A DNA stretch of 64,000 nt from Sipunculus nudus. Taxonomy: Eukaryota; Annelida; Sipuncula; Golfingiida; Sipunculidae. Under the pieces are notes generated by a model, which saw only the letters and a list, made by a program, of their open reading frames with translations, was not told the origin of the DNA and made no database searches. Shown piece by piece: positions 1 to 64,000 of this stretch (positions are counted from its first letter, which is position 1; the number at the start of each line of letters is the position of its first letter). A program made the position numbers and the translations under genes. The stretch is taken from the NCBI GenBank assembly GCA_026874595.1, contig CM049313.1, forward strand, positions 54,026,659-54,090,658. Reading direction: 5' to 3'.

Positions 1-417
1 GGAGCACTGGCGTCGGGCTACAACTGGTGCCAGTATGATATACAATGATTAGGCCCCAAATAAACAAAACATAGAGACCGGAAATAGAAGAAGACTGTAC
101 TTGCTTGTCTCAGGCCAATAAATGTAGCTGGAATGACGGCCGGGTCTTGTATCGAGGCTTTAGTTTTAGCGCTTATCTGTGAAACTGCTGATACCACAAA
201 GTTTCAGTGAATTTATTCCCATTATAGCTGTATTTATCCAATGAAGTGCACAATTTCATTCAGTCAACAAGATATATATATATAATTATAAACATTTGAA
301 AATTATATACAATACAATAATAACAATTAGTACATCAGCCAGAGGGTTCATCGGTACCAAACAGGTGACAATTGCTATCAATGATTTTTTTAAAGGTGTA
401 TGTGTGTAGATAATAAA

Positions 418-452
418 AATGCCTGATAGCAGTATGAAAGTGGTAGCTTTCT
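418..452 (+). repeat. Left arm of a 35-bp perfect inverted repeat
   Basis: Begins AAATGCCTGATAGCAGTATG. Its exact reverse complement lies at 3695-3729, and about 25 bp of weaker similarity extends outward on both sides. Confidence 0.85.
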
Positions 453-3400
453 GTAAAATATCAGCCTGTTTTGAAATGTACTTGCACCGAAATTGCAATT
501 TTGCAAGACACAGTTATATAAAAATATTATTTAATTATAACATTTTATGTAATGCTGGTGTGTCATTCATGTATATAGCTTTACATATTCTAAAGATATG
601 ATTACTTTTCTTCACCCTGTATCATAGCAATTTGTATAATTTTAGCTAACTTATTAAAAAAACACAAGGTGTATTTCTGATAAGATCAACCGTGACCAGT
701 TTGGTTTTATAAAGTCATTATTAAGTCTGAAGTCTATTAGCTGAAAAATAACATGTCTGGCACCCAAGTACAATTTGTAGATTTGTGCGTGGTCAGAGAA
801 AGGTGTTATTCCGTTCTTCAGTTATCCGGTATATGTCCCATAGCCACCAACTGTCTGCAGAAAACATTAATGCCTGGTTGATTTTTTGAGTACTTTTGTG
901 TCGCATACCCACGCAATTTTTGAATTCTGATTGGTAAATCCTCCCAATTATTCGATGTGGCTGCTTTCGGGGGCCGATGTATAGACTAAAACTCGGATGT
1001 CGCAAGCCGAATGTCACACATGACATGTATGCAGGCACGGTTACTCGGCTAGTTGTTTGAATATATGTTTTTTGCATGTCTCCGGTGAAAAAAAGGGCGA
1101 CAAGTCATTTTATGCAGTATATGTTTATTTGTATGTTTTTGTTATATTGGTGCCTAAGTCACTTGTAATATCGTACAAACTAGGCCGCCGTATCTGCACT
1201 TCTTGTCAAATTCGCTTTCTTACACGAAATATATAAGAGCATTCGGCTGAGAGAGGGCTATGTTGTCTGCTGAAATATTTCGATGTAAATATTCTAACAA
1301 AATTAACATATAAATGAAGGCAAGAGCAGTAAATGTACCTACAACATGTTGCTTGGGTGGCACCATAAATAAATGATAGATATTGCAGTTTGCCTTTGTG
1401 TCATGACTAATTGTGAGGCAGAGCTGTAAGTTATTCATTCTGAGTTGCCTATGTTTTATACTGTTAACATTTCTGACAGGAGAGAGATTTCTAAATAAAT
1501 ATTAATTTCTATAAGGGAAACCAGGTGTTTATTTGAATCGTACGGCTAACAGTGTTTTAACGAGAATATAAACCAGTTTGCTATAAAGCCAGTAAGTGCA
1601 ATAACTCACCCTGTTCCGGTTTTATGTTTTACAAACGTCCATTAAATGCTAGTGATAAGCCCAAATAAATGAAATCAGTTGTTAAAATTAAACAAATCTA
1701 ATTTAATTCTAACCTGCTTTGACTCAGGAGTTCAGGGATTATTTTTCAAACAAGACCCTAGCAGTCCAGTGTCAACCAACTTTACCGGATTGGAAGACAT
1801 ACATGGTACGCCTTGGGCTATGTACTTGCACCAGAGAGTGCCATTAAGATCATTTTGTTTTTATCTTTAAAATGCAATTTTTCACCGAACTGTCAAAACA
1901 CTATGTGTCTCTGTCATTCCCCAGGTTTGAGGGAGATCATGTTTATCACTGACTGTTCTACTGGCCGAAAAAATATAATATCAATGGGGTTTATGGTTTT
2001 GCCCTTAAGAGAATATCATCGCTCGCTTAGTAGGATATAATTGTAACTGTTAGATCACAAAATGTAGATACATATTCTAAAACAGTTTTGTTTTCATATT
2101 ATTTTCTTTTATTTAAACATTTCAGTAGAAACACACATGATAATAAACATGAGAGTAACTGATTTCTCCTGGTGATTTCTATTTTAATTCCTTGCAAGTG
2201 CTAACTTTCTTATGACTTGATTTGGCAAGGTGGCCAGGCTTGAAATAACTATAAGATATAATAGACCTCTAAAAGACCCGGAGATAATCCAAAATAAAAT
2301 TGACGAATTGATTTTCATATTCCACTTGGTGTTATCTTTCCAACCATGCAAAACAGAACTCATCAGATTTGATGTTTTTTCTGTCAGTAAGCGATTGCAT
2401 ATTTATATGATTATGAACTTATAAACTGATATTACTTATTTTCCTTTAAACTATAACATTGAACATTACTTAGTTTTATTTTGGAATATGGAAGTTTAAA
2501 ATACACAAGGGCCTTGTTGTGAAATAATGTAACAAACAATTCCTTAAAGAGTCTTTATCACACAGCGAACATTCACGCTGAACATAAGTACATGTTCAAA
2601 GTACATTTTTACATAAGTAAACATATTCTATATCTTAAATACATAATAACCTGTTACCTCTTCTGTTGATTTTAAATGTTTAACTTTTCTAAGTGCCCCG
2701 CTGGTCATAATGCTCAGCTGAATCTATATTGGTCAGTGATCTAATTCTTATCGACTAAGGAGAGTTTAAGAGAACCTGTATACACAACGTCTGAACATCC
2801 AAGGACTAGCGATTAGGAATTGTGCCTTGATATATTATCACACTGATAATTGCAGTCTGTTATTCACGAAAAGAAAAAAAAAAGTCTTACTTTTTTGCAT
2901 TGTTCATAATCGAGAATGATGATGGAACAATAGAGAGTGAACTAAGAAATACCATTTCAGCTCTAGTCCATTATAATCGGTAAGCTACATATAGATTAAA
3001 TTTTCTTTCCATTAAAAAAAAAAATGAACAGTTTTTGCTCGCACAAGACAGGTAAACATAAATGGTGCCATCTGAAATTTTATATACTCGTAAAAGTCAC
3101 ATCAATGCCTGGTAAAGCACATTACAAATCGTAGGTAAAATCAAAAATGAAATACAACAATAAGCGAATATAAGTTTATGCTATCCCTCACATAAAAGCT
3201 ATCTCTTTTTATTTCCTGACTTGCATAGGAAGAACTGAAAAAGATCATTTTGACTCAAGTCAACATAAGTGGCTATACTTATAACTAACACTGACATACC
3301 AGTCATGGGATCAATATGCTGGGTATTGGTCATAACATTATGAATACAAACACTTGTGATCAGCAAAGTTGAAATAAAGTAGAGACAAATCTTATAATAA

Positions 3401-3694
3401 TCTTACAATAATATCTTATAAATCTTATAAGGAAATTTATATAATCAATCCTTATGCGTTTTTCCTAGGGGTGAGTGCAACTATAAGAATGTATTACTTA
3501 AGGAGTATACCCCCAGTGGCCATAAATGGCATGTCATACTAAAGCGTATGGTTAAAGCTATCATTTGAGACCAACTTTGACTGGATACGTTTTACATATT
3601 TAGTAGTATTGGGCTTATAACCACTATGAAGTCGGTGTCCTTGAGATGAAAAAAAATTATACGTCATCCGACAAAAAACAACCATTCATTCACT

Positions 3695-3729
3695 GAAAGC
3701 TACCACTTTCATACTGCTATCAGGCATTT
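3695..3729 (-). repeat. Right arm of the 35-bp perfect inverted repeat
   Basis: Reverse complement of 418-452. The 3.2 kb between the arms contains no recognised transposase. Confidence 0.85.
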
Positions 3730-6700
3730 ATATTACCTACACTTGTATACCTATCAAGCACACATGGTGAAAATATGGAGTGGTATACACATGTAATATG
3801 GAGTGGTAACCTGGGGGACCTGCAGATTATTCCTATAAACATGTACACATGTACACATTATATATATTTTTTCATGCGCATGCTTGTGTTTACCTGAATA
3901 AGTTATGCTATGTAAATTATACATACCTGTACATAGAAACATACACATATTATTTAATGCATGATTGAATAAACATACACAAGAATATGATATATATACA
4001 TACATGCATACACACATATATTCAATCATATTATATATATTTACCAATACACATTCATATACCTATACCTATTTAAATACATACATGTGTATATATACAG
4101 ACGTATAGCAGGTATATTATGAATATCGGTATGGTTGTTAACACCATCAGCCAACACTCTACGCTAAATAAATATAGCAAGTGTGTAGTGGTTTGTCATT
4201 GCAGTGCGACTAGTGCTCTTGTTTTTGGTTCCTCAAAAGTTTGTATTTTCATAAAGTAAAATCCTCTTTCTGCAAAATCCTACTCCTTTTTTGTACAAAT
4301 ACCACAGTACAATAACTTTTGCAACTGTTCACACATTTTTATGCTTAACAATAGGAAAATTTTTGTATTAATCATATTTTCACAATTGGAAAAAAAGTGT
4401 TTCGTATTATTTTCAGAATATTTATATCACATTCCTAGCGGTTCATTGGTCTTAATTAGGGTATAATCTATTAGTGGATTTACAATGACTAAGGAAGTAA
4501 TACAGGGAATAATCGTTGCATTGACCGGTTTCCATGTATTTAAAAATAATTGAATCCTCACTGCTGAATATGTATTCATAATTTTACAAAGCCGTTTTCT
4601 CAAATACTTGTCTCATGAATGCTGATAAAGGATGAAACTTAGGTCTTTTTCCTGCTCATCAAGACATTCGTCCAAATTTATCTTTCTGGAAACTGTTTTT
4701 CCTCAATAGAATTATTGTGAATAAGTTTTGAATTTAATATTAATATACTAAATTTGTTTTAGAGGAATACTCAATCCGGATAAATATCTATATTTTCAAT
4801 ACTCTGTTCTTTTATCAATTGACCTGTATCTATTAGAATAGAGGCGTTTACTGATTGTTATAGGATTCCAAAATTTTATTGAACCGTTGACCAATACAAT
4901 AATTTATTCCGAAAGATCATATTTTTGTAGTAGTGTAGTACATTTTTAATTTGCCAAAATGAATCGTTCCATAGTTTTTGAGACAAAACCTAATTTTACA
5001 TAACTTATGTTAGTTTCAGTCCTTAAAAAAATCATTTCTTGTAAAACATACAGGCAAAATATGTGGGATACTCTAAATTTGACGAACATACACAATTTAT
5101 AATCACAATAAAGACATTTATTGATAATATTAGTAAGAATCGTATGTGCTAATATTTCTATAACCAGCATGAGGAGATTACAAGTAGGGGGTCCACTTGC
5201 TGGGTGCCCCTTTCCTAAAAAAACTATCCTGTGGTTTAATACAGAACTCTATTGGTTATTGTATATTGTTATAAAGCTTTTTTCAAGGTCAAATATTGTA
5301 TGAACCAAGAATATTACGCTCCCGAGGTAGCGGAAATCTTTCGTTTCTTAAGAAGCTACTGATACTGCCTGGTTTGGCTGTTTATGATACACTTAGGCAC
5401 CAGGCGGTGGGTCTGTCTGCTGAAAAAAATACTGATGTGACCAGCAGCCAACCAAATGACAGCTAAACACTCGACAGGCATTATGGTTCCGCCCAGAGCT
5501 GCGCTTCAACGTTTTATGGTTTATCTTAGTAAAGAAAAGTCGAATTTTAATTGCTCCCTTTTGCGTTCTCGCATCATCGACCGATTCAATTATGACATAA
5601 TGACTATGTTAGCGAAGTCATGGATCCGTTGTCAGCAGAACTGAAACCAGCCAGCGAGGTGTGCACGGAGCCTATGTTGTCACATTTCGTTTGAATTACA
5701 GCTCACCGGCCGGGCATCCTATATACACAAGGACCTGTGCAAACCACATGTAGGGCCATTTTCTCTGAGTTTGTGGCTTGATCAAACGGTTGCCGGGGCG
5801 ATGAGCTGTCACTCAAAACGAAATGAACAACATTGGCTCTGTGTATTCCTCGCTTGGCTGGTAAACCGTTTTGTCTTCCAGCACAGGGTCTCATCTGATC
5901 GGACCAAAATAGAGTGCTCCCCTCTGGTGTAGCGATTCGGGATACGAGGTCAATACAAACAGCGCTTACGATATAGGTAGTAGGCGTACAAGAATATATG
6001 ATGTACAGAATATTAAGCTGGATCAAAATAGGCTGCAAACATAATACCTACAACTTCCATATGATATCATTAGTACATAACATAGGCCTGATAGGTTATT
6101 TAAAACGACCTTGTCAGAAAAATGTGTTACTGACAATATACTTCAACATTGAGAAAAAAAGTGGCATTTTACTAGACCAAGTGGGGTGTGCACGAAACCG
6201 CATGTATTTCAAAATACTTCAATTTCTGATTGGGTAGCAAATGGAGTTAAGACTTGATCTGTGATTGTGAAGGTCGGTACCAGGTCTTTGAAGCGTGATA
6301 GACTGTATCCTGTTTATGCCTAAAAGTAGTGAAAGCCAGGTGACTTAATAACTATTGAACTTGCGTATTGATCCTTAATGAGTACTGGAACCATACGCTT
6401 CGCCCCTTTAGAGTTTGACACTAAGACTTTGGGACTAAATCATTTTTTCGCTACTTGATAAATGGTTAAGGGAATTAATCAGCTAATGATATGGTTTCAT
6501 TTTAGATACAACCATTCACCCAAACTAGAACAACATTAATCAGCTCAAATCAATTTAAATCGACACGACTTAATATATCTAGTTCAGTGGAATCTGTATA
6601 AAATACCGCCTGTCTATTAGGACCACCCTTGAGTGTACCAAAAACATTCACTTTGATTATAACTAACCTGCTAATCAGTTCACCTGTAAATTAAGACCCT

Positions 6701-7088
6701 TAATTTAGGCCAGTCCCACGGGTGTTTTTTTAACACAGGTTAGTATTTTTTATATCGGGTTTGTCTATCAAAGGTTTGAAAACTTGATTCAAGGAGCGAA
6801 GTCAGACGAGCAAGCAAATAGCAGCATCACGCCCACTCCGCGCAGAACGCCTGTATACCGCCTTCACCCGCATGCAGACAGCGCAGCCTTATCTAGAACT
6901 CTTCCTTTGAACGTTAGAAAGCGATAATTAGTTATCGTCATCGGCCCATATATATATCCTCAATATTTAAAAATATTCTTTATCTAATCCTTCATTACCA
7001 GGTGCTTTATTGGAATTCCGACATTTCATTGCATACTGTCGGAGTCACTTGACTCTCACCAAAAGTCGCTTGTTCATGCTTATATCAA

Positions 7089-7122
<34 letters not shown>
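7089..7122. repeat. (TAA)n microsatellite
   Basis: About eleven AAT/TAA triplets in a row, followed by an imperfect TGATAATAAT. Confidence 0.95.
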
Positions 7123-7123
<1 letters not shown>

Positions 7124-7205
7124 TAATAATCCCTACATTCTACTTCTGTTAAAGTAAACGTCTGGTGAACCTTTCATTATAACTGGATGTGTCGGAACGA
7201 CACGA

Positions 7206-8502
7206 ATGCCCCCGCCTGGGGCAAATTAGAAACATTTGTTAAATTTTGAATTTTTTTTAAGTTCAGGAGGTGTCGTATGGTCAAAATTAGGTCAACAAGG
7301 GCAGAATGCAAACTCGATCTGTAACGGGTCATTATCAAGCAACACACCAAATATCAGGCCAGTTTCTGCAGGCATTGTGAAAAAAATCTATACATGTGCA
7401 TTTTCCATAAAAAACTTTCATGAAATTTTCTATGTTTAGGAGCCGTAAAAAAATAAAAAGTAGGTCAACCGGGACGAAACGCAAACTCGATCTGTAACTA
7501 TCATTATCTGCCCACACATAAAAAATCAGGGTGGTATCTGCAGGCACTGAGGAGAAAAAGTCCGTCCATATGCATTTGTTATGAAAATTTATATTTTTCA
7601 TGAAATTTTCTATGTTCAGGAGCAGTCAAATGCTCAAAAGTTAGTCAACTGGGACAAAACAAAAAACTCGATCTGTACCTGGTCATTATCTGCCTACACA
7701 CCAAAAATCAGGCCCGTATCTGCAGGCACTGCGAAAAAAGTCCGTACATGTGCACTTTTTTAATGAAATTTCTATGTTAGAGCACCGTCAAACGGTCAAA
7801 AGTAGGTCAACTGGGACAAAACGTGAACTCGATCTGAAACTGGTCATTATCTGCCCACACACCAAAAATCAGGCCAATATCTGCAGGTACTGCGAAAAAA
7901 GTCCGTACATGTGTATTTGTCATGAAAATTTATATTTTTTTATGAAATTTTCTATGTTCAGGAGCCGTAATACGGTCAAAAGTAGGTCAACTGGGACGAA
8001 ACGCGAACTCGATCTGTAACTGGTCAATATCTGCCCACACACCAATAATTAGGCGAATATCTGCAGGCATTGCGAAAAAAAATCCGTACATGTGTATTTG
8101 TCATGAAAATTCATATTTTTCATGAATTTTTCTATGTTCAGGATCCGTAAAACGGTCAAAAGTAGGTCAACTGGGACGATACGCAAACTCTATCTGTAAC
8201 TGGTCATTATCTGCCTACACACCAAAAATCAGGCCAATATCTGCAGGCATTGCGAAAAAAAATCCGTACATGTGTATTTGTCATGAAATTTTCTAAGTTT
8301 AGGAGCCGTAAAACAGTCAAAAGTAGGTCACCCAGGACGAAACGCGAACTCGATAAGTAACTGGTCTATATCTGCCCACACACCAAAAATTGCATTGCGA
8401 AAAAAAGTCCGTACAACTGTTTGATTTCGGAATGACGGAATGACGGAAGGACGGACATGGGTAAAACTATATGCCCAGGCCACTTTGTTTCGGGGGCATA
8501 AA
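7206..8502 (+). repeat. Tandem repeat of ~175 bp inside a dispersed element
   Basis: Seven diverged units begin with a GGAGCCGTMAAACGGTCAAA-like motif at about 7265, 7439, 7618, 7780, 7960, 8141 and 8301, each followed by AGTAGGTCAACTGGGAC, AACTCGATCTGTAACTGGTC and GTCCGTACATGTG. The block opens with ATGCCCCCGCC and closes with a GACGGACATGGGTAAAACTA tail and CGGGGGCATA, so the ends are loosely inverted (TGCCCCCG). This is a non-coding repeat; open frames through it are by-products. Confidence 0.85.
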
Positions 8503-10130
8503 AATGTTTAGTTCCTGCATAATTTCCATCTGAGAGGAAATCTTATTTTTATATTAGTTTACAATCCCTTGTTCTGCAATTATGTTTTCCTAAACGGAAG
8601 GATAGATGGAGAGTTTCGCTAGTCATATTCCCTCCATTGTCCTGAGGAGCGAAGTATCTCTCCTGTTATGTGATCATAGTATGTTTGAGGTTAAGTCTGG
8701 TTCCTAATTCCTTGATTATTAAATCACTAAATTCTATGAGCAATTTGTCAAATTTACTCTAAATTGGTTTCATTATTTCCTTTCCTCTCTAGCTTTTGTT
8801 TCTTTAATAATTAAGTGTTAATTGCCTTTTGTTTATTTAATATGTTCCGAACGGCTACAGGATTGCTGAATCCTATGTTTTTTTTCAACAATATTATGAA
8901 ATTATCCGGTTTTTTTTTACTCTCTGATGATAAAATACATAACACTCTGGCTTTAATTTAAAAAAAATAGTTACATTGAGAACGAGGAAATAAATATTTT
9001 ATATGTTTTACAGAAAAACAAAACAGAATATGTGCCTATCTGAGGCTCAGGGTGCTCAAATAATGTTTTCCTCTAGTGGTCACAGTGCCCCAATTTCATG
9101 TTTCTAATGACATTTGTCAAAGACTTCCCTGGACGTATCTTACGAAAATATAAAGTCTAACGGATAATTGTTTTGCCCTGTCTGACTGTATGAGTGCTCG
9201 GAATCATGTTTCTGGCCTGAAGCTGGCAGAATATAAAGCAGCATGACCTAATATTCATTTTAACCGAGAGCAAACCTTCTCTACCACTGTTGGAAAAGTA
9301 GTAAAGAAACTGTGAATTCATCTTAACTCCGTGCTATAAAACCTGAAATCTAGAAGGCATAATAATAACATATCATCCTTAGTGTATGGATACCTATACT
9401 CTCATTCAATAAATAGTGCCACCAATCGGCCATGGACCTATTCCTTAAAAACAACAAGAAAAACAAAAGCTGAGCAAAATATTGCCGATAATGTAAATGA
9501 AAAGAAAGCCAGAATTTGTCCGAATTTGTCTAGATAAGATGCAAGGGGACATGATAAAGGCATAATAATATACCAAATACATGTATTATATAAACATATA
9601 AAGAGAGCTATTGGAATGAGGAAAATGGTACAACTGAAAAAAGAAACATGAAAAAATCGCTGCTGACTGAATTAACTAGTCTCTTTTGGAGGTCACGATC
9701 TCTGAAGTAACATGCTACACTGCTACAAACGGTCTCAATGTCACTCAAAGTACTGTGTTATGTATATATACATATCTTTATTATGTCATTTTGCTAATTT
9801 TATATTCCATTTTACACTGTTTGCACTCAGGGCCGCACGTGTTAAATTATGTAGGCAAATATTGGAAATAGGTTTCACTACCAACCGGAAAAAAAAAAGA
9901 ATGTAACAAGATAACCTCCAAACAGTGTGCATTATGTCAGCTAGAAGATATAGTCAGTTTTTAATTGTAAAGTTGCACAGATAGATATATTTTGAAGATG
10001 AATTATTTCGAGCTGACCTAAAGTCCTTCATTTTTTTTCAAACCGGCCCATAATATATTTAAACATTATAGTACAACTCATAACCTATTATAATCTTGAG
10101 TGGATATGCTTGGTTTGTGTGAAGATACAT
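8503..10130. other. Intergenic, nothing recognised
   Basis: AT-rich, with homopolymer T and A runs. The part nearest the lectin stop should contain its 3' UTR. Confidence 0.5.
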
Positions 10131-10387
10131 TCACGGGAACTGCATGCTGTCGACAGTTTCGCATATGGATCCCAAGACATGTCCACAAAACAGATCATTC
10201 CATGTCCATGCTACGGGACGATACAAACAAGCACAGTCTTCCTCTGTCAGGGGATCTGTTCCACGGTTATTTGGTTCCCCAGAACTCCAATCGTCATAAA
10301 CCATACCAGCACCGTTGAACGCCCATCGCCACTCGCCTTCAGTTGTTTTATCATTGCCACCAATCCATAATCCTGACACCTTCAGTC
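10131..10387 (-). CDS. C-type lectin exon 4 (C-terminal half of CTLD, stop)
   Basis: From CGTTTTTAG| to TGA at 10131-10133. It encodes LKVSGLWIGGNDK, GEWRWAFNGAGMVYDDW, SSGEPNNRG, EEDCACLY, WTWNDLFCGHVLGSICE and a short tail. WIGG, EPN, WND and the last Cys are all present, so the binding site looks intact. A weak ATTAAA at about 9960-9965 may serve as the polyadenylation signal. Confidence 0.95.
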
Positions 10388-12738
10388 CTAAAAACGGCCA
10401 GGTAAAAGGGAATTTTAAAATAAATGAAATGCATAAACTGAAACTGATAATGTTCCCAAATAGACCGTTGCGCTTAAATACTAAATATTCTATGATTAAT
10501 GTTATAAACTTATCTCGGATATCATTAATATCATTAATACTATTTTTGCCCCAATTGATTGTTACAGATAAACAGCTACGTGTTTCCATTTGTAGAACAA
10601 TACATGTCTCTCCTACACCAAATCATATATTTACAACCCCCCCCCCCGAGTATTTCAAATACTCTTCACGTAAAGGCCCGCGCATTTGATTTCCTTTAAA
10701 TAACTAGTTATTGATATGTCAGGAACTATTTACAATCCCACTTTAAATTAATTCACTAGACACATGGTACGTCTTCTTATGCACCTATTTCTTTTATGAT
10801 TACATCCTTGAGATGCTCATTTTCACCCGCAGATTCGATGACCACTAGATCAGCTCCATCCGCCTGGCAGTTACTACGGGCCTGGGACCAGGTCATATTC
10901 CTTGTTACAAATCTGTAGCAAGGCCGGGGGACCAAGGGTTCTAGCTTATTGTAAAAGCAGTTACCGAAGCCTGGGGCGCATTTATCTTCAAAGATAAATA
11001 CATGACTCTTGTAAGATTTCTTTTTGACATTGCATTGTGCAGGTTATCATGAAATAATGAAACTATTATTATGAAATTATCATTAACAAATATTTATGGC
11101 ACTTTAAATAACTACAGCTGAATGCATGAAGAAGTGATGTACATTAAGGATGAGTTCAGTTAATTAGACAAACGCCGTTTGACGCCAGGAATTTATTGAT
11201 GTGTTAATCGTGTAAGATGATAGAGTAAAATAGTTTGTCTAATTCTATGATCAGATAAATGAACATTTTTATGAATATTTACCAAACTTTTTCAATGATT
11301 TATGCAATATTTAAATATATACCTAAAACGTTGTAAAAGGTATATATATTCATATTGTTAATAAAAAGTTGGTGTGAATTATTATCATGTATTCAAAGTA
11401 CCATTTGATGAGAAGTAAACAATTGCCTGACTTGCGGGCATGTAATCACACACATCAGAAGTTGCAATTTCGCATGTTCCGTTGGAGTACAGGGTTGCAG
11501 CCGCACATGATGTCATTAGAGCGCAGTTCATCAAACACTTTTGTCTGCGTATGATGTTATTCCCGCTGACCTCTATTTCTTTGCTCTTTATTGCTATTGC
11601 TCTTGAGTTATGCTTAGTGCGGTACTAAGTCCTTTTTGTAGTTGATAAGTAAGGAACTGCAATAGTACCTAAGACAACAATATATATATTGGAGGTTTAA
11701 GAAATCTTATGTAAACCTGGAAATTTACTATTTCCTGACATCTCCCCATGAATGTCCTTGCATGCGACTCAAACATTGATCTGTTCTTTAACACTTGGGT
11801 GTGGGACATGGGTGCTATATTTATATTTAGCGTTCCCTCGCGACCCTTTCGCGTTCTCTCGCGAAAGTTTGTTACTCTGGATCGGGACCTTAAGCCCAAA
11901 ACGGGAATACTTTTAGGCGCATGAAAATGATCACTAGACTGGTTCCCTGTTCCCCTGTGCCTCGCATACGGCCAAACAATTGGTCACGGGAACCCGTACA
12001 AAGGTGTCTCATGTGATTGAGGAAAACTATGGCAAAACCGAGAGATTCTAGTGTATATTATACATCTTGATGTCGGTATGTCTAAGGCACATATACCAGC
12101 GTATACCGTAGCCTTTTATTTTAATGCGATTTTGGGCCCTGCCTGGGCTTGGGTGTTTACGTTTACTACTAAAATGCTTAAAATAAAACGTGATTTCATG
12201 TAAATGATAGTCGTAACACATCACCAGTACCAGTACACTTATCACTAAAGCCCTGTGCACAAAAGCACCTAAGTCTGCATAATGAATCCCTGATTTGCAT
12301 ATTAGGCCGTCACAAGGTTCCTGACGATTCCCTCGCATATGCCGTCACGCCTCATGTGAAAGCACGCAATAGGCGGTGACCGATGAAGCATGCTGGTTTT
12401 AAAAAAGAGTCTGGGATAAACCACCAATTATTCTTTACGTCACTGGAAAAGCCCTTAGTTCAGCGAGGCGGTGATGTGTGGCGCTGACCGTTCCATAACG
12501 GGTGGAGTTTACCAGTCGAAGAAAAAGTCGGCCAGAAAACAGAAATTTAGTTATATAATTTGCCGCGAGGTGGCAGTACCTGTTCTAAGCGTTGCGACAC
12601 ATCAAGAGCAAGTTTGGTGGCTCTCTTGATGGGAGAAATTAAGTATTACCCATTGCATCGATTGGCCAGTCTAATGCCATCTCATCATGATGAATTGATT
12701 TACTAGAATACTGCAATAAGTCAAGGAAACAGAGAAGA

Positions 12739-12787
<49 letters not shown>

Positions 12788-12958
12788 TAAAATTGTTAGT
12801 AAATTGTTAGGAATATGATTTAATTAAAACTTTTCCTCCTTTTCACTGAGAAGAAATATATAAGAAAAAATAATAAATATAACATTGGTTGCTATCAGCA
12901 AGTAAAAATATTACTATGGAATTAATGGATATATTTAATTAACTTTTGCCAAAGGCTT

Positions 12959-12992
<34 letters not shown>

Positions 12993-13526
12993 AGCTCAAA
13001 TAATTTTATTCATATATGATATCTGTTCGTTTTACCTGATATGAAATTAATGTCGGTTTTTAACCCAGAATACATTTAGTCCAAAAAAAAAAAGAAAAAA
13101 ATACTGGACTCTATGCCAAAAAAAAAACATATTGCTCCTGTCAGAACTAGTTGAACACGAAAAGATCGCGAGGGAATGCGATATTACTGAAAATGTATAT
13201 ATAGCACTCATGTCCTCTTATGGGATTCGGTACCTTATTATGTCAAACCTCTATTCATAAAAAAAGACAATGTATTTTTTTAACTTTGCGTTTGACTCAA
13301 AAGAAGGGGTTTGCTAATTCTAAATATAGTTTCCAATAACGGAGTAGCCAAAACTGCATTTGAAAAATATTTTTAATAAATGGTATTCAATCAGTGAAAC
13401 AAAACAGGGTGCATGTCTGACAGAGGTGTTATAACTAATTTATTACTTAGTTTGAAGTGCCTCTTGTCAGCTTAGGTTTGTTCATCAAGGTGTGTACCAT
13501 TCAGGTAAATAAATGAAGCTGATATG

Positions 13527-13590
<64 letters not shown>

Positions 13591-14796
13591 GTCACTGATG
13601 TTATTATGACATTAGTTTATATCTGGCACAACCAGCTGAGTCATGAAGCCTCCCTTGTCAGTTTAGTTTTGCTGATTCAAGCTAAGTTTTCATGCATCCG
13701 CAAAGATCGTATCCGCAAAATACGTACGTAAGCTCCATGGTGCGCAGTCCGCAAAAACTGTTACGGATACCCTTTCGCGTGCCTCATTTGAAACTGCAAG
13801 GATGACAGCCAGGAAGAATGTCAATATGTCTCATCTCACCTGGCGCCGGGGCACTGTTGGGAAATGCAGGCATTATTGCCATCTGATGAATCGCTCACCG
13901 ATCTGTTTCGGTGCGGTCCGTTTTTGCGGATACGCATGCAGAGCACGTTAAAACATACACATGGAAACGGTTCATCCTAAAAAGAGGGATACGACTTTTT
14001 GCATACGAGACGCACGAGATTTACGGATACATGGAAACACAGCTCAAGATTGTACCAAAGGTGCCGTAATAAATTGGTAAATGTTTGAAATATGTATGGG
14101 TTACAGACGTTATATTACATCAAAATCAAATCAAATGATAAAATAATGCATCTTAGGATAAGGATAATGGTATGTTCTTCAAGTAAGGACAATATTATCT
14201 TGCAAAACCAGCGGAGACATGAAAGGTCTCTTGTAAGCCAGGTTCTGCTGATTAAGATATACGCCATATATTCCATGCTGTAAAGGAATGAAGACTGTAA
14301 AGAAAGGATGTTCAGCAGAATAAACTATTTTTAAAGTTACATGGACTTCCTACTTTAGTCATCAACTTAGTACAACAAATTAGTCATGCGATTCAAGCCT
14401 CATAGACCCGCGATTTGTAAAGAAGTTTAGTTTGCAATCGCTATAGCTGTAAAAAGGGGTTGTTCATTAGTCTCTACAATGCTAACGTGACGTTATAGTT
14501 ATTTGATTTTTACTTAGTGCTCCAATGTGACTACAATATCGCCACTAACGTGAGAACAGTTGTTTATTTAATTGTATATTTAACATAGGTCTTTTGGGAA
14601 GGAGTATAAAATAAATATGTTGCGTAATGAAATAAAGACTTCACATTTTGCAGCCCCTATTTAATATTAACCAGGAAAATTATAGATCAGAGAATATTTG
14701 TTAATACATGTATATAATTAATATATATATAATTTGTTAATGTCAATAATATTTACCTGTAAATTCTCCAAGGAAGAGTATGATGAGTGGATCCAT
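10131..14796 (-). CDS. Secreted C-type lectin with N-terminal PAN-like module (4 exons)
   Basis: Four exons, 14757-14796, 11402-11572, 10785-10985 and 10131-10387, join in frame to 222 codons. Every junction is phase 1, the classic arrangement of extracellular modules. Layout: short hydrophobic leader (LIILFLG, residues 4-10), Cys-rich PAN/apple-like segment (about 14-70), then a CTLD (about 73-217) with PCYRF, WSQARSNC, GLWIGG, EPN (175-177), WND (200-202) and the final SICE. EPN and WND predict a Ca2+-dependent mannose-type binding site (family knowledge). No transmembrane segment follows, so the product is probably a secreted pattern-recognition or mucosal lectin (inference). The link to the leader exon 3.2 kb away rests on phase and composition only. 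Confidence 0.8.
10785..10985 (-). CDS. C-type lectin exon 3 (N-terminal half of CTLD)
   Basis: A 201-nt exon, phase 1 on both sides, from TCTTTGAAG| to ATAG|gtgcat. It encodes KCAPGFGNCFYNKLEP, PCYRFVTRNMTWSQARSNC, GADLVVIESAGENEHLKD and VIIKEI. The W-xx-A-xx-xC and A-x-L-V-x-I-x-S patterns are typical of CTLDs. Confidence 0.9.
11402..11572 (-). CDS. C-type lectin exon 2 (PAN/apple-like)
   Basis: A 171-nt exon, phase 1 on both sides, ending AATG|gtactt. It encodes RRQKCLMNCALMTSCAAATL, then YSNGTCEIATSDVCDY and QAIVYFSSN. The spacing CxxxCxxxxxCxAxxxYxxGxCE resembles PAN/apple modules common upstream of molluscan CTLDs. The acceptor (GAAATAG|AG) has a poor pyrimidine tract, so the 5' edge is uncertain. 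Confidence 0.72.
12743..13585. repeat. Three (TA)n microsatellites in lectin intron 1
   Basis: Nearly pure TA runs at 12743-12784, 12961-12988 and 13531-13585. The rest of the intron (11573-14756) shows nothing else recognisable apart from the MITE entered separately. Confidence 0.95.
13680..14044. mobile_element. MITE-like element with imperfect terminal inverted repeats
   Basis: The left end AGCTAAGTTTTCATGCATCC and the reverse complement of the right end, AGCTGTGTTTCCATGTATCC, continue together into CGYAAA. The 365-bp interior is GC-richer than its surroundings and contains further TATCCGCAAAA and TTTTGCGGATAC inverted motifs. No coding capacity. The superfamily is not clear. Confidence 0.65.
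14757..14796 (-). CDS. C-type lectin exon 1 (signal peptide)
   Basis: ATG followed by DPLIILFLGEFT and ACAG|gtaaat. The phase-1 end matches the phase-1 start of the PAN-like exon and completes a Glu codon. The hydrophobic core is short (7 residues), so the assignment is tentative. Confidence 0.6.
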
Positions 14797-14865
14797 GCTG
14801 GCACACCTTTTAGGGCAAAACGTAGACATATTACGAAAACAAATTGTTCAGGGAAAAATACTGGG

Positions 14866-15010
14866 CCGATCCGGGATTGGAACCCATAATGGTGGCGCAC
14901 AAGTTCGGCGTTCCAACCGCTTCGCTAGAAAAGCAACCTATACTAGCAAGACAGTTCAGTCCGCTTTTATGTCGCCCCATAACACACCCCCTCTTAAGAG
15001 CGTTCTACTA
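14866..15010 (-). repeat. tRNA-related repeat, copy 1
   Basis: On the minus strand it holds a degenerate B-box, TGGGTTCCAATCCCGG, preceded by CTAGCGAAGCGGTTGGAACG, an A-box-like stretch. It shares the segment GGCGTTCCAACCGCTTCG and a ...GTCCGCTTTTATGTC tail with copy 2. It lies within 100 bp upstream of the lectin signal exon. Confidence 0.6.
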
Positions 15011-15093
15011 TCAGAACAAGTCTAATTATCCCAGGAGTCACACTTTGGTGAGCTTATTCCTTGGGCCACAAAGTTTACCGTCCCATTAAAACA

Positions 15094-15211
15094 TCCCAAT
15101 CCCGGATTCGAACCAACGTCGCTGGAGCACGTCCGGCGTTCCAACCGCTTCGATAGAAAAGCAAGCTTCACTAGCGAGAAAGTTCGGTCCGCTTTTATGT
15201 CACCCCGTAAC
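15094..15211 (-). repeat. tRNA-related repeat, copy 2
   Basis: Minus strand TTGGTTCGAATCCGGGATTG is a good polymerase III B-box context, with AGCGGTTGGAACGCCGGAC upstream. It is probably a tRNA-derived SINE head rather than a tRNA gene, because no cloverleaf acceptor stem is evident. It is followed directly by the long TA tract. Confidence 0.6.

Positions 15212-15212
<1 letters not shown>

Positions 15213-15297
<85 letters not shown>
15213..15297. repeat. (TA)n microsatellite, ~84 bp
   Basis: Almost uninterrupted AT dinucleotides, continuing after a short break to 15319. Confidence 0.97.
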
Positions 15298-15301
<4 letters not shown>

Positions 15302-15387
15302 ATATATTATATATATATGAGCCATGCATTTTATGGATACTTTATAATTTATTAATCATGTAGAACACAAATAGTTATGTATATGTC

Positions 15388-15725
15388 AAGGCACAGATCC
15401 CGATCTGGACCAATCGGCGATTGGTCCAGACCAGATCCCGATCGGGATTTGGTCCGCCCTAAACCCCAATCGGGATCTGGTCCAGCCCTTGTCCAGACCA
15501 GATCCCGATTTGGGTTTAGGCCAGACCAAATCCTGATCAGGATCTGGTCTGGACCATATGGCGATTGGTCCAGACCAATCGGGAATTGGTCCAGACCAAA
15601 TCTCGATCGGGATCTCGGCTAGACCAATTCCTGATTGGTCCAGACTAAATCCCGATCAGGATTGAGTCTGGCCTAAACCCTGATCGAGATCTGGTCTGGA
15701 TCAGTTCCTGATTGAGATTCCACGG
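15388..15725. repeat. Palindromic minisatellite (GGTCCAGACC / GATCCCGATCGGGATC)
   Basis: About ten to twelve short degenerate units alternate GGTCCAGACCAGATCCCGAT-like and GGGATTTGGTCTGGACC-like modules. Many modules are self-complementary, e.g. GATCCCGATCGGGAT at about 15435-15450. Both strands therefore read nearly the same sequence. GC-rich within AT-rich flanks; not coding. Confidence 0.92.
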
Positions 15726-15739
15726 CAGACTAGAGCAGG

Positions 15740-16536
15740 CTTTTGGCTAAACATTATTTGATAAGGTTAAGACATGAAAATAATAAACCAAGTTGAGTAA
15801 AAAATGTAATTTTATATATATTAATATATGTAATAAAAATATGAATATATACATATATTTAGTTGAAAATGTTGATAAGAGAAGTTATAAATTGTTGGTT
15901 TTCATTAAATTAGGACTTTTCATTTGAATGTAAGCTGTTAATGAGTTGATACAAGTTAAGAATATGAATTTTACATAGAAGTTACATACCATACATAAAA
16001 TTATGGTAACATTTGAAACCCGGTTTACAGTTTAATCTGTGATCATGGACCAGACACATTACAATTGCATAGATAACCATTAGTTATTCTTTTAATTTCC
16101 CCAGTACAGTTGCTCACTCGGTATCCGTATATTAAATACTTCCCAGATGATTCAATACTTTTGTCATATAACTTACTACAGTTAATAATACCATATTGTT
16201 GGTGGGACGAAAACTATTAAAGATTAAAATGTTGTCTTCAGGTGCTCCCCATTAACTTTTACCTAAGCGATGTGATTTCTATTATTTTGCCATTAAATCA
16301 TTCATCTTAATGTCTTTACCTCATTTTCCCTCCATGGGATTCGTTCGAATACTGTCCGAATACAGGACACGGGATCTGATGTGAAAATGAAATAACCATT
16401 ACTATTGTTCAATTGAAAATATCTCAACATTTCATTTCGTCTGGAAGGCTTAACCGAAATGGGCATAATAATTGTATTAGATATTTAAATGGGCCGCGAC
16501 ATTCACAAAATGTCATACTGGTTATCAATTAGTAAA
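15740..16536. other. Intergenic, nothing recognised
   Basis: AT-rich, no exon-like open frame or repeat seen. Confidence 0.5.
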
Positions 16537-18832
16537 ACAAGGGACCCATGGGTCACATCGCTCAGCTGAATTTTGGAAAATATTAGTAACTGCAAAATAT
16601 TTTTATTTCTTTTGGTTTCTCATGTATATTATCATTAGAAAAGCTATGAGAAAATGGCCCTGCTAAAATGAAACTCTGTAAATTATAGAATAATGGACAT
16701 GAGCTAAACCATTTAGTGATGCACCAAGGGAACAAATAGGCCTACGGTGAGTGTTATATAAAAGTAACATTTCATAAACAAATAATGTGCGAAGGTAATT
16801 AAGTTTTCAAAAGTTAAATATTTGGCCATATGAGTTAAAAATTAATCCAACAAAGTTTGACCAATATTCCTAATTTTAATACTTAGTTTACAATGTTATT
16901 CACACCTAGGCCCTGCCAACTTTAAGAGATATAAATGAAATGCTACAAAGTATTTATATCTTCTTAAATCTTGTCAGTTAGCACTAACATTAGATCCTAA
17001 TATTTTATCACATTTGAATATTAGGACTAAATTCCTGAATTTGTTTTCTTTAAACCAATCAAAATTGTCCAAGTCTCATCAAAAAGAATGTATTTAACAT
17101 TAAAATTATAAGATACATCTTGTTCATTAGTCCTGTGTATTGAAGGGGTGGGTGGGGGGAGGGGTCTCTGTTGTTACTGCTCGTTGCTGAAAAAAAATGT
17201 TAATTTTAAGATTCATCTAGTTCATAGTACAGGTCTGTCAACAGAATGGGGGGGGGGGGGGGGGGGGGGGGGGAGCGGGGGTTGCAAGAGAAAAAGGCTC
17301 CCTGTGGTATGGTATTAACTGCTGACAGCCTGATCAAGCTCAACTCAGTGGAGAGAGCTGCACTGAATGATCACAGTCACCAAGTGGACTGCTTGACAAT
17401 GTAAGGGAATACAACAAGAGCCTCCAAAATAAATTCAATTACTAGCCTAATTTTGCAGCTTTTATTTTCAGATTTTAACAGATTAAATCCTTATGTGCAC
17501 ATGCTGTAAAAATTAAATCCACAGTACTTACAGGAAAAAACATGCCGTGGCCAAAATTTAAGGTACAGATTTTTTTTGCTAATATTTTAAAAAATTTAAA
17601 AGATTTTGATCAAATTTTGGGTATACAATTTATTTTTTGATTAATTAAAGTTATATTACTGGAAAAAAGTCCTTAGCTTTAACATGTTTTGTGTTAAGCG
17701 ATCAAATATCTTTTCTGATTTTTTACAAAATGCATTATGTTTGAGCCCATAACTTTTTTAAATTATATAATACAGACCTTATTTCTTGCATATATATAGG
17801 AACTATATAGAGGAATATTTATGGTAAATATGAGGTAAAACAGATGTGTGGTTTTGATATTAGGCTGTCCTGAAGTGTGAAAATATGTTTTTAATAAAAA
17901 ATTGAGGTTTTTCCTTAATTTCTCAAAAGAGCAAAGTCGCAAAGACCCAGTTTTCAGCTTGGTAGGAGATCTTTGGGACATCTAACATTATGGCAACAGC
18001 CTGGGGAGCATAGAGATATGCACTGAATAACCTACAGTCACCAAAGTGGACTGCTTGACAATGTTAAGGAATACAACAAGAGCCTCCAAAAAAATTCAAT
18101 AACTAGCCTAATTTTGCAGCTTTTATTTTTAAATTTCAGATTTAAACAGATTAAATCCTTATGTGTACATGCTGTGAAAATTAAATCCACAGTACTTACA
18201 GGAAAAAAAACGTGCCGTGGCCAAATTTGGGCAAAATTTAAGGTACCAATTTTATATTTTTGCCAATTTTTAAAAAAATTTAACAGATTTTGATCTAATT
18301 TTTGGTATACAATTAAATTTTGATTAATTAAAGTTGTATTACTGAAAAAAGTCCCTACCTTTAACACTTTTGGTCTTAAGTGACCAAATATCTTTCCTGA
18401 TTTTTTACAAAGCCTTTTATGTTTGGGCCCATAACTTTTTTAAATTAAATAATATTGACTTACTTTCTGGCATGTACATAGGAACTATATATAGGAATAT
18501 TGATGGTAAATATGAAGAAAACCAGATGTGTGGCTTTGATATTAGGCAGACCTGAAGTGTGAAAATAGATTTCTAATAAAAAGTGAGGTTTTTCCTTAAT
18601 ATCTGGCAAGTACTATTGACCCAATTTTCGGCATAGTAGGAGATTTTGGGGACATCTAACTGTATGCCGAATTTCAGATTCGTAGGTCCAATGGTGTCGA
18701 AACGTGCCAGTCTTACGGACGGACATCCGGACGGTCGGTCGGCACGACAGACAGACAGACAGGCGGACGGAAGACGGACAATGGACCACGACTATAGCTC
18801 AGATGACTTATACTCAGCTGAGCTAATAAAAA
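16537..18832 (+). mobile_element. Dispersed non-autonomous element (CCCATGGG...CTGAGCTAA family), with internal tandem duplication
   Basis: Starts ACAAGGGACCCATGGGTCAC and ends with a GACAGACAGACAGGCGGACG tail, then AGCTCAGATGACTTATACTC and AGCTGAGCTAA, a short terminal hairpin. An internal ~660-bp segment is repeated (compare ACTGAATGATCACAGTCACC at 17363 with its counterpart at 18024). Same family as 41809-43677. A 26-bp G run sits at 17248-17273. No protein. The 3' hairpin plus CTAA and the lack of visible target duplication recall Helitron-type ends, but this is inference. Confidence 0.65.
17248..17273. repeat. Poly-G tract
   Basis: Twenty-six consecutive G residues followed by AGCGGGGG, inside the dispersed element; a strong candidate for quadruplex or triplex structure. 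Confidence 0.95.
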
Positions 18833-20280
18833 GACCGTGGCAATCATATATGTTAATATATGTTGATACGGATGTTGTTTAATTGCCATGTACGGTCAGC
18901 CAGAAAAAAAGCCTGAACTAGTTAGACACATGATCTATGGTATTCACAGCAATAACATAAAGGTTGAAATTGATGTAGGTTCTAAATTATGTTAAAATGA
19001 CTCACCTGAAGCAAAATTAATCTGGATATTTGTGTATCTAGGACATTCAAGTCTGCAGCCAGATAGATTAGGAAACATCCCAAAGTATGTCAATCCCTAG
19101 TAGATGTCCTCAGGTTTGTATAGCTTATACAGCATACGCAAATGACTATGCGCAGATAAAAAGAAATGTTAAAAAAAAAACAAACTTTTTTTTCAGAGAA
19201 TGAAACGGACTGTTTAATCAGTGAAAACAAACCCATTGTGCTGAATGTTAGTCGTCAGTCATATCCCGACAGTACACAAAGTACGTCAATATGGCATGGA
19301 TATTTATTGGATATTTATTTACAAAATAAATGACTATCTTCATAACAGACAGAATACTATTGTCAGTCATTATAATGGTACAGGATTACGTACATGAATA
19401 TAATATACCTTGTTTAAAACCATATTTAGGTTTTGGATTGCGCGTGTAATTATTCTAACTTTCTTTCATTTAAATATTTGATAGACAAGGCCCAACTGTG
19501 AAAAGGGAAATGTATAATAAGCGTTAATGATAGCAATCTCAATTTTGAGTTTTCAATAAAATGCTGTCTATATCCGAAATGTAAAGAACATGCTATTAAT
19601 TTCTGGACGGAATATATTTATTTTTTTTTTCATAATTCCCCTTGTCAGATATAAAGTAATTGTACCGCTTAGTTCATATGCATATAACTTAAATAGATAT
19701 TTTAGTCTTATACGATAATATATAGGGATGTATGGGATTCCACACATGCATATATATATAGCTCCGCGAGATATAACAGTCTTATATTATGTAAATCTAT
19801 GTAAAGGATACCACAATCACATATGCAGTGTTGATACAATGTACGAAATCACAAAATAGGATCGATAGTGAAACCATACAAAATGAAATTAATCTAAATA
19901 ATCTAATGGACCGATAGATATGACTAAAATAGAAAAAAAAACAAATATTGATGAACGTACTTTAGAATGTATACATTCCATAGCCAAACCATAGAATGTG
20001 ATAATTAATCTATATGATCTATATAATCTAATGGACCGTTGAAAAAAAAACAAAAAACAAATTAGATGAACGTACTATAGAATGTATACATTCCACAGCC
20101 AAACCATAGAATGTGAGCATAGAATGTGGATTTTTCTATAGATTGTATACATTTTATGGTCCAAATCATTTAAAGTATACATTCCATGGCCAGGGTCATG
20201 GAATGTGTAATTCCAATGAGTATAATTCAGCCTGATGTGGGAATATTTAGAAAAAAGTTTGGTGACTGTATCTTAAATTA
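18833..20280. other. Intergenic with a short duplicated palindrome-bearing segment
   Basis: Mostly unassigned. At about 19910-20130 a ~112-bp stretch is duplicated, each copy holding the perfect palindrome GAATGTATACATTC (about 19966-19979 and 20078-20091) and CCAAACCATAGAATGTG. Confidence 0.6.
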
Positions 20281-20538
20281 TTCTCGAGTTATCGCGTTAA
20301 CAAATGTGTGACGGACGGACGGAAAGCCGGACGGACGCTCACCATTTCTCTGTCCCCCGCCGACGGCGCCTTCGGGGACAATAAGTGGTTTTGATATTAG
20401 GCAGTCCTTAAGTTTAACAATAAGTTTTAATGGAAAACTGAGGGTTTTCCTTTAATTCTCAAAGGAATGAAGTCGGTCAGTGACCCAGTTTTTGGTTTGG
20501 TAGAACTTAAGAACATCTATCTGTATGTTAAAATTTGG

Positions 20539-20572
<34 letters not shown>

Positions 20573-20665
20573 AGTCCAACGGACGAACAGACGGACGGCA
20601 CGACGGAAAATGAATCATAACCATAGCTTAGATGACTTGCAGTCAGCGGAGCTAAAAATGGAACG
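20281..20665 (+). repeat. 3' ends of two dispersed repeats
   Basis: 20310-20380 is a GACGGACGGACGG tail ending in a GTCCCCCGCC...CGGGGAC hairpin. 20385-20665 is a 3'-terminal fragment of the CTGAGCTAA family (GACGGACGGCACGACGG, then TTAGATGACTTGCAGTC), interrupted by a 31-bp A run at 20541-20571. Confidence 0.65.
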
Positions 20666-20910
20666 AGGATGCCTTAGTTTTGTCAGGGGTTTAACAGTTT
20701 TTATTAATGATATAACCTACATATTGCACAAGGATCAATGAACAAAAACAATGATTTCAGTTATTATTAACATGACGCATTTCTGTCAGTGTATGAAAAG
20801 AGGTACTGAAATATAGATTGGTTTGTCCTTACAGATACGTAAAACTATAAACGTTTTGTATCACAGGCACTCATTCCCATTTCCAGCACTAGAGTGGCTA
20901 AGAAATTGTC

Positions 20911-20982
20911 AACACTTTGAGTACGGGCAATATACCAGTAATTATCTTTTATTACTGGTATATCGCCCATACTTAGTGCGTT
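20911..20982. repeat. Stem-loop of ~70 nt
   Basis: The arm TACGGGCAATATACCAGTAA (20922 on) pairs with TTACTGGTATATCGCCCATA around the 8-base loop TATCTTTT, with two or three mismatches or wobbles. The stem extends by CACTTTGAG / CTTAGTG with a one-base bulge, to roughly 29 bp. It has pre-miRNA-like dimensions, but a decayed foldback transposon is equally possible. Confidence 0.7.
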
Positions 20983-21639
20983 TTGTACGTTGTACATTTA
21001 TCACGTGTGCTGTCTACTGTATCTATCATGGAGGCCTAGAGCGACAAATTAATTATATAATTTATACAGACAACCCCCCCCCCCCCCCCCCACCTTAAGA
21101 AACCTTCAACTGAAGTCTAACGATGTAGAAGATATTTTTAATACACGAGTATAATTTCAAAGTCTGCAGCGGATCAAAGGACCTAAACGTTGAACGCATT
21201 ACAAACAGCTAGGAAACTTCCCTTAAAGCATAACTTCTGAAAATCCACTTTGTGTTTCACTTTCAGAGTTTGTCATTGTTGCAAACTGTCCACAGTGAAA
21301 TATGCCTCTTTTTGCATTTATAATCCTTGTACGATGGATTGATGCACGCAAGGAATAAAAAATAAAACCGAACTGCATACAATTTTACATGCAGATAATT
21401 CTTCTAAATCAAGTTCTTTTAATGAAATTATTCAACATCATATGTTAATACAAAATATTCCTGTTTTGGACAACTTCAAAGCAATATTATGCAATAGCAG
21501 GGTTAAAGCATCTTGATTACTATAAATACTATAAAGCACATCCATGGCTAGTGTATATAACCATACCTTTGATCACACGTAAATACTATGATAAATATTT
21601 AGGATACAACAATCATAATTTAGTGTTTTAATATCTTAA

Positions 21640-21696
<57 letters not shown>

Positions 21697-24502
21697 CTTT
21701 GGTTGTTTCAACAAGGATGAACCAAATGCATTTGAAAATGTGTCAGATTTAGTAAGAGTAACATGTGGTAATATTTACTTTCTGTAACATTACTTATTGG
21801 TAAGATATAAAGGTATATATATATAAATATATATGCTCCCACATGTATCTGGGCACGGGCATAAAACTGGTTTATCTGATTGCAGATACAACTTTTTCTC
21901 AGGTATCTTTACCTGCTACAAGCATACACTTTGAAAACGATTTAAAAGTAATTCATCTGCGCAGATTCAGAAAACGGATACAAGTTTATTCTAGAAGTTA
22001 CACCACTCATACTGGTGTATATATTATTTCTTAATTTGACATGTTAATATGCCACTTTTACAATTGAAGATATTTCTGCAAGCTCCGGTTACTAATAGCT
22101 ATATTTATGATACATCACTTGCATCCATTCACTGAAAAGAAATATCATAATGAATACCAACACATATTTATGATCAAGCCTATTAAAAGAGTTAGGCCTA
22201 TATATGAAATTTTATAACAAAATGAGCAGCTGACCACTGAAGCCTTATTTTCTGGTCATACTATGAAACTTTGTCACAAAATGAATAGTTGACAACTGTA
22301 AACCTGTTTTCTTATTACACTAGCCAAACCTACTCGGTAAACGACAGTAATTGAAAATGGGACATCCTCACTAGCTTTTACAACAGAGACATCTAAGAAT
22401 GAATGATAACAAGAAATATAATAAATAACGTCAAATATATCAATTACAACTGCTTTAAATGAAGAAAGTAAGAAATAAAAATACAAGTTGCCTGCAACTT
22501 TTACAATAATCCAATTTGAAAGGAAACAATTGTAAACAAGAAATTATGGGGAAAAAACACAATAACCAAGCGACCCTTCGTATTGTATAAATATTAAATT
22601 TACACATATTTAGCCGACAATTGTTAACGTGGCTGATTCAATGTTCTGCATATATCTAGTATTTATGAATTATTGGTATACAAAATATATTCAAATTTTT
22701 ACCATGTAGAGTTAAAATTCTGTTTGTCTTGTCACTGAATTTAAACAATACATTTCCTCTTACATCTACAGATTAAGACATTATACCTGTTCAGATCTGC
22801 CATTCTCTTGCCAGGGTGACAGTTCTGAGGAAAATGTTAGAAAGTCCAGGTGAAGTCCAAGGAGACTCAAAACTGACATGTAGGAAAGGAAAAAAAAAAC
22901 GTAAGTGCAATTTTTCATCCAAAATCAAAGTCAAAATTTGAATGGCTATCATTTTGCCGAGGTTATTTGATAGTCATGTAAATAGTTCACTTGACCATTT
23001 CAGCAAGTTGTTTTCTTTTTTGTTTTGTGTAATTTGCCTGTTTCTACATACCATATAAGGCATTATAAAGAAACTGTTTTAAAAATCTGGTTTACTAGTT
23101 TTGAATATCAACTATGTTTTATTTCAAGTATCTTGTAAGTAGAAGATGGGAGATTCTTACTTCTTAGTATTAATGTATTGTTAGAGTCCTTTGATAATCA
23201 AAGATCAGAGATCATATAGACGAGTCTATAGATGATTTAACCTCTTCTAAAATATACATATGACGGCTAAGGACGGATAAAGAAGAGGTTAACAAGCTAT
23301 TGAACAGAGGTAGCTGAAGGAGAGAGTACAACTGGGCTTCTGATGAGAGCCTTAGAAAATATCAGTTTTATAGAAGCACTAGAGACAAAGTCATAGTTTC
23401 AGAAAAAATGCAGGAAAAGGAATGGGAAATTTTCACCGCACAACCATGTTTTACACGCTTATTTAGTAGTCCAAGCAGCATGTAAAGGCCTGATAAATTA
23501 GTTAAAAGGGCTGTACACGTATACGGTACACATATAACAGCAACTGTAACCTGGACAATTCTAAATGAGAGCTGAATGTCTTCAATAATAACAAGTCTTA
23601 ATAACAATAATCAGTAATAACAGTTATATCAGAAACACAATTGCGGAGTGAAAAAAGTATAAGAAAATATAGGAGATTAATTTTATAAATAATGGAAAAT
23701 AAAAGGAAATTATATGAGACATTTATATAGGTAAATATTGGGTTTCAGCGGAAACCCTGGTTTAAATGTAGGAAGACGGTCACCATAGTAAAAGTTAGCA
23801 GAGATGAAAAAGAAGCCAGAATTCGTGCTGATGAAACATCAGCATGGACATGATTTGTCATGCAGATAATCGGAAGAGAATGTGGGTTCAAAATAAACAC
23901 AAAATGTATATTAAATATATGTTTATGAGTCTACAAGATCTGTCAATATCTGGAAGGAGCTCTAACATTAGAGTACACAGGAGCCAACAAGAGGGTCCAC
24001 AGTGTCACAATGTATAACTGGGAAGTTGTCCTAAAAGGAGGCCAATAGTAGTCGAGAAGATATGAGACTTGGATAGCTTTGAAAATTTGCAAAGAGAGAT
24101 GGGGCTGCGGATGAGGGTTCCAGAGAAGATGTTTCACAGATTAGTCAAATATGAGCTTATATGAAGGAAAGAGGAGCATTTCTTTGGCATGGAGTCACAG
24201 TGTCCTAATAAATAGTCAGATGAACCAGGGGGGGGGGATTATCTTGGCATGTAATGTATGCAAATGTTTAATGGGATGACAAAGACTTGTAATATCACCT
24301 GCTTTGGTATTAATGTGAAAGGATTTAAATAAACACATGAAGAATATAATGACAAAAATATTACAAGACACACACTATACAAACTTAACAAAAACATCAG
24401 ATTTTGTGATAGTCATGTGACTTGGGTGTTTTTATATAAAAAGTTTTGGTTATGCTCCAGATTATGTACAAATTTAATGAAAATATGACAATAATGTCAA
24501 AA
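20983..24502. other. Intergenic between the dispersed repeats and the PARP 3' end
   Basis: No exon recognised. It holds a C run (21074-21091), a (TA)n tract (21644-21693) and a two-copy ~65-bp repeat at about 22195-22320 (GAAATTTTATAACAAAATGA and GAAACTTTGTCACAAAATGA). Confidence 0.5.
21644..21693. repeat. (TA)n microsatellite
   Basis: A 50-bp run of AT dinucleotides. Confidence 0.97.
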
Positions 24503-24508
24503 TTTATT
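24503..24508 (-). terminator. Probable polyadenylation signal of the PARP gene
   Basis: AATAAA on the minus strand 118 nt beyond the stop codon, the first canonical hexamer after it. It implies a short 3' UTR of roughly 130-150 nt. Confidence 0.6.
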
Positions 24509-24625
24509 TCGCCATTATATACAAATATTGTTATTATAATACTGTGTGGAAGACCTTAGGGTAGTCATGGATTTGTATTCCTGGAACACCCGCACCTGGT
24601 GTCATGTCCAGTGACTGACCAATGG

Positions 24626-24725
24626 TCATTCTGATAACTGACTGCCCAGGGCTTGAAGGATGGCCTTCTTGTACCCTTCTCCTTCAGTATCTATTGTTTC
24701 ATCCCCATACTGACCATCCTCATAT
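24626..24725 (-). CDS. PARP6: PARP6/8 exon 17 (terminal, with stop)
   Basis: Begins after TATATACAG| and encodes YEDGQYGDETIDTEGEGYK and then KAILQALGSQLSE before TGA at 24626-24628. YEDGQxGD is conserved in vertebrate PARP6/8, and the C-terminal length matches theirs to within a few residues. Confidence 0.96.
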
Positions 24726-27700
24726 CTGTATATAAAATTGACATAAAATATTAATATTATGATATAACATGATCATGTATCTTCATCATATAAATCATAT
24801 ATGCTTCAGTTAATTATATGCATTAAAATAAATTGTCATATAGACTACATAATATAAGATATACGAGTTTACCTTAATTATGCAACATAAATACTTAACT
24901 ATATAACATAAAAGATAAATATACAGAACTATATCTTTGTGATATACAGAATATCATCATTAGAATCTAAAACGTTTCTCTGTAGTGAAAGTCATCAGTA
25001 GCAAATGCATGTATGTTAAACCTGTCAAAACTTTAAAACTCTACTGATTGACAAGCAGAGGAACTGGTGTACCTACAAAATGCTTAATAGATGCAACATC
25101 ATCTCAGATGTACTGTCACAAATTTGGATTGATTTATGCGTAACATAGAGTACATCGCTTACACAATTTATATAACATTATACTTATACAAAGTGTGTTA
25201 CCATACTTACACAAAGAAAAACCTTGTACAAACATAATCTGCATTAGGCATGACCCAGATACTGTGAGTTTTCCTCAACTCTGAGCTGTTGACCACTGAA
25301 AAACAATGAAGAATAAATATATGCTGAGTTCTATGCAGTTCATTTTGTACTTTAAGTGAAGTTCTAAAGGGCAATAGTATGAATGCACTGAATGCTGTAA
25401 TTTGTTCCTTGTTAAAGAGAATCATATGCTTTAAATTGTAAATAATATTCAGTAAATGATACGGAATCAAAGAATTTTCAAAATGTACAGGTCACTGAAA
25501 GTGTTATAAAAGTATGTCATTTTGTTAATTTTGCCTAACAATATTTTAATTACCAGAGTATGTCCCAACAGTAAAATTAATATAAATGAAAAAAGATTAG
25601 GGTATAGTTCAACGAAGTACTTAAACTGTCTATGAAACCCTAACTGTGATGATTTTCTGTTACCTTTTAAAAAGATCTACAATGTTGACAAAAAGAAAAC
25701 TGTTCCCTGAAATATTACATTCATTAAAGTATCTTAAATTTTATATGATGTTTCTAAGTGTCTTACCTTCACAGAGAGCTATACATGTTAAATTTGTACT
25801 CTTGAGAAAACGACTATAACTCTGCAAAATAAATAAAAAATACATTTGTATCATATTTATGTAACAATGAAACTAACAGTCAAAAATAGTTTTGTAAATG
25901 ATGATTAAATATTTTGGTTGGCTTTTTTGTTTTGTGGGGATTTCAATTTTTACAAAATTCATAAATGGGAAATTTTTACAAAACACAACATTTGTGGATA
26001 ACACGCCTCTACAAAGGTGAGAAGTCATTTATTGAGGTCGTTTTTCTATTCATGAGGATTTTAAATTTGTAATGTTTGCAAAAGGAAAAATTATCAAGAT
26101 AAAAAGTGGCCCATGGGCCATAATGCTCAGCTAATTTTGACTGGGTGCTCATTTCTTTTATTAATGTTAAATATTGTCTATGAGAATAGCCTATGGCTCA
26201 TGTTACTGTGTTGAAAAATTGACAGAAAATAAAAATTTTAGGATTCATAGGAGACCTGGCCAGGACCCCCCCCTAGATTTCACAATAGAGGGTTCCAAGG
26301 AAAATGGATACAATTTGACCCTGTGTGGGTGCTCAAAATCCTGTTTTCAGCCTGTAGGTAACAAAATATAGGTCACAATAATGAAATTTCAGGTTTCCAA
26401 GGAGATTTGACCAGAACTGCCTAGGATTTTGTGTTAGAAGATTCTAGGCCTTAAAGATACGATTTGTGCCTTGTCTATCTGGTAGCTCAAAACCATTTTT
26501 CAGCCTATAGGTTACAGAATATAGATCACCATGACCTTATTTCAGGTTTCCAAGGACATTTGTCTAGGACCTCCCTAAATGTCAGGTTGGAGGATTCTAG
26601 GCCAAATGGATACAATTTGTGCCCCATGCATCTGACTGTCACCATGACCTAATTTCAGGTTTACAAGGACATTAGCCTAGGACCTGACTTAATGTCATGT
26701 AAGAGGATTCAAAGCCTAATGGATACAATTTGTGCCCTGTCTGACTGATTGGGTGATTATGACTTTTTTTTCTATAGGTAAAAAAATAAAAGTCATGGTG
26801 ACCTATTTTCAGTTTTCCACAGACATTAGACAAGGATGTTTAAGAATGTTACATTAGAAGATTATAGGCCTAACAAATACAATGTGTGCCTTGCCTGGCT
26901 TTCTGGATGTTCAAAATCCTGTAGGTCACAAAATGTAGGTCACCGTGACTTATTTCAAGTTTTCAAGGAGATTTGCATAGAACCTCTCAGGATGTTGGGT
27001 TACAAGATTCTAGGCCTTAAAGATACGATTTGTGCCTATCTGACATTCAGGGTCATCAAAATCATGTTTTTTGCCTGCAGATCACAAAATATAGGTCAAC
27101 ATGAGCTAATTTCAGGTTTCCAAAGACATTTGTCTAAGACCTCCCGAAATGTTAGGTTGGAGGATTCTAGGCTTAATGGATACAATTTGTGCCCCATGCA
27201 TCTGACTATCTGGGTGCTCAAAATCATGTTTTTGGCCTTTAGGTCACAAAATATAGGTCACCATGACCAAATTTCGGGTTTCCAAGGAGATTTGACCAGA
27301 ACTGCCTAGGATTTTGTGTTAGAAGATTCTAGGCCTTAAAGATACGATTTGTGCCTTGTCTATCTGGTAGCTCAAAACCATTTTTCAGCCTATAGGTTAC
27401 AGAATATAGATCACCATGACCTTATTTCAGGTTTCCAAGGACATTTGTCTAGGACCTCCCTAAATGTCAGGTTGGAGGATTCTAGGCCAAATGGATACAA
27501 TTTGTGCCCCATGCATCTGACTGTCACCATGACCTAATTTCAGGTTTACAAGGACATTAGCCTAGGACCTGACTTAATGTCATGTAAGAGGATTCAAAGC
27601 CTAATGGATACAATTTGTGCCCTGTCTGACTGATTGGGTGATTATGACTTTTTTTTCTATAGGTAAAAAAATAAAAGTCATGGTGACCTATTTTCAGTTT

Positions 27701-30700
27701 TCCACAGACATTAGACAAGGATGTTTAAGAATGTTACATTAGAAGATTATAGGCCTAACAAATACAATGTGTGCCTTGCCTGGCTTTCTGGATGTTCAAA
27801 ATCCTGTAGGTCACAAAATGTAGGTCACCGTGACTTATTTCAAGTTTTCAAGGAGATTTGCATAGAACCTCTCAGGATGTTGGGTTACAAGATTCTAGGC
27901 CTTAAAGATACGATTTGTGCCTATCTGACATTCAGGGTCATCAAAATCATGTTTTTTGCCTGCAGATCACAAAATATAGGTCAACATGAGCTAATTTCAG
28001 GTTTCCAAAGACATTTGTCTAAGACCTCCCGAAATGTTAGGTTGGAGGATTCTAGGCTTAATGGATACAATTTGTGCCCCATGCATCTGACTATCTGGGT
28101 GCTCAAAATCATGTTTTTGGCCTTTAGGTCACAAAATATAGGTCACCATGACCAAATTTCGGGTTTCCAAAGAGATTTGCCTAGAAACTCCTAGGATATT
28201 GTGTATGATGATTCTAGGCCTCAATGGTATGATTTGTCCCAATCTGACATATGACAATGGATATACTCTGTGTAGGTACCGCATGATGAGGTCATGAAAA
28301 TGGAAACAATACAAAACATTGGAAAGTATAAAATGTGAAAATTTTAACCTGCAAACATAAAGCCAAACACAGTATATAGTTACCGTTTTTCCCCGTGGAT
28401 AATCCGCACTTTTTCTCCATGTAAATGAAATAAAAAACATTGGTGCGTATTATACATGGAAGCATAATTCCAAACTATACTCCCCATCACACTGGACATC
28501 GTTTGGTGGGCCGACGGTGAGTGATAATAAAGGATTTTATGCAAACAAAGTGTATACACACTGAACTTTATCAAATTAGGCATAAGAAAACATAATAATA
28601 GGTTTTATTTACTGTCATAATTTCAAATACTTAAAATATACCATTAATGTAGCTTACAGCCGAAGAATATTGATGATTTGTGAACTGAAATCTGCATGAC
28701 TGTGCATGGTTTGGCCGACTTCATTTAATGTCATTATCAGTTGGTAGATGGCGCTGTGCGCACCAGCACTGGGGTTGTTATACCGGGTCATTAATTCTCT
28801 TAGGAAATGATCCGTGATACACTTAAATACTTCCTAAACAAATTGAGCCAAGGAAGGAATAATTGCCTAGTGGTTCCTTTAGTTAATTAATTACCCTGTT
28901 TTGTACATCGTCATGGTCAGATTGATCGGCTGTACAAATTAATGTTATCACGGCCATGGTGTTATAATTTGATAACAAAGGTTGGGGATTTTTTTTATAC
29001 TAAACTATATATATATATATATATATATATAGAACATCATAGGTCATGCACTCTTGAAAGAAAATCCTTCATGTAGCGTATTGCACTGTAAAGATGAAAG
29101 ACAAACCACGGGGGCAAAGATCAAAGATTAAAATCAGGGCACCTCCACTTACGCGGATTAGGGATTTAGCAGGTCGTGTCAGTCTGTCACGTGGTCAGGG
29201 GAAGTCCAGGGTCTGCCCCAAGTGCCTAGAATACCAGGCACCGGCCAGGGTTCGGTAGTCGGTACATTCGCACAACAATAGAACAAACAGTGAGTACATA
29301 CAGGTGACCGCGACTTAACCCATGGGCAATCAACCGGGTCAGCGCTGGATAAACACGATGGCCCGTATTAGGCAGGTCAATTTAATAGTAATATATCACT
29401 TTGGTCAGAAAAACTCGTAATCTGTAATAGCCAGGTTGTCGTATTTCACAGCATTTATAAATTGATTAAATAACAGAGTTTCGAAAGGGACTGATATAAA
29501 ATGGCCGTAATTTGCTCGCAATTTACAGGTGGTTGTTCAGTATATTATATATTACTTAAAACAAGTACGTGTCAGTATAGCACACTTGACAGCACCTTTT
29601 TTTTACACTCGACAGCTTAAGGAGAATAACCTTTTTGCTATTTTAAGTGTAACTATCTGCTTCAAAGAGACTTGTCGGTCTGACTGGCAAAGTTTACCCC
29701 CACGGAGCCAGTGAACATTCGATGACTACGGCAAATACAAATTGTAGCATTCAAGATTTTGGCCAGAAGCAGGCTGCGTATTATACACAGGGTTATGTGT
29801 TTTTCCTGAGAAATTGTTGCTCTAAATAGGGGTGCGGATTATCTACGGTAGCGGATTATCCACGGGGAAAAACGGTAAATGGTTAAACTGATTTTTTTTC
29901 ATCCTAAATATTAAAGTGAAAAGTATTTCTGAATAAAGGAAAATTAAACTGGAAGAGTATCAACATTCTATGCATAGGTAAGAATTCAATACAGCAGTTT
30001 CAGCATGTGAAAATCATAAAAAAAGGTAAATAACAAAGGTTGCATGATACATTCAAGGATTCAGTTATACTGTCCAATAACAATTGCAGTGCTCCGGCAC
30101 CAGACACCTGCATAAACATAAGAATTTTACAAGACCACTTGCTTACTAAATATAGGAGTTTATAGGAAGTCAGCCAGGAATATACTAAGTTTTCACTGCA
30201 CCATGGTGTTTAACTTGGAAACTGTGAATTTCTGATTTTAAGTTGTACCACATATAGGTTGAAGTTGACTTTTGAAGGGAGAAATCAGTGACCTGTGATA
30301 TGAACTTACCTGTGAGCCTGGCTTGACCCCTCTTCCTCTGTTATACCTGGACCCCATCCCGGAATATGAGAATGAAAGACTAGCATGTGGGCTCAGGTAG
30401 ATGCCAGCTCCATACGCCTGACCGTGCACCTGGTGGGCTGTCCCAGAAGCATTTATCAGCCCCGTCCTGATAATCGAATGCCAGTTCTCCATGTGGGATC
30501 CACTGTAAGAATTGAACATAATCATAAGCAGGTTGCTTAATCATATATTCTACTTAAAAAATTATGACTACAGAGAAAGACAATGGGGAACTACATGATA
30601 ACGGTATATTTTGTATGTCAAAGCAATGCCCACCTGTTCTTGCAGAATATGTTTTTCAACTGTAAAGTTCACTTTAATAACATAAGTTACAAGGGAAAGT

Positions 30701-33700
30701 AGAGACATGAACCCAGTTTACAACAAGGGAATAAAACACCTAACTTTCCAAATTTTGAAGATATGAAATTTAATATAAATTTGAGTAGAGAGTCTATGCA
30801 GTCAACATTTCAAGCCAAGTTATAGCAGTTAAGATAATTGGCACATGACACAACAACTACATTTGGCAGCTGCTGATTGGATGATGTCATGTGCACACTC
30901 ATGTGCAAACTGACCATGCAGAGACCTATCTTATTTTTAAGATCATGGAAAAGAGTCTGAGAAGCAGTAAAACAGATCTCCTGAATGTGAAATTAAGTAT
31001 TTTTCCATTTGTTGTTTTCTATGTAATTATTAGTAATTTTTAAAAAAATATAAGGTTTAATGAAACTGATCTCCCTAATAGGTGGAACATTATTTAGTTA
31101 CTTTTTTACAGTAAAACCACAATTTTTCACCAATGTCTTCCCCTGATCATATCTGAATGGCTGAGGTAAGATGTCTGAAATTAGTTTCCAAAATAATATT
31201 CCTCTTGTGTTTGAAATGTATTATATATTGAGGCAATTTACTTCTTACCATCTACCTTCATCCATTAATTCTTATTTATATGTAACTCACAGAACAAAAT
31301 ATAATGCTGATAATAAACAGAGATACAGATAATATTTACAAAAAGGATTTTCATTTTTAAGAAATTGATATGACATGTTCAAGAAAATCTAAAAAAAACT
31401 TCTCTTAGTCTGCAGCTCATAAAACTTAATCATCTTTTCTTATTATTAAAGCAGATTATGATGGTGGTGTTAATAATTACATAAATACTTGATAAAATAA
31501 CAAACTCATTAACACATTTTAATGTTCTGAGGTGATTCAGGTGGTGATGGACAACATACTACAGATTACTTTCTCTCTTTAATATTTAAATTAATTCTTA
31601 ATGTTAAACGTGACTTAGAGAATATAACAATGTCATTTTTTCACATTATGCATATTGTACATCAGTATTTTATATATACTTCAATAGTATGCCCATAAGT
31701 GTTATATATGTATTAAAAAAAATAAAAAATAATAAAACTAGATATAGTATCCCCAGATAATTAATTCTCCCATCCCTCTTTCAAGAAAAGGCCCCATCTT
31801 CAGCAGAATAAACTGACATGCACTTGGCAAAGCGACCATGGTTTTTTCCATCAATCAACTTGAGAAACAATATTTTTCACCAAATATGGGAATATTCAAA
31901 GTCAAGGCCACTCTCAAAGGAGAGGTCATGATCCCAATTTAAATATACCTAATCCCATAACCCATATCTATGTATATGCATGAAATGAAAGAAATCTGTC
32001 CATAAGGTTTTGACTTAAAATGTTCACAATACTGTTAGGTGGCAATGATCGGGGTATTAAAAGGCACAAAAACATGGAAAGTATAATAGTAGGGTTTGAC
32101 CAGTTTCCGGTACATGACATTGCTATCCAAGAACTTTGAATTTAGGATCCATGAAAGATTGCTTGAGATATTTAAGAATTTGTGTGATTTTCCGCCAAAA
32201 TGGACCTTTTCAAAGTCAAGGTCACTCTCCTAGTAAAGGTCATGACCCCATTTTTAAAGGTTTCATCCTCTCACTCATATCTATGCACATGTCAAGTGTG
32301 GTAAAGATCAGTTAAGTATTTTATGAGTTACACGTAAACAAGATCTGCAGTTGTGGCTGCGGCGGTGTAGGGACCGACATAGTTTAGAATCCCCCAACTT
32401 TGTCTGAGGATACAAAAAATATTAACTACTACTAGTTATCATTTATCATGAGTTGAGATAAGGCTGTAGGTTTGTATTACAGTAGTTATATGACCACAAA
32501 AGACTTCATACTTAAGGATTTGAGCGCCCGTGGTATCTAGTTATCTGTGTCTTAAAGAGCTGTATGAGTGATACCATGTGTCGTTTTATGTATGATACTT
32601 TACCACAGACAGAGGGTATGTATGATCTGTGTGTAGCACTGACTGGAAAGCAAAGATGCTGCCATGCTGTGCCTTGGCCTGTCTGAACGCTGCCTCTTTG
32701 GCTGGAGGGCTGCTTAGTAACAAGAACTGGTGAGGTGTTCTCATGAACCAGAGTTGCTGGAACAAAAAGCATTACTCATGTTATAATAAATATATGCCTA
32801 TATATATTAGGGCTAACATGCCTCAAAATTAAAACGTATATGGCATTTTACAAATATATTATATATATTTTTAAACTACATTAAATTTATATTTACAATT
32901 TAAATGTGACACTCTGGTAATTTTGTGATGTCTATTTCTATTTAAATGACAAAATGTAAAAATTTATTCTTCATTTCTTCAAACTTAAAAAGATACAAGT
33001 TTCATATTTTCATGATTTTAGGATTTCTAAGATTATATACAAACTTAATATAAAGAAACAAAATAGAAACTATTAATTTTTAAAAAGCCATAAATCAGAG
33101 AAAAAAGGTAGAAAATGTATAGTAATCCACAATTATTGTCCATACACAAATATCTTCACTTATTTTCAAGCTGTAAAAAAATTGTTACATTGCTTTTTCA
33201 TGGCTTTTTTCATGGAAAAAAATTCTGAAAGGACCTCATTAATGAAATTAAACATACTGTCCATATCCATCGTCATGAACTGATAAGAATATTCAAAGGG
33301 GTATAAACCCTGAAACTGAGTAAAAAAAAAAAGAAAAGGTATAAGTGATTTTTTAATTAATGTGTACCTTTTCTGGAGGTAGTTTTACTATATGAGACCT
33401 ATTGCTGGAGATAAGCCACTGTAACAATGGATATGCGAGTGTGTCAGCCTCATCCAGCGTCCGCTTCAGGTTCTGACTCCGAAGCTGAGTCATCTTGCTC
33501 ATTGCAGGAAACGCCCTTAGCACCTGTTCTACTCTGCCAAAGTTTTTGTCCTGTTAGAATGTAAGGCCAATATCAGCACATGTAATATATGTAAGATGTA
33601 GACTGGGATAAAAAAATCAATGTATATCTCCTAAGGTAGAAGTAAACATGTAAAATTTTAAAACTGTTTGACTTTACTACTGGACATCATTAAAGCTATT

Positions 33701-36700
33701 AGTTTATTTTCTTCAGGCACAAGAAGATGACATACAAAATGCATATGCTGGACTTCCAGCTAATCAATACTCCTTTCTATTTCAGTCTAGATTTATATTA
33801 TTCTGCAAACCCAATATAAAATCATTATGAGTATATAAAGGTTAAAAGCACACAAGCATTTGTCATATGCACATGTATCAAATTGTGTGCCAGACACTTG
33901 GACACATTTATTAACAGTATATATATTTCTGTAAAACCTACCTTTGGAGACAGAGCGAGATTTCGGGTATTTTTGGGGTCAACTATACAGGGGAAAGGTT
34001 CAAAGATAATCTTTCTTCTGTGGGACTGGCAGGCAGCCTTTGCCATGGCAATCAGCAGATCAACAACCTGAAATCACAACAAATAATCTGTAAGACAATG
34101 TGCTAATATTCAGCTGAACTTCAGTGTACAAGGTCCCCAAATAGCCAAAACAAGGGGTTTTTTGATACCTCTGACAAAATACCACAAAACACAAATTTTA
34201 AGCCAACAAGTGACACCATTCAGTGAATAATAATCTGTTGAATATATCTATGCAATATTGTATCATAATTATATGAAATTAAATTGAACAAGAGAATGTT
34301 TCATGTTGCAGTCTGTTCACTGGTAGACACAGAATGGGAATGGTGCTGCCCCCTGGTGAAGCAAGTCAATATAAAGCTAAGCCTTCAAACTTTCTGTCAG
34401 GTGTACAAACCGCTGGCATTAAATTATTTATAATTCACAGATGAAAGTATATCAGTTGATGCCAATCTTTCGCTTCAAATTTGAAGGTACTTTTGTTTTG
34501 TGGTAATTCATCACAGGTCCCCAAAACACTGGTGTTTTGGGTGTTTCAGGGAACTCAGTGTATAATATGCTCGCATCAATATGTCATTAAGTGTATGTTT
34601 GTCTTCTAGTATCCTGATTATTCAACAGTTTTTACCCCTTTGACACACAAATTGGTTTTAAAATGTCTAGTCACTGTAGTTTATCAAATTCTAAATCATA
34701 CATTCATATGGGCATGAGAGGCTTGCTGATATTCTCATCATTATCACAGGCAGCATCAATGAAGATAGCGTCCACTTTATATGTGAATCACTGTATCAAT
34801 ATGCTGACAAAAAGCATAAGTGCTTGTACTAAGACTTGTTTTTGCTTCAAAACTAGTTCTGAACACTCTTATAGTGTCAAAGTTTAAACTAATTTGCCCT
34901 GAGAACATTCTGAATCCACCTCCTGCGCAGGATTCAAACCATTTCAACTGGGACAGACTGGAAGTGCTTTGGTTTGGTATCTGCATGCTAAATTTGCATC
35001 CAATTTGGTTTGAATTTGGTTTGCTGAGACTTGTGAAAGTGATATTTGATCACCCACTTTTAATAGAACACAATGACTGCATATACATATATTTTTAAGT
35101 CTGTCTGGTACAAGTCTTAGAAACCTGTTTCCTTTTCCCACTCTCCAAACTGAGTCATGTTACACTGAACATTATTCTGTATTGTACTGTTCTGATGGAT
35201 AAGAAAAACACAAAAATACTGTTGTTACTCTGCATTCAAGGAAAAAATATAAACTTGGTAAAGAAACAGCAGCCTGTCTAAAAAGTAAGAAAAAAACATA
35301 AATCCCAAAGTGAGCAATCTTGTATTTAAACAAGTTTATAACTTAAGAATGGTAATCATGTGAATTTCTTAAGATTTTGATGATATACTCTATTAAAACA
35401 TCAGTTAATATTAACAAATGTCCACATGAACAAAATATTAAAAAAAAATTACATCAAATATATTTAGATTTAGTTTACAAAAGGTTGAATTTTTTAAAAT
35501 TAATGCTTCTGTGAGCAAACTGTTTTACCTCAGCACCAGTTGCAATATCATCAGCAGCATCTGACATCACTCCTAATGTGGAGAAGGCAAAAACACAGAG
35601 CTCCCGGGCACACACTGTGGGCTGCAAAACACAAATAACAATTATAAACACAGAGCTCCCGGGCACACACTGTGGGCTGCAAAACACAAATAACAATTAT
35701 AAACACAGAGCTCCCGGGCACAAACTATGGGCTGCAAACCACAAATAACAATTATAAACACAGAGCTACCGGGCACAAACTGTGGGCTGCAAAACACAAA
35801 TAACAATTATAAACACAGAGCTCCCGGGCACAAACTGTGGGCTGCAAAACACAAATAACAATTATAAACACAGAGCTCCCGGGCACACACTGTGGGCTGC
35901 AAAACACAAATAACAATTATAAACACAGAGCTCCCGGGCACACACTGTGGGCTGCAAAACACAAAATAACATAATTATAAACACAGAGCTCCCTGGCACA
36001 AACTGTGGGCTGCAAAACACAAAATAACATAATTAAAAACACAGAGCTCCCGGGCACAAACTGTGGGCTGCAAAACACAAATAACAATTATAAACACAGA
36101 GCTCCCGGGCACAAACTGTGGGCTGCAAAACACAAAATAACAATTATAAACACAGAGCTCCCGGGCACAAACTGTGGGCTGCAAAACACAAATAACAATT
36201 ATAAACACGGAGCTCCAGGGCACAAACTGTGGGCTGCAAAACACAAAATAACATAATTATAAACACAGAGCTCCCAGGCACAAACTATGGGCTGCAAAAC
36301 ACAAAATAACATAATTATAAACACAGAGCACCAAGGCACAAACTGTGGGCTGCAAAACACAAAATAACATAATTATAAACACAGAGCTCCTGGGCACAAA
36401 CTGGGCTGCAAGACACAAAATAACATAATTATAAACACAGAGCTCCCAGGCACAAACTGTGGGCTGCAAAACACAAAATAACATGTATGATGCATATCTA
36501 TGATAAGGCAGTTGTCTGGTACTTTCCTATAAGATTTCAACAGAATACAAGTATCCTTGGGGTCACCCTGGTTCAACCAATACTGGTTAAGACAGAGTGG
36601 TTATTACAAGTTGTTGCTAACCACAACATGTCATCTCTGGTAACCTACCAATGTGACCAAATTATTCCCAATTCTGTGTGGGCAAACTCAAAACCAAAAA

Positions 36701-39700
36701 ACAAAAGGTACTTAATAATCTCCCTATTTATAGGAACTCACTGGGTGAGACCTAGTATGGGCTAACAACTGTAATATTTAACCCTGCACCTCCAATGTAC
36801 CTCCCACTACCAAGACATGCACACTAACCATCGAACCATGAATACATTTTGTGAAGTGTAATATGATTTCAAATTCTTAACATTTTTTGCTACTGAGGTG
36901 GCAGAGTTCTGCAAAGTTATCAACTTTATACAGATATCATACTGTATTATAAACATATCATGAATTTAACTTTAACAAAATGAACAATAATTTTTTGGAA
37001 CTTTCTTACCTTTAACATACTACTGGTTTCAAATAGATGAGGTTCATCACATACCACACAGAACTCGTTCAATGTAGATAACCTTCTCATAGCATACCTC
37101 ATGATCTAAAAAAACAAACCACACAGAACTCATTCAGTGTACCTCATGATCTAAAATACAAACCACACACAACTGACTCAATGTAGATATCCTTCTCATA
37201 GCATACCTTATGATAAAAAAAACAAACCACAAAGAACTCATTCAATGTACCTCATGATCTAAAATACAAACCACACACAACTGACTCAATGTAGATATCC
37301 TTCTCATAGCATACCTCATGATCTAAAATACAAACCACACACAACTGACTCAATGTAGATATCCTTCTCATAGCATACCTTATGATCTGAAATACTAACT
37401 ACACACAACTCACACAGTGTAGATAACCTTCTCTTAGCATACCTCATGATACAAACCTCACAGATCTCAATTAGTGTAGAAATCCTTCTCACAGCATACT
37501 CCATGATCTGATAAACAAACCACACCACACTCATTCAATGTAGATAACCTTCTCATACCATACCCCATGATCTGATAAACAAACCACACCACACTCATTC
37601 AATGTAGATATCCTTCTCATAGCATACCTCATGATCTAAAATACAAACCACAAACAACTGAATCAATGTAGATATCCTTCTCATAGCATACCTTATGATC
37701 TGAAATACTAACTACACACAACTCACACAGTGTAGATAACCTTCTCTTAGCATACCTCATGATACAAACCTCACAGATCTCAATTAGTGTAGAAATCCTT
37801 CTCACAGCATACTCCATGATCTGATAAACAAACCACACCACACTCATTCAATGTAGATATCCTTCTCATAGCATACCTCATGATCTAAAATACAAACCAC
37901 AAACAACTGAATCAATGTAGATATCCTTCTCATAGCATACCTTATGATCTGAAATACTAACTACACACAACTCACACAGTGTAGATAACCTTCTCTTAGC
38001 ATACCTCATGATACAAACCTCACAGATCTCAATTAGTGTAGAAATCCTTCTCACAGCATACTCCATGATCTGATAAACAAACCACACCACGCTCATTCAA
38101 TGTAGATAACCTTCTCATACCATACCCCATGATCTGATAAACAAACCACACCACACTCATTCAATGTAGATATCCTTCTCATAGCATACCTCATGATCTA
38201 AAATACAAACCACAAACAACTGAATCAATGTAGATATCCTTCTCATAGCATACCTTATGATCTGAAATACTAACTACACACAACTCACACAGTGTAATTA
38301 ACCTTCTCTTAGCATACCTCATGATACAAACCTCACAGATCTCAATTAGTGTAGAAATCCTTCTCACAGCATACTCCATGATCTGATAAACAAACCACAC
38401 CACACTCATTCAATGTAGATAACCTTCTCATACCATACCCCATGATCTGATAAACAAACCACACCACACTCATTCAATGTAGATAACCTTCTCATACCAT
38501 ACCCCATGATCTGATAAACAAACAACACAGAACTCATTCAATGTAGATAACCTTCTCATACCATACCCCATGATCTGATAAACAAACCACACCACACTCA
38601 TTCAATGTAGATAACCTTCTCATACCATACCCCATGATCTGATAAACAAACCACACAGAACTCATTCAATGTAGATAACCTTCTCATAGCATACCCCATG
38701 ATCTGAAATACTAACTACACACAACTCACACAGTGTAGATAACCTTCTCTTAGCATACCTCATGATACAAACCACACAGAACTCATTCAATGTAGATAAC
38801 CTTCTCATAGCATACCTCATGATCTGAAATACTAACTACACACAACTCACGCAGTGTAGATAATCTTCTCTTAGCATACCTCATGATACAAACCTCACAG
38901 ATCTCAATCAGTGTAGAAATCCTTCTCACAGCATACTTCATGATCTGAAATACTAACTACACACAACTCACACAGTGTAGATAATCTTCTCATAGCATAC
39001 CTCATGATACAAACCACACAGAACTCATTCAATGTAGATAACCTTCTCATAGCATACCTCATGATCTGAAATACTAACTACACACAACTCACACAGTGTA
39101 GATAATCTTCTCTTAGCATACCTCATGATACAAACCTCACAGATCTCAATCAGTGTAGAAATCCTTCTCACAGCATACCTCATGATCTGAAATACTAACT
39201 ACACACAACTCACACAGTGTAGATAACCTTCTCTTAGCATACCTCATGATACAAACCTCACAGATCTCAATCAGTGTAGAAATCCTTCTCATAGCATACC
39301 TCATGATCTGATAAACAAACCACACAGAACTCATTCAATGTAGGTAACCTTCTCATACCATACCCCATGATCTGATAAACAAACCACTCAGAACTCATTC
39401 AATGCAGATAACCTTCTCATACCATACCCCATGATCTGAAAAAAACAAACCACACAGAACTCATTCAATGTAGATAACCTTCTCATACCATACCCCATGA
39501 TCTGATAAACAAACCACACAGAACTCATTCAATGCAGATAACCTTCTCATACCATACCCCATGATCTGAAAAAAACAAACCACACAGAACTCATTCAATG
39601 TAGATAACCTTCTCACACCATAACCCATGATCTGAAAAAAACAAACCACACAGAACTCATTCAATGTAGATAACCTTCTCATACCAAACCCCATGATCTG

Positions 39701-42700
39701 ATAAACAAACCACACAGAACTCATTCAATGTAGATAACCTTCTCATATCATACCCATGATCTGAAAAAACAAACCACACAGAACTCATTCAGTGTAGATA
39801 ACCTTCTCATACCATACCCCATGATCTGATAAACAAACCACTCAGAACTCATTCAATGCAGATAACCTTCTCATACCATACTCCATGATCTGAAAAAAAC
39901 AAACCACACAGAACATCATTTAATGTAGATAACCTTCTCATACCATACCCCATGATCTGAAAAAACAAACCACACAGAACTCATTCAATGTAGATAACCT
40001 TCTCATACCATACTCCATGATCTCATAAACAAACCACACAGAACTCATTCAATGTAGATAACCTTCTCATACCATACCCCATGATCTGATAAACAAACCA
40101 CACAGAACTCATTCAATGTAGATAACCTTCTCATACCATACCCCATGATCTGAAAAAACAAACCACACAGAACTCATTCAATGTAGATAACCTTCTCATA
40201 CCATACCCCATGATTTGAAAAACAAACCACACAGAACTCACTGAATGTGGATAACATTCTCATACCATAACCCTTGATCTGAAAAACAAACCACTGAGAA
40301 ACCTGTCAAATTATAAAATAAAACAGTAAAGAATTTAAATGGAAATTTTTGGCCCCTGTGGATTTGAATTAAACATAAAAACTTACCATCACTAGGAAGC
40401 CGTATTCTAAACCTGGTACTCGTTTGGAATCTTTTGGGTGTCCTGTCAAGGGGAAAAACTTCTCCTCTTCAGAAGCTTTGGGCTCTTTTTGACTCCCCCA
40501 CAATGTAAATGGGCGGAGCTTAAAACCTGCTTTAGGTTTAATGGCAGCTTTGGGAATGGACTGTTGTCTGGAAGGTCGTGGGGGTCTTGGAGGTCGTTCA
40601 GGGGTCATGGGTGGTGAACCTGAATCTTGGTCAAGAACTTGGGCTGCACTGTTTTCATGGGCTGGAGATCTGGAACTAAGTGTGAACAAGTAAACTTTAA
40701 TAATTATTGTAATAAAAGGTCCCATGAAAATTTATTTTTCTTTCAACATATTTGTAAACTAAAATACAGGTAGTCCACAAGCGACTACAAGCATTGGCTG
40801 AAATCAGAGTGGGACAAGTGAAGTGAGGCATTGATTGAGTGGCAAGGGGAAATAGAGTGAGATGTGTTGCATATTAGCATGGATTTTTGCCACATTAGCA
40901 TGATTGTAGGTGAGGCCATCTGTTACTTGAAAGAGAAAGTTATCCAAGAAGTATACATATACAAAATTTGGGGTGGATACAAGTCAAACCACTGCTGAGA
41001 TATGAGTGATTTTTACCCTAGGCAGATGAACAGATGGACACAATGAAAAAATGGTTGTAAGTTTGGCCACCAAATTTGTAAGAGCTGTAGAGCTATGAAA
41101 GATCTATACTCATGCAAAATTTCAGGCTGATATGTCAAACCAGTCCTGAGACATAAGGATGGATGTCTGCAGCATAAATGTGAATTTAGGTGGCGCCTCC
41201 CGCCACAAACTCAAGAAAGCTATCTGAAATGTATACATAAGCAAAATGTTAGGCAGATAAGTCAAACCACTGCCGAGATATAAGTGATTTTATACCACAG
41301 CAGACAAACAGATTGAAGCTGTGCAAAAATTATCGCAGGTGGTGTTGATAAAGAGCTATATGAGATCTAAACACATACAAAATTTCAGGAAGATAAGTCA
41401 AACTAGTCCTGAGATATTAGCATGGATGTCTGCAGCATTTACATGAATGTAGGTGGTGCAACCTTTCATAAAATCAAGAAAGCTATCCAGGATGTATGTA
41501 CATGCAAATTTTCAGGTGGATAAGTCCAACCACTGCAGAGATATGAGTGATTTTAACCCAAGGCAGACAAACAGATGGACACTGGCTGCAAGCAGTGCCA
41601 CCAGCTTTTTTGTATGATATAAAGCGATCCAAAGGCTACACTTGTGAAAATTTTAACCAGTTTGTTCAAATGAGTCTCAAGATATGTGGGTTAATGAGTT
41701 AAAACAAACGCACAGATGGATGCTCTGCACAGAGTAAAGGTCCGAGGTCAATTCAAAACGGATAGGCACAAGTTCACATGTGACCTGATAAGGGCTCAAG
41801 TTTTGGAACAAGGAACCCATGGGTCACCGCGCACAGCTCAAGTTTGAAATGTTTGCAAAATATTATATTGTAATGTTTTTCATATATATATAAGCATATG
41901 AGAAGCTAAGAGGAAAGGGACCCTCCTACTTGGTTATAGTAATGTTCTAAATATATGATTGCAAAACTAATACTCTGACAAGACTATCATGAAGAAAAAC
42001 AGTTAAAGTTTGAGATACTGTGATGCATATGAAAAATTAACAGATGGACTGGCAAGTGGACAGAATGAACTGATACCTTTCTTTTACTCTCAAGAGAATA
42101 ATGTATTTAAGTTTATATTACAGCCTATTTTTTTAGCATGTCCACTTTTTCCATTAAAAGTTTTTATCAGATTCATTTTTTTTATTTACAAGTTTCATAA
42201 ATTTGTAATAAAAAATCTAAAAATATAATTTAAAATATATATCCATATATATCCAGAGTGTAGCTCATATCAGGTCTTATTATGCATACACATATATTTT
42301 ATTATTTTCAAAACACAAATGTTAAAACTGAATTTAAAAGAAAATAATGCCACAACATGGCATCTTCAAGATTATTCCTTGAATCACTATTCAAAAGTTT
42401 TGTTCATTGGAGTTTTCAGTACATGCTTTCAGTACTTTCAGTACATACATTCATCGAAATAAAAGATTCAGTAAATTTGATAGAATAAAAAACATGTTTT
42501 TAAATAAGTATACACACTGTTGGTTGAATGAGAGACAAATAATTACTATCTCAGCTATAATTTATGACTGGAATTATTAGTCTAATTCACATGTGGTGAA
42601 GTTTTTACTCTTCTTTAGTATGGAATTCCTTATCTGATGAACATCCACACTTTCATAGCAATACACCACATTGTGGACACAATTAAATGTGCACTTTAAT

Positions 42701-45700
42701 CATTGTAACCCTGGTGGTACAATACAAAATCTAAAATGTAGCATAGCCTAGAAAAAGAATGAATCAAATACAAAAAATTATAACATTCATTAGTTTATGC
42801 ACCATCTGGGGGAGGGGAGTGCAGGGGAGAGGGGAAGCCTGCCGCAGTAGTAATGGCCAAGCTGAGCCAAGGCAAGCTGCCTGGAGTGGGTTACATAACA
42901 CAAGTGAAGGCTGTACTACTAGGTGGGCTTGATGTTAACAACACTTAACATGGTGTATGAAAACTTGAATAAAAGCGACTCTTTTCAACCAATTCCTTTG
43001 AAATTTCAGATTTTAAAAGATTAAATCCTTATGTACATATGCTGTGAAAATTAAATGAACAGTGCTTACAGGGAAAAATCATGCCGTTGCCAAAGTTTGA
43101 CAAAATTTAAGGTACTGATTTTTTATTCATGCTAATAACTTTAAAAATTTTGCAAAACTAAGATCTAATTTTAGATAAAAAATTGAATCTTGATTTAATA
43201 AAGTTATATTCCTGAAAAAAAGTCTCCAGCTCTCCAGCTTCAGCTATTCTCATGTTAAGTGAGTAAATATATTTCCTGATTTTTTTTAAAAATTGCATTA
43301 AGTTTGGGCCCATAACTTCAAAACAATACTCAATACTGATATAATTTTTGGTATATCTATAGAGAATGTAAGGAAGGATATGCATACTAAATATAATCAA
43401 AAACAGATCAGAGGTTTAGATATTAAGCAACCTTGAAGTGTAAAAATGGGGTTTTAATGGAAAACGGAGGTTTTTCCTAAATAACTAGAATGAACGACCC
43501 AATTTTTGGTATGGTAAGAGATTTTGGGCGCATCTAACTGTATGCAAAATTTTAGATTAGTAGGCCCAATGATTTCAAAACCCTGCCATGTTAACTGACA
43601 GACGGATGGCCGGACAGACAACAGACAAAGGACCATGACTAAAGCTCAGATGACAATTAGTCTGCTGAGCTAAAAATTGGTCCAGTGGTCTCAGAGGAAA
43701 TCTCCAGAAATGACGGCGGCGGCGCAGGCAGCAGAACCCAGTCAAGAACACAGTATCCACACAACTTTGTTTTGGCTGATGAAAATATAGCAGATAAATA
43801 AATAACACAGTGATATTTATTTTAAGGTATTTAGGTTATTTTTTTTTAAACTATGGATGGCTGATATGCAATCACATGGATGTATTTGTACCTGAACACA
43901 AACAAAATAATCACCAAAGCATTTCAATACTGAGCAAGTCAAAGCACAATATGAAAAAAAGGAAAACTCATACAGAGACCATGAAGAGAGAAAACCAGAA
44001 AAACAAAGGATCCAAACTATTTCAAATGCATGTGAAACTGAGAGTAAAAATGCAAGTAATGCAACAAAACACAATATATGTTCAGGGTCTAATCACTGAG
44101 AAACATAAGAAAAAGTATCTGTGCTTCAAGACAGTGCTGTCAATTCAGTATAAGTGCTAGAATGCTACTAGTGTAACATTTGTTGAGTCACTATGAGGAA
44201 TAACTTAACAATTCAAGGCATGATATGACAAGATTTTTATCATAAAGCATATGATTATGTTTGTAACGAGAAAAATTCAATGGCAAGCTTACATTTCTAG
44301 TCAAAAGCTGATGTTTTACAATAAGCTTACTGTTCTCATCAGTATAACATCATATTTTATGAAAACTTACATGGTCATCTATTGAAATATATGTAATGTT
44401 TAAGGTCCGGTTGCTTGCATTTCTACTCATATATCACTGTAAGTTAAGTTTCTGGTCCGGCAAGATCACATTTTACAGCCTGATCATAAAATGACAATAT
44501 TTAATTGCTTACTTTTCTTGAAATGAAAATGTAATATATAACAGTAAGCTCACATTTCTGGTGATGACAAAATACTTTTTAACTGTTAGCACATAATTTT
44601 GGTTAGGATTAGATATATATTATTAACTGTAAGCCAATCTTTCTGGTCATAACAAGATAACTCATTATGGCAAGTTGACAGTTTCTGGTGGTGACGAGAA
44701 AATATTTTACAGTGTGCTTACTTTTCTGGTCATGACAGGATAATGTTCTACTGTGAGCTTACATATCTGGTCATGACGAGATGATATTAAACAGTAAGCT
44801 TATATTTCTGATGGTAACAAGCTACTAAAATATTTAACAGTAAGCTTACATTTCTGCTTGGGTCAAGACAACATTACACAGCAAGCTTACGTTTCTGACA
44901 AGATTAAATTTACAGCATCTTCTTCCTCCCCTCTGGTGATGGTTAAAGCGTTGCGGGCCATACTTGTACTGAAGCCCATACCGACTAACTTAGCAATTGA
45001 CGAGTCCTTGATTTGAAAACCTTCAGATGACTCGGGTACACTTTGTGGTGTCCTCTCTTTCGGTGTAGAACTGTGGCATGCAGATAGTCATTATCAAATA
45101 GAGTTCATAGATGTCCATCCCATATTCATTGTGACTGCATGCGAATAGTCATTATAAACTATAGTTTATATATGTCTATCCTATATTTGTTATAATTTCT
45201 GCTTTTTTTATTCATTAACTGCATACAGCATTATGATCCTCACTGGTATAAGGTACTATATTCTAATGGAATGCAGACTGGCATGACATTGTGCATGTCC
45301 AAAAGTAATTTTTTATAATTTTAGTCATCATAACACTAGCATTTTTCAAACCTAATTAGAGTACTACACAACTTGATATAATAGAAAGTACCAACATGAA
45401 CATGTATTCAGACTTGGGTGTTGATGAGATAGGGGACCCACTTTCTTTTACATGCATGCTCAAGATGGAAGAATTTTTGTATGAATCAGCCAGTGAGCCA
45501 TGCTGCTCCAACTGTGAAGGACATCCAGTTCCAATGAAGGAAACAGTAGGCAAAAAATGTTGTATCCACAACAAGTTTGACATGGCCCTAATCCAAAACA
45601 AGAGCATCACAATGCCTAAGGTTTGTGTGTCAAGATACTTTTAATGTGGCCCTTAATGTTATAATTTTTAAGACTTCAAAATAAACTATGTTCATATATT

Positions 45701-48700
45701 GTTAAATTCTAATAAATATTAAAAACTGATAGGTTAAGTTCAGGTGTCTCCATGATTTCATGTTCAATATTTCTACTGTGAAAGTAATTTTCACAAATAA
45801 ACGCCTGGTGGAACGACTATTCACCCTGGACTCATCAAATTCTACATACAATTAAGATGTGTGTGCAAAATTATGCAGAATACACCATTTTTAATTGTGA
45901 ATGCTTCTGATTTAAGCAATATGTAAACATGAAATTCAGATCTGAATAAAATGCCTCAGACTTATAAACTTTTCACCATCAAATGAAAATCAGCCAGGGT
46001 TTTTTGTTAACTTCCTAATATCAATGTGACATTAAAAAATTTGACAGCATGCACATTCAGAGTTAGACGGAGAATGAAATGTAACACTTCAGTTCAAACA
46101 AGCATTCAGTTTCAGTGGGCATGTAAGGGTTCAGACAAGCATGTTTGTCAAAAAGGATGAACAGATAAATGTTTACTGTTTGCTGATGGTAGTGTACCAG
46201 TAATACATATCTGTAAATATTAACCGTTATTAAAAAAAGGCATTATCTACTAATTTTTTTGGTAGTTGTAAGAGTTGTATTAATATTTAACTTATAAATA
46301 ATTATATAAATGATATTTTAGTTTACTCCATCAAATGAAAATTTCAATGTTCTTCCCTATTTATTTCTCTATATTAATATTCACTACTGCAATATTCCTA
46401 AGAATATAAATAAAAGTTTACTTTTTATGAATATTAATACTTACTACGCCTTATGAAGATTAAAAATCACCTTTTAATAACATTAACATTTACTGCTCTT
46501 TACAGTAACTAGCGACCATGGAAAACTTTGACCTCTTATTTCTCAGGTTTCATTTTGTATTCTGCCTTATTTACTTAAATACCATGATGACTTATTCAAT
46601 ATTGAACAACTGAGTTTAGTATGTACTTGTATACTGCCAAGGAATGAGCCTTTACATCATTATAGAAATTCTACACAATTGAGACTGACTTCAGAATATC
46701 CTATTTACACTATGAAAATCAAGGATGGTTAGTGTCTATAATCAATTACATAAATTAATATATATATTTTGTTGATAGTATTTCAACTACATTGATTTTA
46801 AAAAATAGAATGGTGTTAAAAGGCCCCCTTAATAGTTTTGCATGTCACGGCAGAGATACATAGAAATCTACATGCACATGTCACACAGCAATCTTGAAAC
46901 ATATATATTCAATATCATGATACTAGTACGTCTATTTAAAAGGATTCTGAACATTTCTGACCCTATGGATGAAGTGTTTCATCTCATGTATCTAACAACT
47001 ATTCAATATATTCATGATGAAAATGTTCTTAATACCTATAATATCTTAAAAACTTGGCACTGGTGCAGTGAAACCTGTGCCATATGACCATCCTTGGAAC
47101 TGTAATAAAAGTGTTTTTAATTCACGGGTGGTCTAATTAAACAGGTCAGGGTATACCAAGGGTGGTCATTGTAGGTAGGTGGTCTTGAGAGGCAGATGGT
47201 CTTTAAGACAGGTTCCACTGTATATTCAAAACAATTATAATCCATCTGTATTGCTTTGGTGATGTGGCAGTTCATTTAATCAAAAACAATTTAACAACTT
47301 CAACTTTAAAATGTTACTCAAGGCTACTCTTACAATTTCTTTAGACATCTTAAAATGAAACAATTTTAACAGTCTACATCCCATGTTAACATACTTTGGA
47401 GCTGTAGGCGGAACTCTGCGCTTCTTTGACACAGCTGCAGGCGTGACCTTGTGGGTCGGTGACCGTAATGATTCCACATGTTGGTTACTTAAGCTTTTCC
47501 ACTGATCAACGATAAAATTTTCAAGAATCCTAAAACAAAGAAAATAAATCAAAATTTGAATTTGACTAAACTAATTTTAATTTTTTTTTACTGAAATTAA
47601 GAGCACTTCCAAGGGAGAAATTAATGAGCTAAGTAGTTTCTTATAATTATTTTAAAATAAATTCATATAATATTGTGGTAGGCATGTGAATTGACTGAAA
47701 TGATATAATGCAGGTGTCAGTTAAAAGGCATATATAATATTTGTCAGGACACAGAGAAACATAGTTTTGGATATACTGTACTTAAAATATATTTTGACAT
47801 CATTGCCATAGTTTCCTCTGTTTATAACTATCATATCCATAAAAACTGATACAACATGTACTCACTTTCTCATCTGACTCCCAACACCAAATTTTTCCTT
47901 TTGACTTGGCTGAAATACTTCCACTTTGGGTTCTGAAAATTAAAAGAAATATATATGAACACACACACACATACACACACACATATATATATACATATAA
48001 AACTAGATGTGGTCGGACAATGGTCCTCAGGGGGCCCTGCGTTTCTTTTAGTGCTGGACTAGTTTACATATGGGTGAAAAATTAAGTTAAATTTGGAAAA
48101 TATGACAAACAGGAACAGGTTTTAATCAATATGCATGAGGGAAAAAATCCTAATGGATCAAATGATATGAAAGAAGATATGTCTGAAATAATGTGTGCAA
48201 TAGAAAAACACCGACTGTAGTCTGTTAGCCATATTTGATTTAGAGCAAGTCTGTAATTCAATAGGTCTGAAGCCCTCATAGGCATGAATGATCCCTGGGA
48301 AATTGGGAAAACTGCAGTAGGTTGCTGTTTAGTTATCAAGTGCGAAAGAAAATCAGCAATCGGGCTGTGGCAGCAATTTTGGAATTCCAACAGGTCTGTA
48401 TTTCATTAGGTCCAGAGCCCTTATAGGTACCAACCATCCCAGTAAATTTGGGAAGGCTGACATATGTTGTTGTTGAGTTATTGTGTGCGAATGAAAATCA
48501 GCCATTTGGCTGAATCCGGTTATAGTGACACAGTGATCACTTTAGGGCACCGCTTAACAAGCTGAGCCCTAATAATGAATGCAAATTACTATTTCCACAT
48601 CTCCAGGAAAAGAGGTAAAACTAGATTTTCCAAGATATTCAAGGACCTAATATAGATTTTCAATTAACAAATTATGCTGTAAAGTTTTTCCCAAGCTTTC

Positions 48701-51700
48701 TACACCACTCATCAAACCATAATTTATCTTTTGGCAATCTATATGTAACACTGGCATTCAGATATTACAGGTCTGAAGACACCCTAAAAATTAAAAAAAA
48801 TGTGCAGATTTATTTCTGTAAATATTTAAGTTTACTCTGCAGCTAAAGATTAAAGAGGCTGAGGTGCAAACACTAAATGAAGAGTTTAAAGGGTCTTCAA
48901 GGCCTGACTCTTAAAGAATTTTAATCCCATGATTTACATGTTACCAACACCAAAATAACATGTACATGAAAAAAAGTGGAATCTATTCTTTCTGTATTAC
49001 ATTTACCTGATGCATCCAGGTAACGAGACAGACTCATGTGGAGACGAATAACCAGTGGTTCTTGTCTCTTTATCCTCCAGGCATTAGCAACCTCACCCTG
49101 GAAGATAAAAATCGCTCCTTCCTAGAAACCTCAGGGTTCTCTTTGCATTCACAGCATTCTGACAGACATACCTGATATTACCAGTAACTTTTTACAAATG
49201 AATCTATATTTCTAACAGTCATCACAAAGCACAAATAAAATTTAACAAAACTGCATACCACGTATCTCTTAGGTCTATGATACCCAATAACCAGGAATAT
49301 CACAAAATATGACAGCTGCAATAATCATATTGTTAACTTCACTATTATCATGACATCATGATGTGTTTTTGTCCATAAAATCTCTGGGATAATTTCTTTG
49401 AAATATTGAACAATTAGGTTGAATGATTTTGGAAAAGAAGGTTTTCAAAGGTATTTTAGCTTTTCACCCGTAAAATATAAGTTGATGCAGGTGGTTGCAC
49501 ATAAAGCTCAATTCCTCATCATTTGACATGTGACTGACTTTTGCATGAAATTTGGGGATGCTAGCTTCTGCTAGTCCTGCGTAATTTTGGGTTAATGTAC
49601 TGATGACTGATGATCCTTGTACAAAAAGGTCAGGTGGTACCACTAATACCTAAATTTCAAATATGATTCATGTGACCAATATTTCAAAATAATTTGGTGA
49701 TGATAGCTCCAGCCGTTTCTTAGATTGTAATTTTAGTATGCATTTTTGGCCAAATGACCAAGTTCAGCTTCCATGACTTGGCCAAATATCCCTGAACTGA
49801 AACCAATAGAACAAATTTGAGAAAGATTGTGTCTGGGATTATATCTGTAAAATGTTGAACAATTTGGCTGGATGGTTTCAGAGTAGCAGATTTTTTTAAC
49901 TTTTTTTAGCTTTTCCCCATTAAAATCCAAATAAAGGCAGATGGCAAAAACAAAGCAATAAAAAAGAGTGTTTAGATGACTGATTTTTTACATTAAATTT
50001 GGTTATGTTTGCTCCTGCTGTTTTTGAGATGGCATGGGTTAACTTTAGGATGATGGATGGCGGCAGATTGACAATGCTGTGCCATCGCATAAGCTCACAG
50101 GTTCACTAATAATCTAACAAGAACTTCACTACCTCAAAGCTGTTCTTAAAAAAAAGTATGGCATCATGAAATTCAGCTGCTAGAAATGATTCCTTTTTAA
50201 AAAGCAAACTAAGGTGAAGGTGTTATACTGATACTGCTGTATCTGTCAGTAGTAAATTAACTATATTAATTGCAAATAACTAGAAATTTATTGAAGAAAA
50301 CAATTTTTTTTATTAAGGTAACATCAGCATCAAAATTTGGCTTAAGTTACTAAAGAGCAGAAGCAAATCTATTGACGCAGATGTGCACACAGTGGGTTTC
50401 ATTTTACACATTTTACATGTATACTGACCAAAAATGACTGAAATGCACACTCACCAAAATTACCTGGATGAGCCATCTAGTGCATGAACTTGCTCTTTTA
50501 ATTGCTTATTATAAAACTCTAAGCAGGAACATAAGTTCATCTTTAGTTAATTCCTAACATCAAAATGTTAATCATAATTGTTTAACAAAAAAATAATATG
50601 TACACTTACATCAAGGAATTTCATGTTGATCTTCAATTCCACATCAATGTCATCAATTGTCTCAAACATTCTGGGAGGCAGGGGTAAAAGCAATATATAA
50701 TTTATAATAAAGTTATATACTTGTATGCATTATTTAAATATTTACTTAGCATATTGTTTGGATGATGCACTTTGATACACACTGCACTTTTACTCATATG
50801 ACCCTCATTTTTAAACACATATTAAACTTATGGGTATATTATAATATGTCTGCACTGATAAAGAGGAGCTGGGTATATACTCATGTATCAAGCAAGATAA
50901 CTATATTTAATTGTGCCAACCAGGGTTACTTAATTTTGGAAGAAGTAGATTCTCAGAAGTTGTTAAGAACAAATCCAGCAAAGGGAAAAGCTGTATAACT
51001 GTAGAACTGTATAATTGTTATCAGGTGACAGGTTCTGGCTGTAATAGGAACAGAACTCACCTGACTTCAATGGCGTCAGTAGAGTATCTTTCCCGCACCA
51101 TCTCAATGTCATGTTCCAGGAGGGGATGAATGGTCTCAGCCTCACCAAGGCCATACTGTAACAGAATATTTATTTTGTGTTCTAAATAAATAAACTTAAA
51201 ATAGCACTTGCCAAACTCTAATGTTTGAATCACACACTATATACAAATAACTTGTTATATCTTGTGATGAAAGGATATGTTTATAACATCATTGATACAC
51301 CATTGTGGAAGATGGTGCTCACTTTAATTTATGTAAGAATGTAAATTATATAATGATAAGAGGTTAGAATACTTCAGACAAGACTTACATTATCCAAGTG
51401 AACAAATTTTTTATAAAAGTATTTCATTTGGATATCCCATCTGAATTACAAATTTCTTGGTACTGATAATTTTTTTTATATAAAATTATATAATTTTGAA
51501 AACCCATTTGAAACTAGAATATGGGTAGTTGACAAGTGACTACGTGTATCGGCCAAATCACAGAGACATGGGTAAAGTAAGGCATGGAATGTTCCTGACA
51601 TGACAGGACTCCAGATTTGTGGCATCAGTGATGCCAACTGAACTTCTAATACATATATGCAAATATTGTCACCTAAAACCAATCTACAGATTGATACACC

Positions 51701-53801
51701 ATGCAAAATTTTAGGCCAAGACACCAATCCACTATTGAGAAAAAGTGCTTCAATGTATTCTATAAAACTGGAACAGCAGGTGACGCCACCTGTCTGGTAT
51801 ACTACGAAACTATCCATGACAGATAAACATGCAAAATTTCAGGCTGATACATTAATCTATTCCTGAGATATGAGTGATTTTTATACCCAAAGCAAATGGA
51901 CAGATGGACACTACTCAAAAAATAAGCAAGTTCAAAAAATTTATGTCTCCCACTTCTGCCTTCAAGTCCAAGATGATTTTAAAGTGCCACCTGTCTGGAC
52001 TACTAGAAAATTATCTAAGATGGATATACATGCAAAATTTCAGACAAATAAATTTGACCACTCTTGAATATAAGCAATTTTCGCCCAAAGCCAACCAACG
52101 GAGGAATGCCATGCAAGAACAGTAAGAGATGGCATCACCAGTCTTTTGTATGGGATGGAGGTATTGAAGACCTATGGACATGCACAATTTCAGCCAAATC
52201 AGCAAACCACTCCTGAGAAAGGGCATTAATTTATTCTATGAAAACTGGAAGGCAGGTGGCACCACCTGTCTGGTCTACGTGATAACCCTCCAAGATGGAT
52301 GGACATGCCAAATTTCAGACCAATTCATTGACCCACTCCTGTAATTAGAGCAATTTTCACCCAAAGCAAACATATGGATGGAGGCCACGTGAAAAAACTA
52401 TTGCAGATGGTGCTAAAAGTCTAGAGTACCAGACGGAAGTATCCAAGATGGATGGACATGAAAAATTTCAGACCAACATATTGAACCATTCCAGAGATAT
52501 GGGCAATTGTCACGCAAAGCAAACATGGATAGACACTATGCAAAAACAATTGCAGATGGCGCCTATAGTCTTGAGTACAAGGTGGAGGCATCCAAGATCT
52601 ATGGAAATGTACAATTTAAGCCCAATATGAGAAAATTCCTGAGAAAAGGGCATTAATTTATTCTACAAAAACAGGAAGGTAGGTGGCATCACCTGTCTGG
52701 TCTATGATTTCTATCACATAAAACATGCCAAATTTCAGACCAATACATTATACCACTCCTTAGATATGAACCATTTTCAACCAATGAAAATGTACAGAGG
52801 ACGCCTCACGCAAATAAATGCAGAAAGCACCACCAGTTTTGAGTACAAGATGATCACTCTCCTAGTTAAGGTCATGATCCCATTTTAAATCAGCTTTGTA
52901 CTCTCATCTTTATCTATGCACCTGTCAAGTTTGGAAAAAACTGTGATATCTTTCTCGAGTTATCTCATACAGAATAAATCTCTGCAGTTGCAGTGGTGGC
53001 ACAACTGTGCCTAAACCATATAGTACCCCCGACTTTGTTTTGGGATACAACTATGTCAGACACTATATATAGACTGTTCACATGGGTGAACTACTAACAG
53101 AATATTACCTAACATACTATATATGCCAAGTTTTAGCTCTGCATTAGGGGCTAAATGTAATTTAACATTAAAGTAAAACGTACAAGTAAACTTACGTAAA
53201 ACATGTATGATTGTCTCAAATAAATCTGTTTTACATTTTTCTTTTACTCAGAAAATCTGCAAAGCTGAGCATTCCTCTGCATGGTAGGGAGCATAACTAG
53301 AGTGGATGTATTAAAGTGTAAGCTTGTTCAGTGTGAAAATCAGTCCTCTCACCCTGGACATCAAAATTGAAAGGGTTCTTCCCAAATTGATAGGTGAAAC
53401 CTATGGAAAGATATTAAGATAGAAAGTTTAGGATGAAAACTTTGTGTAAAGTATGTCCACAATCCTTATTAAGAGCTATAAATGTTCCTTTTGTCATTAA
53501 GATGTCAATCTTGTTTCAACATATTATCCTATGCCAATAATCAATAAATGCAAAGTAAGGCCTAATATTAGTGATAACTGATGGTCAAGACTAACCATAT
53601 ATTTATCAACATTTTACCTGATAGCTGGCCTTAATATAAGTATTATTACTCACATCATCACTTTCATTGTAGTAGTCCTCATTGTCCATTTCATATGAGA
53701 AGTCTGATTCATCATCGCTGGCATCCTCGTACATGTCAATGCTCTCGTAAAGATGGTCATCTGACATGGCTGAGCCAGCTTGAGGTCCAACCCTTGATAT
53801 T
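24626..53801 (-). CDS. PARP6: PARP6/PARP8-type mono-ADP-ribosyltransferase gene (17 coding exons)
   Basis: The exons listed separately below, each bounded by AG and GT with compatible phases, join to 2076 nt (691 codons plus TGA). Vertebrate PARP6 is about 630 residues and PARP8 about 850, so the length is plausible. Approximate order: acidic N-terminus (1-38); conserved PARP6/8 N-terminal region (39-150, with motifs such as TIDDIDVELKIN and VEVFQPS); UBA-like domain (210-247); Pro/Arg-rich linker (about 260-330); Cys cluster C360-x2-C363-x16-C380-x4-C385; and an ART catalytic domain (about 500-691) with FAFHGSHMENWHS (His548), AYGAGIYLS (Tyr583) and CTRFFFVYEDGQ. The PARP1-type catalytic Glu is absent, as in vertebrate PARP6/8, so transfer of single ADP-ribose units to protein is expected (family knowledge). 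The choice between PARP6 and PARP8 is not meaningful for an invertebrate single copy. A 5' UTR exon may lie upstream, because an AG acceptor sits just before the chosen ATG at 53765-53767. Confidence 0.93.
25211..25295 (-). CDS. PARP6: PARP6/8 exon 16
   Basis: An 85-nt exon between TTTTTCAG| and TTTGT|gtaagt. It encodes VNSSELRKTHSIWVMPNADY and VCTRFFFV, matching the family IWVxPxxDxVCTRFFFV. The place of PARP1's catalytic Glu is occupied by an aromatic run. Confidence 0.96.
25767..25821 (-). CDS. PARP6: PARP6/8 exon 15
   Basis: A 55-nt exon between ATTTTGCAG| and GAAG|gtaaga; enters in phase 0, leaves in phase 1. It encodes SYSRFLKSTNLTCIALCE, matching SxFLxSxNLxCIALCEV of PARP6/8. Confidence 0.94.
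26100..28250 (+). repeat. Tandem repeat of ~130-150 bp with ERE-like palindromes (PARP intron 14)
   Basis: After a GTGGCCCATGGGCCATAATG start, diverged units follow the pattern GGTCACAAAATATAGGTCAC, CATGACC, TTTCAGGTTTCCAAGGA, GATTCTAGGCC and TACAATTTGTGCC. Several units contain near-perfect or perfect GGTCAnnnTGACC palindromes. Part of the array is a recent 885-bp duplication. Confidence 0.85.
26391..28160 (+). repeat. 885-bp direct tandem duplication
   Basis: About 26391-27275 and 27276-28160 are apparently identical: translations through both copies agree over 62 and 157 codons, and positions differ by exactly 885. The breakpoint falls in a shared TTTCCAA of the underlying repeat, as expected for unequal exchange between units. 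Confidence 0.9.
28381..29877. mobile_element. TIR transposon with TA target duplication (PARP intron 14)
   Basis: The left end TA-CCGTTTTTCCCCGTGGAT, continuing AATCCGC, is matched exactly by the inverted right end GCGGATTATCCACGGGGAAA, continuing AACGG-TA. The terminal repeats are about 25 bp and the element 1.5 kb. Sub-terminal copies (GTGCGTATTATACATGG; GGTGCGGATTATCTACGG) lie inside. No transposase was seen, so it is non-autonomous; TA duplication and TIR style suggest a Tc1/mariner-pogo type (inference). An internal (TA)n run lies at 29005-29031. Confidence 0.88.
30310..30502 (-). CDS. PARP6: PARP6/8 exon 14, NAD-binding half of the ART domain
   Basis: A 193-nt exon between TTCTTACAG| and TCACAG|gtaagt. 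It encodes GSHMENWHSIIRTGLINAS, HQVHGQAYGAGIYLSPHAS and SFSYSGMGSRYNRGRG. It completes His548 and holds the GxGIYLS Tyr583, two positions of the ART catalytic triad (family knowledge). Confidence 0.97.
30503..32643. repeat. PARP intron 13, with dispersed repeat at 31.78-32.41 kb
   Basis: The 31780-32410 portion repeats TTCAAAGTCAAGGCCACTCT and TTCAAAGTCAAGGTCACTCT units and closes with GTGGCTGCGGCGGTG and GACTTTGTCTGAGGATACAA-like sequence also found at 52850-53055. The remainder is plain AT-rich intron. Confidence 0.6.
32644..32756 (-). CDS. PARP6: PARP6/8 exon 13, up to the catalytic His codon
   Basis: A 113-nt exon from TTGTTCCAG| to TTCCA|gtcagt. It encodes QLWFMRTPHQFLLLSSPPAK and AAFRQAKAQHGSIFAF plus two bases of a His codon completed by the next exon. 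The donor gtcagt is weak, but the join is fixed by homology (FAF-HGSH-ENWHS). A GTG|gtaaag 39 nt later is a competing donor that would destroy the motif. Confidence 0.92.
33368..33550 (-). CDS. PARP6: PARP6/8 exon 12
   Basis: A 183-nt exon, phase 0 on both sides, from TCTAACAG| to GAAAAG|gtacac. It includes MSKMTQLRSQNLKR, LDEADTLAYPLLQWLISSN and RSHIVKLPPE. The last stretch is an almost invariant PARP6/8 signature (PLLQWxISSNRSHIVKLP) leading into the ART fold. Confidence 0.96.
33942..34067 (-). CDS. PARP6: PARP6/8 exon 11
   Basis: A 126-nt exon, phase 0 on both sides, between GATTTCAG| and CCAAAG|gtaggt. It encodes VVDLLIAMAKAACQSHRRK and then IIFEPFPCIVDPKNTRNLAL, matching VVDLLVxMxxxAxxSxRK and FEPxPxxVDP of the family. 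Confidence 0.95.
34068..35528. other. PARP intron 10, nothing recognised
   Basis: AT-rich intron without repeats or exon-like frames that I can support. Confidence 0.5.
35529..35621 (-). CDS. PARP6: PARP6/8 exon 10 (source of the intron 9 array)
   Basis: A 93-nt exon, phase 0 on both sides, from GTGTTTTGCAG| to GCTGAG|gtaaaa. It encodes PTVCARELCVFAFSTLGVMS and then DAADDIATGAE, almost the family consensus. It supplies the second Cys pair of the cluster. Its first ~31 nt plus acceptor are tandemly repeated upstream; only this copy is complete. Confidence 0.95.
35622..36483 (-). repeat. Exon-edge minisatellite in intron 9 (acceptor plus 5' part of exon 10)
   Basis: Fifteen tandem units of about 55-59 bp directly upstream of exon 10. 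On the minus strand each reads TTTGTGTTTTGCAG|CCCAC, then about 26 further bases of exon 10 as far as CTCTGTGTTT, then ATAATTGTTA or an ATAATTATGTTA variant back into the next acceptor. Units are more than 90% alike by eye, and nearly all keep the GTTTTGCAG acceptor. A 55-nt unit is not a multiple of three, so using one decoy shifts the frame. Confidence 0.96.
37010..37105 (-). CDS. PARP6: PARP6/8 exon 9 (source of the intron 8 array)
   Basis: A 96-nt exon, phase 0 on both sides, between TTTTTTTAG| and TTAAAG|gtaaga. It encodes IMRYAMRRLSTLNEFCVVCD and EPHLFETSSMLK, aligned with the conserved RIPTLNEYCVVCDE of PARP6/8. It holds the first two Cys of the C-x2-C...C-x4-C cluster. Its first ~46 nt plus acceptor are repeated through the upstream intron; only this copy has the full exon and the donor. 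Confidence 0.93.
37106..40300 (-). repeat. Exon-edge minisatellite filling intron 8 (acceptor plus 5' part of exon 9)
   Basis: About 45-50 tandem units of roughly 60-66 bp, running from the exon 9 acceptor almost to the exon 8 donor. On the minus strand each unit reads T-rich tract, AG, then ATCATGRGGTATGSTATGAG and the following ~26 exon bases as far as TTCTGTGTGGT, and then jumps back to TTGTTTATCAG or TTGTTTTTTTCAG. Each unit is thus a decoy 3' splice site followed by a truncated exon 9 with no donor. Variants translate to I-M-x-Y-x-x-RR-(L/I)-STL. The distal half (39.3-40.3 kb) is homogeneous; the proximal half is organised into higher-order units. Confidence 0.95.
40387..40675 (-). CDS. 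PARP6: PARP6/8 exon 8, Pro-rich linker and start of conserved core
   Basis: A 289-nt exon from CACACTTAG| to GTGATG|gtaagt, ending in phase 0. The linker is low in complexity, with PMTPERPPRPPRPSRQQ, a plausible class of SH3-type proline ligand (inference). The exon ends with RVPGLEYGFLVM, which aligns with the IPxLEYGFLVQ start of the conserved PARP6 core. Confidence 0.9.
40762..43805 (+). mobile_element. Dispersed repeat (GTATCCGCCAAAA family) interrupted by a nested element
   Basis: The left part (40762-41808) starts TAGTCCACAAGCGACTACAA and contains ~170-bp tandem units (CAAACCACTGCTGAGATATG; GGTGGCGCCACC-like). It stops at AAGTTTTGGAA. The family sequence resumes at about 43678 with TTGGTCCAGTGGTCTCAGAG and the 3' end (AGTATCC...TTTTGGCTGATGAAAATAT). 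The uninterrupted relative at 60055-60955 shows that the two parts were contiguous. Confidence 0.75.
41809..43677 (+). mobile_element. Nested non-autonomous element (CCCATGGG...CTGAGCTAA family)
   Basis: Begins CAAGGAACCCATGGGTCACC and ends AGCTCAGATGACAATTAGTC then TGCTGAGCTAAAAA. It lies inside another repeat, whose empty-site sequence is visible at about 60840, so the ends are defined to within a few bases; no clear target-site duplication. It shares the CCTTATGTACATATGCTGTG...ATGCCG block with 16537-18832. Confidence 0.75.
44275..44890 (-). repeat. Degenerate exon-edge repeat at the start of intron 7 (3' end of exon 7 plus donor)
   Basis: About 12-13 diverged units of roughly 45-50 bp, starting at the exon 7 donor. 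The exon itself ends ATTTAATCTTGTCAGAAAC|g with donor gtaagcttgctgt. The copies read approximately ATATTATCTTGTCATGACCA then GAAATGTAAGCTTACTGT. Many therefore keep an AGAAA-TGTAAGC decoy 5' splice site. Divergence is much higher than in the other two arrays, implying greater age. Confidence 0.8.
44891..45070 (-). CDS. PARP6: PARP6/8 exon 7, UBA-like domain
   Basis: A 180-nt exon between GCCACAG| and GAAAC|gtaagc. After a short Ser/Pro linker it encodes IAKLVGMGFSTSMARNAL, then a charged loop and EDAVNLILSE. The Met-Gly-Phe turn after helix 1 and the final AVNLILS helix are the hallmarks of a ubiquitin-associated (UBA) domain. I do not recall this domain in vertebrate PARP6 or PARP8. The phases (2 in, 2 out) keep the neighbouring exons in frame. 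Degenerate copies of the 3' edge of this exon form an array in the next intron. Confidence 0.87.
45071..47394. other. PARP intron 6
   Basis: AT-rich. A plus-strand open frame at 45396-45644 encodes a Cys-bearing stretch (EPCCSNCEGHPVPMKE; KKCCIHNKFD) that I cannot assign; it may be chance or a relic of another gene. A small MITE lies at 47066-47220 (entered separately). Confidence 0.5.
47066..47220. mobile_element. 155-bp MITE with pogo-like ends
   Basis: Left CAGTGAAACCTGTGCCATAT then GACCATC; the right end, inverted, is CAGTGGAACCTGTCTTAAAG then ACCATC. The imperfect ~27-bp TIRs have the CAGTG-AACCT start typical of Tigger/pogo-type elements. No coding capacity. Confidence 0.7.
47395..47529 (-). 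CDS. PARP6: PARP6/8 exon 6
   Basis: A 135-nt exon from TTGTTTTAG| to CCAAA|gtatgt. It starts with KILENFIVDQWKSLSNQHVE, equivalent to the KKIL-xF-xxQQWKxLS segment of PARP6. It then becomes a basic, Ser/Thr/Pro-rich linker (VSKKRRVPPTAP) that could act as a nuclear localisation signal (inference). Confidence 0.88.
47866..47932 (-). CDS. PARP6: PARP6/8 exon 5
   Basis: A 67-nt exon between TTTTCAG| and AA|gtgagt. It encodes EPKVEVFQPSQKEKFGVG, carrying the VFQPSxKExFGxG motif of the family. Confidence 0.92.
47933..49006. repeat. PARP intron 4 with a two-copy repeat
   Basis: Contains a short CA/TA microsatellite (47959-48000) and two diverged ~143-bp units (GTCTGTAATTCAATAGGTCT at about 48249 and GTCTGTATTTCATTAGGTCC at about 48392, each followed by GAAAATCAGCMAT). 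The downstream rest shows nothing. Confidence 0.55.
49007..49097 (-). CDS. PARP6: PARP6/8 exon 4
   Basis: A 91-nt exon between TCTTCCAG| and TCAG|gtaaat. It encodes GEVANAWRIKRQEPLVIRL and then HMSLSRYLDAS, matching the family's EVxxAWxxxRxEPxVxRL and SLSxYL motifs. It leaves in phase 1. Confidence 0.92.
49098..50609 (+). repeat. PARP intron 3 with dispersed repeat related to 59.2-59.8 kb
   Basis: The sequence around 49440-49640 (TGACATGTGACTGACTTTTG; AAATTTGGGGATGCTAGC; GGGTTAATGTACTGATGAC) recurs in the same orientation at about 59540-59690. A second diverged unit lies at about 49650-50100. Confidence 0.6.
50610..50670 (-). CDS. PARP6: PARP6/8 exon 3
   Basis: A 61-nt exon between CCTCCCAG| and GAT|gtaagt. 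It encodes MFETIDDIDVELKINMKFLD, with the TIDDIDVxLxIN signature of the PARP6/8 N-terminal region. Confidence 0.92.
51061..51155 (-). CDS. PARP6: PARP6/8 exon 2
   Basis: Bounded by CTGTTACAG| and AG|gtgagt; enters in phase 0 and leaves in phase 2. It encodes YGLGEAETIHPLLEHDIE and then MVRERYSTDAIEV, matching the family pattern (hydrophobic-Gly, HPxLExDIExVxExY). Confidence 0.9.
51156..53653 (+). repeat. PARP intron 1 with ~170-bp tandem units and a second dispersed repeat
   Basis: 51500-52840 holds diverged units with ATGCAAAATTTCAGGCTGAT, CCACTCCTGAGATATGAG, GGACATGCAAAATTTCAGAC and GGTGGCACCACCTGTCTGGT motifs, related to 40762-41808, 58140-58500 and 60055-62250. 52850-53055 is related to 32200-32410. 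Confidence 0.7.
53654..53801 (-). CDS. PARP6: PARP6/8 exon 1 (first recognised coding exon)
   Basis: The coding part runs from the ATG at 53765-53767 to the donor GAT|gtgagt, giving 38 codons that are strongly acidic (DASDDESDF, NEDYYNESDD). This resembles the acidic NESEE-type start of vertebrate PARP6. A TTCTACCTTGAATAG acceptor just upstream (exon edge at 53801) suggests that a 5' UTR exon is spliced on. A second in-phase donor, CAG|gtaaaa, lies 36 nt further on and would add 12 residues. Confidence 0.8.
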
Positions 53802-54059
53802 CTATTCAAGGTAGAAAAGGATAATAAACTTAAATACAATCTTTAATATACAATGTTAAAGAAATGCCAAACAGGTTTTATTTATTTATATAGCTAGGTG
53901 CCCCTTTACTGGCACCTTTATTTAAAACTAAATGTGGAACTCTCTGTAATGATGATATAAATATTGATAATGTTTAACACTAAGCCATTATAACTCAAGC
54001 ACTGGTTTCTGGGAACACACAGTGGGAATTCCCCTGGGAATTTTTCTCCATATGCTGTT

Positions 54060-54061
<2 letters not shown>

Positions 54062-54105
<44 letters not shown>
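54062..54105. repeat. (TA)n microsatellite abutting a transposon
   Basis: A pure TA run just left of the pogo-like element. Another TA run (55345-55372) lies on its right, so the transposon apparently split one TA tract. Confidence 0.95.
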
Positions 54106-54106
<1 letters not shown>

Positions 54107-54116
54107 TATATATATA

Positions 54117-55341
54117 CAGTGAAACCTTGATGTGTCAATCTCTGTTAAGTCGAATTCCCCCATGTGTCGAAGTCGAACGTGAGGTCCCTGCAAAAAATAG
54201 TTAAAACCTTACTAATTTAACTATGCTTGTGTCGAAGTCAGATGTGTCGAAAAACCGGATGTGTGGAGGTGTTTTTGTTGGTCCCTAGCTAATATTGCTA
54301 TCGCTTAACTCGAAGTCATGATTGGATAACAGTTATACAGGGCCCGTCTATCATGATTGGGCCGTGATGAGCAGTCATAATTATCAAGCGCGATGGTTCT
54401 GTCGACTCAAGGTCATGCAGCTTTAGTGTTTGGTCAACAGTTGTGCATGGTCCAACAATAATATCTACAGCCTCGATGACTAGTTACATAATTAAGACCG
54501 GCTAGGATCTTACTCATCAAGCGAGATGGCTGACATACCTTAGTCTGTTGTTTCTTGTTAGGCCGATTAATCACTCATTATCACGCCTTTCGTCTCTCGC
54601 CGAAAAGCATCAATTAGTAGTTATTGATAAACCAAACATAATCCAATCCTTACCTTTGATGTGTCTAGGATAAACATACAGGATTCTGTATAAAATGAGG
54701 AAGATGAGATCTATATCAGACAGACTCTAATTTACCATAGAGTAAGTTTAAAAATATTACTGCTTCACTTTCATATTTTTTGTGTCCTGATTGCAATGGC
54801 GTTGCAGCCTGCTACGCGTAAGCTTGATTAAAACATCATTGGGCAGAAGTACGAAACACTAGTCGAAGTTGAAAGTGGTGGCAAGACCAAGGCAAAGATT
54901 GCAAAGGACTTCAACATCCAGGCCAACACACCTTGTACATAACATGGATCACGAATGCTGAGAAGATCAAGGTTACTGCCTTTTTAAAGAAGATCTGATT
55001 TGTTGAACTGAAATAATTTGAGCAAATCATTTATTGATTTGTGTGCTTTTATACACGTACATGTTTGTGCTCTTATTACACTTTCTTGATTAACCTAATC
55101 CTACTTTTGGTGGTACTTATGTGTTTTTTCATTATTAATGAAAAATTGTACATAAAATCTGTGTTTTCTTTCATGAAAACATTTTTGAGACCTAAATAAC
55201 ATAGGCCCTATACATGTTAAGTATTTATCGATGATAATCGAGGCTGAAGAGGTTGAATATAATGAACATCGGTTGTCTCGAACTCCGGTTGTGTCGAAGT
55301 AAATTCACCAGTCCCTTCGACTTCGACACAACAAGGTTTCA

Positions 55342-55344
<3 letters not shown>
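54117..55344 (+). mobile_element. Internally deleted pogo/Tigger-like DNA transposon
   Basis: The left end CAGTGAAACCTTGATGTGTC and the inverted right end CAGTGAAACCTTGTTGTGTC (then GAAGTCGAA) form TIRs flanked by TA. Sub-terminal GTGTCGAAGT motifs recur inside. At about 54840-54990 a relic of the N-terminal CENP-B/Psq-type helix-turn-helix is readable (KYETLVEVESGGKTKAKIAK, then DFNIQANT), followed by a stop and frame breaks. No DDE domain remains. It lies about 0.35 kb upstream of PARP exon 1. Confidence 0.88.
54840..54990 (+). pseudogene. Relic of a Tigger/CENP-B-type transposase DNA-binding domain
   Basis: The conceptual reading matches the HTH_psq/CENP-B N-terminal pattern (Y-E-x-L-V-E-V-E, K-I-A-K-D-F-N-I) but is terminated by in-frame stops; the start region (CAATGGCGTTGCAGCCTGCT) is also frame-broken. 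Not functional. Confidence 0.75.
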
Positions 55345-55372
<28 letters not shown>

Positions 55373-55378
<6 letters not shown>

Positions 55379-57120
55379 TATATGTGAACACATGAAACTA
55401 GCAGTCAAGAGTAAATTACAGTATTAGAACTGGAAGATTTTTTAACTATATTAGTGATAACCTTTGTGCATTTCTTTTCAAATGTCACATATAAAACCTT
55501 TTTTTTTAATCAGAAATGAGGACTGATTTAATACACCATTAATATATGGTTCAATACTTGCATGTCACCACGTTAGTTATACACAAGGAAGAAACTTACA
55601 CACAGATCTAATCTATTGCTGACAACATAAAATTCTGAAGAGTTTAGATGAAGGTTATTGTCACTGGACACATTACAAAATCTTTTTATAATGTGCTAAT
55701 TTGTTGTTTAGTGCCATAAATATTCTAAAAATATAACTGTCTTAGTCAGGTTGAAAATGCATGGAACAACACCAAAAAAACCTAAAAATCTGTGAATGAT
55801 TATGTTTTTACTTGTCATTTGTTTTTCATATCACATAATGATTATGCCTTTTAAATTTGAAGTTATGTATATAAAATTGTGAATCTTATTATATATATTT
55901 TATTATCCACCTAACATAACTAGCAGTAATACTTTTATATGCAGACAGCCACTTTACCAATGTACTTGTGCAAATCCTACTATTGCATCATGTGCTAGGA
56001 GATGCACATAAAAAAATATGAATAAAAAATAATTTTTTAAATGTGTGTAAATATTTCAGGAGAATAATCACTAAATTTCAATTTGCATTCTTTGGTTAAA
56101 CAGACTACCGGTTGTAGAAATTAAGTTGAGATGCTTTCCATCTAGCTGCATATAACTGCAGAGCTCAAGTATAAATTCTAGTGTTCTGTCATCTGTCCAT
56201 TTGCCTTTTCCAAACCAGACAGCCAATTACATGTCGGTAAAGATTACTTGAAAGGATTTTTAGGAATAATGTAATTTTTTTATTTTAAATTAAAGTTTAA
56301 GTCTTACCAAGCATAGGCATGAAAACAATATGCTATTAAAGTAAACATTACTGACCTCAATATCATACAAATATCAATAAACACTGATAACATTAAATGT
56401 CAATAAATAATTAAATGATAGCAAACAATCATCCATCCTGGCATTGATAAATTTTCCAGCCGGAACATACAATATCCATTATCAGTCTGCACAAACATAT
56501 AAAAATATGCATAACCAAAGAGGTCAAACAGAAATCCTTGTTACAAACCCAGCTGTATACACAGGGGACCTGTTTTTCACAGTGTGACTGCATGGTGGTA
56601 ACTGGCTTGGTTTAGATGGTTTAAGCTGATATTACTCATACCCTGCCTACATAAACAGTGAGGTAACTCCATACTCTGCTCAGCACAACATTTATTAGCT
56701 ATCCCCTTGGTAGTTTGTTATCCACACACAGTTCTACTAGGAATGTGGCCTATATGTGGGTTATGGCCAACTCTCTTTTCCTGAAACTTCTTTAGTCAGG
56801 AAATTTTGTTGCATTCACATAAAATGTCAGTCATGAAAACAAGATGGACAGGCCTTTCTATCTTAGTACTTAGCTTTTGCTGAATAGTTCTAGTATTTCA
56901 AACAAGAAGTGGCCCATTGGCCATGACACATAACTAAACCTGATACAATACTAAAGACCAAACCACATAAATAGGTCACAGTGACCTAATTTGGGATTTA
57001 CAAGATGTTATATTTAAAGTTTCACTGAGCTGCCTTTTTTTAAATAATTAATGTCAACACATTCTCACTAGTTCTTCTACTCAAGGGAATGCTTACCTGT
57101 CCAGGGCTGTGGCATGAGCA
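55373..57120. other. Upstream of PARP, mostly unassigned
   Basis: AT-rich. A short fragment of the CCCATGGGCC-type repeat starts at about 56899 (AAGAAGTGGCCCATTGGCCA) and carries one perfect ERE palindrome. A 5' UTR exon of the PARP gene could lie here or further off, but I cannot identify it. Confidence 0.45.
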
Positions 57121-57125
57121 GACTT

Positions 57126-57443
57126 GGGGGGGGGGGGGGGGGGAGGGGGGCAGTAAATGCATTGTCATAGTGAAGCATAATGAGGGGGTAGGGGAGGGTG
57201 TGGAAGGGGGAAATTTATAAAATACATCTTATCAATTAGCATTCCTGTGGGTATTTATTATGCATTCCTGTGGGTATTTTTCTTATAATATAAGCTCGTA
57301 TCACAGATCATTATATAAATTGTTTGCGTTTATTTATGTGGCTTAAGGGTAACTGAGTGAGGTCAATAGTCAAATTGAACTTTCTTGCATTACTGCTTAC
57401 ATTTTTTTTTTGCCAGATCTCAGCCCCCCCCCCCCCCCCCCCC
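57126..57443. repeat. Facing poly-G and poly-C tracts
   Basis: A run of 18 G at 57126-57143 (plus AGGGGGG) and a run of 20 C at 57424-57443 are separated by ~280 bp, with a G-rich GAGGGGGTAGGGGAGGG patch between them. Confidence 0.9.
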
Positions 57444-57722
57444 AATTTTTTAGCCACAGAGTGCCCATCCTGGGTGGGGAAGGACTGTGAAAAATCTAAC
57501 CATCTCGGCGAAGATTTGAACTAACCATCTCCTGGCTTTGACTGCACTGTTGTTATTTTTTTTTCCTGGACAGTGGGAAAAACCCGGGATTAACTGGGAA
57601 TAACTGGGGAAAATTGGTTAGTACCAGGATTTACTGGGGAAAATGTCTGATCAAAATTTTTGAGAGGGTATAATGATGTATAAGTTAATTTATTCTGTTT
57701 TATGTTGCATGTTGAAATTATA

Positions 57723-57724
<2 letters not shown>

Positions 57725-57774
<50 letters not shown>

Positions 57775-57819
57775 CATATATATATATATATATATATGCA
57801 TATATATATCCACATGTGA

Positions 57820-57870
<51 letters not shown>
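57725..57870. repeat. Compound (TG)n/(TA)n microsatellite
   Basis: GTGTGTGTGTA followed by ~140 bp of TA with CACATACA and CATATATATCCACATG interruptions. Tyr/Ile-rich open frames across it are repeat artefacts. Confidence 0.95.
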
Positions 57871-57873
<3 letters not shown>

Positions 57874-58139
57874 CAATATTTCCACAAATCATACTAGTAC
57901 ATTACTATTACTTGATTACCTTAATTACCTTTGAGTCCTGTGCTCTACCAATGAGTCACAGAAGCCAGTGCAATGAGAAATATACATCAGGTATAATGCT
58001 TCCATACTGGTCCATTACTTTTAATGTACACATGTGACATGTATAAATACTATTAAAGAACTGAACATTTTGAACCTGAGTATAAACACAAATTACACAA
58101 ACGTCAATCCTAATAAACTGGCATGGATGTTCACAACAC

Positions 58140-58505
58140 AAAAAGATCATAGGTGGCGCCACCCGTCTTGTGTATTAGAAAGTCATCAAAGATGTATGGA
58201 CATGCATAATTTCAGGCTGATATGTCAAATCACTCCCCCATTATAAGCAGGAGCATGCAAGGTTAAAAAAAAAATGTAGGGGGCACCACCAGTCTTGTAT
58301 ATGACAAAGCTATCCAAGATGTATACATGTGCCCAATTTCAGGCTGATATGTTAAATTCCTACAGAGAAATAAGCAGGAACAGACAATGTGCAAAGTCAC
58401 TGTAGGTGGTGACACCAGTCCTTTGTACCACAAAGCAATCAAAGAGGCATGGACAGGTATAAATTTCAGGCTGTTACATCAAACTTCTATTGAGTCAGGC
58501 TAGGC
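58140..58505 (+). repeat. ~130-bp tandem units (GGTGGCGCCACC family)
   Basis: Three diverged units with TCATCAAAGATGTATGGACA, ATTTCAGGCTGATATGTCAA and GGCRCCACCAGTCTTG motifs, the same family as at 51.5-52.8 kb. Confidence 0.7.
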
Positions 58506-60050
58506 TGAGACAGGAAGTTGCCCTAAGTCAAGCAAATCAATTTGGCAGGTGCAGCTACTCCAATGAATGAACTCTTGACCTGTACCTGGCTGCATTGAGT
58601 CAACTCTAGACCTGTTGCAAAACTGTGCCAAAAACTTGGCCTGTTGTCTGAAATATTTGGCAGTCTGCCAAGCTATTTATAGATACAGACAAAATCTTGG
58701 CATGTTGCCACATTTGTTTATAAATACATACTGAGTTGGCTACAATGCTTAATTCAAGCTGCATTTTAATAAGTTGCATTTTTTATCAAAAAAGTTTAGA
58801 AAAATGACAGATGCCTATTGAAAGCAAAATCAGGAAACAGATATATTTTATTCATAGATTTATCTTACACATAAGCTCCATATGGATACAAATTATTTTA
58901 TGTTGTCTGTACAGCCCTGCTTGCATACCCAAAAAGCAAAAAATCATTTAAGTAAACTTTAACAAATGCCATTTAAAAACCATTTTGTGCAATGTTACAG
59001 AAGCTGAAAAAACTAGTCTGCAGAAGATGACTATTGTAGCCCTCAGTTTTATAAAGTCTAACTATTGGCAACAAGACCCTTTCAGCTTTCTATTACTCTA
59101 CAAAAAAACAATTAACCCAATCTGTTCTTATACAATTGAGAGAACCAATCCCTAAGATAATTCTACAGAAAAAATAAACCATTCAGCTTGACAATTTCAT
59201 AATAAAAGATTTTTAAGCTAAAGGGGGCAAAAATTGTGAGTTTTTTTACCATAAAAAGTAGGTAGATGTAGATGGCACCACAAAACCTCAATTTCAAATA
59301 TGAGTCTGTGACAAACATTTGCACAAAACTTGGTGATGCTAGCTCCTTTTGTTACTGAGATTGTTATGTAAGTACGCTTACTTGGCCAAATGACAGGGTT
59401 CAAATTCCTGTAACTAGGCAAAAATTCATTAAACCCAAACCATTTGAACAGACTTGAGAGAACTTATCTGTGTGATCTTTTCTGTGAAATAATGAACAGT
59501 TGGCCGAATCATATCTGAAAAAGAAGATATGCACAGTATTTTTAGGTATTCCTCCATAGAATATAAGTTGTTACAGATGGAGCCACAAAAAGCTTAAAAA
59601 TAACATTTGACATGTGACTGAATTTTGCATAAAATTTGGGGATGCTAGCCTCTGCTATTCCTGAGAAATTATGGGTTAATGTACTGATGACCCCCATACA
59701 TAAAAAGTCAATGCAAATGGCGCCACCAATACCTTAATTTCAAATATGACTCATGTGACCACCACTAAAATAAGCATCATTTTGATTTTGGTGTCAAGAT
59801 ATCAAAGGTGAAGGTCACTGGACCCACATCTTTAAAAAAAGATTGTGGATGCATGTTATTTTTCATCCTAACCTTCAATCTCTCAGTTATGCCTAACCAG
59901 CCCAAAGCTGAAGAAATCTGTTGATATCCTGGTCTGAAGTCATGGTCACTGGACCCACCTTGTTTAAAAGATTGAACATAAAGAAAATCAAAACAGTGTA
60001 AGTTCAAGAATAGGGTCAAGGTCGCAGGACCAAAATTTTGAAAATCTCAT
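58506..60050. other. Unassigned flank with dispersed repeat at 59.2-59.8 kb
   Basis: 58506-59200 shows nothing recognisable. 59210-59770 repeats the GGGGATGCTAGCCTCTGC / GTTAATGTACTGATGAC family, and 59790-60040 contains two units with AAGGTCACTGGACCCAC. Confidence 0.55.
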
Positions 60051-60054
60051 AAAA

Positions 60055-60957
60055 CTAGAATACGGGTAGTCTACAAGCAACTACGTGTATCCGCCAAAAT
60101 CAGAGTGGAACGGGTGAAGTGAGGCATGGATTGAGTGGCAATGGGAAATGTAGTGAAGTGTTGCATATCAGCATGGTTGTCTGCAGCCGAATTGTGTATG
60201 TAGTTTGGGCCACCTAACACAAAATCCAGAAAGCTGTACAAGTTGTATACATGTGCAAAACTTAAGGCAGATAAGTCAAACCACTACATGTATATGAGTG
60301 CTTTTAGCCCGTGGCATACAAACAGATGGACGCTGTGCAAAAATGGTTGCAGGTGGCACCACAAATTATGTGTATGACAAAGAGCTATGTGAGATCTATA
60401 CACATTCAAAACTTTGGCCCAATCGGCCAAACAATTCCCGAGATATGAGCTTGGATGTCTGCAGCATAAATGTGAATGTAGGTGGCGCCACCTGTCATAA
60501 AATTAAGAAAGCTATCCACGATGTATATGCATGCCAAATTTCAGGAAAATTAGTCAAACCACTGCAGATATATGAGTGATTTTAACCCTAGGCAGATGAA
60601 CAGTTGGAAACTGTGCAAACATGGTTGCAGGCACCACCATTTTTTGTGTATGTTATAAAGCTATCCAAGGGCTACATTTGTACAAATGTTTTTCCTGATC
60701 AGTCAAACGGTTCCCGAGATATGTGGGTTTATGTGTGGAAACAGACGCACAAATGGACTCTGGGCAGAGAAGAAAGGTCAGAGGTCAACGCCAATTGGTT
60801 AGGCACCAGTTCACATGTGACCTGATAATTGGTGATAGTTTCGGAAAAATCCATCCAGTAGTCTCACAGGAGTTCTCTGGAAATGAACGCGGCGGCAGCA
60901 GAACCCGGTCAATAATATAGTATCCGCAAAATTTCGTTTTGGCGGATACAAATATCC
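60055..60957 (+). mobile_element. Near-complete copy of the GTATCCGCCAAAA repeat family
   Basis: Starts AGAATACGGGTAGTCTACAA, then GTGTATCCGCCAAAATCAG, and ends with GTATCCGCAAAATTTCGTTT then TGGCGGATACAAATATCC. GTATCCGCCAAAA and its complement thus stand inverted near the two ends. ~190-bp internal units; no protein. It gives the empty-site reference for the nested insertion at 41.8 kb. Confidence 0.75.
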
Positions 60958-61667
60958 TAACAGACAAATTCAGCTGAGCTTCCCATGGATCCCTAGTTTA
61001 AACTGCCTTAAACATGGGCCTATAACATTATTTATAAGCTCTGGATTGACTCCCAGACTCAAATCAGTTAATAATGAAAGTCTACACAAGTCAGTGTCTC
61101 GTGGCTACCTTGGTGTAAGTTAACGGTGCAAAAAATTAACCTAAATCAAACAATTAAATGTAAGCACCAGTAGAACCAGGAAGCTCCAGACCTAAGGATG
61201 ATTATTATAATTAGTTTGATGAGATGATCATTAGGATGATTAGTGATAACACAGCATATATAGGCTTTCTTTTGTTTTCTCTTGTAATTAGGGCCTTGCA
61301 TGAAAAACAGGTACCCTAGAGTTATCACCCTGTATATCCCTTTGTCTGTTTGTTCGTCTGACTGTCCACAAATCAGTTTCCAGATAACTTCAGTTTGGAT
61401 TGACATATGGAATTCAAATTTACTTATATCTTGCTCACAACTAAAGCAAGAACCATGTTGACTTTTGGGGTCATTAGGTCAAAAGTCAAGGTCACAGGAC
61501 CAATTTCTTTAACAAGGCCTATAGGTCTAATGCAAACCTGAGCAATGGGATTTACATAAGGTATAATGCTTCCATGCTGCACCTATTCTTTTCCAGTACA
61601 TGTATGACAATTACATGTACAATGCAAGCACTGAACATTTTGAAACTGAGTACATGTACAAATTAGA

Positions 61668-62255
61668 ATACGGGTAGTCCACAAGCGACTACGTGTATCC
61701 GCCGAAATCAGAGTAGGACGGGTGAAATGAGGCATGGATTGAGTAACAAGGGGAAATAGAGTGAGACGTGTTGCATATTAGCATGGATGTCTGCAGCCGA
61801 AATGTGTATGTAGGTTGTGCCACCTACCACAAAATCCAGAAAGCTATCAAAGTTGTATGCAAATGCAAAAAGTCAAACCACTGCTGAGATATGAGTGATT
61901 TTATCCCACTGCAGACAAACAGACAGACCCTATACAAAAATGGTTCCAGGTGGCGCCACCATTTTTGCTTATGATAAAGAGCTATGTGAGATATATACAC
62001 ATGCAAAATTTTGGCCCAATCGGCCAAACAATTCCCGAGATATGAGCTTGGATATCTGCAGTGTAAATATGAATGTAGATGGCGCCACCTGTCATAAAAT
62101 CAAGAAAGCTATCCAAGATGTATTAACCTGCAAAATTTTAGGCAGATAAGTCAAACCAGTGCAGAGATATGAGTGATTTAATCCTACGACAGACAAACAG
62201 ACAGACCCTGTGCAAAAATGGTTGCAGGTGGTGCCACCAGTTTTGCGTATGATTA
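61668..62255 (+). repeat. 3'-truncated copy of the GTATCCGCCAAAA family
   Basis: Same start (AATACGGGTAGTCCACAAGC, GTATCCGCCGAAATCAG) and internal units (GATGGCGCCACCTGTCATAA) as 60055-60957, but it ends by running into the TGACCTTGACC tandem repeat. Confidence 0.75.
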
Positions 62256-62259
62256 AGTT

Positions 62260-63480
62260 TTGCTTAAAATGCATCCACAATCTTTCTAAAGAAGTGGATC
62301 CTGTTACCTTGACCTTTTATCTCATGACCCCAGAATCAAGTTCTTACTTTAGTGATGGGCCATATTTAAGTCAAGTTTGAAACCAATATTTCAAACTAAA
62401 CTGGTGTTATCATCTGGAAACTAATATGTGGATTGATGGCCCCCATGACCTTGACCTTGTGACCCCAAAATCCATCAGTTACTTCCACTATTGGCAGGTG
62501 AGCAACATCTGGAAGACAGAATGTTTGGTACAGAAAGTTTGGCTAAAAATAATCAACAATCCTTTTAAAGAAGTTGGTCCTGTGACCTTGACCTTTGGCC
62601 TTATGACCCCAAAATCAAAAGGGTTCTTACATTATTGGTGCATCACATATAAGTCAAAATTGAAACCAATAAGTTAATCCAAATTGTTATCATCCAAAAA
62701 CAAAAATTTGGACAGATGGGCCCCTGTGACCTTTGCCCTTGTGACCCCCATATCAATCAGTTACTTTCCCTATTAGCAGCTCAGCTATATGTGCAAGATT
62801 GATGGTTTTGGATGAAATGTTTGGCTTAAAATTCATCCACAATCTTTCTAAATAAGTGGGTACTGTGACCTTGACCTTTGACCTCGTGACCCCAAAACTG
62901 AACAGAATCTTCCCCTATTGGCAGGTTAGCAATATCTTGAAGATGGAAGGTTTGGGATGAAAGGTTTGGCATCAAATGCATATGCATTCTTTTTATAGAA
63001 ATGAGTCCTGTGACCTTGACCTTTGACCGCTGGACCCCACAATCCACATGGTTCTTACTTTAGTGGTGAGTCATATATACGTTAAGTTTGAAACCAATAT
63101 GTCAAACTAAACTGGAGTTATCATCTGGAAACTAATTTGTGAACAGATGGCCCCTGTGACCTTGACCTTTGACCATGTGACCCCAAATTCATTTATGCTC
63201 TCCCCATACTGGCAAGTCAGCTAAATGTGCAAAATGGAAAGTTTGGGATGAAAAGCTTGGCTTAAAATGCAGCCATAATCTTTTTAAAAAAGGTGAGTCC
63301 TGTGACCTTGACCTTAGACCTCAAGACCCCAAAATCATATAGGTTCTTGCTTTAGTGGTGGGCCATATGTAAGTCAAGTTTGAAATCCATGTGTCAATAC
63401 AACCTGGAGTCATCATCTGGAAACAAATTTGTGTGGATGGACGGATGGACAGACAGACAGGGTGATAACTATATGGCATC
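62260..63480 (+). repeat. Tandem repeat rich in TGACCTTGACCTTTGACC
   Basis: Eight diverged units of roughly 130-150 bp, each with CTGTGACCTTGACCTTTGAC, TGACCCCAAAATCA and TCTTACTTTAGTGGTG-like segments, ending in a GGACGGATGGACAGACAGAC tail. Non-coding. The conserved core is a string of nuclear-receptor half-sites (TGACCT). Confidence 0.88.
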
Positions 63481-63639
63481 CACTTGTGATCAATAAACAC
63501 AACAGGTTTTGGGACACTAGATGTAATAACAGCTGAGAAACTGACATGATTGATGTCATTTATAGTAAAAAAAAAAAAATATTTGTTAAAGTAACAAAAA
63601 TACAGGGGGTGCCACCACTTTTACTGAAAAAACTAGTCA

Positions 63640-63972
63640 GGGTCAATATTCAAGGCAAGATTCATGACAAGGTAAAGTCTGCTGGGCTTTGACACCCGAG
63701 CCTTATGGCTCATCAGGCAAGAGTTTATCCCAGTTTCTGTAGCGTGAAGCGACTTAGAAGTTAGGCTCCTCCTAGATGGGACGCTAGTCCATCGCAGGTT
63801 ACCTTCCCAGTATCTACTGGTACCCATTTCTACTGCTGGGTGGACAGAGGCACACTTGCGGTTGGGACCTTGCCTAAGGGTCTTGGCACGGTGGGGGTCT
63901 GACCGGGATTCAAACTCACGACCTCTCGATCATGAGCCCGGCACCTTAACCATTACACCACCGCCCCCACCG
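63640..63972 (-). mobile_element. tRNA-derived SINE with conserved metazoan core
   Basis: On the minus strand the head has an A-box (TGGTGTAATGGTTAAG, 63945-63960) and a B-box (GAGTTTGAATCCC, 63904-63916). It is followed by a body with GCGATGGACTAGCGTCCCAT (63776-63795), a core shared by many bivalve and vertebrate SINEs (established knowledge, recalled). The 3' end is not sharply defined. It is close to full length. Confidence 0.82.
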
Positions 63973-64000
63973 ATATCGGAGGTTTTGTATTATATTTTTG

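Follow-up and report, generated by a model that had tools for sequence, protein, structure and literature searches.

The question raised by this locus is whether the tandem repeats in three introns of one Sipunculus nudus gene were seeded by the exon edges that they adjoin and, if so, what such seeding reflects. The window, by which we mean the whole stretch of DNA that was analysed, comprises 64,000 nt of the forward strand (assembly GCA_026874595.1, CM049313.1, positions 54,026,659 to 54,090,658); the genome has a size of 1.43 Gb. The gene was identified by tblastn with a human PARP6 sequence as the query. Its exons are colinear with this sequence, and Pfam places the PARP catalytic domain (PF00644) in exon 14 and a UBA domain in exon 7. 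The 32 exon edges of the gene were placed by hand using the splice consensus. All features listed here lie on the minus strand, and the basis of each is given in brackets:

24560 to 53842, minus strand: PARP6/PARP8-type gene with 17 exons in the model, exon 1 near 53842 and exon 17 near 24560 (tblastn, Pfam, splice consensus)
44891 to 45070, minus strand: exon 7, which encodes the UBA domain and whose donor end gave rise to array 3 (placed edges, Pfam)
44285 to 44890, minus strand: array 3, located in intron 7 and made of about a dozen degraded copies of the exon-7 end with its GTAAGC donor, about 41 bp each (TRF, unit comparison)
40387 to 40675, minus strand: exon 8 (placed edges)
37106 to 40290, minus strand: array 2 in intron 8, 51 copies of the exon-9 acceptor with the first 50 nt of exon 9 (TRF, unit-by-unit reading)
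37010 to 37105, minus strand: exon 9, with the anchor copy of array 2 in its initial 50 nt (placed edges, unit-by-unit reading)
35622 to 36488, minus strand: array 1 in intron 9, 15 copies of the exon-10 acceptor with the first 30 nt of exon 10 (TRF, unit-by-unit reading)
35529 to 35621, minus strand: exon 10, with the anchor copy of array 1 in its initial 30 nt (placed edges, unit-by-unit reading)

At three edges of the PARP6/8 gene, those of exons 7, 9 and 10, tandem repeat units span the exon-intron boundary. Both kinds of boundary are affected, with acceptor arrays at exons 9 and 10 and a donor array at exon 7. Unit-by-unit reading confirms the earlier note, which had proposed that the arrays in introns 7, 8 and 9 were seeded by these edges; its exon numbers and its limits of 35529 to 45070, from the end of exon 10 to the start of exon 7, are exact. 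The unit of array 1, ...TTTTGCAG continued across the junction by CCCACAGTTTGTGCCCGGGAGCTCTGTGTT..., consists of the exon-10 acceptor and about 30 nt of exon 10. Fifteen extra copies of 55-58 bp lie upstream of the true edge (TRF row 35591-36483, 55 bp x 15.9) and occupy about 62% of intron 9. The AG of the acceptor is kept in 15/15 upstream copies, and two of the 15 match the true exon-10 edge across the entire unit. The unit of array 2, ...TTTTTCAG continued across the junction by ATCATGRGGTATG...TTCTGTGTGG, carries the exon-9 acceptor and about 50 nt of exon 9. By anchor count, 51 copies are found upstream of the true edge (TRF row 37248-40294, 64 bp x 48.4, with more rows starting at 37049), most of them 64 or 57 bp long, with a few measuring 44-45 bp. 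The AG directly 5′ of the exon start is kept in 40/51 copies and absent in 11/51. Array 2 makes up about 97% of intron 8, leaving about 100 of some 3,280 nt outside, and TRF also detects higher-order periodicity in it (249 and 313 bp).

Array 3 repeats the end of exon 7 and the GTAAGC donor in units of about 41 bp. It is longer than its TRF row (44682-44810, 41 bp x 3.1), with eight unit-matching blocks between 44285 and 44874 that cover 477 nt or about 12 unit lengths, at a score reached by one block in 19 kb of other gene DNA. Its copies have an identity to the anchor of about 0.6 and a donor dinucleotide identity of 0.78. Compared with a hand-made array 3 unit, the exon 7 edge scored 36, against a maximum of 29 for 5000 shuffles and of 24 for 5000 other 50-mers from the gene. 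When all 32 edges were scored, the exon-10 acceptor reached 100, the exon-9 acceptor 85 and the exon-7 donor a weak 32, and the remaining 29 edges scored 17-29. The control for these scores is unclean, with 57 of 200 random 50-mers from the gene scoring at least 50 because they are located in the gene's own repeats. No edge copies were found for exon 8. Within the window alone, three arrays recognized post hoc make a modest case against chance; it is the genome sample described below that carries this case.

The earlier note knew of no named class of such repeats. However, minisatellite-like tandem duplications across an intron-exon boundary are described in amphioxus under the name ‘mirages’ in two reports (PMC3087553, PMC3902484). 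There they occur in Adh3, the globins BflGb6 and BflGb9, troponin C and PGBD5, at 5′ or 3′ boundaries, with units of 10-72 and 150-160 bp of which many, not all, keep AG/GT (PMC3087553, PMC3902484). They reportedly leave regular splicing undisturbed (PMC3087553). Like these mirages, the units span the boundary at the three PARP6/8 edges and at ten sampled edges described below, the PARP6/8 units (about 41, 55-58 and 57/64 bp) fall within about 10 to 160 bp, and the AG is kept in many but not all copies (15/15 in array 1, 40/51 in array 2). The BflGb6 mirage has 6 and 3 copies in two haplotypes (PMC3087553, PMC3902484), whereas array 2 has 51. The cases that we found in print under this name are from amphioxus, a cephalochordate. 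The host here is not a cephalochordate, a difference that concerns the record of finds and not the definition of the class. When three myosin exons of this genome are joined, their eight best PDB matches are squid and scallop chains, which score 19 bits higher than the next; a single exon does not discriminate (191.9 vs 190.8 bits), and neither a haemocyanin search nor its controls gave a match. In addition, a frequency was measured here (10/294 sampled edges). We consider it probable, at roughly 75%, that the PARP6/8 arrays are mirage-type minisatellites and represent tolerated by-products of tandem duplication across splice sites.

To set the gene in context, 147 exons (294 edges) from four other gene families of the same genome were examined. 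Arrays whose unit comprises the splice junction and exon sequence were recognized by eye at 10/147 exons, which corresponds to 10/294 edges or 3.4%:

Donor edges: loci L034, L060 and L143 (by-eye anatomy)
Acceptor edges: loci L085, L109, L114, L118, L122, L135 and L139 (by-eye anatomy)

The same anatomy was observed at two exons adjoining sampled ones (L017, L028), and the carriers include unrelated genes (kinesin, myosin, HECT and UCH). TRF used alone gave an edge-crossing set of 9/147 exons (L034, L060, L085, L114, L118, L135, L139, L143, L150). From it L150, with a unit lacking clear exon sequence, was removed by eye; L109 and L122, whose arrays extend to the true exon start beyond the profile match, were added. 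Intron-only arrays adjoining an edge (L077, L093 and the acceptor side of L143) were excluded from the count. An automatic test detected copies of the edge's own junction in the neighbouring intron at 11/290 predicted edges, and 0/3480 control comparisons with other loci were positive. This test recovered nine of the ten by-eye arrays together with L150 and L023 and missed L109; the junctions that it assigned for L139 and L143 lie on array copies. The common mechanism suggested earlier for the three introns is borne out, in that three different edges were seeded and the process recurs at 10/147 sampled exons. A cause specific to this gene is not supported, since 3/32 edges are no significant excess over the sampled rate (P = 0.094, or 0.056 at 8/294). 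The PARP6/8 gene appears to be an unexceptional case of a tendency seen more widely in the genome, one carrier among others.

It could be argued that pure chance accounts for these arrays, with minisatellites arising anywhere in genes, those that span an edge being tolerated like the rest and edges not being preferred. Measured by base coverage, repeats are no richer at edges (11/290) than in introns, where 3-9 of 120 pseudo-edges, points 100-1200 nt from an exon match, lie within a repeat; 1-2 of these sit in mirage arrays of the ten, and an earlier version of the pseudo-edges gave 7/149. Arrays other than mirages cover about 4% of the non-exon bases in 171 kb. In PARP6/8 intron 8, the mere 100 nt or so outside the array make an edge hit unsurprising. 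On the other hand, a real edge can occupy only the single terminal unit that is joined to the exon, and array births at edges exceed expectation 5-8 fold, although this holds chiefly for one portion of the exons sampled. Ten births were seen against 1.3-2.0 expected at a TRF score of 50 or 90 (P = 5e-5 to 9e-7), and nine against 0.9-1.6 at a score of 120 or 200 (P = 4e-5 to 7e-7). The excess stems from short loci (8/174 edges); births in the long loci taken by themselves (2/120 edges) do not reach significance (P = 0.09-0.20). The random-overlap check named in the earlier note comes out divided: edges and introns are alike in base coverage, and edges are ahead in births.

Motif searches were also performed. 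In the initial 8.49 Mb of C1, three tandem copies of TTTTNCAG identified 9 distinct arrays, and the reversed motif identified 3 there and 11 in 67.5 Mb, in each case among the matches listed. The background motif ratio is 36:22 for the masked window, or 158:88 once the loci are included. Raw matches (2655 vs 3461 for the reversed motif) run opposite to the array counts because long arrays dominate them. This genome-wide test is suggestive only. The donor motif showed no excess over its reversed control, with 11 arrays in 147.8 Mb among the matches listed; in a 7.57 Mb stretch the reversed motif gave 3 arrays and the donor motif 1, again among the matches listed, and raw counts were 1032 vs 662 reversed. 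The first pattern tried (259 matches vs 700 for its control) was uninformative. We find it possible, at somewhat below even odds, that exon edges are true satellite birthplaces in this lineage, where arrays start several times more often than elsewhere. With the same reserve, this would invoke a process linked to splicing or transcription, or the re-seeding of arrays from the one copy preserved intact by coding selection. Candidate reasons for the apparently more frequent seeding at edges than inside introns are a hotspot linked to splicing or transcription, or persistence as coding selection holds one copy constant. The absence of any edge preference, as chance would have it, appears rather unlikely.

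A selected function is a further explanation, in which the copies would either retard splicing, as decoys or concentrators of splice sites, or serve as poison acceptors that direct transcripts into nonsense-mediated decay, thereby adjusting the expression of PARP6/8. In eight of ten arrays the splice dinucleotide is kept by every aligned copy, and splice dinucleotides are slightly better conserved than other positions (0.958 vs 0.915, p = 0.049), a hint that array copies could be used. As a poison site requires, use of a decoy would cause a frameshift or premature stop: in-frame stop-free extension was found for 0/15 upstream exon-10 acceptors and 0/40 upstream exon-9 acceptors (0/55), and read-through beyond the exon-7 donor meets an immediate TAA inside GTAAGC. 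However, AG is absent in 11/51 copies of the largest array, array 3 is heavily decayed, and the class is found in unrelated genes. Exonic and intronic parts of the units decay equally (identity 0.913 and 0.914 in ten arrays, p = 1.0), with no sign of added constraint on the exon parts. We regard a selected function as improbable.

We also considered whether the repetitive nature of the locus had led to an artefact of assembly or sequencing. The exact PARP6/8 copy numbers depend on one assembly, and the 551-base flank of array 1 has a single match in it, which means that only one haplotype is represented. Against this, the copies differ from each other, array 2 has its higher-order periods, and the same anatomy occurs at ten other exons, which makes an artefact very improbable. 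The least credible explanation is that copies are spliced in as variant protein linkers extending the UBA-ART stretch, as the earlier note had suggested: the copies do bear acceptors and exon sequence, its sole point, but for an upstream acceptor joined to the normal donor it was rejected at 0/55 open frames, and exon-7 read-through stops at once.

For the preferred reading, that of tolerated by-products, we propose three steps. First, short direct repeats, one intronic and one exonic, would give rise to a tandem duplication that copies the segment spanning the splice site. This step is suggested by the junctions of arrays 2 and 3, where the direct repeats GTGGTnTGT and TGCTGT, respectively, flank the units, and these repeats at the array births fit the slippage proposed earlier. 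Second, slippage and unequal exchange would enlarge the array and partly homogenise it, as the unit variants and higher-order periods indicate. Outward growth from the exon is not supported as a general rule, as eight arrays show no common direction. Copies farther from the anchor are less similar to it in array 1 (rho -0.71, p 0.003) and in L028 (rho -0.77, p 0.027) and more similar to it in array 2 (rho 0.50, p 0.0002); the other five arrays show no significant trend. Third, the spliceosome probably picks the copy attached to the full exon, with exon definition as the most likely means, and the rest leave with the intron. An array would be tolerated because the exon-attached copy is the one that is spliced; any of the 55 upstream acceptors spliced to the normal donor gives a broken frame or a stop. 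The arrays would thereby lengthen introns as by-products, with no product or function proposed.

Other systems share parts of this anatomy. In human IFI6 (6-16), a minisatellite lies at the end of an exon. It supplies several splice donors, and repeat units serve as donors (PMC4526556). Downstream units in IFI6 are used and yield isoforms, whereas PARP6/8 exon-7 read-through is predicted to stop the protein immediately. Accounts of intron gain likewise involve tandemly duplicated segments that carry splice signals, and boundary repeats may form novel introns (PMC2812944, PMC4974935). The Rogers model, potato RdRp and human internal tandem repeats share such a duplicated segment, but the PARP6/8 arrays lengthen existing introns and no new intron was seen. 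Polyubiquitin UBC contains a dual-specific splice-site array of tandem repeats bounded by splice sites, whose coding units undergo splicing that changes the number of monomers (PMC10809524); in contrast, no upstream PARP6/8 acceptor holds the frame open.

The class itself is known, and what is new here is the host of mirage-type arrays and a measured frequency. The arrays give a direct view of a route by which introns lengthen, as in intron 8 with its 100 or so nt outside the array, and they also serve to test whether mirages as known from amphioxus are widespread among animals. Provided that the sampled rate holds, roughly one in fifteen exons of the genome would adjoin an array of its own splice site, providing many natural experiments on how the spliceosome chooses among locally identical sites. 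If exon edges are indeed birthplaces, a great many introns would owe added length to copies of their own splice sites, and the splicing machinery would routinely have to select one among dozens of locally near-identical sites.

The 1.43 Gb genome comprises 153 contigs, of which contig C8 bears the window. When three of its myosin exons were joined and compared with PDB chains, eight chains of squid and scallop came first with a lead of 19 bits over the next, a mollusc-like ranking; a single exon did not discriminate. A PARP6/PARP8-type gene occupies about 53.8 to 24.6 kb of the window on the minus strand. Its exons were found by tblastn, with an approximate human PARP6 sequence as query, to be colinear with PARP6. 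In Pfam, exon 7 corresponds to the UBA domain and exon 14 to the PARP catalytic domain. The gene's exon edges (n=32) were placed by hand according to the splice consensus.

Features of the window
44285–44874, minus strand: array 3, intron 7 start (exon-7 donor edge), 8 blocks totalling 477 nt
37106–40290, minus strand: copies of array 2, intron 8 (exon-9 acceptor edge)
Intron 9 end, minus strand: array 1 (exon-10 acceptor edge)
26331–28249: intron 14, with a seemingly doubled repeat block
10134–11043, minus strand: C-type lectin gene exons (Pfam Lectin_C), located past the PARP gene's 3′ end
7253–8292, 15410–15684 and 62255–63433: additional tandem arrays beyond the PARP gene

The two halves of the block in intron 14 are spaced by about 885 bp, with the same tandem-repeat finder (TRF) rows at 26526–26737 and 27411–27622 and nearly identical 159-aa open frames at 26830 and 27715. 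This looks like a recent segmental duplication.

The anatomy of the units agrees with the earlier note, which had proposed that tandem arrays in introns 7, 8 and 9 were seeded by the edges of exons 7, 9 and 10. In array 1, the true exon-10 edge is preceded by 15 copies of a 55–58 bp unit, in which the last ~25 intron nucleotides and the AG are followed by 30 nt from the start of exon 10. Array 2 repeats the exon-9 acceptor and the 50 nt that open exon 9 in 51 copies, most of them 64 or 57 bp long; it fills about 97% of intron 8, leaving about 100 nt outside the array. Array 3 is built of decayed ~41 bp units that contain the GTAAGC donor of exon 7 and the exon end preceding it. Its blocks amount to about a dozen unit lengths and pass a score threshold that was reached once in 19 kb of the gene's other DNA. 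The exon-7 edge scored 36 against a hand-made array 3 unit; the highest score was 29 among 5000 shuffled sequences and 24 among 5000 50-mers taken from elsewhere in the gene. The remaining 29 edges scored 17–29 against their own surroundings. Because repeats fill much of the gene, 57 of 200 control 50-mers picked from it at random scored at least 50. The three arrays are real and carry every mirage feature open to testing.

Mirages, the name given in amphioxus to tandem repeats over exon-intron boundaries, are described for Adh3, globin, troponin C and PGBD5 in the excerpts of two papers (PMC3087553, PMC3902484), so a named class of exon-edge minisatellites exists, contrary to what had been supposed. 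According to the same excerpts, copy number in one globin gene differs between two haplotypes and regular splicing is said to be undisturbed. A minisatellite in the human IFI6 gene offers several donors (PMC4526556).

When spliced to the normal donor, none of the 15 upstream exon-10 acceptors and none of the 40 upstream exon-9 acceptors would give an in-frame, stop-free extension, and read-through of the exon-7 donor meets a TAA immediately. These outcomes speak against the suggested role of the arrays in producing variant protein linkers. Across ten arrays, exonic sequence within the unit was retained no better than intronic sequence (identity 0.913 vs 0.914), and we read this as an absence of coding constraint on the copies. 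Splice dinucleotides showed an identity of 0.958 vs 0.915 for the rest (p = 0.049; ten arrays), which at best hints faintly at constraint on the splice sites. Of the 15 array 1 copies, two are the same as the true exon-10 edge across the whole unit; the choice of the true acceptor therefore needs wider context, which most simply would be a complete exon with its donor. Many array 2 copies also carry a donor-like G(A/G)G|GTATG 8 nt past the acceptor, so that the unit could in principle be an 8-nt microexon or a recursive splice step.

The frequency of such arrays was estimated from 147 exons of four unrelated families of the same genome, chosen blind to repeats. We took the best 30 of 75 myosin-head matches listed and the best 30 of 68 HECT matches listed, with flanks of 1500 nt on each side (long loci). 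Flanks of 250 nt on each side (short loci) were used for the best 70 of 126 kinesin matches listed and for 17 of 55 UCH matches, drawn from the 37 with at most one stop. Mirages were called by TRF and by reading the edges by eye, a unit counting only if it included both the splice junction and exon sequence. Junction-containing arrays were present at 10 of 147 exons, or 10/294 edges.

Sampled exons with junction-containing arrays (family, exons, loci and edge)
Myosin, 1/30, L034 (donor)
HECT, 1/30, L060 (donor)
Kinesin, 6/70, L085, L109, L114, L118, L122, L135 (all acceptor)
UCH, 2/17, L139 (acceptor), L143 (donor)

Two exons next to sampled ones (at L017 and L028) have such arrays as well. 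Beside its acceptor, the UCH exon L143 has an intron-only 46 bp array in addition to the donor mirage (81 bp period). In an automatic re-test, 40 nt around the predicted junction were sought in the adjoining intron (score at least 28): 11/290 edges passed, compared to 0/3480 comparisons with other loci. Nine calls were shared with those made by eye, L150 and L023 were extra and L109 was missed. At the 10/294 rate, at least 3 of 32 edges would occur with P = 0.094. The PARP6/8 gene is thus an ordinary carrier of such arrays, and the idea of gene specificity is not borne out.

Whether arrays overlap exon edges at random had been proposed as a check, and the answer depends on the measure. By coverage, edges fare about as introns do: points 100–1200 nt from the exon match fell inside a repeat in 3–9 of 120 cases, and exon edges in 11/290. 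Births differ from coverage because an edge can lie only in the single terminal unit joining the exon, whereas a point within an intron can fall in any one of dozens of copies. Expected births were derived from array density and unit lengths in 171 kb, and the count exceeds them. At TRF scores of 50 or 90, 10 births were seen and 1.3–2.0 of 294 edges expected (P 5e-5 to 9e-7); at 120 or 200, 9 were seen and 0.9–1.6 expected (P 4e-5 to 7e-7). Most of the excess is contributed by the short loci (8/174 edges), where P is about 4e-5 or less and stays so when their own background is used; in the long loci alone (2/120 edges) it was not significant (P 0.09–0.20). We hold that the birth count suits the question of origin; its numbers are small, come from one genome and were partly judged by eye. 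Across the genome, acceptor motif counts among the matches listed are suggestive, and for the donor motif no excess was found among the matches listed. The motif search also returned, among the matches listed, a very long acceptor-like array at C1:8484789-8487869 with a unit of about 44 bp, TTTTTCAG|GTATGAAGAGCATGGGGAGTGAC.

The array 2 unit is bounded by GTGGTtTGT in the intron and GTGGTaTGT in the exon, the array 3 unit by TGCTGT in exon and intron. Direct repeats of this short length, lying at the breakpoints, would fit slippage or microhomology-mediated duplication. For array 2, TRF also gave higher-order periods of 249 and 313 bp. In array 1, exon 10 (35621) and the copies at 35676, 35896 and 35951 share GTG, the other twelve copies having GTT, which likewise encodes valine; sequence has therefore been exchanged between the array and the coding exon, or one was copied from the other. 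Copy order revealed no general direction of growth across the arrays.

Among the matches listed in the openly licensed literature, we found neither mirages beyond amphioxus nor a genome-wide mirage rate. New here are the host, which lies outside the phylum of amphioxus, the array size and an initial estimate of how frequent such arrays are.
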